DNA of 46,902 bases. Origin: Draconibacterium orientale (GTDB lineage: Bacteria; Bacteroidota; Bacteroidia; Bacteroidales; JAADGE01). The stretch covers positions 1-46,902 of the forward strand of contig DYMH01000009.1 in NCBI GenBank assembly GCA_020721645.1, read 5' to 3'. The notes below the pieces were generated by a model that saw only the letters and a program-made list of their open reading frames with translations, was not told where the DNA came from and did not search any database. The position numbers were made by a program, and so were the translations under genes. How positions within the stretch are numbered: position 1 is the first letter of the stretch; every line of letters begins with the position of its first letter. This document shows, one piece after another, positions 1-46,902 of this stretch.

Positions 1-395
1 TTTTGGCTAATAAACGTTTGGCAGACGGACGAAAATCCATGATTATTGATGCCGGTGTGAATATTCTTTTCACCTCGTTTTGGTACGAACACGATATTTT
101 TCCGACAAAACAAACCGGCGACCACAAAGAAGATACAACCATTTACGGTCCGTTGTGTATGAATATTGATGTGATTCGCGCTGCTGTTAATTTCCCGCCC
201 TTAATCAAAGGCGACAATGTTGTGATTCCTCGTATCGGAGCGTATAATATGACGCAATGGATGCAATTTATTACTTTACGCCCGAATATTATTTTGATTG
301 ATACAGAAGGAAAGACGCATAAAATAAGAGAAAGCGAAACCATACAAAGTATCACTTCATTTGAAAAAGTCCCGGATCATTTGATTGATAAATGA
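1..395 (+). CDS. PLP-dependent amino-acid decarboxylase, C-terminal part
   Basis: This is the end of a gene cut by the window edge; the reading frame is open from the first bases, so the TTG at 3 is not a real start. The visible 130 residues match the C-terminal beta-barrel half of the alanine-racemase-fold decarboxylases (diaminopimelate, ornithine, lysine or carboxynorspermidine decarboxylases). The segment YGPLCMNID carries the family's catalytic Cys in a GPxC context, and GDNVVIPRIGAYNM matches the conserved GD...GAY block that closes the active site and contacts PLP. The substrate cannot be told from this piece. The following gene starts 145 bases later. Confidence 0.75.
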   Translation, partial: LANKRLADGRKSMIIDAGVNILFTSFWYEHDIFPTKQTGDHKEDTTIYGPLCMNIDVIRAAVNFPPLIKGDNVVIPRIGAYNMTQWMQFITLRPNIILIDTEGKTHKIRESETIQSITSFEKVPDHLIDK

Positions 396-540
396 GAATA
401 AAATGCGTACCGAATCAGGTTTTTATCGGAGATTCGTGTATTAGAATAAACGAAAAGCAAATCGTGTAGTTATTATTACATTGATTTGCTTTTTGTAAGC
501 AATTTCAGTCAAATTAGAACCCAACTATAGATATTTATCA

Positions 541-2736
541 ATGTTCAAAAGCAATATAAAAAGCATTTTCGGTTCAATTACAGGAAGCTATTCTCAGGTT
601 TTCTTTTCCGAAAATCGAATTTTTGGATTAATTTTAATTGCCGTCAGTTTTTTCGATTACACTGCCGGAATTTGCGGATTGCTTGCTGTTGTTACAGGAA
701 ATTCGGCAGCTTATTTTTTAGGATTCAATCGCTTCAAAATTACAAAAGGAACATACGGTTTCAATACTTTGCTTGTTGGCTTGGGAATTGGCTTGAATTT
801 CGAGTTTTCTGTTCCCTTAATCATTTTAGTTGTTTTTGCTTCCATTCTCACTCTTTTTATCAGTTTAGCGATAGAAGGCATTTTATACAAATACGGTTTG
901 TCGTTTTTGAGCATTCCGTTTCTTATCGGCATTTGGATTATTACACTTGCTGTTCGCAAATTTGCAGCTTTGGAACTCAGCGAACGCGGAATTTTCATCT
1001 ATAACGAACTCTACGATTTGGGCGGAAATCAATTGATTGATTATTACGAACTGTATAAAAATCTTCCGATTGTCGAAAGTTTGAAAATCTATTTTGTTTC
1101 GCTGGGGGCAATATTTTTTCAAAACAATATTTTTGCCGGAATGCTTATTGCCGCAGGGCTTTTGTATTATTCTCGAATTGTATTTTCGCTTTCGTTGATT
1201 GGATTTTATGCCGCATTTTTGTTCTACAATTTAACTGGTGCCGATTTTTACGGTTTGTCGTACACATTTGTAGGTTTCAATTACATTCTCACATCAATTG
1301 CCATCGGCGGATATTTTGTCATTCCGTCGTACAAATCCTATCTCTGGGTTTTGTTGATGTTGCCGGTTACTGTCATTATCACCGCGGGAATGGAAAAATT
1401 GTTCGCTTTTTGGAGTTTATCCATTTATTCGCTTCCTTTTAATATCATTGTTCTGCTGTTTGTTTATATCTTGAAATTGAGATATATAAAAGATGATATG
1501 CTAAGCACTGCTTTTATCAATTATTCATCGCCCGAGAAAAATTTATACACCAACCGTGCCAACAAATTGCGCTTTAAAGACCAAAAATATTGGAGAATTT
1601 CACTTCCTTTTTGGGGCGAATGGGAGGTTATGCAAGCCCATGAAGGCGAATATACACACAAAGACAAATGGAAACACGCTTGGGATTTTGTAATTAAAGA
1701 TTCGGAAGAAAAACAGTTTAAAGGAACGGGCGATTTTCCGGAAGATTATTTTTGCTACGGAAAGTCTGTCGTTTCGCCCGCAGCAGGTTATATTGTCGAT
1801 ATTCTCGACCGTGTTGCCGACAATAAAGTGGGCGAAATTAATACAATACAAAATTGGGGAAATTCAATTGTAATAAAACATGCTGATTTTCTGTACAGTC
1901 AGCTCAGTCATTTGAAGCAAGGAAGTTTGAAAGTGAAAATCGGCGATTACGTTACAACCGGTCAAGTGCTGGCTTCGGTAGGCAATTCGGGGCATTCGCC
2001 GTATCCGCATTTGCATTTTCAATTGCAGGCGAATCCTTATATCGGTTCGGAAACGCTGGATTATCCCTTGAATTATTACATGCATAAAACAGCGAACGGA
2101 TTGGATTTGAAAATTTTCGGAAAACCGGAAAACCGAGATACTGTTTTGGCTGTCGCTGCCGACGAGGTTCTTGTCGAAGCCTTTCATATCATGCCCGGAC
2201 AAACAATTTCGGCACAAAAAAATGAAGGAAAAAAAACGAAAGAAACATTGTGGTATGTCGAAAAAAATATCTACAACGAAACTTATATTCGCTGTTCGGA
2301 AACGGGGGCGGTGGCATATTATTTTGTTGATGACAAAACATTTTATTTCCAAAATTATTTTGGCTCCGAAAAATCAGATTTATTTTTGTTTTACAAATCA
2401 TTGTATCACGTCCGCCCGGTTTTTTACCGCGATTTGGAAATAGGCGATTATTTTAAAACCGATTTATTTTTCAATCGCTTCATCATGTTTTTTCAAGATT
2501 TTATCGCACCTTTTGTTCACTTTATTTCGGCAAGCTACAAAATTAAGTATCTCGAAAAAGACAGCGATATTCAACCGAAATACGTTCGATTTTCAACATC
2601 GGTCGTTAAACGATATATATTAAAGAAAGTCTTAGTATTCGAATCCGTAATTACGGCACAGGCAAATATTAATTTTGAAATAAATTATACTTCAAAAACA
2701 AAATCCGGAATACTCAAAACGAAATTAATCAATTAG
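541..2736 (+). CDS. Urea-transporter-like membrane protein fused to M23 metallopeptidase
   Basis: A 731-residue protein of two recognisable parts. Residues about 20-325 are hydrophobic and match the UT/SLC14 urea-transporter fold: GTYGFNTLLVG and a LSIPFLIGIW segment in the first repeat, then VGFNYILTSIAIGG and SLPFNIIVLLF in the second. Residues about 350-520 are an M23 (LytM/lysostaphin-type) zinc peptidase domain, with H379 and D382 in KHAWDF, SQLSHL in the middle, and H490/H492 in PHLHFQ. The first motif is HxxD rather than the commoner HxxxD, so activity is likely but not certain. About 200 C-terminal residues are unassigned. The next gene starts 2 bases after the stop, so this is the first gene of a three-gene operon. 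Family knowledge suggests passive urea or small-amide flux plus peptidoglycan cleavage; why the two are joined is unknown. No urease genes are in the window. Confidence 0.85.
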   Translation: MFKSNIKSIFGSITGSYSQVFFSENRIFGLILIAVSFFDYTAGICGLLAVVTGNSAAYFLGFNRFKITKGTYGFNTLLVGLGIGLNFEFSVPLIILVVFASILTLFISLAIEGILYKYGLSFLSIPFLIGIWIITLAVRKFAALELSERGIFIYNELYDLGGNQLIDYYELYKNLPIVESLKIYFVSLGAIFFQNNIFAGMLIAAGLLYYSRIVFSLSLIGFYAAFLFYNLTGADFYGLSYTFVGFNYILTSIAIGGYFVIPSYKSYLWVLLMLPVTVIITAGMEKLFAFWSLSIYSLPFNIIVLLFVYILKLRYIKDDMLSTAFINYSSPEKNLYTNRANKLRFKDQKYWRISLPFWGEWEVMQAHEGEYTHKDKWKHAWDFVIKDSEEKQFKGTGDFPEDYFCYGKSVVSPAAGYIVDILDRVADNKVGEINTIQNWGNSIVIKHADFLYSQLSHLKQGSLKVKIGDYVTTGQVLASVGNSGHSPYPHLHFQLQANPYIGSETLDYPLNYYMHKTANGLDLKIFGKPENRDTVLAVAADEVLVEAFHIMPGQTISAQKNEGKKTKETLWYVEKNIYNETYIRCSETGAVAYYFVDDKTFYFQNYFGSEKSDLFLFYKSLYHVRPVFYRDLEIGDYFKTDLFFNRFIMFFQDFIAPFVHFISASYKIKYLEKDSDIQPKYVRFSTSVVKRYILKKVLVFESVITAQANINFEINYTSKTKSGILKTKLIN

Positions 2737-2738
2737 TT

Positions 2739-4052
2739 ATGTGTAAAAAAATAATAGTTTTACTTTTTTTGATTACAATATCTTTTTCACTTTTTTCGCA
2801 AGAATTTCGTTCGAAAGAACAAGTCGATGCTTTGACCTACAATTTATATCTGAAAAAAGATTGGAAAAACCTGATTCAAACAGGAAAAGCCGCATTGAAA
2901 CAAAATCACGATTTCTATTATTTGCGTTATCGCTTGGCTATTGCATACTACGAAACGAAAAATTACGAAAGGTCCGCACGACTGTTCGAGAAACTCGTTT
3001 CCGAAACGCCGAAAGATGACGTTTTGAACGAATATTTGTATTATTCCTATTTTTTTGCCGGACGATTTGAAGATGCACGTGTTTTTGCTTTCGATATTTC
3101 TGCTGCTTTGAAAGAAAAATTGAATATCCGACCGCGGAGAAGCATCAATGCCATTGGTTTTGATGCAAAATTAGATTTTAACGAAGATTATGTGATAAAA
3201 GAAAGTTTCGGAGTCGATATTGAGCAATCAGCGGTGAAAAATCAGAATTATTTCGGCTTAAATATGGAGCATTTGATAGGAAACAGAACGACTTTTTTTC
3301 ACGGATATACGCGAATCGGTATCACAAACATTGTACAGTCAGATTTAACAAGTAATTATCCGCCGCAGTTCGATGAAAAAACAAAGCAAAACGAATATTA
3401 TGCAACATTGAATATTCATGCTGCAAAAGGGACAGATATTTCGTTAGGTTTTCATTATTTGAATATAAATTTATCGGCAGAAGATCTGACATTAACAGTC
3501 GGACCGGGTCGAAACAACAATTATTTATACAATACATACAAAAACTCGTTCGTCGGATTTCTTGGTTTCAGCAAACGTTTTTCGGTGTTTAATACCGGAA
3601 TTTCGGCTTCGGTATCGAATTCGAACTCGCAAATTCAGTTTCAACCCGAATTTTCTTTAGTCATTTATCCTCTTGGAAATTATAAATTTTATACTCGAAG
3701 CGTTTTGCGAGAAATAATTCACAGCTCAAAACTTAACTCCGAAAACAATTTCGTGGTGCAACAATCTGTCGGAATTTTAATGATGAAACGAGTTCTGTTT
3801 GAACCATCGATTTCTTATGGAAAAATGTACAATTTTGTGGAATATCGAGGAATCATTGTCAATAACGATACCGACCCGATTCTTTTCCGTGCCGAAGGAA
3901 TGCTCAATTTCTTCTTGGCAAAAGGGAAATTCAATCTTTTCATTAAATATCAATACAACAAAAAAGACAATTTCTACTTTTTAAATGAACAAGTTTTAAC
4001 AAAAAGCTATATTAATCAATCACTAACAGGAGGTATAAAATGGTATTTCTAA
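2739..4052 (+). CDS. TPR-containing outer-membrane beta-barrel protein (YaiO-like architecture)
   Basis: A 437-residue exported protein. The N-terminus is a typical signal peptide ending near SLFSQ. Residues about 25-125 form TPR-like helical repeats (YYLRYRLAIAYYETKNYERSARLFEKL). The remaining 300 residues alternate polar and aromatic residues as in an outer-membrane beta-barrel and finish on an aromatic residue (GGIKWYF), the usual barrel-end signal. The architecture resembles YaiO-family proteins, but I cannot confirm membership. It begins 2 bases after the urea-transporter/M23 gene and overlaps the next gene by 13 bases, so the three are almost surely co-transcribed. It may be the surface partner of the M23 fusion protein; that is inference. 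Confidence 0.7.
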   Translation: MCKKIIVLLFLITISFSLFSQEFRSKEQVDALTYNLYLKKDWKNLIQTGKAALKQNHDFYYLRYRLAIAYYETKNYERSARLFEKLVSETPKDDVLNEYLYYSYFFAGRFEDARVFAFDISAALKEKLNIRPRRSINAIGFDAKLDFNEDYVIKESFGVDIEQSAVKNQNYFGLNMEHLIGNRTTFFHGYTRIGITNIVQSDLTSNYPPQFDEKTKQNEYYATLNIHAAKGTDISLGFHYLNINLSAEDLTLTVGPGRNNNYLYNTYKNSFVGFLGFSKRFSVFNTGISASVSNSNSQIQFQPEFSLVIYPLGNYKFYTRSVLREIIHSSKLNSENNFVVQQSVGILMMKRVLFEPSISYGKMYNFVEYRGIIVNNDTDPILFRAEGMLNFFLAKGKFNLFIKYQYNKKDNFYFLNEQVLTKSYINQSLTGGIKWYF

Positions 4053-4669
4053 AATTTAAAACATTTGGAGCGATACTTGGTTTCGCTATTCTAACAAATT
4101 CGGTTGTTATAGCACAAGATGATGCGAAAATTTTTGAAGCTTTCAAAAACAGTTATGCAATGGAAAAATCGGGCGATTACAAAAAAGCCGGCGATTTAAT
4201 CAAAGCTGTTTACAAAGCCGATTTCTACGAAATGAATGTTCGACTCGGCTGGGTTCAATACAACGCCGGCTTGTTCGACGAATCGGCAGCCTATTATCAA
4301 TCGGCACTGAAATTGAAACCGTATTCCGAAGAAGCAAAATTTGGTTTGATATATCCAAAAGCAGCACAAGGAAAATGGGAAGAAGTAATAAATATATACA
4401 ACAAAATTCTCGAAGTGAATCCCAAAAGTACAACAGCAAATTATCGACTCGGACTCGTTTATTACGGACAAAATAATTACGAGAAAGCCTTGTCGTATTT
4501 TGAAAAAGTATTGGATTTGTATCCTTTCGATTACGATTCGTTACTTATGGCAGCTTGGTCCGATTATTTCCTCGGTAAAAAACGTGAAGCCGAAGTGCTG
4601 TTTAAAAAAGTACTGCTTTACAATCCCGGCGATGCTTCTGCAACCGATGGATTGGGGCTTTTGAAGTAG
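4040..4669 (+). CDS. Secreted tetratricopeptide-repeat protein
   Basis: A 209-residue protein with a signal peptide (cleavage near VVIAQ) followed by about five TPR units that fill the whole mature chain. Examples are FEAFKNSYAMEKSGDYKKA, LGWVQYNAGLFDESAAYYQ, YRLGLVYYGQNNYEKALSYF and SDYFLGKKREAEVLFKKVL. TPRs bind other proteins, so a periplasmic adaptor role is likely. The ATG lies inside the end of the preceding barrel gene (13-base overlap), which implies translational coupling. The GGAGG a few bases upstream encodes Gly-Gly of the previous gene and need not be a ribosome site in this phylum. Last gene of the operon; a hairpin follows the stop. Confidence 0.8.
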   Translation: MVFLKFKTFGAILGFAILTNSVVIAQDDAKIFEAFKNSYAMEKSGDYKKAGDLIKAVYKADFYEMNVRLGWVQYNAGLFDESAAYYQSALKLKPYSEEAKFGLIYPKAAQGKWEEVINIYNKILEVNPKSTTANYRLGLVYYGQNNYEKALSYFEKVLDLYPFDYDSLLMAAWSDYFLGKKREAEVLFKKVLLYNPGDASATDGLGLLK

Positions 4670-4679
4670 AAAGTGATAA

Positions 4680-4730
4680 GTAGAAAGTGAAAAGTTTCCC
4701 CCAAAGAAAACTTTCTACTTTCTACTTTTT
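4680..4730 (+). terminator. Hairpin after the TPR operon
   Basis: Two 18-base arms (4680-4697 and 4708-4725, about 16 of 18 pairing) of AAAGTAGAAAGT-type sequence enclose a C-rich loop and are followed by five T. It begins 11 bases after the operon's stop. It could equally be a copy of a dispersed intergenic repeat, since such GTAGAAAGT motifs often recur in Bacteroidota genomes. Confidence 0.6.
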
Positions 4731-4779
4731 ACTTTCAAATTTATGTTGCTAAACACTGATTTTTTTCCGAACGAAAAAT

Positions 4780-4787
4780 TAACTTTG
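4780..4787 (+). promoter_or_regulatory. Bacteroidota -7 promoter element (TAACTTTG)
   Basis: Exact TAnnTTTG match 48 bases upstream of the chosen ATG of the diphosphoglycerate-synthetase-like gene; a T-rich stretch rather than a clear TTTG lies at the -33 position. Confidence 0.55.
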
Positions 4788-4835
4788 TACGGCTAAAAAC
4801 CAAAATTGTTTAACCACATAAAATTAAAAGACACT

Positions 4836-6179
4836 ATGTCCACAGCAAAAAACGTCATTATTATCGGCGCAGCCGGTAGAGATTTTCACAATTTCAATAC
4901 CTATTACAGAGATAACGCAGATTACAACGTAGTCGCATTTACAGCAGCACAAATTCCGGACATCGACGGACGAAAATATCCGGCAGAATTGGCAGGAAAA
5001 TTATATCCGGCAGGCATTCCAATCTTCCTCGAAGACGAATTACCGCGATTGATAAAAGATTTAAAAGCAGATATTTGCATTTTCTCGTACAGCGATGTTC
5101 CTTATGCTCGCGTTATGGCTGTCAGTGCAATTGTAAACGCCGCCTGTGCAAATTTCGGTTTACTCGGACCAAATGCCACGATGATTAAGAGCACAAAACC
5201 CGTTATTGCCGTTGTTGCAACTCGAACAGGTTGCGGAAAAAGTCAAACATCACGAAAAGTTGTTGAATATTTAATGGCAAAAGGCTTAAAAGTTGTTGCT
5301 GTTCGTCACCCGATGCCTTACGGCGATTTGGTTGCACAAAAAGTTCAACGCTATGCCGTTGTTGAAGATTTAGCAAAACACAAATGCACCGTTGAAGAAA
5401 TGGAAGAATACGAACCACACGTAGTTCGCGGAAACGTGATTTATGCAGGAGTTGATTATGAAGCAATTCTCCGACAAGCCGAAAAAGATCCCGATGGTTG
5501 CGATGTGATTTTGTGGGACGGCGGAAACAATGATTTCTCGTTCTTCAAACCCGATTTAACAATTACCGTTGCCGACCCGCACCGCCCCGGAAACGAACTC
5601 TCGTATTATCCCGGCGAAGTTAATTTGAGAATGGCAGAAGTTATTGTGATAAATAAAATGGATTCGGCTTCGCCCGAAGGCATTCAAACGGTTCGCGACA
5701 GCATCGAGAAAGTAAATCCGAAAGCGATTGTTATCGACGGGGCTTCGCCCATTAGAGTCGATAATCCTTCTATTATCAAAGGAAAACGCGTTTTGGTTGT
5801 TGAAGACGGTCCGACATTAACACACGGCGAAATGAAAATTGGTGCAGGAACAATAGCTGCTCAAAAATTCGGAGCTGCCGAAATTATTGACCCGCGACAA
5901 TATGCCGTAGGGAAATTAGCCGAAACTTTTGCAATTTATCCAAACGTAGGCAAACTGCTTCCGGCTATGGGATACAGTGCACAACAGTTGAAAGATTTGG
6001 AAACAACTATCAATAACACACCTTGTGATTCAGTCATTATCGGAACACCGATTGATTTGAACCGAATCGTGAAAATTACAAAGCCCAATACTCGTGTTTA
6101 TTACGATTTGCAAGAAATAGGCGAACCGAATTTGGACGGCGTTTTAACGGATTTCGTAAAAAAACATAATTTGGTTTAA
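4836..6179 (+). CDS. Cyclic 2,3-diphosphoglycerate synthetase-like P-loop protein
   Basis: A 447-residue protein matching the cyclic 2,3-diphosphoglycerate synthetase / COG2403-type family. It starts with a nucleotide-binding-like segment (NVIIIGAAGRDFHNFN), then a Walker A loop (TRTGCGKSQTSRK, about residues 138-150), a Walker-B-like VILWDGGNNDFSFF, and a VINKMD motif resembling the G4 base-recognition motif of GTPases. In thermophilic archaea the family makes cyclic diphosphoglycerate, an osmolyte; bacterial members have no settled role. An in-frame TTG exists at 4806, but the ATG at 4836 sits just before the conserved start of the family and downstream of a promoter motif. It is probably a single-gene transcript, with a strong terminator following. 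Confidence 0.75.
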   Translation: MSTAKNVIIIGAAGRDFHNFNTYYRDNADYNVVAFTAAQIPDIDGRKYPAELAGKLYPAGIPIFLEDELPRLIKDLKADICIFSYSDVPYARVMAVSAIVNAACANFGLLGPNATMIKSTKPVIAVVATRTGCGKSQTSRKVVEYLMAKGLKVVAVRHPMPYGDLVAQKVQRYAVVEDLAKHKCTVEEMEEYEPHVVRGNVIYAGVDYEAILRQAEKDPDGCDVILWDGGNNDFSFFKPDLTITVADPHRPGNELSYYPGEVNLRMAEVIVINKMDSASPEGIQTVRDSIEKVNPKAIVIDGASPIRVDNPSIIKGKRVLVVEDGPTLTHGEMKIGAGTIAAQKFGAAEIIDPRQYAVGKLAETFAIYPNVGKLLPAMGYSAQQLKDLETTINNTPCDSVIIGTPIDLNRIVKITKPNTRVYYDLQEIGEPNLDGVLTDFVKKHNLV

Positions 6180-6244
6180 GAAGACACTGGTAGTAAAAAG
6201 TGGGATTTGAGACATTTTTCAAATTTACTTCTTTCTAATATTTA

Positions 6245-6273
6245 AAAAACCTCTCAATCCGGGAGGTTTTTTT
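6245..6273 (+). terminator. Rho-independent terminator
   Basis: AAAAACCTC (6245-6253) pairs with GAGGTTTTT (6263-6271), followed by more T. It lies 66 bases after the diphosphoglycerate-synthetase-like gene and before mnmE. Confidence 0.85.
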
Positions 6274-6305
6274 ATTTTTTTAAGATTTTAAAAAACGTTT
6301 TTATG

Positions 6306-6313
6306 TATTTTTG
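6306..6313 (+). promoter_or_regulatory. Bacteroidota -7 promoter element (TATTTTTG) for mnmE
   Basis: Exact TAnnTTTG match ending 14 bases before the mnmE ATG, between a terminator and the gene. No clear -33 element is seen. Confidence 0.5.
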
Positions 6314-6327
6314 TAAAAAATATCATC

Positions 6328-7701
6328 ATGTCAAATACTGAAACGATTTGTGCACTATCTACTGCCCAGGGGCAGGGAGCAATCGCAATTATAAGACTTT
6401 CTGGCGAAAAATCGATAGAAATTGCCGACCGAATTTTCCGTGCAAAGAAAAAATCAAAAAAAATAATAAGCCAAAAAAGTTTTACTCTTCTTTTTGGACA
6501 AATCATCGAAAATAACAACCCGATTGATGATGTATTGGTCTCTGTTTTTCGCTCACCCCATTCGTTTACTGGCGAAAATTCTGTCGAAATATCATGTCAT
6601 GGTTCAATAATAATTCAACAAAAAATATTACAATTATTAGTCCGTTCGGGAGCCAAAATTGCCAAACCGGGCGAATTTACACAACGTGCCTTTCTCAACG
6701 GAAAAATGGATTTATCACAGGCGGAAGCTGTTGCCGACCTCATTGCAGCTCGGTCCGAAGCTTCTCACAAAGTTGCACTGCATCAAATGCGAGGCGGATT
6801 TTCCGGCGATTTGCAAAATCTCAGAAAACAACTTCTTACCTTTATTTCGATGGTTGAACTCGAACTCGATTTTTCGGAAGAAGATGTTGAATTTGCCGAT
6901 AGAAAACAACTTAGTGTGTTGATTGAAATTATTGATAAAGATATTAAAAAACTGAATGAGTCGTTTCGACTTGGAAATGTTATAAAAAATGGTATCCCGG
7001 TAGCCATTGTCGGCGAGCCAAATGTTGGGAAATCAACTCTGCTCAATACGCTTTTAAATGAAGAAAAAGCTCTCGTATCGCATATCGCCGGTACAACCCG
7101 CGATGCAATTGAAGACCTTATTTCAATCAGCGGGGTATTATTTCGGATAATCGACACGGCGGGCATTCGGCAGAGTAACGATTTTGTAGAAAATTTGGGC
7201 ATCGAACGAACAATGCAAAAAATCGACTCTGCTCAAATTGTTATTCTGCTCACCGTTCCCGATGCAAATGGAATGGAGTTCATAATCATGGCAAATGAAA
7301 TTCTGAAAAAAAATAAAAAATTGATTGTTGTTTTTAATAAAATGGACATCAAAAAAACTTTGGTCCCCGACATTTTTGCTTCCGATTTTAAGACCGTCAA
7401 TATTTCTGCAAAAACAGGTGAAAATATTGAGGAATTGATACAAGAAATATTAATATTAAGCGAAATAGACAGTATCAACGAAAATGATACCATTATCACG
7501 AACCTTCGCCATTTCGAGGCACTGAGTCTTGCTCAAAAAGCGACCGAACGTGTGAAACTTGGTTTACAAAACAATATTTCAGGCGATTTTTTGGCACAAG
7601 ATATTCGTGAAATCATGCACTATTTAGGCGAAATTACAGGCGAGATAACGACAGACGAAATATTAGGGAATATTTTCAAAAATTTCTGTATCGGAAAGTA
7701 A
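6328..7701 (+). CDS. mnmE: tRNA uridine-5-carboxymethylaminomethyl modification GTPase MnmE
   Basis: A full-length 457-residue MnmE (TrmE). With MnmG it installs the (carboxymethyl)aminomethyl group on the wobble uridine of several tRNAs. The N-terminal formyl-THF-binding domain is seen in TICALSTAQGQGAIAIIRLSG and the helical region in GEFTQRAFLNGKMDLSQAEAV. The inserted Ras-like G domain has GEPNVGKSTLLN (G1), GTTRDAIED (G2), DTAGIR (G3) and NKMD (G4). The C-terminal FCIGK includes the conserved Cys of the family. Preceded by its own promoter motif and convergent with murI, 35 bases away. Confidence 0.97.
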   Translation: MSNTETICALSTAQGQGAIAIIRLSGEKSIEIADRIFRAKKKSKKIISQKSFTLLFGQIIENNNPIDDVLVSVFRSPHSFTGENSVEISCHGSIIIQQKILQLLVRSGAKIAKPGEFTQRAFLNGKMDLSQAEAVADLIAARSEASHKVALHQMRGGFSGDLQNLRKQLLTFISMVELELDFSEEDVEFADRKQLSVLIEIIDKDIKKLNESFRLGNVIKNGIPVAIVGEPNVGKSTLLNTLLNEEKALVSHIAGTTRDAIEDLISISGVLFRIIDTAGIRQSNDFVENLGIERTMQKIDSAQIVILLTVPDANGMEFIIMANEILKKNKKLIVVFNKMDIKKTLVPDIFASDFKTVNISAKTGENIEELIQEILILSEIDSINENDTIITNLRHFEALSLAQKATERVKLGLQNNISGDFLAQDIREIMHYLGEITGEITTDEILGNIFKNFCIGK

Positions 7702-7736
7702 TTATCTACAAAATAAATATCTTCAATTTTTAAGAA

Positions 7737-8543
7737 TTAAATCTCAGCTTTTTGAAGATTGATACGCATATCGAAAAACATTTCCGCCAGGGTTTTGAAA
7801 AAATCGGTGTAATCCGAAACAAAAAATTCATGTGGGTTTTTGGTTCCCAAATTGAGCAAATTATTTTCGCTCAGAAGATTTTTTAATTTTTTGGCGACAA
7901 TATCCGATGAGTCGATGATTTCGGTCTTGAAATTATAAAATTTCCGAATTTGATTTTTGATAATCGGATAATGAGTACAGCCTAAAATCAAAGCATCAAT
8001 ATTGTTTAAATCGTTGTGTGACAGATACGAACGAATCACTGCATTGCTAATATCGTCATAAATATAGCCTTCTTCTATCATCGGAACCAAAAGCGGTGTT
8101 GCCAGTGCCACAACTTGTTTGGTTGGACTGTATTGAGCAATTTTTCGTGTATAAGTTCCGCTGTTTACGGTTCCTTTTGTTCCGATAACGCCAATTTTTT
8201 TCAGCAAATCATTTTGGGAAACATATTCTGCCGTCGGGTCGATAACATTAACCACCAAGGCACGATCGCCCACGTGTTCTTTAACCGTGTCGTAAGCAGC
8301 GGCGGATGCTGTATTACAGGCAATTAATATCACTTTACAGTTTTTTTCCAACAGAAAATCGCTGATTTTTTGGGAGTAGAATTGTATCAATTCTGTTGAT
8401 TTGTCGCCATAAGGCAAATGAGCCGTATCGCCAAAATATATTAATTGTTCGCTCGGCAAAATATTTTTTACGGCAGCCGCTACGGTCAATCCTCCTGCTC
8501 CGGAATCAAAAATTCCTATCGGTTGCTCGGCTTTTAATATCAT
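7737..8543 (-). CDS. murI: Glutamate racemase
   Basis: A 268-residue MurI, which converts L- to D-glutamate for peptidoglycan. Visible motifs are GIFDSGAGGLTV, YFGDTAHLPYG, the first catalytic Cys in ACNTASAAA and the second in GCTHYPII. Length and ends agree with the family. It lies last in the ompH/bamA direction, but a strong terminator (8592-8634) separates it from ompH, so it probably has its own promoter; no exact TAnnTTTG was found upstream. Confidence 0.97.
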   Translation of the reverse strand: MILKAEQPIGIFDSGAGGLTVAAAVKNILPSEQLIYFGDTAHLPYGDKSTELIQFYSQKISDFLLEKNCKVILIACNTASAAAYDTVKEHVGDRALVVNVIDPTAEYVSQNDLLKKIGVIGTKGTVNSGTYTRKIAQYSPTKQVVALATPLLVPMIEEGYIYDDISNAVIRSYLSHNDLNNIDALILGCTHYPIIKNQIRKFYNFKTEIIDSSDIVAKKLKNLLSENNLLNLGTKNPHEFFVSDYTDFFKTLAEMFFDMRINLQKAEI

Positions 8544-8591
8544 AAATCAGCTGAGTTAATTTATAGTTTATCTCGAAAAAAATCATTCAAA

Positions 8592-8634
8592 AAAAGCAGT
8601 TAGCTTTCAGCAATTGCCAAAACTAACTGCTTTT
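8592..8634 (-). terminator. Rho-independent terminator after ompH genes
   Basis: Arms 8592-8603 (AAAAGCAGTTAG) and 8623-8634 (CTAACTGCTTTT) are perfectly complementary over 12 bases with a 19-base loop. Read on the minus strand the stem is followed by a run of T, placing the end of the bamA-ompH transcript just before murI. Confidence 0.85.
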
Positions 8635-8661
8635 AGAGTAAAATATCTACATTAACAATTA

Positions 8662-9195
8662 TTATTGTAATCCAAGTTTTTGTTTTACAAGCGGAGCAAT
8701 GTCAATACTTTCGTCAGAATAAAAGAGAAGAGTATTAACATCGAATACGTAAATAAATTTGCCCTCTTTTGCAACTTCTTTAATTGCTGTATCAACTTTA
8801 TCCAAAATGGGTTGATACAACTGTGTTTGTTTTTCGCTCAAAGATTTTTCGGCAGAGCCCTGAAAATCTTGAATGCGTTGTTGCAAACCTTGTATTTCCG
8901 ATTCTTTTTCTTGTTTAATAAGTGCTGACCATTTTTCGGGCGAACCTGCAACAAGATTTTCGTTTTCCATGTATTCGTTGATTTTATTTTGATATTCAAC
9001 CTGCATGGTTTTCAGATGTTCCTGAATCTTTTTTGTTTCTTCTTCCAAAGCTGTTTGAGCTGTTTTGGTATCAGGCATTTGTTGCAGAATGCCCTGAGAA
9101 TCGATGTGTCCGAATTTAAAAGATTTTTGGGCAGAAAGACTTCCTGCCGAAATTAAAAGAATAACGACTAAACTTAATTTTGAAATGTTTTTCAT
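8662..9195 (-). CDS. OmpH/Skp-family periplasmic chaperone (second copy)
   Basis: A 177-residue secreted protein with a signal peptide ending near GSLSA. The start of the mature chain (FKFGHIDSQGILQQMPD) and the long coiled-coil (EEETKKIQEHLKTMQVEYQ...) are typical of OmpH/Skp, which forms trimers with tentacle-like helices that hold unfolded outer-membrane proteins for BamA. The C-terminal strand part is YVFDVNTLLFYSDESIDIAP. It follows the first ompH by 25 bases and is the last gene before a terminator. A bamA-ompH-ompH order is common in Bacteroidota. Confidence 0.92.
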   Translation of the reverse strand: MKNISKLSLVVILLISAGSLSAQKSFKFGHIDSQGILQQMPDTKTAQTALEEETKKIQEHLKTMQVEYQNKINEYMENENLVAGSPEKWSALIKQEKESEIQGLQQRIQDFQGSAEKSLSEKQTQLYQPILDKVDTAIKEVAKEGKFIYVFDVNTLLFYSDESIDIAPLVKQKLGLQ

Positions 9196-9220
9196 TTTTA
9201 ATTATTGAATTTGAGATTGA

Positions 9221-9730
9221 TTAATAACCTAATTTTTTAACTACATCATCGCTCAGGTCCGATTTCGGGTCGGCATAAATCATGCTTGGTCCGGCTGCCT
9301 TATCGAATATAATCAGATAATTTCCTTCGGTAGCAATGGTTTTTATCGCATTGTAAACTTCGTCCTGAATCGGTTTCACAAGTTCCTGACGTTTTTTGTA
9401 TAAGTCGCCGTCTTTGCCGAAATATTTTTCTTTCAAATCATCGGCTGCTTTTTCCAAGGTGATAATTTCATCTTCGCGTTTGGTTTTCATTTCCGATGAT
9501 AACAAGGTCGATTCGGCTTGATATTCTTTGTATTTTTTTTCAACTTCGGCATACTTAACATCGAGTTCTTTTTGCCATTTGTCCGACACTGCATCTAAAT
9601 TACTCTGTGCACCTTGATACGATGGAACTTTGCTCAGAATGTATTCACTGTCCACGTAGGCATATTTTTGAGCGAAACCGAATCCGATAATAGTCAGCAT
9701 GACTATGGAAAATACGATTAATTTTTTCAT
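9221..9730 (-). CDS. OmpH/Skp-family periplasmic chaperone (first copy)
   Basis: A 169-residue protein with a signal peptide (cleavage near GFAQ), then KYAYVDSEYILSKVPSYQGAQ, the classic OmpH beginning, and a long charged coiled-coil. It ends with IFDKAAGPSMIYADPKSDLSDDVVKKLGY. Similar to but clearly diverged from the copy 25 bases downstream, so the two may have different clients. It lies 50 bases after bamA in the same direction, and its role is to chaperone outer-membrane proteins to the BAM complex. Confidence 0.93.
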   Translation of the reverse strand: MKKLIVFSIVMLTIIGFGFAQKYAYVDSEYILSKVPSYQGAQSNLDAVSDKWQKELDVKYAEVEKKYKEYQAESTLLSSEMKTKREDEIITLEKAADDLKEKYFGKDGDLYKKRQELVKPIQDEVYNAIKTIATEGNYLIIFDKAAGPSMIYADPKSDLSDDVVKKLGY

Positions 9731-9780
9731 GATTTTTTGTTTTAATTAGTGAATAGCATGATGTATATCAATATGTTAGA

Positions 9781-12231
9781 TTAAAATTGTTGTCCTAAAA
9801 CGAAGTGGAATTTGCTTCCCACCGGTTTGTTGGTTCCGGGTAAATTATCGAATCCGTATCCCCAGTCGAATCCAATCAATCCGAGCATGGGTAAAAAGAT
9901 TCTGACACCGGCACCCGAAGAACGGTAAATGTCGAAAGGATTAAATTTATCGGCTGAATGCCAACTGTTTCCTGCTTCCGAAAACACCAAGCCGTAGATT
10001 GTTGCTGTTTCATTCAGAATAACCGGATAACGCAATTCCAAAGTCATTTTTTCGTAGATATTTCCGCCGCCGTCGGGTGTTAATGAGCCGTTTTCATATC
10101 CGCGAAGTCCTATAATATCCGTTCCATAAGAATAATAGCCCATACCGTCGCCGCCGAGGCTGAATCCGCCAAATGGCGAATATCCATAAGCTTTGCTGTA
10201 AAATCCCAAATAACCATATTCACCTCTCACATTAAGAACCAAATCCCCTATCAATTGACTGAACCACGAGGCTTTGAATGACCATTTATGATATTCGAGT
10301 AATTTGAATTTTTCTTCGTTAGTCATTGTGCTATAATTTTTTCCGCTAAACAAAGAATACGGAGCTGTAAGTTCTACCCCCAAAGTAAACGATGAACCGC
10401 GACGAGAATAGAGCGGATTGTCAATCGAATTACGTCCGAAAGTTGTTTTAAATGTTATGTTGTTAAATATTCCGTTAGAAATTCCTTGAAACATCGACCA
10501 TTTATCCAAATTGTATTTTTGGTACCCAATTTCATTGTAAAGTGTAAAATAATCATCGGGCCATTGCAGGCGGCGTCCCATGCCGATTGACGCACCAAGT
10601 ATGGTCATATCTGCTCGTTTGATGCTTGATTTTTTATATCCGTTCGATTGTAAATTGTAATAGGTTGAAACCGAGAGTGAAATTGGCTTTTTCCCGCCCA
10701 GCCATGGTTCTACAAACGAAAGGCTGTACGATTGATATTGTGTACCGTTGGTTTGGGCTCGCAGGCTCAATTGTTGCCCATCGCCGGTAGGCAAAGGTTG
10801 CCACGCATCTTTTTGAAACATATTTTGTATCGAAAAATTGTTGAACACCAGTCCGACTGTCCCCACGAGCATATTGGCACCCCAACCTCCCGAAATTTCG
10901 ACACGGTCGTTTCCTCGCTCAACCAATGCGTATTCGATGTCCACTGTTCCGTTTTCTTGGTCGGGAATCGGTGTCGGTACAATTTTTTCGGGGTCGAAAT
11001 GCCCTAAATTTGCTAATTCACGAACCGAACGGATAATGTTGGATTTGCTGAACAAATCGCCGGGTATCGTTCGTAATTCGCGACGAACTACATTTTCGTT
11101 CGTGCGGTCGTTGCCCGAAACAATGACTCGATTGATTCGTGCTTTTTCGCCTTCGTAAATCCGCAGTTCAATATCAATAGAATCGACGTCGATTCTGATT
11201 TCGGTCGGATTCACATTGAAAAACAAGTAGCCGTTGTCCATATACAAATTCCCGACAGCATCTTCGTCCACAGTCAATCGATTTTGAAGATTTTCTTTAT
11301 TGTAAACATCGCCTTTTTTAACGCCAAGCATTTTGTTGAGCAAATCCGTTTCGTAGATTGTATTGCCTACCCATTTTATGTTTCTGAAAAAATATTGCGG
11401 TCCTTCTTCAATAGTAATGATTACTGCGATTTTCTTTTTATCGTAATCGAAAATCGAGTCTTTCACAATTTTCGCATCGCGAAAACCGGCTTTATTGTAT
11501 TCTGTAATGAGATTTTTTTTGTCCTCTTTATATTTTGAGGCAATATATTTTGATGGCTTAAAAAGTCCGTACCATCTTTTTTCTTTGGTTTCTTTGAGCT
11601 TTTTCCATTTTATTTTTCGGGCGGTAAAATGCGAATTGCCTTCAATTTTAATATATTTTATTCTTGTTTTTTTCGATTTATTGATATTTACATTCAAAAT
11701 TACCGAATTTTGAAGTGTTGTATCCGGTTTTTTTACGATGTCGATTTTCGCTTTCGAAAAACCCTTATCTGCATAATAATTTTGAATAATATTTTTCGTA
11801 TTCGTGATAATATTGTCTGTAATTTGTGTTCCGCGAATCAAATTTACTTTTTCTTTCAAATCATCGACTTCCGATTTTTTTATGCCGATAAAATTGATTT
11901 CTGACATTCGGGGACGTTCTTGAAGATAAATATTGAGCCAAACTTTGTCATTTTCGGTTTTTTCGACCGATATGTTGATGTCCGAAAACATTTTTTGTTT
12001 CCATAAATTTTTTACCGCCATTGTAATTTCATCGCCCGGAATGCTGATTTTTTGTCCGATAGATAAGCCTGTAATTTCGATTAAAGCTGTCTTGTTCAGC
12101 GATTGAATTCCTGAAAGTGAAATATCTGCAATTTCAAAAACTTTGGGTTCTTCGTAGTTAATATTAATTTGGGATTTCACAGAGTGAACGAAAAACAAAG
12201 AAAAAATAATGAGGTATATCTTTTTAGACAT
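9781..12231 (-). CDS. bamA: Outer-membrane protein assembly factor BamA
   Basis: An 816-residue Omp85 protein, the core of the BAM complex that inserts beta-barrels into the outer membrane. It has a signal peptide (SVKSQ), about five POTRA domains over residues 30-430 (for example FEIADISLSGIQSLNKTALIEITGLSIGQKI and KARINRVIVSGNDRTNENVVRREL), then the barrel. The barrel carries the lid-loop motif GLRGYENG and ends in KFHFVLGQQF with the terminal aromatic residue. Its two ompH chaperones follow. A 169-base gap after uppS holds a hairpin (12261-12288) and an imperfect promoter-like TATACTTTC on the minus strand, so it may also be transcribed separately from uppS. Confidence 0.97.
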   Translation of the reverse strand: MSKKIYLIIFSLFFVHSVKSQININYEEPKVFEIADISLSGIQSLNKTALIEITGLSIGQKISIPGDEITMAVKNLWKQKMFSDINISVEKTENDKVWLNIYLQERPRMSEINFIGIKKSEVDDLKEKVNLIRGTQITDNIITNTKNIIQNYYADKGFSKAKIDIVKKPDTTLQNSVILNVNINKSKKTRIKYIKIEGNSHFTARKIKWKKLKETKEKRWYGLFKPSKYIASKYKEDKKNLITEYNKAGFRDAKIVKDSIFDYDKKKIAVIITIEEGPQYFFRNIKWVGNTIYETDLLNKMLGVKKGDVYNKENLQNRLTVDEDAVGNLYMDNGYLFFNVNPTEIRIDVDSIDIELRIYEGEKARINRVIVSGNDRTNENVVRRELRTIPGDLFSKSNIIRSVRELANLGHFDPEKIVPTPIPDQENGTVDIEYALVERGNDRVEISGGWGANMLVGTVGLVFNNFSIQNMFQKDAWQPLPTGDGQQLSLRAQTNGTQYQSYSLSFVEPWLGGKKPISLSVSTYYNLQSNGYKKSSIKRADMTILGASIGMGRRLQWPDDYFTLYNEIGYQKYNLDKWSMFQGISNGIFNNITFKTTFGRNSIDNPLYSRRGSSFTLGVELTAPYSLFSGKNYSTMTNEEKFKLLEYHKWSFKASWFSQLIGDLVLNVRGEYGYLGFYSKAYGYSPFGGFSLGGDGMGYYSYGTDIIGLRGYENGSLTPDGGGNIYEKMTLELRYPVILNETATIYGLVFSEAGNSWHSADKFNPFDIYRSSGAGVRIFLPMLGLIGFDWGYGFDNLPGTNKPVGSKFHFVLGQQF

Positions 12232-12260
12232 TGAGCAAGTGATTAATTTTTTGCGAAAAG

Positions 12261-12288
12261 TATTGTTTTTTCTTGTCAGAAAACAATA
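12261..12288. other. Hairpin in the uppS-bamA gap
   Basis: TATTGTTTT (12261-12269) pairs perfectly with AAAACAATA (12280-12288) across a 10-base loop, in AT-rich DNA between uppS and bamA. It could be a partial terminator or a 5' UTR structure of bamA; the sequence does not decide. Confidence 0.35.
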
Positions 12289-12399
12289 AATTAGAATGTT
12301 TTAAAATGTTTTAAGATATTTTAACACAGCCCAAAATTCGTATTTATCATTTTGACGCTGCGAAAGTATAATTTTTCTGATAATTCGACGAATTTATCA

Positions 12400-13137
12400 T
12401 CATATTTGGTCTTCCGTTTTTCCAAATCGTCTTTCGCGTTTTTGAAATTCGTAAATGGCTTCAAAAAAATCTTCTTTTCTGAAATCCGGCCACAGAATAT
12501 CGGTAAAATAAAGCTCGGAATAGGCAATTTGCCAAAGCATAAAATTACTGATTCTATATTCGCCGCCGGTGCGAATCATCAGTTCCGGTTCAGGGTAAGC
12601 TGCTGTATAGAGATAGGAATTGATAAGCGATTCGTTGATTGTTGAGCTGTCTATCAAACCTTTTTGGCAATCGAAAGATATTTTTTTTATTGCATTTTCT
12701 ATTTCCCTGCGTGAGCTGTAACTGAGTGCTAAGATAACAGTTAATCCGCTATTTTCGGAGGTATTTGATATTAATTTTTGTAAGCTTTCCCTAACAGCTT
12801 GGGGGAGCCGTTCAGTTTCGCCGATGACTTGAAGGCGAACTTTATTTTTCATCAGGTTTGACGTTTCTTTTTCAATTGATGAGACTAAAAGCGACATCAG
12901 AGAATCGACTTCTGTTTTCGGACGGTTCCAATTTTCTGTCGAAAAAGCATAAAGTGTTAAAAATCTAATTCCAAGTTCTCCGGCAGCTTCTACTGTATCG
13001 CGAACAGCTTGTATCGCATTGCGATGCCCGAAAATTCGTTGATTACCTCTTCGCTTTGCCCAACGCCCATTTCCGTCCATAATCACGGCTACGTGCAGGG
13101 GGATTTTTTCCTTCACAATTTTCTCTTTGAAACTCAT
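12400..13137 (-). CDS. uppS: Undecaprenyl diphosphate synthase (isoprenyl transferase)
   Basis: A cis-prenyltransferase of about 245 residues that makes undecaprenyl diphosphate, the lipid carrier for peptidoglycan and surface sugars. Visible motifs are HVAVIMDGNGRWAKRRG (catalytic Asp and phosphate-binding NGR), GHRNAI, FLTLYAFSTENWNRP, and the C-terminal RTGGEYRISNFMLWQIAYSELYF with WPDF. The open frame extends further upstream, but the ATG at 13137 is chosen because it lies 8 bases after the stop of the preceding gene and just before the conserved region. It is part of the surface-assembly operon with the barrel genes upstream and bamA downstream. Confidence 0.96.
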   Translation of the reverse strand: MSFKEKIVKEKIPLHVAVIMDGNGRWAKRRGNQRIFGHRNAIQAVRDTVEAAGELGIRFLTLYAFSTENWNRPKTEVDSLMSLLVSSIEKETSNLMKNKVRLQVIGETERLPQAVRESLQKLISNTSENSGLTVILALSYSSRREIENAIKKISFDCQKGLIDSSTINESLINSYLYTAAYPEPELMIRTGGEYRISNFMLWQIAYSELYFTDILWPDFRKEDFFEAIYEFQKRERRFGKTEDQI

Positions 13138-13144
13138 TCCTGCT

Positions 13145-13831
13145 TTACTTTTTGGGTTTATTATAGGCAGGGCACCATTTTTTATCGCTTGCAAAATTGT
13201 AACTAATCACAATTCCGGCAAAAGAATACCAGTCTTTGGTGTTGTCGCTCGATATTTGCTTGTAGGCTATTGGTGGACTTGTTTCTGAGATAGAGCTATT
13301 ATATAACAAGTCGATACGGTCGGTAAATGTTTTTCTGAAAATCCATTCTACACCAAGTGTTAAGCGTTTATTGAGTGCATATTTTATTCCGGCTCCGAAA
13401 GGAATTGCTAATTGAAAATTTTTGCCCGGAATTTGTGTGTATGCCAAACTTGGTCCGGCTGTAATGTAGGGGCTGAATCGTTGATAATCGACCGGCACGA
13501 AATCTAAAAAGTTAAATTCTGCCATGCTGCCAAATTCAACAATTGATTGGCTGAATGAGTGGGCACGGCTTTGCTGATATCCGTTTGAGAAATCTAAATC
13601 AGAACCGCTGACCGATAAGCGGTTCAAAAAAACGCGAACAGCATATCGAGGATTGAAATTGTGGCGATACAATATTCCAAATCCAATTTTTGGCGAATAA
13701 AATTGTTTTGTGTGATTAATGTCTCCCATATAATAAGCAACTCCGGCTGTTAAACCAAATTCACTTTTGAGTTTTTGCGATAGTGCGGTGCTTGCGTAAA
13801 AAAAGAGAAGTATTACGAACGTTTTTTTCAA
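13145..13831 (-). CDS. DUF6089-like outer-membrane beta-barrel protein
   Basis: A 228-residue secreted protein with a signal peptide (STALSQ) followed by SEFGLTAGVAYYMGDINHTKQFYSPKIG. This matches the small barrel family, often labelled DUF6089, that sits beside uppS and bamA in many Bacteroidota. Short alternating strands run to the end, including a PYITAGPSLAYTQIPG segment. Its function is unknown. It lies 4 bases after the related barrel gene upstream and 7 bases before uppS, so its synthesis is tied to that of the BAM machinery. Confidence 0.75.
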   Translation of the reverse strand: MKKTFVILLFFYASTALSQKLKSEFGLTAGVAYYMGDINHTKQFYSPKIGFGILYRHNFNPRYAVRVFLNRLSVSGSDLDFSNGYQQSRAHSFSQSIVEFGSMAEFNFLDFVPVDYQRFSPYITAGPSLAYTQIPGKNFQLAIPFGAGIKYALNKRLTLGVEWIFRKTFTDRIDLLYNSSISETSPPIAYKQISSDNTKDWYSFAGIVISYNFASDKKWCPAYNKPKK

Positions 13832-13835
13832 AATA

Positions 13836-14798
13836 TTAAAATTTTGGTAAGCCTCTTACGGTATTCTTGAATTTATAGTGTGCGGTGATGAGTGTTAAGA
13901 TGTAAGCATCTTTATAAGTTGGGTCGCCTCTGAACTTGTCGCCTGTTTGGTATAATGTTCCGGGAGCTTCGGCATCGATATGCCTGTCTGTAAAATAGAG
14001 AGTTTCTGCCGAAGGGGGTTCTGTTCCCATTTGTGTGTAATTGTAGTATCGGTCGTGTGCATCATCGAGGTAGTCGGTTGTTGTGTATTGATTGGTAATT
14101 TCCAAACCAATTGCCCAATGGCGACTGATATTGTATTTCATGCCCAATCCGATTGTTAATTCGGCTGTTATTTTTTTGTATTCGGCATCGGGTGTTATTT
14201 CTACGGTTTGATTCACACCTTCGGCATCGACAAAATTCAATGTGTAAGCCGCTTGTCCTTGTCCTTCGGTGTGTAACGGTCTGAGTGCTACCCATTTTCC
14301 ATCGGTGTATTTTGCTTTGGGGTTGTAATAGGCAATTCCGCCGCCAAGGATTACAAATGCACTTAAATTTCTAAGGGCTCTCAAACTGGAAAACGAATAT
14401 CTCGGGTTTTGTTTTTCTTTTAGAAAGGCATATTCAAAATGACCGCCAAATTGCCATAAATTTGTTCTGAAAGAAAGATTTCTCATACGTCTGTTTTCAT
14501 TGGCAGATGCAATGTCTTTTCCGGACAGGCGTGCGTATGTTATTCGCGGTTCAAAGGCTATTTCCTCTGTTAACCGATAACGATAGCCAACAAAAAGCGA
14601 TGGACGCGTGGTAACAAAATCCATATCGCGAACCCCGAAAAAGTGTGCAGCTTCTTTGCCGCCGCCGCCCAAATCGCCCATAAAATGAGACATGCCCGCT
14701 CCAAAAACAAGCGATGTTCGTTCGGCTTTCCAGCGTTGAGCATTTGTTATCCCCGCAGAGAATGTGAAAACTATCAGCAAGTAAAAAAAATTTTTCAT
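13836..14798 (-). CDS. DUF6089-like outer-membrane beta-barrel protein, longer paralogue
   Basis: A secreted barrel of about 320 residues. An in-frame ATG seven codons earlier (14819) exists, but 14798 gives a clean signal peptide (KNFFYLLIVFTFSAGITNAQ) and follows a good promoter at 14840-14871. The mature start (SLVFGAGMSHFMGDLGGG) parallels that of the next gene, so the pair probably arose by duplication. The middle has short barrel strands and a D/Y-rich loop. It is first gene of the operon leading into the second barrel, uppS and probably bamA. Function unknown. Confidence 0.72.
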   Translation of the reverse strand: MKNFFYLLIVFTFSAGITNAQRWKAERTSLVFGAGMSHFMGDLGGGGKEAAHFFGVRDMDFVTTRPSLFVGYRYRLTEEIAFEPRITYARLSGKDIASANENRRMRNLSFRTNLWQFGGHFEYAFLKEKQNPRYSFSSLRALRNLSAFVILGGGIAYYNPKAKYTDGKWVALRPLHTEGQGQAAYTLNFVDAEGVNQTVEITPDAEYKKITAELTIGLGMKYNISRHWAIGLEITNQYTTTDYLDDAHDRYYNYTQMGTEPPSAETLYFTDRHIDAEAPGTLYQTGDKFRGDPTYKDAYILTLITAHYKFKNTVRGLPKF

Positions 14799-14839
14799 AG
14801 TAATTTGTTTTATTTTCAACTTTTGTGGATAAAATTATT

Positions 14840-14871
14840 CAAATTTACAAAATAAAGGTTTTATTCTCAAA
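14840..14871 (-). promoter_or_regulatory. Promoter of the barrel/uppS/bamA operon
   Basis: On the minus strand TTTG (14871-14868) and TAAATTTG (14847-14840) are spaced 24 bases start-to-start, matching the Bacteroidota housekeeping promoter. The -7 element ends 41 bases before the chosen start at 14798. Confidence 0.65.
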
Positions 14872-14954
14872 AAACAAAATTTTACAAATTTAATTTAATC
14901 CTGTATTATATTCAAACGTTATTTCTTCATTGCTATTATATTTTCAGGAAAATA

Positions 14955-15836
14955 TTAATTTCTTTTATCCAAACCCCACATCAGTTTGGTTCTTAATGTT
15001 TCAAAATACGATGTATTTTCAAATTTCAACATGTTTATTTTAAAATTGGCTTTTTTTATAAAGAGTTCAACCGATGTGTCTAATATTTCGGAATGATAAT
15101 CCAATGAGGCTAAATAATTATCGTGTCGAGCTTCAATTTGTATTCGCAGGCGAACGCTGTCAGGAACTACCAAAGGGCGAACCGTTAGTGTATGAGGGGC
15201 AATGGGGGTGATTATAAAATTACTCGAACCTGGTGTTACAATCGGTCCGCCGACACTCAGCGAATATGCTGTCGAACCGGTTGGTGTTGAGATAATTAAT
15301 CCGTCAGACCAATAACTGTTGAGTAATTCATTATCGGCATACAAATGAATGACTATCATCGAACCGGAATCTCTTTTCTGAACCGTGATTTCGTTTAAAG
15401 CGTATTTCCATTCGCGAAATACCTGCGAACGGCATTGCAGTTTTAATAAAGTTCGATGTTCTATGGTATAATTTTTTTTGAAAATATTTTTCATAGCCGT
15501 GGGTAAATCATCTTTCGAGATGTTTGCCAGAAAACCCATACGACCGCTGTTGATGCCGACCATCGGAATTTTTGAGTCTCGAACATACGAAACGCTTTCC
15601 AGAAAAGTTCCGTCGCCCCCGATGCTGAAAAAAATATCGGTGTCCGAGGAAATATCTTCATGTGTTTTGAAAATTTTATCGGGTTGCGGGTCAAAATTTT
15701 CGTTCCGTTTTATCAATTCATAAAAATCGTGGTGAAGGTGAATTTGACAGTCCATATTTTTCAATTCATCGAAAAAAAAACGTAATGAATCCGAAAATGC
15801 AGGTTGATATTGTTTGCCGTAAATTGCTGCAATCAT
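14955..15836 (-). CDS. nadK: NAD kinase
   Basis: A 293-residue ATP-NAD kinase that makes NADP. Visible motifs are the nucleotide-binding FSIGGDGTFLESV, then GINSGRMGFLANIS, the NE pair in ALNEITVQKRDSGSMI, and SDGLIISTPTGSTAYSLSVGGPIV, all diagnostic. Starts with MIAAIYGKQ at 15836; length is normal. It lies between barrel genes in the minus-strand envelope block, as commonly seen near CBS-domain and pdxJ genes in this phylum. It is flanked by gaps of 156 and 294 bases, so it may be monocistronic. Confidence 0.96.
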   Translation of the reverse strand: MIAAIYGKQYQPAFSDSLRFFFDELKNMDCQIHLHHDFYELIKRNENFDPQPDKIFKTHEDISSDTDIFFSIGGDGTFLESVSYVRDSKIPMVGINSGRMGFLANISKDDLPTAMKNIFKKNYTIEHRTLLKLQCRSQVFREWKYALNEITVQKRDSGSMIVIHLYADNELLNSYWSDGLIISTPTGSTAYSLSVGGPIVTPGSSNFIITPIAPHTLTVRPLVVPDSVRLRIQIEARHDNYLASLDYHSEILDTSVELFIKKANFKINMLKFENTSYFETLRTKLMWGLDKRN

Positions 15837-16130
15837 TGTTTCATTTTTTATTTCTATTTTATAGGAATTGTTTTTACAAAGAGAAATTTTATTATGTGGT
15901 GTAATATATTGCTATCCAATAAATAGGAAATTGATTTTCCGGTAAAAAACTTTCGAGAAACACCGAGGACACAGAGTTTTTATAATCGCTTTGCGATTTT
16001 ATTCTCAGTGAAACATCGTGTATTCTCAAAACTGACAACATAATTAATTGTATTTGAACAAAAAAATCGAAATAAGACGAATTGTCTGTAATAAATGAGT
16101 TATCTTTGTTTTAAATTTATCAAAGCAGAA
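15837..16130. other. Gene-free AT-rich gap between nadK and the Omp85-like gene
   Basis: About 290 bases with no plausible reading frame. It holds a small inverted motif (AATCGCTTTGCGATT, about 15987-16001) and, on the plus strand, an exact -7 element TATCTTTG at 16101-16108. The latter faces the 3' end of a minus-strand gene and has no obvious target. No terminator with a T-run was found. Confidence 0.5.
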
Positions 16131-17573
16131 TTAAAATGGTGTTTCGAAATGGATAAAAAAACCGTATTCACCTATTTTATTGATTGAATACTCCAATCGG
16201 ATTAACAAATCGTAGTAAGTTACAAAGTTCAACCCCATGCCGCCGCTGTATAAAATTGTGTTGTTAAAATTGTTAGCTCTTTTCAAATTTTGGTTCTTTT
16301 GATATGCGTATCCGGTGTCGAAATAAAAGTCGAGGTAGAGGGCATAATGTATTTTATTAAATTTTTTCAAAGGTATAAAATCCAGTTTAATAATTTGCTC
16401 CGATATCAATTCGTATTTCAATGAAGTATTCATTAAAGCAAAATCGTAACCTTTGATGATGTAATATTCAAAACCACGCAATGCCGTTGTGTATCCAAAA
16501 GCATCTTGCATATAAAACGATTGATGCCTGCCGAAAGATTTTTTAATTTCGATATTGTTTGCCAAATAAAATCCTGCCACAAGAGGCGTGTGTTTGCTGT
16601 ATTTGAATTGAGTTGTAAGATAGTCGATATGCGAATTTTTGATAAATCCAAAGCCGAGTTTTTTTATGTTTGAGCTTAAATAAAATCCACTTAAAGGATA
16701 CGAACGCGAATCTCTTTTATCCCAGCGAATAAAATATTCTAAGCCAAAAATTTCCGAAACGGTGAAGCCTCCGTTAAAAAAATCCGGATTAAGTTTCAGA
16801 ACTGTGTCGGCAATTGCACTTTTTTCCCATGAAAGAAAAATATTGTGCGAAAATTCGATTTTCTTTCGCATTCGTAAGCCAATCGACCAGCCGAACGATG
16901 TAAAAGCATATCTGTCAATTAGTTTGATGTTTTGCAATTGATTTTCTTCAACAGCATACTCCACCGAACGTTGATTGAAATTTTTGACATAAAACGATAA
17001 TGCGTTTTGTCTTTTTTTATCGATGTAAACATCGGAATATGAGAGTGATATAAGCCTTTCGTAACCCCAAACGCCTTGCAGAATTACGTGTTCGTTCGCA
17101 CCGCGAACATTGTATTTTTCAATACCTACGCCAAGCGACAATCGCGAAAAATCTTTGGTTTTGAGCCATGCGTTCAAATTCGGGTCGGCATAACCGATGC
17201 GGAAAACAGGCCAAAGATACCACCGTTCTTCAACTTTTATCAGAACATCAAAAATAAGAGAATCGCGTGTATCAATTTCAAAGGTTACAAAATTGAATAA
17301 AGGTGTTTTCAGCAAATTTATTTTGCTTTGTTCGACATCTTTTTCAAGGTTTTTCAGGCATAAAACTTCTCCTGTGCGAAATGTCAGTTCTCGCAAAATA
17401 ATTCGTTCTTTGGTTTTTTTATTGCCCGAAATTTCAATTTTGCCTATTCTGATTTCTTTGCGGCACGTGTCGTTTTGTGCTATTAAATCAGAAGTATAAA
17501 TTGACAGAACCAGTAAAAATATCAAAAAATCAAAAATAAAATTACGTTTTTCTTCGGATTTATTTTCGTTCAA
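16131..17573 (-). CDS. Small Omp85-superfamily outer-membrane protein (one POTRA plus barrel)
   Basis: A 480-residue exported protein. A hydrophobic signal (FLIFLLVLSIYTSDLIAQ) is followed by a single POTRA-like domain (IRIGKIEISGNKKTKERIIL ... VLIKVEERW, about residues 38-120). After it comes a C-terminal 16-strand-type barrel with LRGFEYYIIKG, resembling the Omp85 (L/V)RGF motif, ending in HFETPF. It is too short for BamA and has fewer POTRAs than TamA, so its function is unknown. The only reasonable start is TTG at 17573, overlapping the stop of the preceding glycosyltransferase as TTGA, which implies translational coupling. Confidence 0.75.
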   Translation of the reverse strand: MNENKSEEKRNFIFDFLIFLLVLSIYTSDLIAQNDTCRKEIRIGKIEISGNKKTKERIILRELTFRTGEVLCLKNLEKDVEQSKINLLKTPLFNFVTFEIDTRDSLIFDVLIKVEERWYLWPVFRIGYADPNLNAWLKTKDFSRLSLGVGIEKYNVRGANEHVILQGVWGYERLISLSYSDVYIDKKRQNALSFYVKNFNQRSVEYAVEENQLQNIKLIDRYAFTSFGWSIGLRMRKKIEFSHNIFLSWEKSAIADTVLKLNPDFFNGGFTVSEIFGLEYFIRWDKRDSRSYPLSGFYLSSNIKKLGFGFIKNSHIDYLTTQFKYSKHTPLVAGFYLANNIEIKKSFGRHQSFYMQDAFGYTTALRGFEYYIIKGYDFALMNTSLKYELISEQIIKLDFIPLKKFNKIHYALYLDFYFDTGYAYQKNQNLKRANNFNNTILYSGGMGLNFVTYYDLLIRLEYSINKIGEYGFFIHFETPF

Positions 17574-18325
17574 TTTTTCGTTTTGGGTTTAAAAATTTTA
17601 TTTCGACCGATTCCGATTTTGTTGAAAAAATATGAGATTGAAACGCCCAAAACACCAAGTCCGTATTTAATACTTCTTTTTAAATTGATAGATGAGGCTT
17701 CATCGAAATATTTTGTGGGACAGGTAATTTCTGCAATTTCGTAACCGGCGTAAAATATTTGAGCTATCATTTGATTATCGAACACAAAATCGTCGGAATT
17801 GGATTCGTAATCAATTTTTTCCAGAATTTCTCTCGAAAAAGCACGGTATCCTGTGTGATATTCCGATAATTTCTGGTTCATCAATAGATTTTGCGAAAGT
17901 GTCAGAAATCGATTCGAAACGTATTTGTACAAAGGCATTCCGCCTCGCAACGCACCTTTGCCGAGTATTCGCGAACCGATAACCGCAGGATAAACACCAT
18001 CGGCAATCAAATAACACATTGAACGTATTAATTTCGGAGTGTATTGATAATCGGGGTGAAGCATTACCGTGATGTCGGCACCGAGTTCCAAAGCTTTATC
18101 GTAACATGATTTTTGATTGCCTCCGTAGCCTCTGTTTTTTTGATGTTTAACGATGTGGCTGATACCGATTGCGGCTGCTGTTTCAACAGTTTTATCGCTG
18201 CTCAAATCATCAACCAAAATTACTTCATCGACAATGTCGAACGGAATTTCGTCGTAAGTTGTTTTTAATGTTTTTTCGGCATTGTAAGCCGGAAGTACAA
18301 CAGCTATTTTTTTATTGTTAATCAT
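17570..18325 (-). CDS. Family 2 glycosyltransferase (polyprenyl-phosphate sugar transferase type)
   Basis: A 251-residue GT-A glycosyltransferase without membrane segments: IAVVLPAYNAEKTL at the N-terminus, EVILVDDLSSDKT, GYGGNQKSCYDKALELGADITVMLHPDYQY, and GSRILGKGALRGGMPLYKYVSNR. This pattern resembles dolichyl/undecaprenyl-phosphate mannose or glucose synthases. Such enzymes supply lipid-linked sugars to GT39-type transferases, and a GT39 gene lies 108 bases upstream in the same direction. The pairing therefore suggests lipid-A or glycoprotein decoration, which is inference. Overlaps the Omp85-like gene by 4 bases. Confidence 0.88.
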   Translation of the reverse strand: MINNKKIAVVLPAYNAEKTLKTTYDEIPFDIVDEVILVDDLSSDKTVETAAAIGISHIVKHQKNRGYGGNQKSCYDKALELGADITVMLHPDYQYTPKLIRSMCYLIADGVYPAVIGSRILGKGALRGGMPLYKYVSNRFLTLSQNLLMNQKLSEYHTGYRAFSREILEKIDYESNSDDFVFDNQMIAQIFYAGYEIAEITCPTKYFDEASSINLKRSIKYGLGVLGVSISYFFNKIGIGRNKIFKPKTKN

Positions 18326-18433
18326 TATAAAAATATATTTGAGATATGAAGGTTTGTAGCAAAAGAATCAAGTAAAAGGAGTATTTTTTAGATATTTTCG
18401 TTTATTTAAGTTATTTAACAATTATCAATTAAA

Positions 18434-20092
18434 TTATTTGCCTTTTTCTTTGACAAAAAAAGAAAATCCGTTTTTGTCATATAATTTTGTAAATGTCGGA
18501 TAATTTTGCGAAAACTCTTTTTCGCTTGTAATTTTCATTATAAAATAACAGGTTTTATCATTTTCGCTCGTTAAAAGCTGATATTTGCTCTCGGCAGTGC
18601 GGGAGAGGGCTTTCTGTTTTTTGGAATAAAATAAATGGGCATAACTTTTAAAATTATAAGTTTCGATATAAGCATCTTCATTTTGATGTTTTTCGTAAAA
18701 TTCCAATGCTGCATTTTGCGAATATTGTTCGATTTTCGGAACGATAATACTCATCGACAAGTTGATGAATATCAAACTTAAAACAAAAATTGCGATAATT
18801 TTTCGAGTGTAATTTGTGCGAAAAACGATGAATGCAGCCGGAATCCCAAGCAACAATATCAATCCGATTAAAAATTCAAAACCCGACCATGCCGGATTTG
18901 CCGCCAGATTGGCTACGGCAAAATCATCTTTTATAATTCCGGATTCAATTATTTTTTCTTTATTCGCTGCAATAAATTGTAAACCGGTTACGGCAAAGCC
19001 TAAAACAAAAGATACAAAAATCAGCAATCCCGAAACAATTTTCAATGCTCTAAAATTTCCTTTTTCGGTCTGATATACAGCCAATGCAGCTAAAAATGTC
19101 AATGGAAAATAACAGAGCGAGGAGTAATGTACAATTTTTGTTTTTACGATTGTGAACAAAATCAGAACAACCCCAAAAAGTATCATCATCAATTGGCGGA
19201 ATATTTTTTGAGTGTCGGTTTCTTCAAATGTTCGTCGAAATGATTTTAACGCAAAAACAGAAGCCGGAAAAACGCCGAAAAACAAGACTACAAAATGATA
19301 GCCCAAAAATCCTCCGTGACCCGCGTCTTTGGTCTGAAACAATCGAATTTGATAGATGACAAAATCTTTCAAGACATCGAAATTTCCGAATGCGGCTTGT
19401 AATATAAACCAGAATCCGCCAACAAATGTTAAGACGACAGAAAAAATCAATATCTCGGAAATTGATATTTTAATTTTGAATTTTTTCAAAATCAAAAAAA
19501 CAAATCCGCTTAAACCGAAAATCAAAATTGCAGCCGGACCTTTTGTCATAACTGCCAAACCGAGGAATACTGCGGAAAGTGCAATGATTTTTTTTCTCTT
19601 CGATTCTTCTGTTAAAAATCGAATAAAATACACGATACTTAAAAAAATAAAGAGATTGAACCACGGGTCGATGATTCCGGATTTGAAATAAAAATGAGGA
19701 AGAATTGAGCCTGTGTATGCCAAAACCCAAAATAAACCCATTCGTGAATCGTAAAATTTTCGCCCGATTTCAAACAAAATCAATAATGTAAAAATGCCTA
19801 ACAGCGCATTTGGGAAACGTGCTGCTAATTCGTTGATACCGAAAATTTTCATCGAAACCACTTGCAACCAAATAAAAAGCGGAGGTTTTTCCCAAAACAG
19901 CTCAAAATTGATGTGTACGTTTAAATAATCACCAGTAACAATCATTTCGCGAGCCGATTCGGCAAAATTTATTTCGTCCCAATCGAACAAATGAACGGCT
20001 CCCAAAAACGGGAAAAATAACAAAGAAGAAATTAAAATGATAAAAAGTCTGATTTTGAGCAAGTTTGAAGGCTCTTTCGCGTTAAACTCCAT
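18434..20092 (-). CDS. ArnT/PMT-like family 39 glycosyltransferase
   Basis: A 552-residue integral membrane protein with about ten to twelve hydrophobic segments. The N-terminal periplasmic loop has the GT39 signature FDWDEINFAESAREM, with the acidic pair needed for catalysis, followed by FWEKPPLFIWLQ and NELAARFPNALLG. A soluble C-terminal domain of about 100 residues follows the last membrane span. The family moves a sugar from a polyprenyl-phosphate donor to lipid A or protein at the periplasmic face. It lies 8 bases after the CBS-ACT gene and upstream of the GT2 that may make its donor. The acceptor is unknown. Confidence 0.85.
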   Translation of the reverse strand: MEFNAKEPSNLLKIRLFIILISSLLFFPFLGAVHLFDWDEINFAESAREMIVTGDYLNVHINFELFWEKPPLFIWLQVVSMKIFGINELAARFPNALLGIFTLLILFEIGRKFYDSRMGLFWVLAYTGSILPHFYFKSGIIDPWFNLFIFLSIVYFIRFLTEESKRKKIIALSAVFLGLAVMTKGPAAILIFGLSGFVFLILKKFKIKISISEILIFSVVLTFVGGFWFILQAAFGNFDVLKDFVIYQIRLFQTKDAGHGGFLGYHFVVLFFGVFPASVFALKSFRRTFEETDTQKIFRQLMMILFGVVLILFTIVKTKIVHYSSLCYFPLTFLAALAVYQTEKGNFRALKIVSGLLIFVSFVLGFAVTGLQFIAANKEKIIESGIIKDDFAVANLAANPAWSGFEFLIGLILLLGIPAAFIVFRTNYTRKIIAIFVLSLIFINLSMSIIVPKIEQYSQNAALEFYEKHQNEDAYIETYNFKSYAHLFYSKKQKALSRTAESKYQLLTSENDKTCYFIMKITSEKEFSQNYPTFTKLYDKNGFSFFVKEKGK

Positions 20093-20100
20093 TCTGTGGC

Positions 20101-20766
20101 TTAAATATTAAGATAATTCATAAATTCTTCGTATCGGTCTTCCACCAATCGTTTCATCTTATCTTCTTCGGAATACGAGGTTTTGACAGTGTAATCGTAG
20201 CGTTCAAACGTTTGGCGAATTGCCGAAATATCCAAGGTATTGAGTTTTATTGTTACGTTCAACAACGTCGATTCGTCGGAAGTATGAATGTAGCTGCTGA
20301 GAATTTTAGCCCCGTTTCCTTCAACAATTCCCGAAATTTGTGCCAAAGAATAGTCGATATGATTCATTTCCAGAACCATAACTGCTCCCGGTTCCTGTGC
20401 CGCCGTAAAATTTGAAAAATGTTGAACCAAATCGTGTAAAGTGATAATTCCCAGATATTTCATTTTCGCATTCAAAACCGGAATTATCGAAAGTTTTTGC
20501 TTGGCAACCAAATCAATAACATCGTAAATGTGCTTATCGTGCATAATAAAAGGGCGAAAAAGCGACAACTTATGTGAGCCGATTGGCTCATCAGCCATGT
20601 TGTAATCGTAAATATCGTTATCGGAAATCAAACCCAGAAATTCATTGTTATCGACAATCGGAAGGTGCGAAATCCGGAAAATTTCCATCCAATTTAGGGC
20701 TTTGGCTCCACTGTCGGTGGTTTGCACCGCAGGTACAACGTCCGATATAAGATCTTTTGCCTGCAT
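20101..20766 (-). CDS. CBS-pair protein with C-terminal ACT-like domain
   Basis: A 221-residue soluble protein. Two CBS motifs occupy residues about 1-125 (LISDVVPAVQTTDSGAKALNWM ... LPIVDNNEFLGLISDNDIY, then KLSIIPVLNAKMKYLGIITLHDLVQHF). The last 85 residues (MVLEMNHIDYSLAQISGIVEGNGAKILSSY...) look like an ACT fold. CBS pairs bind adenosine nucleotides and ACT domains small ligands, so it is probably a metabolic sensor; the target is unknown. Such a gene is often found near nadK and pdxJ in Bacteroidota. It is the first gene of the operon with the GT39, 8 bases ahead of it. Confidence 0.85.
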   Translation of the reverse strand: MQAKDLISDVVPAVQTTDSGAKALNWMEIFRISHLPIVDNNEFLGLISDNDIYDYNMADEPIGSHKLSLFRPFIMHDKHIYDVIDLVAKQKLSIIPVLNAKMKYLGIITLHDLVQHFSNFTAAQEPGAVMVLEMNHIDYSLAQISGIVEGNGAKILSSYIHTSDESTLLNVTIKLNTLDISAIRQTFERYDYTVKTSYSEEDKMKRLVEDRYEEFMNYLNI

Positions 20767-20832
20767 GATTTAAAATTTAGTTTTTCGCAATACTTTCTGT
20801 AAAAAATGTAATTTTGCACAATATTTAAAACG

Positions 20833-20840
20833 CAAAAATA
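20833..20840 (-). promoter_or_regulatory. -7 element (TATTTTTG on minus strand) for the CBS/GT39 operon
   Basis: Exact TAnnTTTG match 67 bases upstream of the CBS gene start. A divergent TAATTTTG at 20809-20816 on the plus strand could serve pdxJ but lies 140 bases from it. Confidence 0.45.
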
Positions 20841-20956
20841 TTTAAAAATATTGACAGTCTCAATTCTTATTTTTAAGATGATACATAAGAGGCGGAATTT
20901 GAGATTTTTACATCAATTTCCCGAACATTTTATATCGAATTATAAAAAATATCAAA

Positions 20957-21676
20957 ATGACAAAACTCAGCGTAAATATCAATAAAATAGCAACACTCCG
21001 TAACGCACGCGGAGGAAACGTTCCCGATGTGTTGAAAGTTGCCGTAGATTGCGAATCGTTTGGTGCACAGGGTATTACTATTCATCCGCGACCCGATGAA
21101 CGGCATATTCGTTATCAAGACGCTTTGGATTTGAAAAAAGTTGTCCGAACCGAGTTGAATATCGAAGGAAATCCCGAAAAAAAATTCATCGATTTGGTGT
21201 TGAAAATCAAACCAGTGCAAGTTACTTTGGTGCCCGATGCTCCCGATGCTTTAACCTCAAATTCGGGTTGGGACACAATTAAGAATGAACAGTTTTTATC
21301 CGAAATTATTGCAGAATTTCATAAAGCAGGTATTCGTACCTCGATTTTTATAGGAACGGAAGCTGCGATGATAGAGCGAGCCGCAAAAATAGGCACCAAT
21401 CGTGTCGAATTATACACCGAACCGTATGCCGCACAATTTTCGGCTAACCCGCAAAAAGCTGTCGAACCTTTTGTGAAAGCTGCACAGGTGGCGTTGGCAA
21501 ACGGTTTGGCTCTGAATGCAGGGCATGATTTGAATTTGGAAAATTTGAATTTTTTTTATAAAAATATTCCGGAATTGGCAGAAGTTTCCATTGGGCACGC
21601 ACTTATTGCCGATGCTTTGTATTACGGGTTGCACAACACAATCCAAATGTATTTGAGGCAATTAAGTAATGGTTAA
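20957..21676 (+). CDS. pdxJ: Pyridoxine 5'-phosphate synthase
   Basis: A 239-residue PdxJ, which condenses 1-deoxyxylulose 5-phosphate with 3-amino-2-oxopropyl phosphate to give pyridoxine 5'-phosphate. Visible motifs are [50 protein letters not shown] and the C-terminal [21 protein letters not shown]. The PdxA partner is at 33102-34199 in this window. The last codons and stop (LSNG-stop) are encoded by the start of a miniature inverted-repeat element (21662-21766), so the native C-terminus may have been altered after MYLRQ. Confidence 0.96.
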
Positions 21677-21766
21677 TTATTAATTATTAATTGTTAATGA
21701 AGTAATAATTTGATTTCGATAAGAATAGGGACATTATAATACAAATAAATCTGTCAGATTACTTAT
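21662..21766 (+). repeat. MITE-like element, copy 1 (overlaps the pdxJ stop)
   Basis: A 105-base AT-rich element beginning TTAAGTAAT and ending ATTACTTAT, so the ends are near-perfect 9-base inverted repeats. It is about 85% identical over its length to the reverse complement of 34247-34346; the main difference is a short TAATTAT-type expansion present only here. It is non-coding, apart from supplying the stop codon of pdxJ. Confidence 0.8.
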
Positions 21767-21851
21767 AATGAAAATGTGGAAATTGCCTGAACTACCGAGT
21801 ATTACGTGATTATTAAAATTAAAATCTAAGCCGTTTAGAGTATAGTAAAAA

Positions 21852-22649
21852 ATGAAACTTTTTTACAGAAAAATAGGAAAAGGTGAGCCGCTGGTTATTG
21901 CACACGGATTGTACGGAATGTCGGACAATTGGATGTCGATAGCAAAAACTTTGTCCGAAAATTTTGAAGTCATCGTTCCCGATTTGCGGAATCACGGGCA
22001 ATCGCCTTGGGCAGATTCGCACACATACAGCGATTTGGCAGGCGATTTACTTGAATTATTGAACGATTTATCAATTGAAAAAGCAAATTTTCTCGGACAT
22101 TCGATGGGCGGAAAAGTTGTGATGAAATTGGCTTTGGAAAATCCGGGAAACATTAAAAAACTTATCGTAGCCGATGTTTCGCCCCGAAATTATATCGATT
22201 TTGAAGAAAAAAGCGGATTTAACCATTCCGATGTCTTAAAATTGCTTCAAAATATTGATTTACGAAATATAAAATTGAGAACAGAAGCCGAAAATGTGTT
22301 ATCATACAAAGTTTCGGACAAGCGAATTCGACAATTTTTGATGAAGAATATTTCACGCGAAAAAAACGGCACATTTGCGTTCAAACTCAATGCTGTTGCT
22401 TTATTCAATAATTTGAATGAAATAGCCGGTGAAATCAATTTGGCAAACGGCAAAATATTTAACGGTGATATTTTGTTTATCAAAGGTGATAAATCGAATT
22501 ATATTCGCGAAAGCGACAGGTCGCAAATATTAGAGTTATTTCCTTCGGCTCGATTTGTTACAGTTAAAAATGCAGGACACTGGCTTCATGCCGAGCAACC
22601 GGAAGTTTTTGCCGGAGTGGTGCGGAATTTTTTACTTTCAAAATATTGA
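21852..22649 (+). CDS. Alpha/beta-fold hydrolase (YbfF-like esterase)
   Basis: A 265-residue alpha/beta hydrolase. Visible are the oxyanion region (VIAHGLYGMSDNW), VPDLRNHGQSPW as in the YbfF esterases, and the nucleophile elbow FLGHSMGGKV with Ser. Near the C-terminus are FIKGDKSNYI and the catalytic His in VKNAGHWLHAEQPE. Cytoplasmic, with no signal peptide. YbfF-type enzymes hydrolyse acyl esters or acyl-CoA in vitro; the substrate here is unknown. It lies 175 bases after pdxJ, separated by the repeat element, and is the last gene before the repeat-rich accessory stretch. Confidence 0.88.
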   Translation: MKLFYRKIGKGEPLVIAHGLYGMSDNWMSIAKTLSENFEVIVPDLRNHGQSPWADSHTYSDLAGDLLELLNDLSIEKANFLGHSMGGKVVMKLALENPGNIKKLIVADVSPRNYIDFEEKSGFNHSDVLKLLQNIDLRNIKLRTEAENVLSYKVSDKRIRQFLMKNISREKNGTFAFKLNAVALFNNLNEIAGEINLANGKIFNGDILFIKGDKSNYIRESDRSQILELFPSARFVTVKNAGHWLHAEQPEVFAGVVRNFLLSKY

Positions 22650-22693
22650 TTTTCAGGGTAAGGCGAAGAGGAAAGTAAAAAAACGGCGAGATT

Positions 22694-22800
22694 TTTTTTA
22701 GATATTGTTTCCGAAAACAAGAAGATAAATAAATTATATACAGCGTTTGCCGGTTTTGTAGAAACTTGTTGCACACGTCTCAAAATTTTCGGAACTTAGA
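22694..22800 (+). repeat. Direct repeat flanking the toxin-antitoxin pair, copy A
   Basis: About 100 bases roughly 75-80% identical to 23909-24016 in the same orientation. Shared blocks include ATTG-TTCCGAAAAC-AGAAGAT and the palindromic GTTGCACACGTCTC followed by AAAATTTTCGGAA. This copy is degenerate on the left half of the palindrome (GTAGAAACTTGTT). Confidence 0.7.
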
Positions 22801-22912
22801 CGTGCGTATCTTTCAGAACAGAGACGTTCGCAACTAACAAAACAGAGACGTTCACAACTAACAAAACAGAGACGTGCGCAACTATCAAAACAGAGACGTG
22901 CGCAACACGTCT
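22793..22912. repeat. Tandem array of five 24-base units
   Basis: Five consecutive 24-base units start at 22793, 22817, 22841, 22865 and 22889. The core is AACAGAGACGTKCGCAACTA followed by ACAA or TCAA. The first unit is degenerate and the last runs into ACACGTCTCTAC, which closes a palindrome. The core is half of the GAGACGTGT palindrome seen at 23977-23997, so the array appears to have grown by slippage within that element. Confidence 0.85.
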
Positions 22913-22973
22913 CTACGGACAATGGTGAAGTCAACGTAATCGAATATCCGAAAATGTTAAATTATAAGACAAC

Positions 22974-23034
22974 CCTGTCGGCGGCTTTACGCCCCGACAG
23001 CGGTTTGAAGGTAACCGAATCAACCGCTGACAGG
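22974..23034. repeat. Nested palindrome
   Basis: Inner arms CGACAGCGGTT (22995-23005) and AACCGCTGACA (23022-23032) pair with one mismatch, and outer CCTGTC (22974-22979) pairs with GACAGG (23029-23034). The DNA is more GC-rich than its surroundings. It looks like a dispersed intergenic repeat or a structured RNA; no T-run follows. Confidence 0.6.
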
Positions 23035-23141
23035 ACTTTTAGTCGCCGTTAGGTTTTTCTGAAGAAGAAGAGCTGTAAAGAAATTAAAATTCATTAACTT
23101 CATTTGCCGTAGGAGAGAATGTCATCAATATAAACACCGTA

Positions 23142-23195
23142 TATCTTTGAAGAAAACATTCTTTGCGAAAGTTTTACAAAAATTGTATATTTGTA
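23142..23195 (+). promoter_or_regulatory. Promoters of the toxin-antitoxin operon
   Basis: TTTG (23164-23167) and TATATTTG (23188-23195) have the 24-base spacing of a Bacteroidota promoter, 14 bases before the antitoxin ATG. A second -7 element, TATCTTTG, is at 23142-23149. Confidence 0.65.
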
Positions 23196-23209
23196 GAAAA
23201 TATTAAATT

Positions 23210-23482
23210 ATGGACTTACTAATCGAAAAGTCGCTGTTTCTGAAACGTTTTGAACAAGTAACGGATGTTGATTTAATTGTCACTCTTAATAAACTTTTAG
23301 AGTACGCTTTACCTCGACAAAAAAAAACCGATGAATTACCGGATAACGAAGATATGTCGGATAATTACGAGTTGAGTGACGAACACAAAAAAATATTAGA
23401 CGAAAGATTGTTATCTTATCGGAAAAATCCGGAAAATTTACTCAGTTGGAACGAAGTGAAAAAGAGAATCAGGACAAAATGA
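23210..23482 (+). CDS. Antitoxin of a RelE/ParE-type pair
   Basis: A 90-residue acidic protein. Its C-terminal part (ELSDEHKKILDERLLSYRKNPENLLSWNEVKKRI) has the Lx-rL...P...sWeevkkri pattern of the addiction-module component family that partners RelE/ParE toxins; that end wraps the toxin. The N-terminal 40 residues may dimerise or bind the operator. The stop overlaps the toxin start (ATGA), the normal antitoxin-first arrangement. It probably represses its own promoter at 23142-23195. Confidence 0.75.
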   Translation: MDLLIEKSLFLKRFEQVTDVDLIVTLNKLLEYALPRQKKTDELPDNEDMSDNYELSDEHKKILDERLLSYRKNPENLLSWNEVKKRIRTK

Positions 23483-23787
23483 GCAAGAAAAAATACAACA
23501 TAAATTTTATTCCTGAAACAGCGAAAGATATTGAAAAGGCAAAAGAGTGGTACAACTTGCAAAATGAAAATTTAGGAGATGAATTTGTCGATGAAGTTGA
23601 GAAAACACTTGAAGGTATTCAAAATAATCCATGTCAATATGCCGAGAAATATAAAAAAATGAGACAAGCCAAAACGGACAGATTTCCTTATTTGATATCG
23701 TATATTATTGAAAAATTAGAAATAATAGTCCTTTCTGTTTTGCACTGGAGTCGTAATCCGAAAGAATTTAATAAGAGATACAAATAA
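23479..23787 (+). CDS. RelE/ParE-superfamily toxin
   Basis: A 102-residue basic protein with the RelE/ParE layout: an N-terminal strand (YNINFIPETAKDIEKAKEWY), two helices with LGDEFVDEVEKTLEGIQNNP, and C-terminal strands KTDRFPYLISYIIEKLEIIVLSVLHWSRNPK. The RFPY...Y and V..HWSRNP elements are common in ParE-like members. The frame is open further upstream, but the ATG at 23479 overlaps the antitoxin stop and matches the usual length. Whether it cleaves mRNA or targets gyrase cannot be told from sequence. Confidence 0.82.
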   Translation: MSKKKYNINFIPETAKDIEKAKEWYNLQNENLGDEFVDEVEKTLEGIQNNPCQYAEKYKKMRQAKTDRFPYLISYIIEKLEIIVLSVLHWSRNPKEFNKRYK

Positions 23788-23908
23788 TACATTTCTCCGG
23801 CTCAGCGAAGAATGAAGCAAAAAGAACGGTAACTCGGCTTTGTTTAGCGAAGCGTAACTTCGGTACAATTGTCTGAACCATGATTTTTGGGATTAAAGGA
23901 TTGTTCGG

Positions 23909-24016
23909 ATTTTCTAAAATATTGTGTCCGAAAACGAGAAGATGAAAAATCCGGAAACTCCTTTGTCGGTATTGTAGAGACGTGTTGCACACGTCTCAAA
24001 ATTTTCGGAATAGAGA
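23909..24016 (+). repeat. Direct repeat flanking the toxin-antitoxin pair, copy B
   Basis: Matches 22694-22800 in the same orientation. It contains a perfect palindrome: GAGACGTGT (23977-23985), 3-base loop, ACACGTCTC (23989-23997). A second, one-mismatch palindrome of the same sequence follows at 24012-24034. The surrounding gap 23788-24056 has no other feature. Confidence 0.7.
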
Positions 24017-24056
24017 CGTGTGCAACACGTTTCTGCGTGGAATTTGACAGAGTAAT

Positions 24057-27000
24057 TTAATCAATGTATTTATCCAAATATTCTTTCGAAATTTTCTGAA
24101 AATTACCAAAAATTTTTATAGTATTCGTTAATTCGAGAATTTTTAAAGGGTCGATGACCCAAATTTTTGCTGTTTTTATTCCGTTTTTTTCATATACTGC
24201 GATAATATATTTACTGTCCGATGAAAAACTAAGATTCACGATACTGCCCGGATTCGATAATTTTATCATTTCTCGTTCGTTGGAATTATACAGACGCAAA
24301 AAACCATCGTTACTTCCGGTTATCAGATATTTTTCATCGGGCGAAAAAGCTGCGGAGCTGATATTATTTTTCAGATAATCTGCAGTTTTTACAGTGTGGT
24401 TTTTCAAATCAGCAAAACGTAATATATTATCATCGCCGCATATCAAGAGCTTTGTTGCAACTAAATTGGTTTGTAACGAGCGAATACCACAATCCTCAAT
24501 GTTAAATGTATTTTCATTTTTGCCCGAAATAAGCCATTGCGAAATTATTCCGTTATTATCTGATGAAACAATAGAGTTTTTATTAGACAAAAAAATGGCA
24601 TTGGTGCATTTGCCTTCGGTTCTGAAAACTTTTTCGGGGATATTTTTTTTGATATTCCAAAGAATTGCCAAACTATCGTCGGAAGCCGAAAGCAAAAAAA
24701 TCGAATCGTGCGAAAAACAAATAGAATTGATTTTTTTATGATGAGCTTTGAGGACTGTTATTTCTTTGCCGGAAAGTGTGTGCAAACTCAGATTCCCATC
24801 TATGCTGCCAACAGCAATCGTATTTCCGGAATTTGAAAATGCAATGGCACTGATTGTTGTGTTGCCGACACTAAAATCGGCACTGAATTTTCCTGTTAAA
24901 TCACTGAGTGAAACTTGATTTGCCGATACTGTCAAAATTTTCAAACCATCGGGCGAAAAAATTGCAAAATCGGCAGTTTTAATATTTTCCATTGGGTTTA
25001 AAAGTCTTCCGAAATGCCAATTTCTGATAGTTTTATCATCGCCGACAGAAAAAATTGTGTTCGATGCTTTATCAAATTCGGCATCTAAAATATTTGCTGA
25101 ATGCCCTTTCAATGTACCGATTAATTCGCCGTTTACGTTCCAAATTTTAATGGTTTTATCCCGCGAAGTGCTAATAATACGAGTGTCGTCATCGGAAAAT
25201 TCGGCAGAATTGAGCCAGTCGGTATGTCCTCGAAACACCATTTGATTGAAACCCGTCAAATCGGTCAGCCAAGCGATGTGGTTTTTCCCCGAACGGTCGT
25301 TTATTGAGACAATAATTTTTTCGGAATTATGCGAAAATCTCACCGATTGAATTAATGGGAAATAGTAGGAGTTTTTGTTCGGAACGGGCAATTCTCTCAG
25401 GAATTTGCCTTCTGTATTATAGAGTTTTACGGTAAATTCATCGGCTGTAACAATAAATTCGCCGTTGGGCGAAAAATCGGCGGAATATACATCAAAATCA
25501 TGTTGTGGCAGTTCCGAAATCAGATGCGAATCGGCACGCCAAAGCTTCAATTTCCCTGCTGCATCGGAGGTTAGGAATTTATCCATATCGGGCGAAAAAC
25601 GGCACAACCAAACTACGTTATCGGAAGCTTTGAATCGGCGAAATTCGAGTCCTTTCAAATTATAAAAACACACAAAACCTTGGGCATCTGTGAGTGTGAT
25701 AATTTTACCGTCCGGTGTGAAATCGCTCGAAATTATTGGTGATTCATGTGATATTCTGAGAATTTCTTTTCCCGATAAATCGTTGAGAATCAGAAAATAA
25801 GTTTTTTGTCGGTGATTTGTGTTGCTTGTCAATATCGATTTTCGGTCGGGCGAAATCTGTGCCGAAACCGTCGTTTTTGTTATATTTCCTAATATTGAGT
25901 AGAAAGATTCGCCGGAATAATACGCCGTAATCAGAGAACCCGCAGCATTGGCATTTTTCGGGTTGATGCGATAGGCTTCTTCGGCAAGTCGAAAAGCTGT
26001 TGTGGGGTCGGTTTCTATTTCTTTTGCAGCGTAGTAAGCAAAAAGATTGGAGCGAGAGGTAATTTCGTTGAGTTCCGATTTTTTCCGGGCTGCATTAATA
26101 AAAAAAATTCCGATAAGTGCCATGACAAAAGCTGCAAAGCCGATGATGGTAAAGGTTTTAATTTTTCGGACTTTCAGAAGTTGAAAATCGGCTTTCTTTT
26201 TCAGAACTTCTGCTTGTTTCAATTTTTCGAGAGCGAATAATTCGGCATTTTTTCGGCGATTTTTCGATTCAATAATCGGCGAAATCCATAAATCATCGCA
26301 CAGTTCGATGTACGAATCGTTGGTGTTTTGTTGAAATTCGAGAAGTAATCTGCGTTTTTTCAGATAATTTAAAATACTGCCTTCAACGGCAAATTGCTGT
26401 TCGGCAGCTCCTTTGTATATCGACAATTTTTTTTGTTCATGTTCCAAAATCAAAAATTCTTCAATAAAATAGCGTGCTTTGTTACGTTCGGATTCGGTAG
26501 GTATCTCGTTTAATATTTTTTCGTAAAAGGTTAATAAAATCGAATTCAAATCCGAGTCGTTTTTTAATTGAATTTCGCCGTTTTCTATAAATAGATTTTC
26601 AATATACAAACCAAAGAGTTGAATAAAAATAGGGCGAATATTTCGTTTTCCGTTTTTTGATAAAAAAATGAGAATGCGTTCAAGGGTTTCGGAGGAGAAC
26701 TCAAATTCATGTGATATAAACACACTCAATCCGTTGATTTTTAGATTGTATATTGCGGGATTTGCCAGAGCTTTCGATGCTTGTTCGATTGAAAAAAATT
26801 GCAAATTAAATATCGAATTTTCTATTTCGGGAAATAGAGGGAAATGAGTTTCAAATTTTTTGAACGCAATGGTGTTGCTCGAAAAAATAACGCGAACATC
26901 GTTTTGTGTTTCTAAATGTCGGCGACCTTCATCAGTCAGTAAATCAGTGTTTACTCGTAATTTTGCTTCAATATCATTTTTAATTTCGGAGGGAATATTT

Positions 27001-27497
27001 TCGGTGATGGAAATGGAAAGATTCCTAAAAAAATCGGTTTGTTGTTCTTCGGGATACTGAAATATATGTTCCACGGAATCAAAAATCAGTACAATTGATG
27101 GATTTTCGTGCTCGGATTTTAATTTTTTAAATGAGTTCCAAATATATTTTTTGGAAGTCAATTTGTCAATATAGCTCTCATTAATGCAAAGAATATCAAT
27201 TGATTGATAAAATAAATCAAGTAAAGTAGGCTCGTTGTTTTTGTTGCAGTTCGGAATATCAAAATAAACGATTTCAAAATCGCGAAAACGTCTGAGAAAA
27301 GGAATTACTCCGGCACGAAGCAAAGATGTTTTTCCTGCACCCGATTCTGATAGCAGAAGGTTGAAATGATTTTTGTCGAGATTCGAAATTATATTTTGCA
27401 ACTCAATTTCTCGCCCAAAAAATATGTCGGAATCATTTTCGGTATAAGCCGAAAAACCGGGATAACGTTTTTTTTGCATTTCTTTGTTCGACTCCAT
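24057..27497 (-). CDS. STAND NTPase with transmembrane segment and WD40 propellers
   Basis: A protein of about 1146 residues. An N-terminal nSTAND1-type NTPase begins with YPGFSAYTENDSDIFFGREIE. It has a Walker A loop (SESGAGKTSLLRAG) and a Walker-B-like VLIFDSVEHIF, followed by winged-helix and linker regions. A membrane span lies at about residues 444-466 (FTIIGFAAFVMALIGIFF), then a helical segment (AFRLAEEAYRINP). About fourteen WD40 repeats follow (for example HTDWLNSAEFSDDDTRIISTSRDKTIKIWNVNG), enough for two seven-bladed propellers. STAND proteins are ligand-triggered switches, often in phage defence or cell-death signalling. No catalytic effector domain is seen, so output may come from a partner. 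ATG at 27497 is chosen because it is close to the domain start; 27545 and 27476 are alternatives. Confidence 0.85.
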   Translation of the reverse strand: MESNKEMQKKRYPGFSAYTENDSDIFFGREIELQNIISNLDKNHFNLLLSESGAGKTSLLRAGVIPFLRRFRDFEIVYFDIPNCNKNNEPTLLDLFYQSIDILCINESYIDKLTSKKYIWNSFKKLKSEHENPSIVLIFDSVEHIFQYPEEQQTDFFRNLSISITENIPSEIKNDIEAKLRVNTDLLTDEGRRHLETQNDVRVIFSSNTIAFKKFETHFPLFPEIENSIFNLQFFSIEQASKALANPAIYNLKINGLSVFISHEFEFSSETLERILIFLSKNGKRNIRPIFIQLFGLYIENLFIENGEIQLKNDSDLNSILLTFYEKILNEIPTESERNKARYFIEEFLILEHEQKKLSIYKGAAEQQFAVEGSILNYLKKRRLLLEFQQNTNDSYIELCDDLWISPIIESKNRRKNAELFALEKLKQAEVLKKKADFQLLKVRKIKTFTIIGFAAFVMALIGIFFINAARKKSELNEITSRSNLFAYYAAKEIETDPTTAFRLAEEAYRINPKNANAAGSLITAYYSGESFYSILGNITKTTVSAQISPDRKSILTSNTNHRQKTYFLILNDLSGKEILRISHESPIISSDFTPDGKIITLTDAQGFVCFYNLKGLEFRRFKASDNVVWLCRFSPDMDKFLTSDAAGKLKLWRADSHLISELPQHDFDVYSADFSPNGEFIVTADEFTVKLYNTEGKFLRELPVPNKNSYYFPLIQSVRFSHNSEKIIVSINDRSGKNHIAWLTDLTGFNQMVFRGHTDWLNSAEFSDDDTRIISTSRDKTIKIWNVNGELIGTLKGHSANILDAEFDKASNTIFSVGDDKTIRNWHFGRLLNPMENIKTADFAIFSPDGLKILTVSANQVSLSDLTGKFSADFSVGNTTISAIAFSNSGNTIAVGSIDGNLSLHTLSGKEITVLKAHHKKINSICFSHDSIFLLSASDDSLAILWNIKKNIPEKVFRTEGKCTNAIFLSNKNSIVSSDNNGIISQWLISGKNENTFNIEDCGIRSLQTNLVATKLLICGDDNILRFADLKNHTVKTADYLKNNISSAAFSPDEKYLITGSNDGFLRLYNSNEREMIKLSNPGSIVNLSFSSDSKYIIAVYEKNGIKTAKIWVIDPLKILELTNTIKIFGNFQKISKEYLDKYID

Positions 27498-27555
27498 GTA
27501 GATTTTTTTAGATGATAAATGTATGGAAAAATATACAAATTTCACGTAAAATTAT

Positions 27556-27584
27556 TTTGAAATAAGAAAAAATAGTTATCTTTG
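27556..27584 (+). promoter_or_regulatory. Promoter candidate for ridA
   Basis: TTTG at 27556-27559 and an exact TATCTTTG at 27577-27584, spaced 21 bases, on the plus strand between the divergent STAND gene and ridA. Confidence 0.5.
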
Positions 27585-27761
27585 TAAAGCGTGATTTACA
27601 TTTATGGATTGTTTTTATCTTAAAATTACAATATTTGGTAAAACATCTAAGCTACTCAAAAGCAACAAATGGTTTTACAACCTAATTTTGAAATAAGTTT
27701 TAATAGAATAAAATTAGCGAATTTGTCTATACTTTTACAGACAACATTTAAAAATGAGAAA

Positions 27762-28142
27762 ATGAAAAAAATTATTCGTACCGACAAAGCACCCAAAGCC
27801 ATCGGACCATACAGTCAAGCCGTGCAGGCAGGCAATACCTTATATATTTCGGGACAAATTCCTATCGACCCTGCAAGCGGGAAAATTGTTGAAGGCGGTA
27901 TCAAAGAGCAAACCGCACAAGTGATGAAAAATATAAATGCGATTTTGGATGAGGCAGGATTTACATTTTCCGATGTCGTAAAATCGACCTGTTTGCTCAG
28001 CTCTATTGCGAATTTTGCCGAAATGAACGAAATTTACGGTAAGTATTATTCCGAAAATCCGCCGGCACGTGCAGCCTTTGCAGTCAAAGATTTGCCGCTG
28101 GGTGCATTGGTCGAAATTGAAACAATTGCCGTTAAAATGTAA
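27762..28142 (+). CDS. ridA: RidA-family enamine/imine deaminase
   Basis: A 126-residue RidA (YjgF/YER057c/UK114). It hydrolyses reactive enamines and imines released by PLP enzymes such as threonine dehydratase. The sequence runs TDKAPKAIGPYSQAVQAGNTLYISGQIPIDP near the N-terminus and ENPPARAAFAVKDLPLGALVEIE near the C-terminus. The latter has the Arg that binds the substrate carboxylate and the Glu of the active site. The frame is open for 31 codons before this ATG, but the family starts here. The gene is divergent from the STAND gene and in the same direction as the EACC1-like gene, 131 bases upstream of it. Confidence 0.95.
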   Translation: MKKIIRTDKAPKAIGPYSQAVQAGNTLYISGQIPIDPASGKIVEGGIKEQTAQVMKNINAILDEAGFTFSDVVKSTCLLSSIANFAEMNEIYGKYYSENPPARAAFAVKDLPLGALVEIETIAVKM

Positions 28143-28273
28143 ATTCAGGTTTTGTGATTTTTTCAATCATCGAAATAACGAAAATCCTTTTATCAGTCAG
28201 AAAAATAGTGAAAATGATACAATAAATCAAAAAATCATTTATCATTATTAGTTTTTCACTTAAAAAATACCCC

Positions 28274-28684
28274 ATGAAATTATTTGTCCACGTAACGGGC
28301 GAAAATCCCGAAAAAGAATTACTTCATTTAAAAAAATATATCGAAAACGCACAAATCGAGGATTTGGAAACAATTGAATTAACACGTGTTGCCGCAAAAA
28401 AAGGCGAAATGGGCAGCGGCATTGTTGGTTCGCTTACGGCAGTTCTTATCGGAGCAGCAAATCCGTTCAGCCGATTGGTCGAAGCTTTCTCCAAATATGC
28501 TTCGAGTTATCGCACCGAAATTATCATTCGCAACGAATACGGAGACGAATTGGTGCTGAACACAAAAAAATTGGATAGAGAAGGAATTAATTATTTGGTA
28601 GATAAATTTTTGGACAAAAGTAAGGCATCGAAAACCGTTAAACAATCCAAAACCTCAAATAATATAAAAAAAGCTGTTAAGTGA
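28274..28684 (+). CDS. EACC1-like small protein (conflict-system component candidate)
   Basis: A 136-residue soluble protein. The pattern resembles 'effector-associated constant component 1' (EACC1), as I recall it from actinobacterial NTP-dependent conflict systems. It has an N-terminal strand and helix (LFVHVTGENPEKELLHLKKYI), a RVAAKKGEMGSGIVG turn matching the family's PGEMG region, then FSRLVEAFSKYASSYRTEIIIRNEYGDELVL and a terminal helix. Family members act as invariant partners of variable effectors and peptidases; no molecular activity is known. The C-terminal 20 residues are Lys/Ser-rich. The nSTAND gene is nearby but divergent, with ridA between. Assignment is from memory of the family pattern and needs a profile search. 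Confidence 0.55.
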   Translation: MKLFVHVTGENPEKELLHLKKYIENAQIEDLETIELTRVAAKKGEMGSGIVGSLTAVLIGAANPFSRLVEAFSKYASSYRTEIIIRNEYGDELVLNTKKLDREGINYLVDKFLDKSKASKTVKQSKTSNNIKKAVK

Positions 28685-28704
28685 AATTGAGCTTTGACTT
28701 AATG

Positions 28705-28732
28705 CAAAGAGTATCAAACCCGGTACTCTTTG
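28705..28732 (+). terminator. Hairpin after the EACC1-like gene
   Basis: CAAAGAGTA (28705-28713) and TACTCTTTG (28724-28732) form a perfect 9-base stem, without a T-run. It may act together with the second hairpin 10 bases downstream. Confidence 0.5.
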
Positions 28733-28741
28733 GTTTGAAGT

Positions 28742-28777
28742 ATGCCTTTACGAAACATTGTAGAGGCATTTTTTTTG
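28742..28777 (+). terminator. Rho-independent terminator
   Basis: ATGCCTTTAC (28742-28751) pairs with GTAGAGGCAT (28760-28769, one G-T pair) around an 8-base loop, followed by eight T. Confidence 0.85.
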
Positions 28778-28941
28778 ATAATTGCAAAAAATATTACGAA
28801 TTTTATAACTTTAAATCAAATATTTTCGTTCTCGACCAATCCGGCATTTACTTTGCCGTATCGTTTTCTTTGGGAAGGTGCAAAATGAAGATCCCAATCA
28901 AGAATTACTCTTATAATATTTTTAACTAAAACAACGAACGT

Positions 28942-30366
28942 ATGAAAAACATTACTTTTTATTTATTTTTTGTTTTCTGTATTTTTTCCTTTTATCCTAC
29001 AACCGGTTTTGGACAAGATGACCCCGAAACCGATGGTTTCGATACTCAAACCGAGCAAGGTAAACAGAGCAATTTAGCTGCATCATTATTGTATTCGCAA
29101 ATTGGAAATCAAGGATTTGTAGGAATGCGAGTTCAGCCCGAATTTGCTTTCGGAAAATTAGGTTTCGGATTAGACGTTCCCGTGATGTTTAATGTAGAGA
29201 CGTGGAAATTCCGTACCGATGAATTTGAAAGCGGTATCGGCTGGTTGAGAATGATTCGATATGTGCGATGGGGAATTAAAAAACGAGACCCGTTTTATGC
29301 TCGCGTTGGCGAACTGTCCGGCTCGTATCTCGGTTACGGAATACTCATTGATAATTACGACAATTCGGTTAGTTTCGATAAACGAAAACTCGGAGCCGAA
29401 TTTGATTTACTCTTCGGCAAAACTTTCGGTTTGGAAGGAATGTACAGTGATTTCGATTTCAGTTCGTTCAATCTCTTAGGCGTGCGTCCTTATTATCGTC
29501 CGCTGGGAAATTCGGAAATTCCGATACTAAAAACTTTGGAATTTGGGCTTGGTTTTGCTACCGACCACGACAATACAAAAATCGTAACCGATTCAGTAAC
29601 CGTACAAAACAAGTTTATAGAAGCAGGGCAACAAGCATTTTCGGGCGATATCGGCTTACAATTGATTAATACCGAATTTCTGCATTTGGCAGTTTACGGG
29701 CAATATGGCTACATGATGAAAAACACTTCCGATTCGTTAAAGGCAACTCTCGATGCACTTTATACAGCGTTGCCTGCCGAAGAGCAAGTCAACAGTTTGA
29801 TTCCGAAATACAACGACGGCAGCGGAATTGGTGCAGGTATTGACTTAAAAATTAAATTCTTAGATAAGGTTTTGCGTACCGATATTCGTCTGGAAAGAGT
29901 TTGGTATAACGATTATTTTGTGCCGCAATTTTTCGATGTCGGATATGAGTTAAATAAAGATGCCAAAGTGATTTCGTTGGCTTCGACCGGCAAAAAACAA
30001 GGAACCGTAGGCTCGCTTACCGTCATGGTGTTAAGTAAAGTAAGTGTCGGTGGGTCGCTTTGGATACCCGATGGAATGGGCGAACAAGCTCCGGCTTTGC
30101 TTCAACTCAACGCCGATGCTTCGCAATTGTCGAAAAAAATTGTTTTAAAAGGATATTATGTTAAAACAGGAATCACCGATTTGAAAGATGCCTTGAAAAT
30201 AGACAACCGCTCTTTGGCAGGGCTTCGAGTAGCTTATAAAATATACAGTATTCTCGAAATCGGATTGGATTATAAATGGACTTTTACTGTGGACGAAAAT
30301 CAAGAATGGAAGGCAAGTAATTACATCTCGCCTTATTTCGGTCTAAGTCTGCCGCTGAATTTTTAG
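28942..30366 (+). CDS. Predicted outer-membrane beta-barrel protein, family not recognised
   Basis: A 474-residue protein with a signal peptide (TTGFGQ) and a short acidic linker (DDPETDGFDTQTEQ). The rest looks like an outer-membrane barrel of about 14 strands, rich in alternating aromatic/Gly patterns (LGFGLDVPVMFNVETWKF, GVRPYYRPLG, LEFGLGFATDHDN, VAYKIYSILEIGLDYKWTF). It ends in GLSLPLNF with the terminal Phe. I do not recognise a family. Its own transcript is likely, since terminator hairpins precede it and a possible one follows. Convergent with the secreted gene downstream. Confidence 0.7.
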   Translation: MKNITFYLFFVFCIFSFYPTTGFGQDDPETDGFDTQTEQGKQSNLAASLLYSQIGNQGFVGMRVQPEFAFGKLGFGLDVPVMFNVETWKFRTDEFESGIGWLRMIRYVRWGIKKRDPFYARVGELSGSYLGYGILIDNYDNSVSFDKRKLGAEFDLLFGKTFGLEGMYSDFDFSSFNLLGVRPYYRPLGNSEIPILKTLEFGLGFATDHDNTKIVTDSVTVQNKFIEAGQQAFSGDIGLQLINTEFLHLAVYGQYGYMMKNTSDSLKATLDALYTALPAEEQVNSLIPKYNDGSGIGAGIDLKIKFLDKVLRTDIRLERVWYNDYFVPQFFDVGYELNKDAKVISLASTGKKQGTVGSLTVMVLSKVSVGGSLWIPDGMGEQAPALLQLNADASQLSKKIVLKGYYVKTGITDLKDALKIDNRSLAGLRVAYKIYSILEIGLDYKWTFTVDENQEWKASNYISPYFGLSLPLNF

Positions 30367-30386
30367 TATGCAAGTCAAATACAGAG

Positions 30387-30487
30387 AAGCCTGTCGCAAC
30401 AATCCGTCCGAAATGTTTGAAGGAAAAGAAATTCTTCTTTTTCAAATTATCAAACCGGATTTTCTTCGGAAAGCGGCAGGCTTTTTT
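30387..30487 (+). terminator. Long-loop inverted repeat with T-run
   Basis: AAGCCTGTCGC (30387-30397) pairs with GCGGCAGGCTT (30473-30483, one mismatch) and is followed by Ts. The 75 bases between include a second imperfect stem (TTGAAGGAAAAGAA with TTCTTTTTCAA) and TCCGAAA/TTCGGA. It may terminate the barrel gene or be a structured RNA. Confidence 0.4.
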
Positions 30488-31271
30488 ATTTTTTCAAACT
30501 CGGGTCTTCTCCGTTGCCCACCGTATTCATAAAGATTTTCTGCCATTCGGGGTTCAAAGCATCTTTCATCAAAATAAAAACATTATCCCCAAATACAAAA
30601 TCGGTAATTTCTTTCATGCCGTATTTTTTAAGTAAAGCCATTTGAGCATCGTTCGGAGCTCCGTTCACTTCCGGGTCGGCATTGTTCGACCAACCTTTGT
30701 ATTCAAAATTTTCGGGCACTGTGGGGTCCGGACTATTGTTTTCGACATCAATACCTACCAAGTTCATATCTTTTTTCGTTTCATCGGTGTTGTTATTGGT
30801 TTTTTTCTGAACCGGCTCAAAGGGATGCCGGCGATAACGCAATCGCCACATGTTATTCATAATCACCATCAAACGAAACATTTCGTATTCTTGGGCTTGC
30901 TCAATATCGCCGCTGTAATCGCTTTTTAAGAGAGCTGTAATATCGGGCGGCAGTTCAAACATTTGATATTTATCAACAATTAAATTTTTCTTTTTCGGAT
31001 TTGCCTTCGAACGTTCAAAACCCATAGCCTGTTTTGCCCAAGTGTCTGCGGGTATCTGTTGAACTATCATTTTGCCTTCGGCATCAAATTTAACTAAGGC
31101 ACATTGAAAATACATGTTTTCGTTGGAAGGTATCAATCGAAATGCAAATTGAAGCTCAGCCTCCGGCTCTTCGTCTCCAAAGGATTTAGGTTCCTCGTCT
31201 ATCTGAGCCGAAACATCAAAAATTAACAAAATATTCAGTATAAAAATACTTATCAGTGCTTTCATTATCAT
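30486..31271 (-). CDS. Secreted protein of unknown family
   Basis: About 261 residues, not recognised. Start chosen at the ATG at 31271 (31265 is equally possible): both give a signal peptide (KALISIFILNILLIFDVSAQ), whereas the longer frame to 31316 would run through a promoter element at 31296-31303. The mature chain is acidic at its start (DEEPKSFGDEEPEAE). It then has mixed strands (FAFRLIPSNENMYFQCALVKFDAEGK), a helix rich in Met and Arg (MFRLMVIMNNMWRLRYRRHPFEP), an Asn/Thr-rich linker and a C-terminal DFVFGDNVFILMKDALNPEWQ. Probably periplasmic. Convergent with the barrel gene; no functional clue. Confidence 0.7.
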   Translation of the reverse strand: MIMKALISIFILNILLIFDVSAQIDEEPKSFGDEEPEAELQFAFRLIPSNENMYFQCALVKFDAEGKMIVQQIPADTWAKQAMGFERSKANPKKKNLIVDKYQMFELPPDITALLKSDYSGDIEQAQEYEMFRLMVIMNNMWRLRYRRHPFEPVQKKTNNNTDETKKDMNLVGIDVENNSPDPTVPENFEYKGWSNNADPEVNGAPNDAQMALLKKYGMKEITDFVFGDNVFILMKDALNPEWQKIFMNTVGNGEDPSLKK

Positions 31272-31295
31272 TAAATTTAACTCTTTTTTATTAAC

Positions 31296-31303
31296 CAAAT
31301 ATA
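31296..31303 (-). promoter_or_regulatory. -7 element TATATTTG (minus strand)
   Basis: Exact TAnnTTTG match 24 bases upstream of the ATG at 31271; it argues that translation starts at 31271 or 31265 rather than 31316. Confidence 0.55.
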
Positions 31304-31536
31304 CAAAAATTTTCATTCTTTTTTTGTATATTTTAAACGAAAAATTCTTGATTTTATGTTTCAGTACAAAAGATTCAATTTAGAATACACTCAAATTTTA
31401 CAGTTATTACTAAAATATGATTTTATTGTGTGAATTTTAGTTTGATAAAAAATAAAAACAGAATTTAGGTGCAAAATTACTATTTTTACCGGCTCAGATA
31501 AGAAAAATTACAACACGATTAATTAATATTTTCGAT

Positions 31537-32985
31537 ATGATACCAAAAATTAAAACAATAAAACACTTGTCGTACAAAAATTCGATTTGTTTCGTAACCG
31601 ATAATAAACTGACAGGGCTTGAAACGGAAAAATCAATATCAAAACATCTCGAATTTTTAAAAAAACAGATAGAATTGGAGCAAACCATGATTGAATTGCA
31701 TGATTTTCCCTTATTTTATTATGTCGCAATTATTTTTGAATCGAAAAATGTAAATGTCGATTTTGAAAAAGCACGCATTTTAGGTTCGCAGCTAAAACAG
31801 CGACACCGAACACAAAAAATTGAATCGCTCGAAGTCGTTAATCTTACCGAAAATCAAGCGTTAACATTACCTTTTGTTGAAGGATTGATGTTAAGCTCAT
31901 ATACGTTTTCAAAATATTTTAAAGATTCGGAAAAGAAAAACGGAAGTCTAAAAGAAATTTTGATTGCCGAAAGCGGAATAAAAAAATCCGAAATCGAAGA
32001 ATTACAAATTCAAAGCGAAGCCGTATTTTTAGCCCGCGATTTGGGAAACGAACCTTATTCGACACTCAACACGGTGAAATTTGCAGAAGAAATAACAAAA
32101 ACCGCTGCCGAATCGGGCTTCAAAATCGAAATATTGGGTAAAAAACAAATTGAATCTTTGCAAATGGGCGGTTTGTTGGGCGTGAACAGAGGAAGTGAAT
32201 ATCCGCCGTTTTTTGCTGTTTTGGAATGGAAACCCGAACATGCGGTGAACGAAAAACCTATCGTTTTGGTTGGTAAAGGCATAGTTTACGATTCGGGAGG
32301 TTATAGTTTAAAACCCACAAGCAGCATGGATACCATGAAATCTGATATGTGCGGTGCGGCTGATGTTTTAGCAATTTTCTCAATAGCAGCTCAATTAAAA
32401 CTGCCTATAAATCTTATCGGTTTAATTCCTTCGACCGACAATGCTGTTTCGGCAGCATCATACCGTCCGGGAGATATAATTAAAATGCACAACGGTTTGT
32501 TTGTCGAAGTACTCAATACCGATGCCGAAGGGCGACTGATATTAGCCGATGCACTGAGTTATGCACAAAAATTTCAACCCGAATTGGTCTTAGATTTTGC
32601 CACACTCACAGGTTCGGCAGTCGCAGCATTGGGCGAACACGGAACCGTTGCCATGGGTAAAGTTGATAAAAATATCTTTGAAATGATTTGCGAAAGCGGC
32701 GAAAAAGTTCACGAACGTATCGTTGAATTTCCTCTTTGGGACGAATACGCCAAACTGATAAAATCAGAAATTGCTGACCTGAAAAATATCGGAGGTTCGG
32801 AAGCCGGGGCAATTACTGCTGCCAAATTTTTAGAACGTTTTACCAACTATCCTTGGATTCATTTCGATATTGCCGGTTCTTCGTTTATCAAAAGTGATAA
32901 CGAGTATAAAACTAAAGGAGCTACCGGAGTAGGCGTTCGATTGATGGTGGAATTTTTGAAACGCCGAATCAATATCAAAAAATGA
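31537..32985 (+). CDS. M17-family leucyl aminopeptidase
   Basis: A 482-residue cytosol aminopeptidase (PepA type) that removes N-terminal residues from peptides using two metal ions. The catalytic C-terminal half has VLVGKGIVYDSGGYSLKP (metal-binding Lys and Asp), MKSDMCGAADVL, NAVSAASYRPGD and the M17 signature NTDAEGRLILADAL. It continues with FATLTGSAVAALG and a late HFDIAGSSF segment. The N-terminal 150 residues are the less conserved regulatory domain. Length is normal. It lies alone on the plus strand, 116 bases before pdxA, with an imperfect promoter (TATTTTTA) upstream. Confidence 0.94.
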   Translation: MIPKIKTIKHLSYKNSICFVTDNKLTGLETEKSISKHLEFLKKQIELEQTMIELHDFPLFYYVAIIFESKNVNVDFEKARILGSQLKQRHRTQKIESLEVVNLTENQALTLPFVEGLMLSSYTFSKYFKDSEKKNGSLKEILIAESGIKKSEIEELQIQSEAVFLARDLGNEPYSTLNTVKFAEEITKTAAESGFKIEILGKKQIESLQMGGLLGVNRGSEYPPFFAVLEWKPEHAVNEKPIVLVGKGIVYDSGGYSLKPTSSMDTMKSDMCGAADVLAIFSIAAQLKLPINLIGLIPSTDNAVSAASYRPGDIIKMHNGLFVEVLNTDAEGRLILADALSYAQKFQPELVLDFATLTGSAVAALGEHGTVAMGKVDKNIFEMICESGEKVHERIVEFPLWDEYAKLIKSEIADLKNIGGSEAGAITAAKFLERFTNYPWIHFDIAGSSFIKSDNEYKTKGATGVGVRLMVEFLKRRINIKK

Positions 32986-33101
32986 CAAATTTCAAAAATG
33001 ATAAATTTGATATCAAACTCGAAATAATGAAAACTAAGACCATATTTAATCAAAATTAGGTACTTTTACCGAAAAATTGTCTGAAAAAAAATATTAAAAA
33101 A

Positions 33102-34199
33102 ATGAATACTGACGAACGAATAGTCGTAGGCATCACACACGGCGACGTGAATGGAGTTGGCTATGAAATTATTATAAAAACCTTGATGGAACCTGAGATT
33201 TGCGAATTGTGCACACCCGTTGTTTATGGTTCGCCAAAATTGGCAGCCTATCACCGCAAGGCACTGAATATTGAAAATTTTAGTTTTAATTTGGTGAAAT
33301 CAATTGAGCACATCAATCTCAAACGCCCAAATATTATTGATTGTGTTGATGATACGGTGCGGATAGAACTCGGACACCCTTCGCCGGCAGCAGGTTTGGC
33401 GGCTTTTCAATCCTTAGAAAAAGCACTCGAAGATGTGAAATTGAACAAGCTCGATGCTCTGGTTACTGCACCTATCAACAAATATACAATACAATCCGAG
33501 CAATTTCATTTTCCGGGACATACGGAATATCTTCAACAACAATTCCCCGGAAACGATGCTTTGATGTTGATGTGTGCCGATAATCTACGTATTGGTGTTG
33601 TTACGGGACACGTTCCCATTTCCGAAGTTTCGGCATTGATTAAAAAGAGTTTAATTCTAAAAAAACTCAGAATACTCAACCAGTCGCTGATACAAGATTT
33701 TGGAATCCGAAAACCGACCATTGCCGTTTTGGGTTTAAACCCTCATGCAGGCGACAACGGGCTAATAGGACGGGAAGAAATAGAAGAAATTATTCCGGCT
33801 TTGAAAACTGCACGCGAAGAAAACATTATGGCAATCGGTCCATACCCCGCCGACGGCTTCTTTGGCAGCGACGGCTCTAAAAAATTCGATGCCGTTTTGG
33901 CAATGTATCACGACCAAGGACTCACCGCATTCAAAACTCTAAGTTTTGAGCAAGGCGTAAATTTCACTGCCGGATTACCACTGATACGAACCTCGCCGGC
34001 ACACGGAACGGCATACGATATCGCAGGAAAAGGTGTGGCTTCCGAAGAATCATTTCGAAGCTCAATTTATTTGGCTATCGACATTTGCCGCAATCGGCGT
34101 TCTTTTATACAATTGACAAGCAACAGCCTGAAATTGCAAACCGTTTCGGATAAAAATGCTGTTGATGAAGAAATTGTAATTCAGGAAGATAACAGCTAA
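33102..34199 (+). CDS. pdxA: 4-hydroxythreonine-4-phosphate dehydrogenase
   Basis: A 365-residue PdxA, which oxidises 4-phosphohydroxy-L-threonine to the amino ketone that PdxJ uses in de novo vitamin B6 synthesis. Visible motifs are VGITHGDVNGVGYEIIIKTL, the metal-site region APINKYTIQSEQFHFPGHTEYL, LGLNPHAGDNGLIGREE, MYHDQGLTAFKTL and RTSPAHGTAYDIAGKG. PdxJ is encoded about 12 kb upstream. The C-terminus has about 15 extra polar residues (VDEEIVIQEDNS). The following gap carries the second copy of the miniature repeat element. Confidence 0.96.
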   Translation: MNTDERIVVGITHGDVNGVGYEIIIKTLMEPEICELCTPVVYGSPKLAAYHRKALNIENFSFNLVKSIEHINLKRPNIIDCVDDTVRIELGHPSPAAGLAAFQSLEKALEDVKLNKLDALVTAPINKYTIQSEQFHFPGHTEYLQQQFPGNDALMLMCADNLRIGVVTGHVPISEVSALIKKSLILKKLRILNQSLIQDFGIRKPTIAVLGLNPHAGDNGLIGREEIEEIIPALKTAREENIMAIGPYPADGFFGSDGSKKFDAVLAMYHDQGLTAFKTLSFEQGVNFTAGLPLIRTSPAHGTAYDIAGKGVASEESFRSSIYLAIDICRNRRSFIQLTSNSLKLQTVSDKNAVDEEIVIQEDNS

Positions 34200-34246
34200 A
34201 TTAGCGATAACCTATAATTTTAAAAATTTACAAAGAAAAAACAGAG

Positions 34247-34346
34247 TTAAGTAATCGGACATATTTATTTGTATGTTATAATGTCCATATTATTAAGAAA
34301 ATCAAATTATTGCTTCATTAACAATTAATAATTAACCATTACTTAA
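34247..34346 (-). repeat. MITE-like element, copy 2 (inverted relative to copy 1)
   Basis: A 100-base AT-rich element with perfect 9-base terminal inverted repeats (TTAAGTAAT at 34247-34255, ATTACTTAA at 34338-34346). Its reverse complement matches 21662-21766 at about 85% identity. It fills half of the 230-base gap between pdxA and the next gene. Confidence 0.8.
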
Positions 34347-34429
34347 TGTACTTTTAAACTGAAATTCGATTTTGTGTCGATTATTATTATTTCTAACAAA
34401 TATTTATTTTAAAATCTTATTGTAAAATT

Positions 34430-35575
34430 GTGTTTTTATCATATTCCTTTATCAAACAACATGAAATTGTTCTTGTTGGATTAGTCGTTTTTACAGTCGC
34501 TTTTTTGATTCAAATGTTCTATTATTTTTTCTTTTATCTTCGGATATTTTCATTAATAAAAAAGACAAAAGAAAAAAGCGAATCCGTGCCGGTTTCGGTT
34601 GTTATTTGTGCCCGAAACGAAGCCGAAAATTTACAAAAATATTTACCTAAAATTTTGGCACAAAATTATTCCGATTTTGAAGTTATCGTTGTGAACGATT
34701 GCTCGGAAGACGATACACTGCCAATCTTGAACGAATTTAAGGAAACTTATAAAAACTTGTACGTTACCACCATTCATCAAGATTCGACATTTTCGCACGG
34801 GAAAAAATTAGCCTTATCAATCGGAATAAAAGCAGCAAAAAACAATTTTTTGCTGCTTACAGATGCCGATTGTGAGCCGGTATCGGAAAATTGGATTCGG
34901 GAAATTGTCGGTAATTACACACAAAACATAGAAATTGTGCTTCTTTATGGCGGTTACAATCAGGAAAAAGGCTTGTTAAATCGCATCATTCGCTACGATA
35001 CACTTTTTTCGGCACTGCAATATTTTACCCTTGCCGCTGCACGTGTTCCGTACATGGGGGTTGGGCGTAATTTGTCGTATAAAAAATCGATGTGGACCGA
35101 AAACAAAGGATTTTCGTCTCACTCACACGTAATTTCGGGCGACGACGATTTATTTATCAATCATAATTTGAAAAAAGGAAATTATACCATCGATATTTCA
35201 CCCGAAAGTTTCACTCGTTCCGCACCCTTAAAAACGTACGAAGCGTTTCACAGACAGAAAAAACGGCATTTGACAGTTGGGAAATATTATAAATTTTCAA
35301 CAAAATTACTCTTGGGAACCGAAATCGGAAGCCGTTTTATTTTTTATGCAAGTCTCATTTTTTTAGCATTCACACCGGAGGCTCTTATTTTAATTTCGAG
35401 TGCGTTTATTCTGCGATTTGCGATACAAAATATTATTTTCAGAAAAGTATCGACACATTTTCGAGAAGAAAAAATTTCTAATTTTATTCTTATCTTTGAT
35501 ATATTAATTCCGATACTTAATTTCAGGGCTTTGATTTCAAATAAATTTTCGCGAAAAAAAATAGTATGGAAATAG
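34430..35575 (+). CDS. Membrane-anchored family 2 glycosyltransferase
   Basis: A 381-residue GT2 with an N-terminal membrane segment (IVLVGLVVFTVAFLIQMFYYFFFY). The cytoplasmic GT-A domain shows VSVVICARNEAENL, VIVVNDCSEDDT, the DxD in LLLTDADCEP, SGDDDLFINH and FHRQKKRHLTVG (like the QxxRW acceptor motif). Two or three C-terminal membrane segments follow. The layout is that of processive or lipid-linked sugar transferases; the product is unknown. The start is GTG at 34430, with no suitable ATG nearby. Its last 10 bases overlap the sigma-factor gene. Confidence 0.85.
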   Translation: MFLSYSFIKQHEIVLVGLVVFTVAFLIQMFYYFFFYLRIFSLIKKTKEKSESVPVSVVICARNEAENLQKYLPKILAQNYSDFEVIVVNDCSEDDTLPILNEFKETYKNLYVTTIHQDSTFSHGKKLALSIGIKAAKNNFLLLTDADCEPVSENWIREIVGNYTQNIEIVLLYGGYNQEKGLLNRIIRYDTLFSALQYFTLAAARVPYMGVGRNLSYKKSMWTENKGFSSHSHVISGDDDLFINHNLKKGNYTIDISPESFTRSAPLKTYEAFHRQKKRHLTVGKYYKFSTKLLLGTEIGSRFIFYASLIFLAFTPEALILISSAFILRFAIQNIIFRKVSTHFREEKISNFILIFDILIPILNFRALISNKFSRKKIVWK

Positions 35576-36189
35576 GTTCCAATTTTTCGGAAAAAGCAAA
35601 ACGTGATTATCGTTTGGTCGAATTGGCTAAAAGCGGCGACCAAAAAGCTTATGCCGAATTGTTGGGATATTATCGTGATTCACTGTATTTTATGCTGTTG
35701 AAAATGGTGAAAAATAAAGATGATGCCGAAGATTTAACCATAGAAGCTTTCGGCAAAGCATTCAACAATATCGAATCATACAGTTCAAACTATGCGTTCA
35801 GCACGTGGCTCTTTAAAATTGCAACAAACAACGGAATCGATTTTCTGCGAAGCCGGAAATCTCAACGGAACATAATTTCGATAGACCGCACCGATTCTGA
35901 TTCCGACGGCAGTTTGGGAAATAAATTCTCGCTCGTAGAAAATGAACCCAATCCGGAAGAAAAAATGATAGCCGGACAAAAAGAAAAACTCCTGCGAACA
36001 ATACTCAAAAAACTACACCCCGATTATCGCAGAATATTAACCCTGAGATATTTCGATGAATTTTCGTATCTCGAAATTGCCGATGAACTCAACATTCCGA
36101 TAGGAACCGTAAAGGCACGGCTTTTTCGATCGCGAGAATTGTTTATTTCGATTTTAAAAAAACATCAAATAGATTCGGGGATTGGTTAA
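35566..36189 (+). CDS. ECF-type RNA polymerase sigma factor
   Basis: A 207-residue sigma-70-family protein. The region-2 helices carry LGYYRDSLYFMLLKMVKNKDDAEDLTIEAFGKAF and FSTWLFKIATNNGIDFLRSRK. A linker is followed by region 4 (LHPDYRRILTLRYFDEFSYLEIADELNIPIGTVKARLFRSRELF), the helix-turn-helix that reads the -35 region. Region 3 is absent, as in ECF sigmas. It overlaps the glycosyltransferase by 10 bases, so the two are co-translated. No anti-sigma gene is adjacent. The stop codon lies inside what may be a decayed third copy of the miniature repeat. Confidence 0.93.
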   Translation: MEIGSNFSEKAKRDYRLVELAKSGDQKAYAELLGYYRDSLYFMLLKMVKNKDDAEDLTIEAFGKAFNNIESYSSNYAFSTWLFKIATNNGIDFLRSRKSQRNIISIDRTDSDSDGSLGNKFSLVENEPNPEEKMIAGQKEKLLRTILKKLHPDYRRILTLRYFDEFSYLEIADELNIPIGTVKARLFRSRELFISILKKHQIDSGIG

Positions 36190-36256
36190 TTATGGAAGTA
36201 ATTAATTGATTTTGATATAAATTCGTATATAATAAATTAATTTCTGCGATTACTTG
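36183..36256 (+). repeat. Possible decayed third copy of the MITE-like element
   Basis: Begins with GGTTAATTAT at the sigma-gene stop, exactly as copy 1 does at the pdxJ stop, has GAAGTAATTAATTGATTTTGAT in the middle (compare GAAGTAATAATTTGATTTCGAT) and ends GCGATTACTTGA. About 75 bases with gaps; AT-rich DNA makes chance similarity possible. Confidence 0.4.
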
Positions 36257-36313
36257 AAACGTAATTTTACCTTACCTCGACAAAATATAATATTTCAATT
36301 TGAAAATAGTATC

Positions 36314-36934
36314 ATGGTTCTGATAAAAAAATATTTTCCCGAAATCACCGCCCTGCAAAACGAGCAATTCCTTAATTTTGAAAAAAGTTTTACACTGCAC
36401 AATGCGAAATTGAATTTAATTTCGCGAAAGGATATTGATAACTTACAGATACATCATATTTTACATTCATTATCCATCGCAAAAGCACTGAAATTCAGAC
36501 CCGGAACTCGTGTTTTAGATGTGGGAACAGGAGGAGGGCTTCCCGGCATTCCCTTAGCTATTTTATTTCCCGAAACCGAATTTTTACTTCTCGATTCCAT
36601 CAACAAAAAAATTGCAGCAGCCACAGAAATTGTCCGAGAAATTGGACTTGAAAATGTAAAAACACTTGCCGACAGAAGCGAAAATATCAAAGAAAAATTC
36701 GATTTCGTTACTGCCCGAGCCGTTACGGCTTTCCCAAAATTTGTACATTCGGTAAAACATTGCACAAAAGAAAAACAAATAAACTCACTGCCAAACGGTA
36801 TTTTATACCTTAAAGGCGGCGAATTTCAAGAAGAAATCGAAGAATTTAAAAAAAATGCTATTGTGTATAAAATTTCAGACTTTTTCGATGAAAATTATTT
36901 TGAAACAAAAAAAATAATTTATTTGCCGATGTAA
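36314..36934 (+). CDS. rsmG: 16S rRNA (guanine-527-N7)-methyltransferase
   Basis: A 206-residue RsmG (GidB), which methylates N7 of G527 in 16S rRNA with S-adenosylmethionine. It shows KLNLISRKDIDNLQIHHILHSL before the fold. The SAM-binding loop is RVLDVGTGGGLPGIPLA, followed by LLLDSINKKIAAATEIV, NVKTLADRSE and FDFVTARAVTAFP. The frame is open to a TTG at 36254, but the ATG at 36314 fits the family start. Its closeness to the sigma gene (124 bases) does not prove an operon. Confidence 0.94.
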   Translation: MVLIKKYFPEITALQNEQFLNFEKSFTLHNAKLNLISRKDIDNLQIHHILHSLSIAKALKFRPGTRVLDVGTGGGLPGIPLAILFPETEFLLLDSINKKIAAATEIVREIGLENVKTLADRSENIKEKFDFVTARAVTAFPKFVHSVKHCTKEKQINSLPNGILYLKGGEFQEEIEEFKKNAIVYKISDFFDENYFETKKIIYLPM

Positions 36935-37038
36935 TATCTTATAAGAAATAAAGCACACTGCGGAAAATTGAAAATTTTTATTTTCAATAGGCTAACAATA
37001 TTTTTTTTAACTTTACGATAAATTAAAACAAAACCGGT

Positions 37039-38496
37039 ATGTTTTTAAAACGTGTTGAAATAGAAGATTTCAAAGTCTTGAAAAATATTGATATTACTTT
37101 TGAACACAATTTTTATCCGAAAGTTTTTCCGCTGGCAAGCGAAAACGGCGGTGGGAAAAGTACATTTTTACAATTGATTTTCACGCTTTTGCATTGTTCG
37201 TTCGATGAAAGCAGATTCGAATTTCTTTCAAATATGCTCGAAGATTATGTTTTACCGGAAGATGCGGGGCATAAAAGCATTGCAAAATTTACTTTTTTGC
37301 ATGAAGGTGAAGATGTGGAATTGGAGTTTTTTGCGGTGAGTAATAATATTGTAAATGGATATTTGCGAAAGGATCAAATTAATGCTTATAAAGAAGCATT
37401 AAAGCAATCGAAAGAAAATATACAACAATCTAATGTTTATATCGAAAACAAAAATATTTTAATAAATGACTTGCCTTTCGTTATAAACCTTGTTGAAGAT
37501 TTAAAAAATGAAAAACAGAACGAGAAAAAAGAAGAAATTAAACTGAATATAATTCATTTTTTTGATGAAAATAAATATAAAATTCTTGGAAGTTCGGAAG
37601 AGGAAGTCAGAGACTTATTGGAATATCCGGATAATTTAATCAAAAAGATTGAAGATCGTATTATATTATTCAATGGTTATGGAATTTCAAATATCATTGT
37701 TGAAAAAGGTGCAAGACAAGCTCTTAAATTTCTGGCAGACGGAAAGAATTACGTTATCATTGAACGTCCAAATTTTCTTTCAAATTGTAAATTTTCATTA
37801 TTTTATAAGAAATCGGGTGGGAATAAATTAAAACCGGAAAATTTGAAATATGAAATTTCCGAAAAAATCTTTTTAGCCGGTCCCTTAACTCAAATGTATC
37901 ATTTTATCAATAAAGACCAAAGGAAAGATTTTTTCCGACTATCTAATGGACAGCCATTAATTGGAACTTATTATTCTCAATTACAACGTACAAAAGAAAA
38001 ATTAACAAACTTCTTTACGTTTGATATTGTGAGTATTGAGCAACTAAAAGCAGTATTTAAAGAAAAGAGCGAAGAAGATATCGATGCTGTATTAGAAAAT
38101 AAAAAATCGGATAATTTGAAAATATTCTTAGACGAATTAAATCAGATTTTAGCAAATAAAGACATCAAACCGGACAGAAAGATCGAAAATGTTTTCTTTT
38201 TCAATAAAAAAGATAAGGAATTATTAAAAGCCTTTTCCCCCGAAGACCTCAGCCATGGCGAACTCAAATATCTGAGCATTTATTTATGGTTGAAATTTAA
38301 AAACATCACCGATGCTGTGGTTTTGATGGATGAAATAGAAAATAATTTACATCTCGAATGGCAAATGCAAATTGCACAAGACATATATGCTTGGACTCCG
38401 ACAAATCAATTTATTTTGGCAACTCATTCATTTGAATTATGTACAGCAGTTACGCCTGCTCACGTCAAAGAAATTGAACCTAAACCAACAAAATAA
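37039..38496 (+). CDS. ABC/OLD-type ATPase of a two-gene defence-like pair
   Basis: A 485-residue soluble ATPase of the SMC/ABC type found in OLD, PARIS (AriA) and similar systems. It starts MFLKRVEIEDFKVLKNIDITF, with a Walker A loop SENGGGKSTFLQ (Lys at residue 40). A charged helical middle region follows (EALKQSKENIQQSNVYIENKN ... LKNEKQNEKKEEIK). Then come the ABC signature LSHGELKYL (404 onward), Walker B VVLMDEIENNLH (Asp 431, Glu 432) and the switch His in ILATHSFEL (463). The middle is more AT/Lys-rich than neighbouring genes. A gene for a TOPRIM-like protein starts 7 bases after its stop. By analogy the ATPase would sense an intruder and hold or release the partner nuclease; this is inference. 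Confidence 0.85.
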   Translation: MFLKRVEIEDFKVLKNIDITFEHNFYPKVFPLASENGGGKSTFLQLIFTLLHCSFDESRFEFLSNMLEDYVLPEDAGHKSIAKFTFLHEGEDVELEFFAVSNNIVNGYLRKDQINAYKEALKQSKENIQQSNVYIENKNILINDLPFVINLVEDLKNEKQNEKKEEIKLNIIHFFDENKYKILGSSEEEVRDLLEYPDNLIKKIEDRIILFNGYGISNIIVEKGARQALKFLADGKNYVIIERPNFLSNCKFSLFYKKSGGNKLKPENLKYEISEKIFLAGPLTQMYHFINKDQRKDFFRLSNGQPLIGTYYSQLQRTKEKLTNFFTFDIVSIEQLKAVFKEKSEEDIDAVLENKKSDNLKIFLDELNQILANKDIKPDRKIENVFFFNKKDKELLKAFSPEDLSHGELKYLSIYLWLKFKNITDAVVLMDEIENNLHLEWQMQIAQDIYAWTPTNQFILATHSFELCTAVTPAHVKEIEPKPTK

Positions 38497-38503
38497 TTGT
38501 AAA

Positions 38504-39478
38504 ATGATATTATCGGAAGATGATTTATTAGAATATTGTCATTTCATATCCAATAATTCAACAACAAGTAAAAGTATTATTTTGTGTGAGGGAGAAGTGC
38601 CATATTTTAAGGGAAAAAACACAATAAAAGCATTCAAAAATTCAGAACATCTTCAAGATTCTGCTTTTTATAAAAATTGTGTTCCGGGCAGTCCAAAACA
38701 AAAAAAACTTTTATTCTTTAATTGCGGCGGAAGTGCAGATGTTATTAAAATATTCTACAGATTAAAGGAACTTTATGCTAAAAATCCGGGAGACTGTCGT
38801 TTTAATCCCGAAAAGGTATTCGCATTGATTGATGCTGATTTGCAGGATTTAGATTTTAGTTTGTTCGGTTATGAAATAAAAAACAGATACTCGCTGTATG
38901 AGCAGTTATATGCAGCAGGAAATTTGAATGATATTGATTTCAAAAAACATAAAATATTTTTAACAGGTTTAATTCATAAAGAGGCTTACTTTCTACTTCC
39001 CGAAAATCAAAATTTGTTTGATGAGTTCCGTATTCAGTCCATGTTCAGAGGCAAAAAACTTCAACTTTCAGATATATATAAGGATTTGATAGATGAAACG
39101 GGAAATGATAAGGATTTATCGAAAAATTTCGAAAAAGTAAAAGACCGAATAAGTCATACAAATTTCGATGTTTCAAGTATAGAAAATCTACAAAAATCTT
39201 GGGAAAAGAAATTTAAAGAAGTTTTAAATGATGTTGATACGGAGAATCTCGCAAAATCTATTTTAACTCTACGAAAAGTAAAAATTAAAATCAAAAATGA
39301 AGTCCAAGATGAATATGAAAATAAATTTTGGAAAGAAATAATGCCCGACTCGGATATGATTCAAGAACGATTTTTAGAACAACTCAGTTTGGAGATAGCA
39401 GTAAAAATCCGCAACTCCGAACCGACTCCCAAAAATCACATTTCATATTTTTTCCGACTTTTAAGTCAAACGAATTAA
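38504..39478 (+). CDS. TOPRIM/DUF4435-like effector candidate, partner of the ATPase
   Basis: A 324-residue protein. The N-terminal 130 residues have a TOPRIM-like series. A strand ends in a Glu (SIILCEGE, Glu 29). Then there is a strand-turn with paired glycines (LLFFNCGGSADVIKIFYRL), and a DxD (VFALIDADLQDLDF, Asp 110 and 112). The same order occurs in DUF4435/AriB and OLD nucleases. The rest is helical and charged, without a recognised domain. The frame is open further upstream, overlapping the ATPase gene, but the ATG at 38504 sits 7 bases after the ATPase stop. Such ATPase plus TOPRIM pairs are anti-phage systems that cut tRNA or DNA. Catalytic details are not proven here. Confidence 0.62.
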   Translation: MILSEDDLLEYCHFISNNSTTSKSIILCEGEVPYFKGKNTIKAFKNSEHLQDSAFYKNCVPGSPKQKKLLFFNCGGSADVIKIFYRLKELYAKNPGDCRFNPEKVFALIDADLQDLDFSLFGYEIKNRYSLYEQLYAAGNLNDIDFKKHKIFLTGLIHKEAYFLLPENQNLFDEFRIQSMFRGKKLQLSDIYKDLIDETGNDKDLSKNFEKVKDRISHTNFDVSSIENLQKSWEKKFKEVLNDVDTENLAKSILTLRKVKIKIKNEVQDEYENKFWKEIMPDSDMIQERFLEQLSLEIAVKIRNSEPTPKNHISYFFRLLSQTN

Positions 39479-39498
39479 CTTTCAAAAAATCAAAACAA

Positions 39499-40503
39499 AT
39501 GAAGAAAACATTTATCGCCCTTATTGTACTGTTTCCACTTCTTTCGTTTGCACAAAGCTCGCAAAAACAAATCAAGTCCGTTATCGGAACCTGTTACCAA
39601 AACAGCGATACCGCAACAATTTGTACCGAAGAATATTACAACAAATTCGGGCTGTTGGATTCGATGCGAGACAATCGTTATTATATCAAAATCGACAAAA
39701 AATACGACCAAAAAGGACGGATTATTCAAAAAGAAGCCCTCTTCGGAGAAAGTTTCGGCAACGGAACGACAAATTATTTCTATTATCTCGACAGCACTCT
39801 CGAAAAAGAAGCTGCCGGTGGATTTTATCGCGAAACGCTGACAATATTTTCACCAACAGGCGACACATCCATGGTTTCAGAAATTTTTGTAAGCGGAGGT
39901 CCGTATCAATCGTTTAAGAAAACTATCCTTTATTCTTTTAAAAATCATCAGCTTATAGAAACCGGTACGACACAAATGTTTTATTCACTTCCCGATGGAT
40001 ATTACGAAATAGAATTAGCCGAGCCGGACTCGATAAAAAGTGTTCTCAAAACTCTCGAAATTTACAATACCGTCCAATTTACAACCAAATTTGAATACAA
40101 TAAAGTGGGTAAAATTATTTCAAAAACTCTAAACCATGCTCTAAACCTCCAAAAAAATTATTATTCATACGATAGTCAAAACCGAGAAACTAAAGTTGTT
40201 GTGTTAATTGGGGCGGATACAAGTTCAATCGCCGAATATCAATATGATAAAAATGGGAAGAGAATTAAATACACAACAACATCTTTTTTGAAAAACGGGC
40301 AAAATCTTGAAAATACTGTTTCAAAAACTCAAATTATCGACATTTACGACAAAAAAGGCAATTTATTGCAAGAAAACAAATCGAATAACACTATAATTTA
40401 TCAAATTGATTATTATAAAAACGGACAACTTGTTAAAACAGAAGAGTTTGAGAATGATACAAAAATAAGCTCAGCAATCGTCTTTCAATACCAATATTAT
40501 TAG
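39499..40503 (+). CDS. Secreted protein with YD/RHS-like repeats
   Basis: A 334-residue exported protein. The frame extends upstream into the TOPRIM-like gene, but the ATG at 39499 begins a signal peptide (KKTFIALIVLFPLLSFAQ). The mature part has degenerate repeats of the form Y-x-Y-(D/N)-x-x-G-(K/R). Examples are FEYNKVGKIISKTL, YSYDSQNRETKVV, YQYDKNGKRIKYTT, DIYDKKGNLLQEN and IDYYKNGQLVKTEEF. These resemble the YD repeats of RHS-type or MORN/YwqK-type surface proteins. No toxin domain follows. It is 20 bases after the TOPRIM-like gene, but its base composition is closer to that of chromosomal genes. Function unknown; a weak hairpin follows. Confidence 0.68.
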   Translation: MKKTFIALIVLFPLLSFAQSSQKQIKSVIGTCYQNSDTATICTEEYYNKFGLLDSMRDNRYYIKIDKKYDQKGRIIQKEALFGESFGNGTTNYFYYLDSTLEKEAAGGFYRETLTIFSPTGDTSMVSEIFVSGGPYQSFKKTILYSFKNHQLIETGTTQMFYSLPDGYYEIELAEPDSIKSVLKTLEIYNTVQFTTKFEYNKVGKIISKTLNHALNLQKNYYSYDSQNRETKVVVLIGADTSSIAEYQYDKNGKRIKYTTTSFLKNGQNLENTVSKTQIIDIYDKKGNLLQENKSNNTIIYQIDYYKNGQLVKTEEFENDTKISSAIVFQYQYY

Positions 40504-40509
40504 CCTAAA

Positions 40510-40532
40510 AAAACGATTCGGTTCTTCGTTTT
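40510..40532 (+). terminator. Weak hairpin after the YD-repeat protein
   Basis: AAAACGA (40510-40516) and TCGTTTT (40526-40532), 9-base loop, 7 bases after the stop. Short, AT-rich stem. Confidence 0.4.
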
Positions 40533-40589
40533 ATCATAAAAACAGTAACCAAATTGTTCAAAGTACGAATTTAAATTATGTAATCAAAA

Positions 40590-42368
40590 ATGGGACACAC
40601 TTTTGCCGAAAAAATATTCGGAGCCGAAACCGGCAGCATTGTTTTCAAACAACCTGATATTGTTCTGACACACGACAATACGGCAAGTATCAAAAAAACT
40701 TTCGATAAAATGGGCGGAATCAAAGTTTTCGATGCCGACAGACTGCTTATTGTTCTTGACCACAATGCCCCGCCTACCGATGCTGCTTTGGCGACACAAT
40801 ATTTAGATGTCCGAAAAATTGTTCAGGAGCAAGGCGTTAAAAATTTTTATGATGCCGGCAAAGGAATTTGTCATCAAATCATGTCCTACCATGCCCGCCC
40901 CGGAATGATAATCGTGGGCAGCGACAGCCATACTTGCACCGCAGGAGCATTTAATGCCATGGCAGCAGGTATCGACCGAACAGAAGCGGCAGGACTCTGG
41001 AAACGCGGTGAAACTTGGTTTCGCGTGCCAGAATCGCTGAAAATTACATTAACCGGAAAATTGAAACCCGGCGTGTATGCCAAAGACCTTTCACTCTGGA
41101 TTATCGGTATGTTAGGCTCTGATGGAGCAAATTACATGTCGATAGAATATCACGGCGAAGGTGTAAAAACACTCGGAATCTCAGAACGCATGACAATTGC
41201 AAACCTTGCCTCGGAAATGGGAGCTAAGAATGCCGTTTTTCCCGCCGATGAAGTGTTGGCAAAATTCTACGGAAAGGATACAATAGAAGGAATACAAGCC
41301 GATGCTGATGCAAAATACCAAAAAGAAATCAGTATCAATTTGTCCGAAATTTTCCCCGTAGTTGCCGCGCCCCACAATGTTGATAATGTTAAATCCCTCG
41401 CTGATGTTGCCGGAACTCCCGTTCAACAAGGATTTATAGGCACATGCACCAACGGACGCATTGAAGATTTGCGAGAAGCAGCCGAAATTTTAAAAGGAAA
41501 ACATATTGCAGGCGGATTCCAATTGTTGATAACTCCGGCATCGCAAAAAATCTATCTTCAAGCCATGAAAGAAGGTTTGATTGAAACCTTTATCGAATCC
41601 GGTGCGAACGTATTATCTTCTTCCTGCGGACCTTGCTTGGGAACCGGACAAGGCATTCCTGCCGATGGAATAAATGTTATTTCAACAGCAAACCGTAACT
41701 TTCTCGGTCGCATGGGAAACAAAAAAGCCTCAATCTATTTGGCTGCACCGGCGAATGTCGCTTATTCGGCTTTATCCGGAACAATTTCGTATCCCGGAAA
41801 AATCAACGAAAAAGAAAAATTCCCATTTGCAATAGCACAAAGCAAAACTCTAACGATAGCCGAAAACGATAATCGCCGCTCTGAAAACGGTGTTTGGAAT
41901 TATTCGGATATCGACAACTTAAATACCGACCAAATGTTTGCCGGAAACCTGACTTACAATGTTTTAAGTTCAGATGGAGCTGCAATTATGCCCCATCTTT
42001 TTGCAGGATTCGACATCAATTTCCCAAAAAATGTTCAACCGGATGATATCATTTTTGCCGGTGATAATTTTGGTTGCGGAAGTTCGCGCGAACATCCCGC
42101 CGTTGGTCTTGCTCATGTGGGAGTAAAAGCTGTCATCGTAAAATCAATAAACCGTATTTTTTACCGCTCGGCAGTGAATCAGGGACTTCTGCTCATTGTG
42201 CTTCCCGAAGCAGTCAATGCCTATAATAATGGCGATCAAGTGAAAATTAATTTCAAAGAATCAAATATCACGATAAATCAACATATTTTTAAATTCGGAA
42301 AAATACCCGATAAATTGATGCAAATTATTGATAAAAAAGGTCTTGTAAATTGGATAAAAGAACAATAA
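40590..42368 (+). CDS. Aconitase-family hydratase, large and small domains fused
   Basis: A 592-residue iron-sulfur dehydratase. The large-subunit part (residues 1-420) resembles LeuC and putative Aquifex-type aconitases. It has VLTHDNTASIKKTFDKMG, MIIVGSDSHTCTAGAFNAMAAG, and the 4Fe-4S ligands in GTCTNGR (Cys 286) and SSCGPCLG (Cys about 349 and 352). The C-terminal swivel domain, a separate LeuD subunit in many species, is fused and has AGDNFGCGSSREHPAVGLAHVGVKAVI. The substrate may be citrate/isocitrate, isopropylmalate or homoaconitate; no leuA or leuB lies nearby to support leucine synthesis. Monocistronic, with a strong terminator after it. Confidence 0.85.
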   Translation: MGHTFAEKIFGAETGSIVFKQPDIVLTHDNTASIKKTFDKMGGIKVFDADRLLIVLDHNAPPTDAALATQYLDVRKIVQEQGVKNFYDAGKGICHQIMSYHARPGMIIVGSDSHTCTAGAFNAMAAGIDRTEAAGLWKRGETWFRVPESLKITLTGKLKPGVYAKDLSLWIIGMLGSDGANYMSIEYHGEGVKTLGISERMTIANLASEMGAKNAVFPADEVLAKFYGKDTIEGIQADADAKYQKEISINLSEIFPVVAAPHNVDNVKSLADVAGTPVQQGFIGTCTNGRIEDLREAAEILKGKHIAGGFQLLITPASQKIYLQAMKEGLIETFIESGANVLSSSCGPCLGTGQGIPADGINVISTANRNFLGRMGNKKASIYLAAPANVAYSALSGTISYPGKINEKEKFPFAIAQSKTLTIAENDNRRSENGVWNYSDIDNLNTDQMFAGNLTYNVLSSDGAAIMPHLFAGFDINFPKNVQPDDIIFAGDNFGCGSSREHPAVGLAHVGVKAVIVKSINRIFYRSAVNQGLLLIVLPEAVNAYNNGDQVKINFKESNITINQHIFKFGKIPDKLMQIIDKKGLVNWIKEQ

Positions 42369-42390
42369 TATTATTTTGGTAAAAAAATTG

Positions 42391-42429
42391 AACCGTTTGC
42401 AAAAAATTAATAAATTGCAAACGGTTTTT
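42391..42429 (+). terminator. Rho-independent terminator
   Basis: AACCGTTTGCAA (42391-42402) pairs perfectly with TTGCAAACGGTT (42415-42426), followed by TTT; 23 bases after the aconitase-family gene. Confidence 0.85.
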
Positions 42430-42472
42430 ACTTTCAGGTAAAGAGAATTAATCGAATAAAAGTCTATCAAAT

Positions 42473-44560
42473 ATGTCTTTCAAAAATAGTTTACTTTTTG
42501 TTTTGATATTTTTTTCAGCACAAATACTTGTTGCTCAGACTAATTTTAAATTCGACAGCCTGAAAAACGTACTTCAAAAATCCGATGACACAGCCAAGGC
42601 TCGAATTTACAATGAATTGGCATGGGCTTATCGAAACAGCGAGCCTCAAAAAACTTCCGACTTCGGGAAATTGGCTGTTAATTATGCTAAGAAATACGAA
42701 AATTATAAGGAATTAGCAACGGCTTACGGATATCTCGGAGTAGCATATCGAAATTTCGGGAATTTCAGACAGGCTATGGAATATTACGACTTGGGATTGA
42801 AAATTTGCGAGGAGAACAATCTCGTATCACTAAAAGGTTACGCTTATATTAATATCGGCAATATCTATCTTTATAAAGAAGATTACGACAAAGCATTCGA
42901 GAATTTGAATAAAGCCCTCGAACTTTCAAAAGCATTGAACGATAAGGAAATGGAGGCTTATTGCTGCTTAAATATCGGACGGGCAAATCTGCTGAATCAC
43001 GAAATAGATGTTGCTCTGGTTTTTTTAAACAAAGCATTGCAAATCCGTTTGGAGAGTAAAAATTTATCAGGAGCTTCTGTCTGTTACAACTACATCGGCG
43101 ATGCGTATTTAGAAAAAAACGAAGTTGATAAAGCCCTCGAAATATTCTTTACAGCCCAAAAAAATGTTGATTCTAAATTCGACAAAGATATTGTTTCTGA
43201 TATTTTATCAAAAACAGCGACAATCTATATCTCCAAAAATCAATACGAAACAGCGGAAACTTATGCAAAGCAAGCCTTAGAAATATCGCTCGAAACTCAC
43301 AATCCGGCTCGTATCAGGAAAGCCTACGAAACATTAACCGATTTGAACCGAAAAAACGGCAATTTAAAAGATGCCGTTAAATATCAAGATTTTGTAAAAT
43401 TATATAACGACAGTGTTTACAAAAAAGAATTGTCGGAAAAAATATCAAACTTACAGTTCGGTTTAGACCAAGATAAAAAAGATGTCCTAATTAAAAATTT
43501 GAACGAAAAAAAAGAATTGCAAGCCAAATCGTTGCGACAGCAAAATCGCTTGATAGTAATGCTTTTTGTTATTTTAGGACTTGTCGCCGTGATTATTGTT
43601 GTGATTATTCGGCAAAATCGACATCGACAACGTGCCAATTTTTTACTTTCAAAACAACACAGCGAAATTTTAGAAAAAAATCAGGAACTGCACTCGCAAA
43701 ATGAAGAAATAACCGCACAACGCGATGAAATTTCAAAACAAAAAGAAATTCTTTCGGCACATCGCGATGAATTGGAATTAAAAAATGACGAAATTATTAA
43801 ACAAGCACAAAAAATTACCGACAGCATTATTTACGCCCAAAGAATACAAAATGCCCTGTTGCCGCCCGAAAATTTATTAAAAACACTGCTTCCGGAATAT
43901 TTCATTTTATTCAAACCCCGCGATATTGTCAGTGGAGATTTTTATTGGGTCAAACAAAACGAAGAAAATCTGATTGTGGTTTTAGCTGACTGCACCGGGC
44001 ACGGCATTCCCGGGGCTTTTGTGAGCATGCTCGGCATGTCGATATTGAACGAAGTTGTTGAAAATACAACAATACGAACTGCCGCCGAAATACTTGAAAG
44101 TATGCGAACACATATCAAACTTTCGCTTCGACAATCCAAAGAACTCGAAAGCCAAGACGATGGAATCGATATGGCTTTGTGTATTTTCAGCAAAAAGACT
44201 CTCGAAATGCAATTTGCCGGAGCTAACAACGGAATTTACCTTATTCGTGATAACCAAATACATGTTTATTCGGCAACTTTGAATCCGGTCGGAATTTATT
44301 TCCGAGAAATTCCATTTAAAAACAATATTATTCAATTGCAATCCGGCGATTCTATTTATCTCTATTCCGATGGCTTTATCGACCAATTTGGAGGTGAAGA
44401 CGGACGCCGTTTTATGTCGCAAAATTTTAAAACCATGATATTAGAAAATTCGGCACAACCGATGTCGATACAAAAAACAATATTTGAAAAAGTGCTGCAA
44501 AATTGGCAAGGGAATGGTCGCCAAATTGATGATATTTCTCTCATGGGAATAAGATTTTAA
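42473..44560 (+). CDS. TPR-sensor SpoIIE/PP2C-type protein phosphatase
   Basis: A 695-residue membrane protein. After the signal peptide (ILVAQ), residues about 25-330 are seven or so TPRs of the periplasmic-sensor kind (GYLGVAYRNFGNFRQAMEYYDLGLKI, AYINIGNIYLYKEDYDKAFENLNKAL). One membrane span follows at about 359-381 (LIVMLFVILGLVAVIIVVII), then a coiled-coil (LHSQNEEITAQRDEISKQKEIL). The SpoIIE domain runs from about 460 to the end. It shows FKPRDIVSGDFYW, VLADCTGHGIPGAFVSMLG, DDGIDMALCIF, and YSDGFIDQFGG with the metal-binding acids. Such phosphatases usually act on anti-sigma-factor antagonists; no partner switch gene is adjacent. It is 18 bases upstream of sixA and likely cotranscribed. 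Confidence 0.92.
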   Translation: MSFKNSLLFVLIFFSAQILVAQTNFKFDSLKNVLQKSDDTAKARIYNELAWAYRNSEPQKTSDFGKLAVNYAKKYENYKELATAYGYLGVAYRNFGNFRQAMEYYDLGLKICEENNLVSLKGYAYINIGNIYLYKEDYDKAFENLNKALELSKALNDKEMEAYCCLNIGRANLLNHEIDVALVFLNKALQIRLESKNLSGASVCYNYIGDAYLEKNEVDKALEIFFTAQKNVDSKFDKDIVSDILSKTATIYISKNQYETAETYAKQALEISLETHNPARIRKAYETLTDLNRKNGNLKDAVKYQDFVKLYNDSVYKKELSEKISNLQFGLDQDKKDVLIKNLNEKKELQAKSLRQQNRLIVMLFVILGLVAVIIVVIIRQNRHRQRANFLLSKQHSEILEKNQELHSQNEEITAQRDEISKQKEILSAHRDELELKNDEIIKQAQKITDSIIYAQRIQNALLPPENLLKTLLPEYFILFKPRDIVSGDFYWVKQNEENLIVVLADCTGHGIPGAFVSMLGMSILNEVVENTTIRTAAEILESMRTHIKLSLRQSKELESQDDGIDMALCIFSKKTLEMQFAGANNGIYLIRDNQIHVYSATLNPVGIYFREIPFKNNIIQLQSGDSIYLYSDGFIDQFGGEDGRRFMSQNFKTMILENSAQPMSIQKTIFEKVLQNWQGNGRQIDDISLMGIRF

Positions 44561-44578
44561 CATTTAAGCTGTAAACAG

Positions 44579-45064
44579 ATGAAAAAAATTATTATCATGC
44601 GTCATGCAAAATCCGATTGGGAGAACAGCTCACTCTCGGACATCGAACGCCCATTGAACTCTCGCGGAAAAAAGGAAGCTCCTTTAATGGGCAAAGAATT
44701 GATAAAAAGAAAACTGATACCTGAAATTATGATTTCTTCGCCCGCAGTCAGAGCACAAGAAACTGCTCGTACTGTTGCCGAAAATTTTGATTTCGGCTCC
44801 GAAATTATTATCGATGAAGGATTTTATTTCGGCACTTTGAATACGGTAATTCAAAGCCTGAAACTCTTACCCGATTCCTGCAATTCGGTTATGATTTTTG
44901 GGCACAATCCCACTTGGGAATCCTTAGTTTCACTACTGTCCGGGAAATTCCCGGAAATGCCCACTGCGGCTGTTGCCGTTTTAACTTTTCCCGGAAAGAT
45001 TTGGAACGATTTAGCCGAATCGAAATGTTCTCTCGAAGCACTGATTATTCCCAAAGATATTTAA
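44579..45064 (+). CDS. sixA: SixA-like phosphohistidine phosphatase
   Basis: A 161-residue member of the histidine-phosphatase (phosphoglycerate-mutase) superfamily. It has the catalytic RHAKSDW (His 9), DIERPLNSRGKKEAP, ISSPAVRAQETA and the second His in MIFGHNPTWESL. SixA removes phosphate from His of phosphorelay or phosphotransferase proteins. It begins 18 bases after the SpoIIE-type phosphatase, so two phosphatases of different chemistry may be made together. The substrate is unknown. Confidence 0.88.
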   Translation: MKKIIIMRHAKSDWENSSLSDIERPLNSRGKKEAPLMGKELIKRKLIPEIMISSPAVRAQETARTVAENFDFGSEIIIDEGFYFGTLNTVIQSLKLLPDSCNSVMIFGHNPTWESLVSLLSGKFPEMPTAAVAVLTFPGKIWNDLAESKCSLEALIIPKDI

Positions 45065-45095
45065 TACGTTAGCATAAACTATTACTCATTCAAAA

Positions 45096-46193
45096 ATGAA
45101 AAATATATTTTTCGTATTCGCACTGTTTCTGATTGCATTTATCTCATGCAAACCTCAATCTGAAAAAAATAATGCTGTCGGCGACACTCTAAATCACGGT
45201 TCAATAATCGATACAGTTGAAAAAATTTTAGTTTCACTATCGCCCCCGTCAAATGGAAAAAATTATGTACTCGGTGATAAAATTACCATAACCGTAAATC
45301 GGAAAAATAATAAAGACATCGATTCGGTGGCTTTGCTTTTAAACAATAAAACAAAAGTTGTTTTAGATAAAGAAATGAAATTTATTTGGGATACGAAAAA
45401 CGAAAAAACAGGCACGAATCTTATCGAAGTGGAATACAAAACAGGAAAGACTCTTAGGAAAGTTGCAAAAAAACTTATACTTTTTTCGGATATCAAACCC
45501 AAAAAATATGGTTTTAAAATAAAAAATACTTACAAACACGATGTTTTGGCATACACACAAGGCTTGTTTTGGTACAATGGATTTTTGTACGAAGCAACAG
45601 GTCTCAAAGGCGAATCGACTGTTAGGAAAGTGAAACTCGAAAACGGCGATGTGGTTCAAAGTTTTGCCATTCCGAGTGATGTTTTCGGAGAGGGAATCAC
45701 GATGTCCGATAATAAGATAGTTCAAATTACATGGCAAGACGGCAAAGGATATGTGTATGATATTGTATCCTTCAAGCAAGTCGATGAATTTGGCTATTCG
45801 GGCGAGGGCTGGGGTTTAACAAGCGATGGGCAAAAATTGTTTATGAGCAACGGAACACCTCAAATCCATATCTTGGAAAAACAATCGTATTCTATTATCG
45901 ATGAGCTTGAAGTTTATGATGAAAAAGGTCCCGTAAAATATTTGAACGAATTGGAGTATATCAACGGCGAAATTTATGCAAATATCTACCGATACGAAAC
46001 AATAGCACGTATCGACCCAAATACGGGTAAGGTGTTGGCTTATATCGACCTGAGTCATATCTTGCCAATGACAGATTATACACACAACACAGATGTTCTC
46101 AATGGTATTGCCTACGATTCGGAGAAAAAACGATTGTTTGTAACCGGGAAATTATGGCCCAAATTATTTGAAATCGAATTAACAGAAAAATAG
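45096..46193 (+). CDS. Lipoprotein glutaminyl-peptide cyclotransferase
   Basis: A 365-residue protein. A lipoprotein signal ends LIAFISC (Cys 18), so it is attached to a membrane facing the periplasm or surface. Residues about 45-130 form an Ig-like domain (VLGDKITITVNRKNNKDIDSVALLLN). The rest is the bacterial/plant-type five-bladed propeller cyclase family. Its markers are YTQGLFWYNGFLYEATG, SGEGWGLTSDGQKLFMSNG, LNELEYINGEIYANIY, and LNGIAYDSEKKRLFVTGKLWPKLFEI. The enzyme converts N-terminal Gln to pyroglutamate on exported proteins, which protects them from aminopeptidases. It follows sixA by 31 bases. Confidence 0.92.
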   Translation: MKNIFFVFALFLIAFISCKPQSEKNNAVGDTLNHGSIIDTVEKILVSLSPPSNGKNYVLGDKITITVNRKNNKDIDSVALLLNNKTKVVLDKEMKFIWDTKNEKTGTNLIEVEYKTGKTLRKVAKKLILFSDIKPKKYGFKIKNTYKHDVLAYTQGLFWYNGFLYEATGLKGESTVRKVKLENGDVVQSFAIPSDVFGEGITMSDNKIVQITWQDGKGYVYDIVSFKQVDEFGYSGEGWGLTSDGQKLFMSNGTPQIHILEKQSYSIIDELEVYDEKGPVKYLNELEYINGEIYANIYRYETIARIDPNTGKVLAYIDLSHILPMTDYTHNTDVLNGIAYDSEKKRLFVTGKLWPKLFEIELTEK

Positions 46194-46198
46194 AATCA

Positions 46199-46675
46199 TC
46201 ACACTTTCAAACTTTTAATCAAAAGCCACAATCCAAAACCAACTATTGTGCCGGTAATCCAGCCCCAGAGCGATTTTCGCACTTCTTTTTTATTTCGTTG
46301 CGAAGCAAAATAAACAACCAAAACCGATATCGGACCCAGTACTGCCCCGTAAATCGTGTAGGTTCCGGCAGCACTCAACACAAATGACCACAAAAACGAA
46401 GGTATTTTGCCCGGAGTTGTGGTTTCTTTGTCGGTTTGCGGAAAGACTGCTTTCGTTATTTTCGATTCAGATTCGCCATACAGAGAATCTATTTCAAAAA
46501 TATCGCCTTTTTTAACGGCGTTTTCCAAACAATCCAAATCCTTTAACGATTCATCGATTGCCATAGGATTGAATGAAAACGGACTCGTTTTTCCCTTATT
46601 GTTCGGTGGGTTGTCTGCCAAAACAGAGCCTGAAATCGTTGAAAAAAGAAGCAGAAAAAATATCGAAAATTTCAT
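46199..46675 (-). CDS. Small membrane protein, family not recognised
   Basis: A 158-residue protein. A signal peptide (STISGSVLA) is followed by an Asn/Lys-rich stretch and an acidic region with one Cys (DESLKDLDCLENAVKKGD). Two membrane helices then occur (LWSFVLSAAGTYTIYGAVLGPISVLVVYF and LWGWITGTIVGFGLWLLI), separated by a basic loop (ASQRNKKEVRK). The helix pair resembles small inner-membrane DUF families, but I cannot name one. Convergent with the cyclotransferase gene, 5 bases apart. Confidence 0.65.
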   Translation of the reverse strand: MKFSIFFLLLFSTISGSVLADNPPNNKGKTSPFSFNPMAIDESLKDLDCLENAVKKGDIFEIDSLYGESESKITKAVFPQTDKETTTPGKIPSFLWSFVLSAAGTYTIYGAVLGPISVLVVYFASQRNKKEVRKSLWGWITGTIVGFGLWLLIKSLKV

Positions 46676-46749
46676 TTTAGTAGATTGATATTAAGTTTAT
46701 TTTATGTTTTTAAACTTTAATCGTTATCATTTCGGGAATGGTTCATTGG

Positions 46750-46757
46750 CAAAGTTA
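46750..46757 (-). promoter_or_regulatory. -7 element TAACTTTG (minus strand)
   Basis: Exact TAnnTTTG match 75 bases upstream of the small membrane-protein gene. Confidence 0.45.
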
Positions 46758-46780
46758 ATTTTAATTCGATAAATTCTGAT

Positions 46781-46788
46781 TATTTTTG
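46781..46788 (+). promoter_or_regulatory. -7 element TATTTTTG (plus strand)
   Basis: Exact TAnnTTTG match, divergent from the one at 46750-46757; it would serve a gene beyond the window end. Nothing else is visible in 46676-46902. Confidence 0.4.
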
Positions 46789-46902
46789 TAAATTGAAAAT
46801 CGCATAAATAAAAAAATCAGTAAGCAGACAAATTTATTTCTATCTTGAAATTTTGTAAATTTCATATAATCAAAATATTGCTATATGAACCATTTATAAT
46901 TA

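Follow-up and report, generated by a model that had tools for sequence, protein, structure and literature searches.

The pdxJ gene of Draconibacterium orientale examined here (positions 20957-21676, forward strand; 239 amino acids, of which residues 3-234 match PF03740) ends inside a short sequence that recurs elsewhere in the same DNA, which raises the question of what this sequence is and how a gene could come to owe its stop codon to it. The gene lies on contig DYMH01000009.1 of assembly GCA_020721645.1, in a stretch of 46,902 nucleotides that is referred to below as the window.

The repeat at the end of pdxJ

An initial annotation, made from the window alone, placed a miniature inverted-repeat element at 21662-21766 and a second copy at 34247-34346. 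Both are indeed present, with narrower limits. Alignment and profile placed the core of the pdxJ copy at 21665-21763 on the forward strand; its 99 bp comprise AGTAAT...ATTACT ends, a left arm of heptads and a unique right body. The core is flanked by TA at 21663-21664 and at 21764-21765, presumably a target-site duplication, as judged from flank counts and the joined site, so that the outermost bases of the earlier limits, 21662 and 21766, are those of the host. The inverted repeats lie at 21665-21670 (AGTAAT) and 21758-21763 (ATTACT), and the heptad array, recognized from the sequence and from the stepwise core lengths of 80 copies, occupies 21673-21700 with four units, TTAATTA-TTAATTA-TTAATTG-TTAATGA. 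The second copy, including its TAs, spans 34248-34345 on the reverse strand, has a core of 94 bp and lies between pdxA and a glycosyltransferase gene; the similarity of about 85% that had been noted between the two was reproduced as 84% over 107 columns (E = 4.65e-29). A terminal inverted repeat of 9 bases, ascribed to both, is found in the second copy, while in the pdxJ copy it is only 8 bases long (TAAGTAAT/ATTACTTA).

The reading frame and the joined-site test agree that the pdxJ stop codon, TAA at 21674-21676, lies within the element, as had been proposed. In its present form PdxJ ends in RQLSNG-stop at 239 amino acids; when the element and one TA were deleted in silico, it ended RQL-TAA at 236 amino acids, the TAA being that at 21766-21768 (forward strand), and when both TAs were deleted, it grew to 249. 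The insertion point would thus have been the TA of '..CAA TTA TAA'; the old stop would have been pushed beyond the far side of the element, and the new TAA, starting at the twelfth base from the TA, would have added Ser-Asn-Gly, probably the only addition made to PdxJ by the insertion. Considering that the joined flanks stop right after RQL and that SNG is merely appended, the view that the insertion rewrote the PdxJ C-terminus is too strong. A comparison was made with 80 PdxJ relatives, kept of 154 at 65-75% identity and belonging to Bacteroidota apart from two records labelled Chlorobi or Chlorobiota. They are 236-241 amino acids long, and the residue aligned with the Leu of RQL is Leu in 79 and Met in one. 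Behind it follow one residue in 62 relatives, two in 5, three in 7, four in 5 and five in 1. A tail of three residues is therefore inside the natural range, and Ser-Asn-Gly also falls beyond the end of the Pfam domain (residue 234); the element gives PdxJ its stop, and the change in the protein is unlikely to matter. Nonetheless, a zero-residue tail occurred in none of the 80, and the reconstructed protein would end one residue before every one of them, which argues mildly against so simple a reconstruction and against the transposon reading preferred below.

The family in the genome

The genome (3.83 Mb in 285 contigs) was searched with the 105-mer of the initial annotation, which gave at least 44 matches at E <= 10 when 40 of 180 first-look candidates were scored. 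Patterns were then counted against their reversed forms: the right end occurred at 68 places versus 1, the non-heptad body, allowing up to 3 mismatches, at 92 versus 1, and the left end at 82 versus 13, and these places merged into 121 clusters. From 106 fetched regions (209,848 bases in total), a family profile built on the first 102 matches retrieved 108 matches in 97 regions, including the second window copy; merging those on one strand and less than 250 bases apart left 105. The dispersed repeat at the pdxJ end is thus real, and the genome-wide search that had been suggested turned up about 100 further copies. Conservation of the same bases at distant pdxJ ends with no copies elsewhere, named beforehand as the pattern that would contradict a mobile unit, is not what was found, since there are about 100 copies and none of the 80 PdxJ relatives ends in SNG. 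Two decayed copies were also detected in the window, one at 36182-36254 (forward strand, E = 1.5e-4), which overlaps the 3' end of the ORF at 35566-36189 and may supply its stop codon too, and one at the contig end, 46819-46899 (reverse strand, E = 4.5e-4).

Counts of ends and context were confined to the 80 of 108 copies in which both ends were readable, allowing up to 3 mismatches per 10 bases; the 28 left out were truncated, split or more divergent at an end. The denominators retain L208, which lies at the very start of a contig with no left flank, as well as L165, L175, L176, L188, L214 and L227, whose left ends are doubtful. Read off the alignment, the consensus is TA-AGTAATGG-(TTAATNN)n-AGTAATAATTTGATTTTGATAAGAATACGGACATTATAATATACAAATAAATCTGTCCGATTACT-TA, with a last heptad that is mostly TTAATGA and with end sequences AGTAATGG and CGATTACT; the terminal inverted repeats AGTAAT...ATTACT are short, measuring 6 bp, or 8 bp if the TA is counted. 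Core lengths range from 74 to 128 bp and cluster in 7-bp steps, with 80, 87, 94, 101 and 108 bp in 5, 10, 25, 18 and 3 of the 80 copies, 122 bp in one, and other lengths in the rest. The left arm is therefore a heptad array of variable number, in which units may have been gained or lost by slippage.

A left TA is present in 63 of the 80 copies, a right TA in 67 and both in 54; one copy each is flanked by GA/GA and TT/TT. Around the 54 TA/TA copies the left flank is A-rich and the right flank T-rich, as is also the case in 43 copies away from upstream stop codons. A pairing GGCAATT/AATTGCC is possible between the pdxJ flanks; among 79 copies, the flanks were not complementary, scoring lower than shuffles across the first 12 positions (z = -2.4), and insertion into hairpins was rejected, as the joined sites folded no better than shuffled pairings. 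Stop codons in the left end start at bases 1, 5 and 12 from the TA, one per frame, so that all three frames are stopped within 14 nt. No copy was found inside a gene as judged by open frames, a weak test because the element stops every forward frame. When the flanks were joined, the junction was spanned by an open frame of 100 codons or more in 4 of the 80 copies, in three of them with 103-118 codons and in the fourth extending 34 codons upstream of a FabD-like start; less than 100 nt of flank was available in 4 of the 80.

Polarity towards gene borders

The two ends of the element differ in their relation to genes, as defined here by open frames and ATG starts rather than annotation. Co-oriented ORFs of 100 codons or more have their stop within -25 to +30 nt of the left end in 35 of 80 copies and of the right end in 6. 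Antisense ORFs have their ATG within -6 to +25 nt of the left end in 13 copies and of the right end in 2. Some of these antisense starts are presumably real (FabD-like, QueE-like, GH57-like and a glycosyltransferase N-terminus). Overall, a gene border of either kind is near the left end in 47 of 80 and near the right end in 8, with 42 copies left-only, 3 right-only and 5 both (p = 8.7e-10). The left end supplies the stop codon of the gene in 15 of the 80 copies and the right end in none. In 9 of the 15 the gene stop starts with the left TA; once the flanks were rejoined around a single TA, 8 of these 9 regained a TAA in the same position (among them L250, whose right flank is CA). Measured against the joined site, the stop was displaced by 9 nt or less in 14 copies of the 15 and by 54 nt in L220.

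Another repeat of the same genome, 101 bp long (TACTAAGC...TCAAAGTA), served as a control. It had at least 41 matches, with 40 of 202 first-look candidates scored, and 13 full-length identical copies among those listed. The control set was the best 30 of the 40 scored (L280-L309), all near consensus; L300 is one base off, L283 and L296 share a flank, and L292 is nested in a copy of the first family. TA flanked 27 of the 30 on both sides, and a border was near the left end in 1 and near the right end in 6. Left hugging in 47 of 80 versus 1 of 30 corresponds to a Fisher p of 4e-8, and a smaller contrast holds when the control is set against the first-family quartile nearest the consensus (8 of 20 versus 1 of 30, p = 0.0016). 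Since the control shows no left preference, polarity seems to be a property of the first family and not of the spacers of this genome in general.

It is to be noted that this second repeat also occurs within first-family copies, as in L167 (C7 near 3381-3481). A third repeat, with the ends CAATGTCGTTTAGTTAAG and CTTAACTAAACGACATTG or close variants, was seen several times inside them as well, namely in L180 (C40 near 110-470), L167, L219, L253, L260 and L276; that in L180 has a 10-bp direct repeat, AATTTTAAAT, on either side. L189 (C55 near 9585-9945) is a composite, in which another left end, with a foreign interior, breaks into the copy near position 87 and part of the second repeat lies beyond.

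Stops in all three frames within 14 nt would make border insertions nearly silent, and they explain tolerance of the element at gene ends, though not the absence of the right end there. One possible, tentatively held explanation of the polarity is that the transposition system recognizes where coding DNA meets non-coding DNA and inserts with its heptad end facing the gene and its other end facing the spacer, at stop and start codons alike. It is equally conceivable that insertions were randomly oriented and that selection removed those with the right end to a gene. The 24 copies near no gene border are unpolarized (left end nearer in 13, right end in 11), as selection predicts, and the older half of the family hugs borders somewhat more than the younger (28 of 40 versus 19 of 40, p = 0.07). 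By quartile, starting closest to the consensus, left hugging was seen in 8, 11, 16 and 12 of 20 copies and right hugging in 1, 3, 3 and 1; the lower left hugging near the consensus (8 of 20 versus 16 of 20 in the third quartile, p = 0.06 overall) suggests that retention rather than targeting may drive part of the pattern. However, the closest quartile is already at 8 left versus 1 right, the TA-flanked control repeat has little border preference, and the right end would likewise yield a TAA at a stop codon, yet no copy of the 80 is so placed, versus 9 for the left. These counts do not separate targeting from selection; in the proposed mechanism the polarity would owe something to the choice of targets at coding/intergenic borders and something to the loss of insertions that are less well tolerated.

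A third possibility, that copies are retained as 3'-UTR elements (terminator, mRNA stabilizer or cleavage site) acting through RNA on the upstream gene, is unlikely. It would fit the 35 left ends at co-oriented stops versus 6 right ends, but it does not account for the 13 at antisense ATGs versus 2. The sole clear stem, CGGACA/TGTCCG, showed 72 broken, 16 one-sided but still paired and 1 compensated among its changed cells in the 80 copies, and no conserved stem with compensatory changes was found in them. The two window copies folded no better than shuffles (z = -0.70 and -0.88), and an Rfam search of window positions 21500-21950 gave no family at gathering score. The presence of the left end at both 3' and 5' borders, the decay of the stem and the z-scores thus together speak against an RNA function.

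Nature of the element and its relation to known repeats

Taken as a whole, the element is very probably a MITE, a non-autonomous DNA transposon roughly 80-120 bp long, which duplicates its TA target, exists in about 100 copies and is nearly silent at pdxJ. It has the short length (within 50-1000 bp), AT-richness and many dispersed copies of such elements, as well as the terminal inverted repeats AGTAAT...ATTACT, and with a longest core of 128 bp among the 80 it has no capacity to encode a transposase. The earlier description of a mobile or formerly mobile unit accords with the roughly 100 copies, shared ends, TA flanks and joined reading frame. As such, the family is a new MITE family of a known kind. 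It would have been spread by a transposase acting in trans, with TA duplicated at the target rather than carried by the element.

Against the MITE reading stand its short terminal repeat (6-8 bp), the fact that no sister genome with an empty site was seen, and the missing transposase: a transposase with matching terminal repeats, which had been suggested as something to look for, was not found in the genome among PF13358, PF01609 and PF13586. PF13358 and PF13586 each had no match there, and none of four PF01609 loci had a flanking pair of element ends, the single right end at one of them (L275) being that of a neighbouring copy. A scan of five of seven fetched stretches beside left-only ends revealed no right end with up to 3 mismatches other than that of a known copy. 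PF13358 matches do occur in four genomes of the same family of bacteria, and the two best loci, L271 and L272, had no flanking pair of element ends, although one strand of L272 carries two left-end-like words with 2 mismatches. With PF13358 absent from the genome and no end pair at L271 and L272, no match to the ends of an IS630 transposon was found, and the family is not filed as IS630. An autonomous relative with matching ends is usual for MITEs and is not required of every described one.

Alternatively, the TA could be part of the element (TAAGTAAT...ATTACTTA), with no target duplication, as in units moved by recombinases. Most ends do carry TA, as this would predict, but removal of both TAs leaves the interrupted genes without their stop, as in the 249-residue PdxJ, whereas with one TA retained 8 of 9 stop-codon insertions regain a TAA in the same position, and this alternative is accordingly quite improbable. 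Finally, a resemblance of AT-rich heptad sequences by chance, to which the heptad-only matches in two related genomes (G018 and G020) might point, has practically nothing left to it and is refuted by the body and right-end counts against reversed patterns.

A wider spread of the MITE family was looked for and rejected. The full query matched 6 of 21 genomes of the bacterial family; real element bodies were present only in the genome itself (G000), G002 and G003, the matches in G018 and G020 being confined to heptads and that in G014 being weak (77%). A 67-bp body query against an order-level sample matched 1 of 393 genomes, its own, with 2 candidates scored per genome. The consensus had no match in phages or plasmids, nor one exact 23-mer in viral contigs, and a vehicle of phage or plasmid type was set aside on these results, although the collections may omit records near this genome. 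A G002 locus (L082) is 99.5% identical to L167 of this genome over 1,057 bases, element copy included, with the two genomes placed in different genera. Considering this identity and the 7% contamination listed for G002, the G002 sequence may be a contaminant; the identity perhaps reflects contamination or recent transfer.

Small repeats of comparable habit are known. The modules of BOX elements are longer than 7 bp. In Streptococcus pneumoniae, of 58 CDSs that BOX overlaps, 36 are described as owing their extreme 3' end and stop codon to it, with no strong sign that they were truncated (PMC3049150). As portrayed there, BOX shares with the present family its small size, its dispersal, internal modules that vary in number and the supply of stops, and it differs in sequence and in phylum; one-ended adjacency to both stop and start codons, a feature of the present family, is not among the BOX traits in the text cited (PMC3049150). 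The pneumococcal RUP, described as 107 bp long, in 108-110 copies, mostly intergenic and TA-targeting, with stop codons in all six frames, is alike in size, copy number and target (PMC2229807, PMC3049150). Its ends are described as matching IS630-Spn1 of the same species, whereas no IS630 (PF13358) was found here, and its density is given as peaking 50-150 bp from genes, in contrast to a left end that is often within 25 nt. BrickBuilt of Porphyromonas gingivalis, with 23-nt units and 19 copies reported in one strain, is likewise a Bacteroidota MITE containing a tandem-repeat array, but in that account its terminal repeats resemble those of IS5-family ISPg1/ISPg9, its duplications vary in length and it lies 49-591 nt from genes (PMC4596501). 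ERIC, as summarized in PMC2229807, is similar as a small MITE-like intergenic repeat with orientation-dependent effects; RNA folding and RNase E cleavage are proposed for it, whereas no conserved stem was found here. A Cardinium MITE is described as derived from an IS982-family element (PMC9769881). Among the open-licence papers listed by literature searches, no title dealt with the present family or with one-ended insertion at gene borders.

Supply of stops at gene ends and variable modules are thus already known from BOX, as described in PMC3049150, and the polarity is the unexplained part here. Small elements that supply stops at housekeeping genes offer a simple route to tolerating many insertions, and the copies of this family mark orthologous sites for strain comparison. 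Were the border polarity due to targeting, the rule of insertion would be an unusual one and could point the way to gene-safe integration; were it due to selection, the polarity would record the insertions that a bacterium tolerates.
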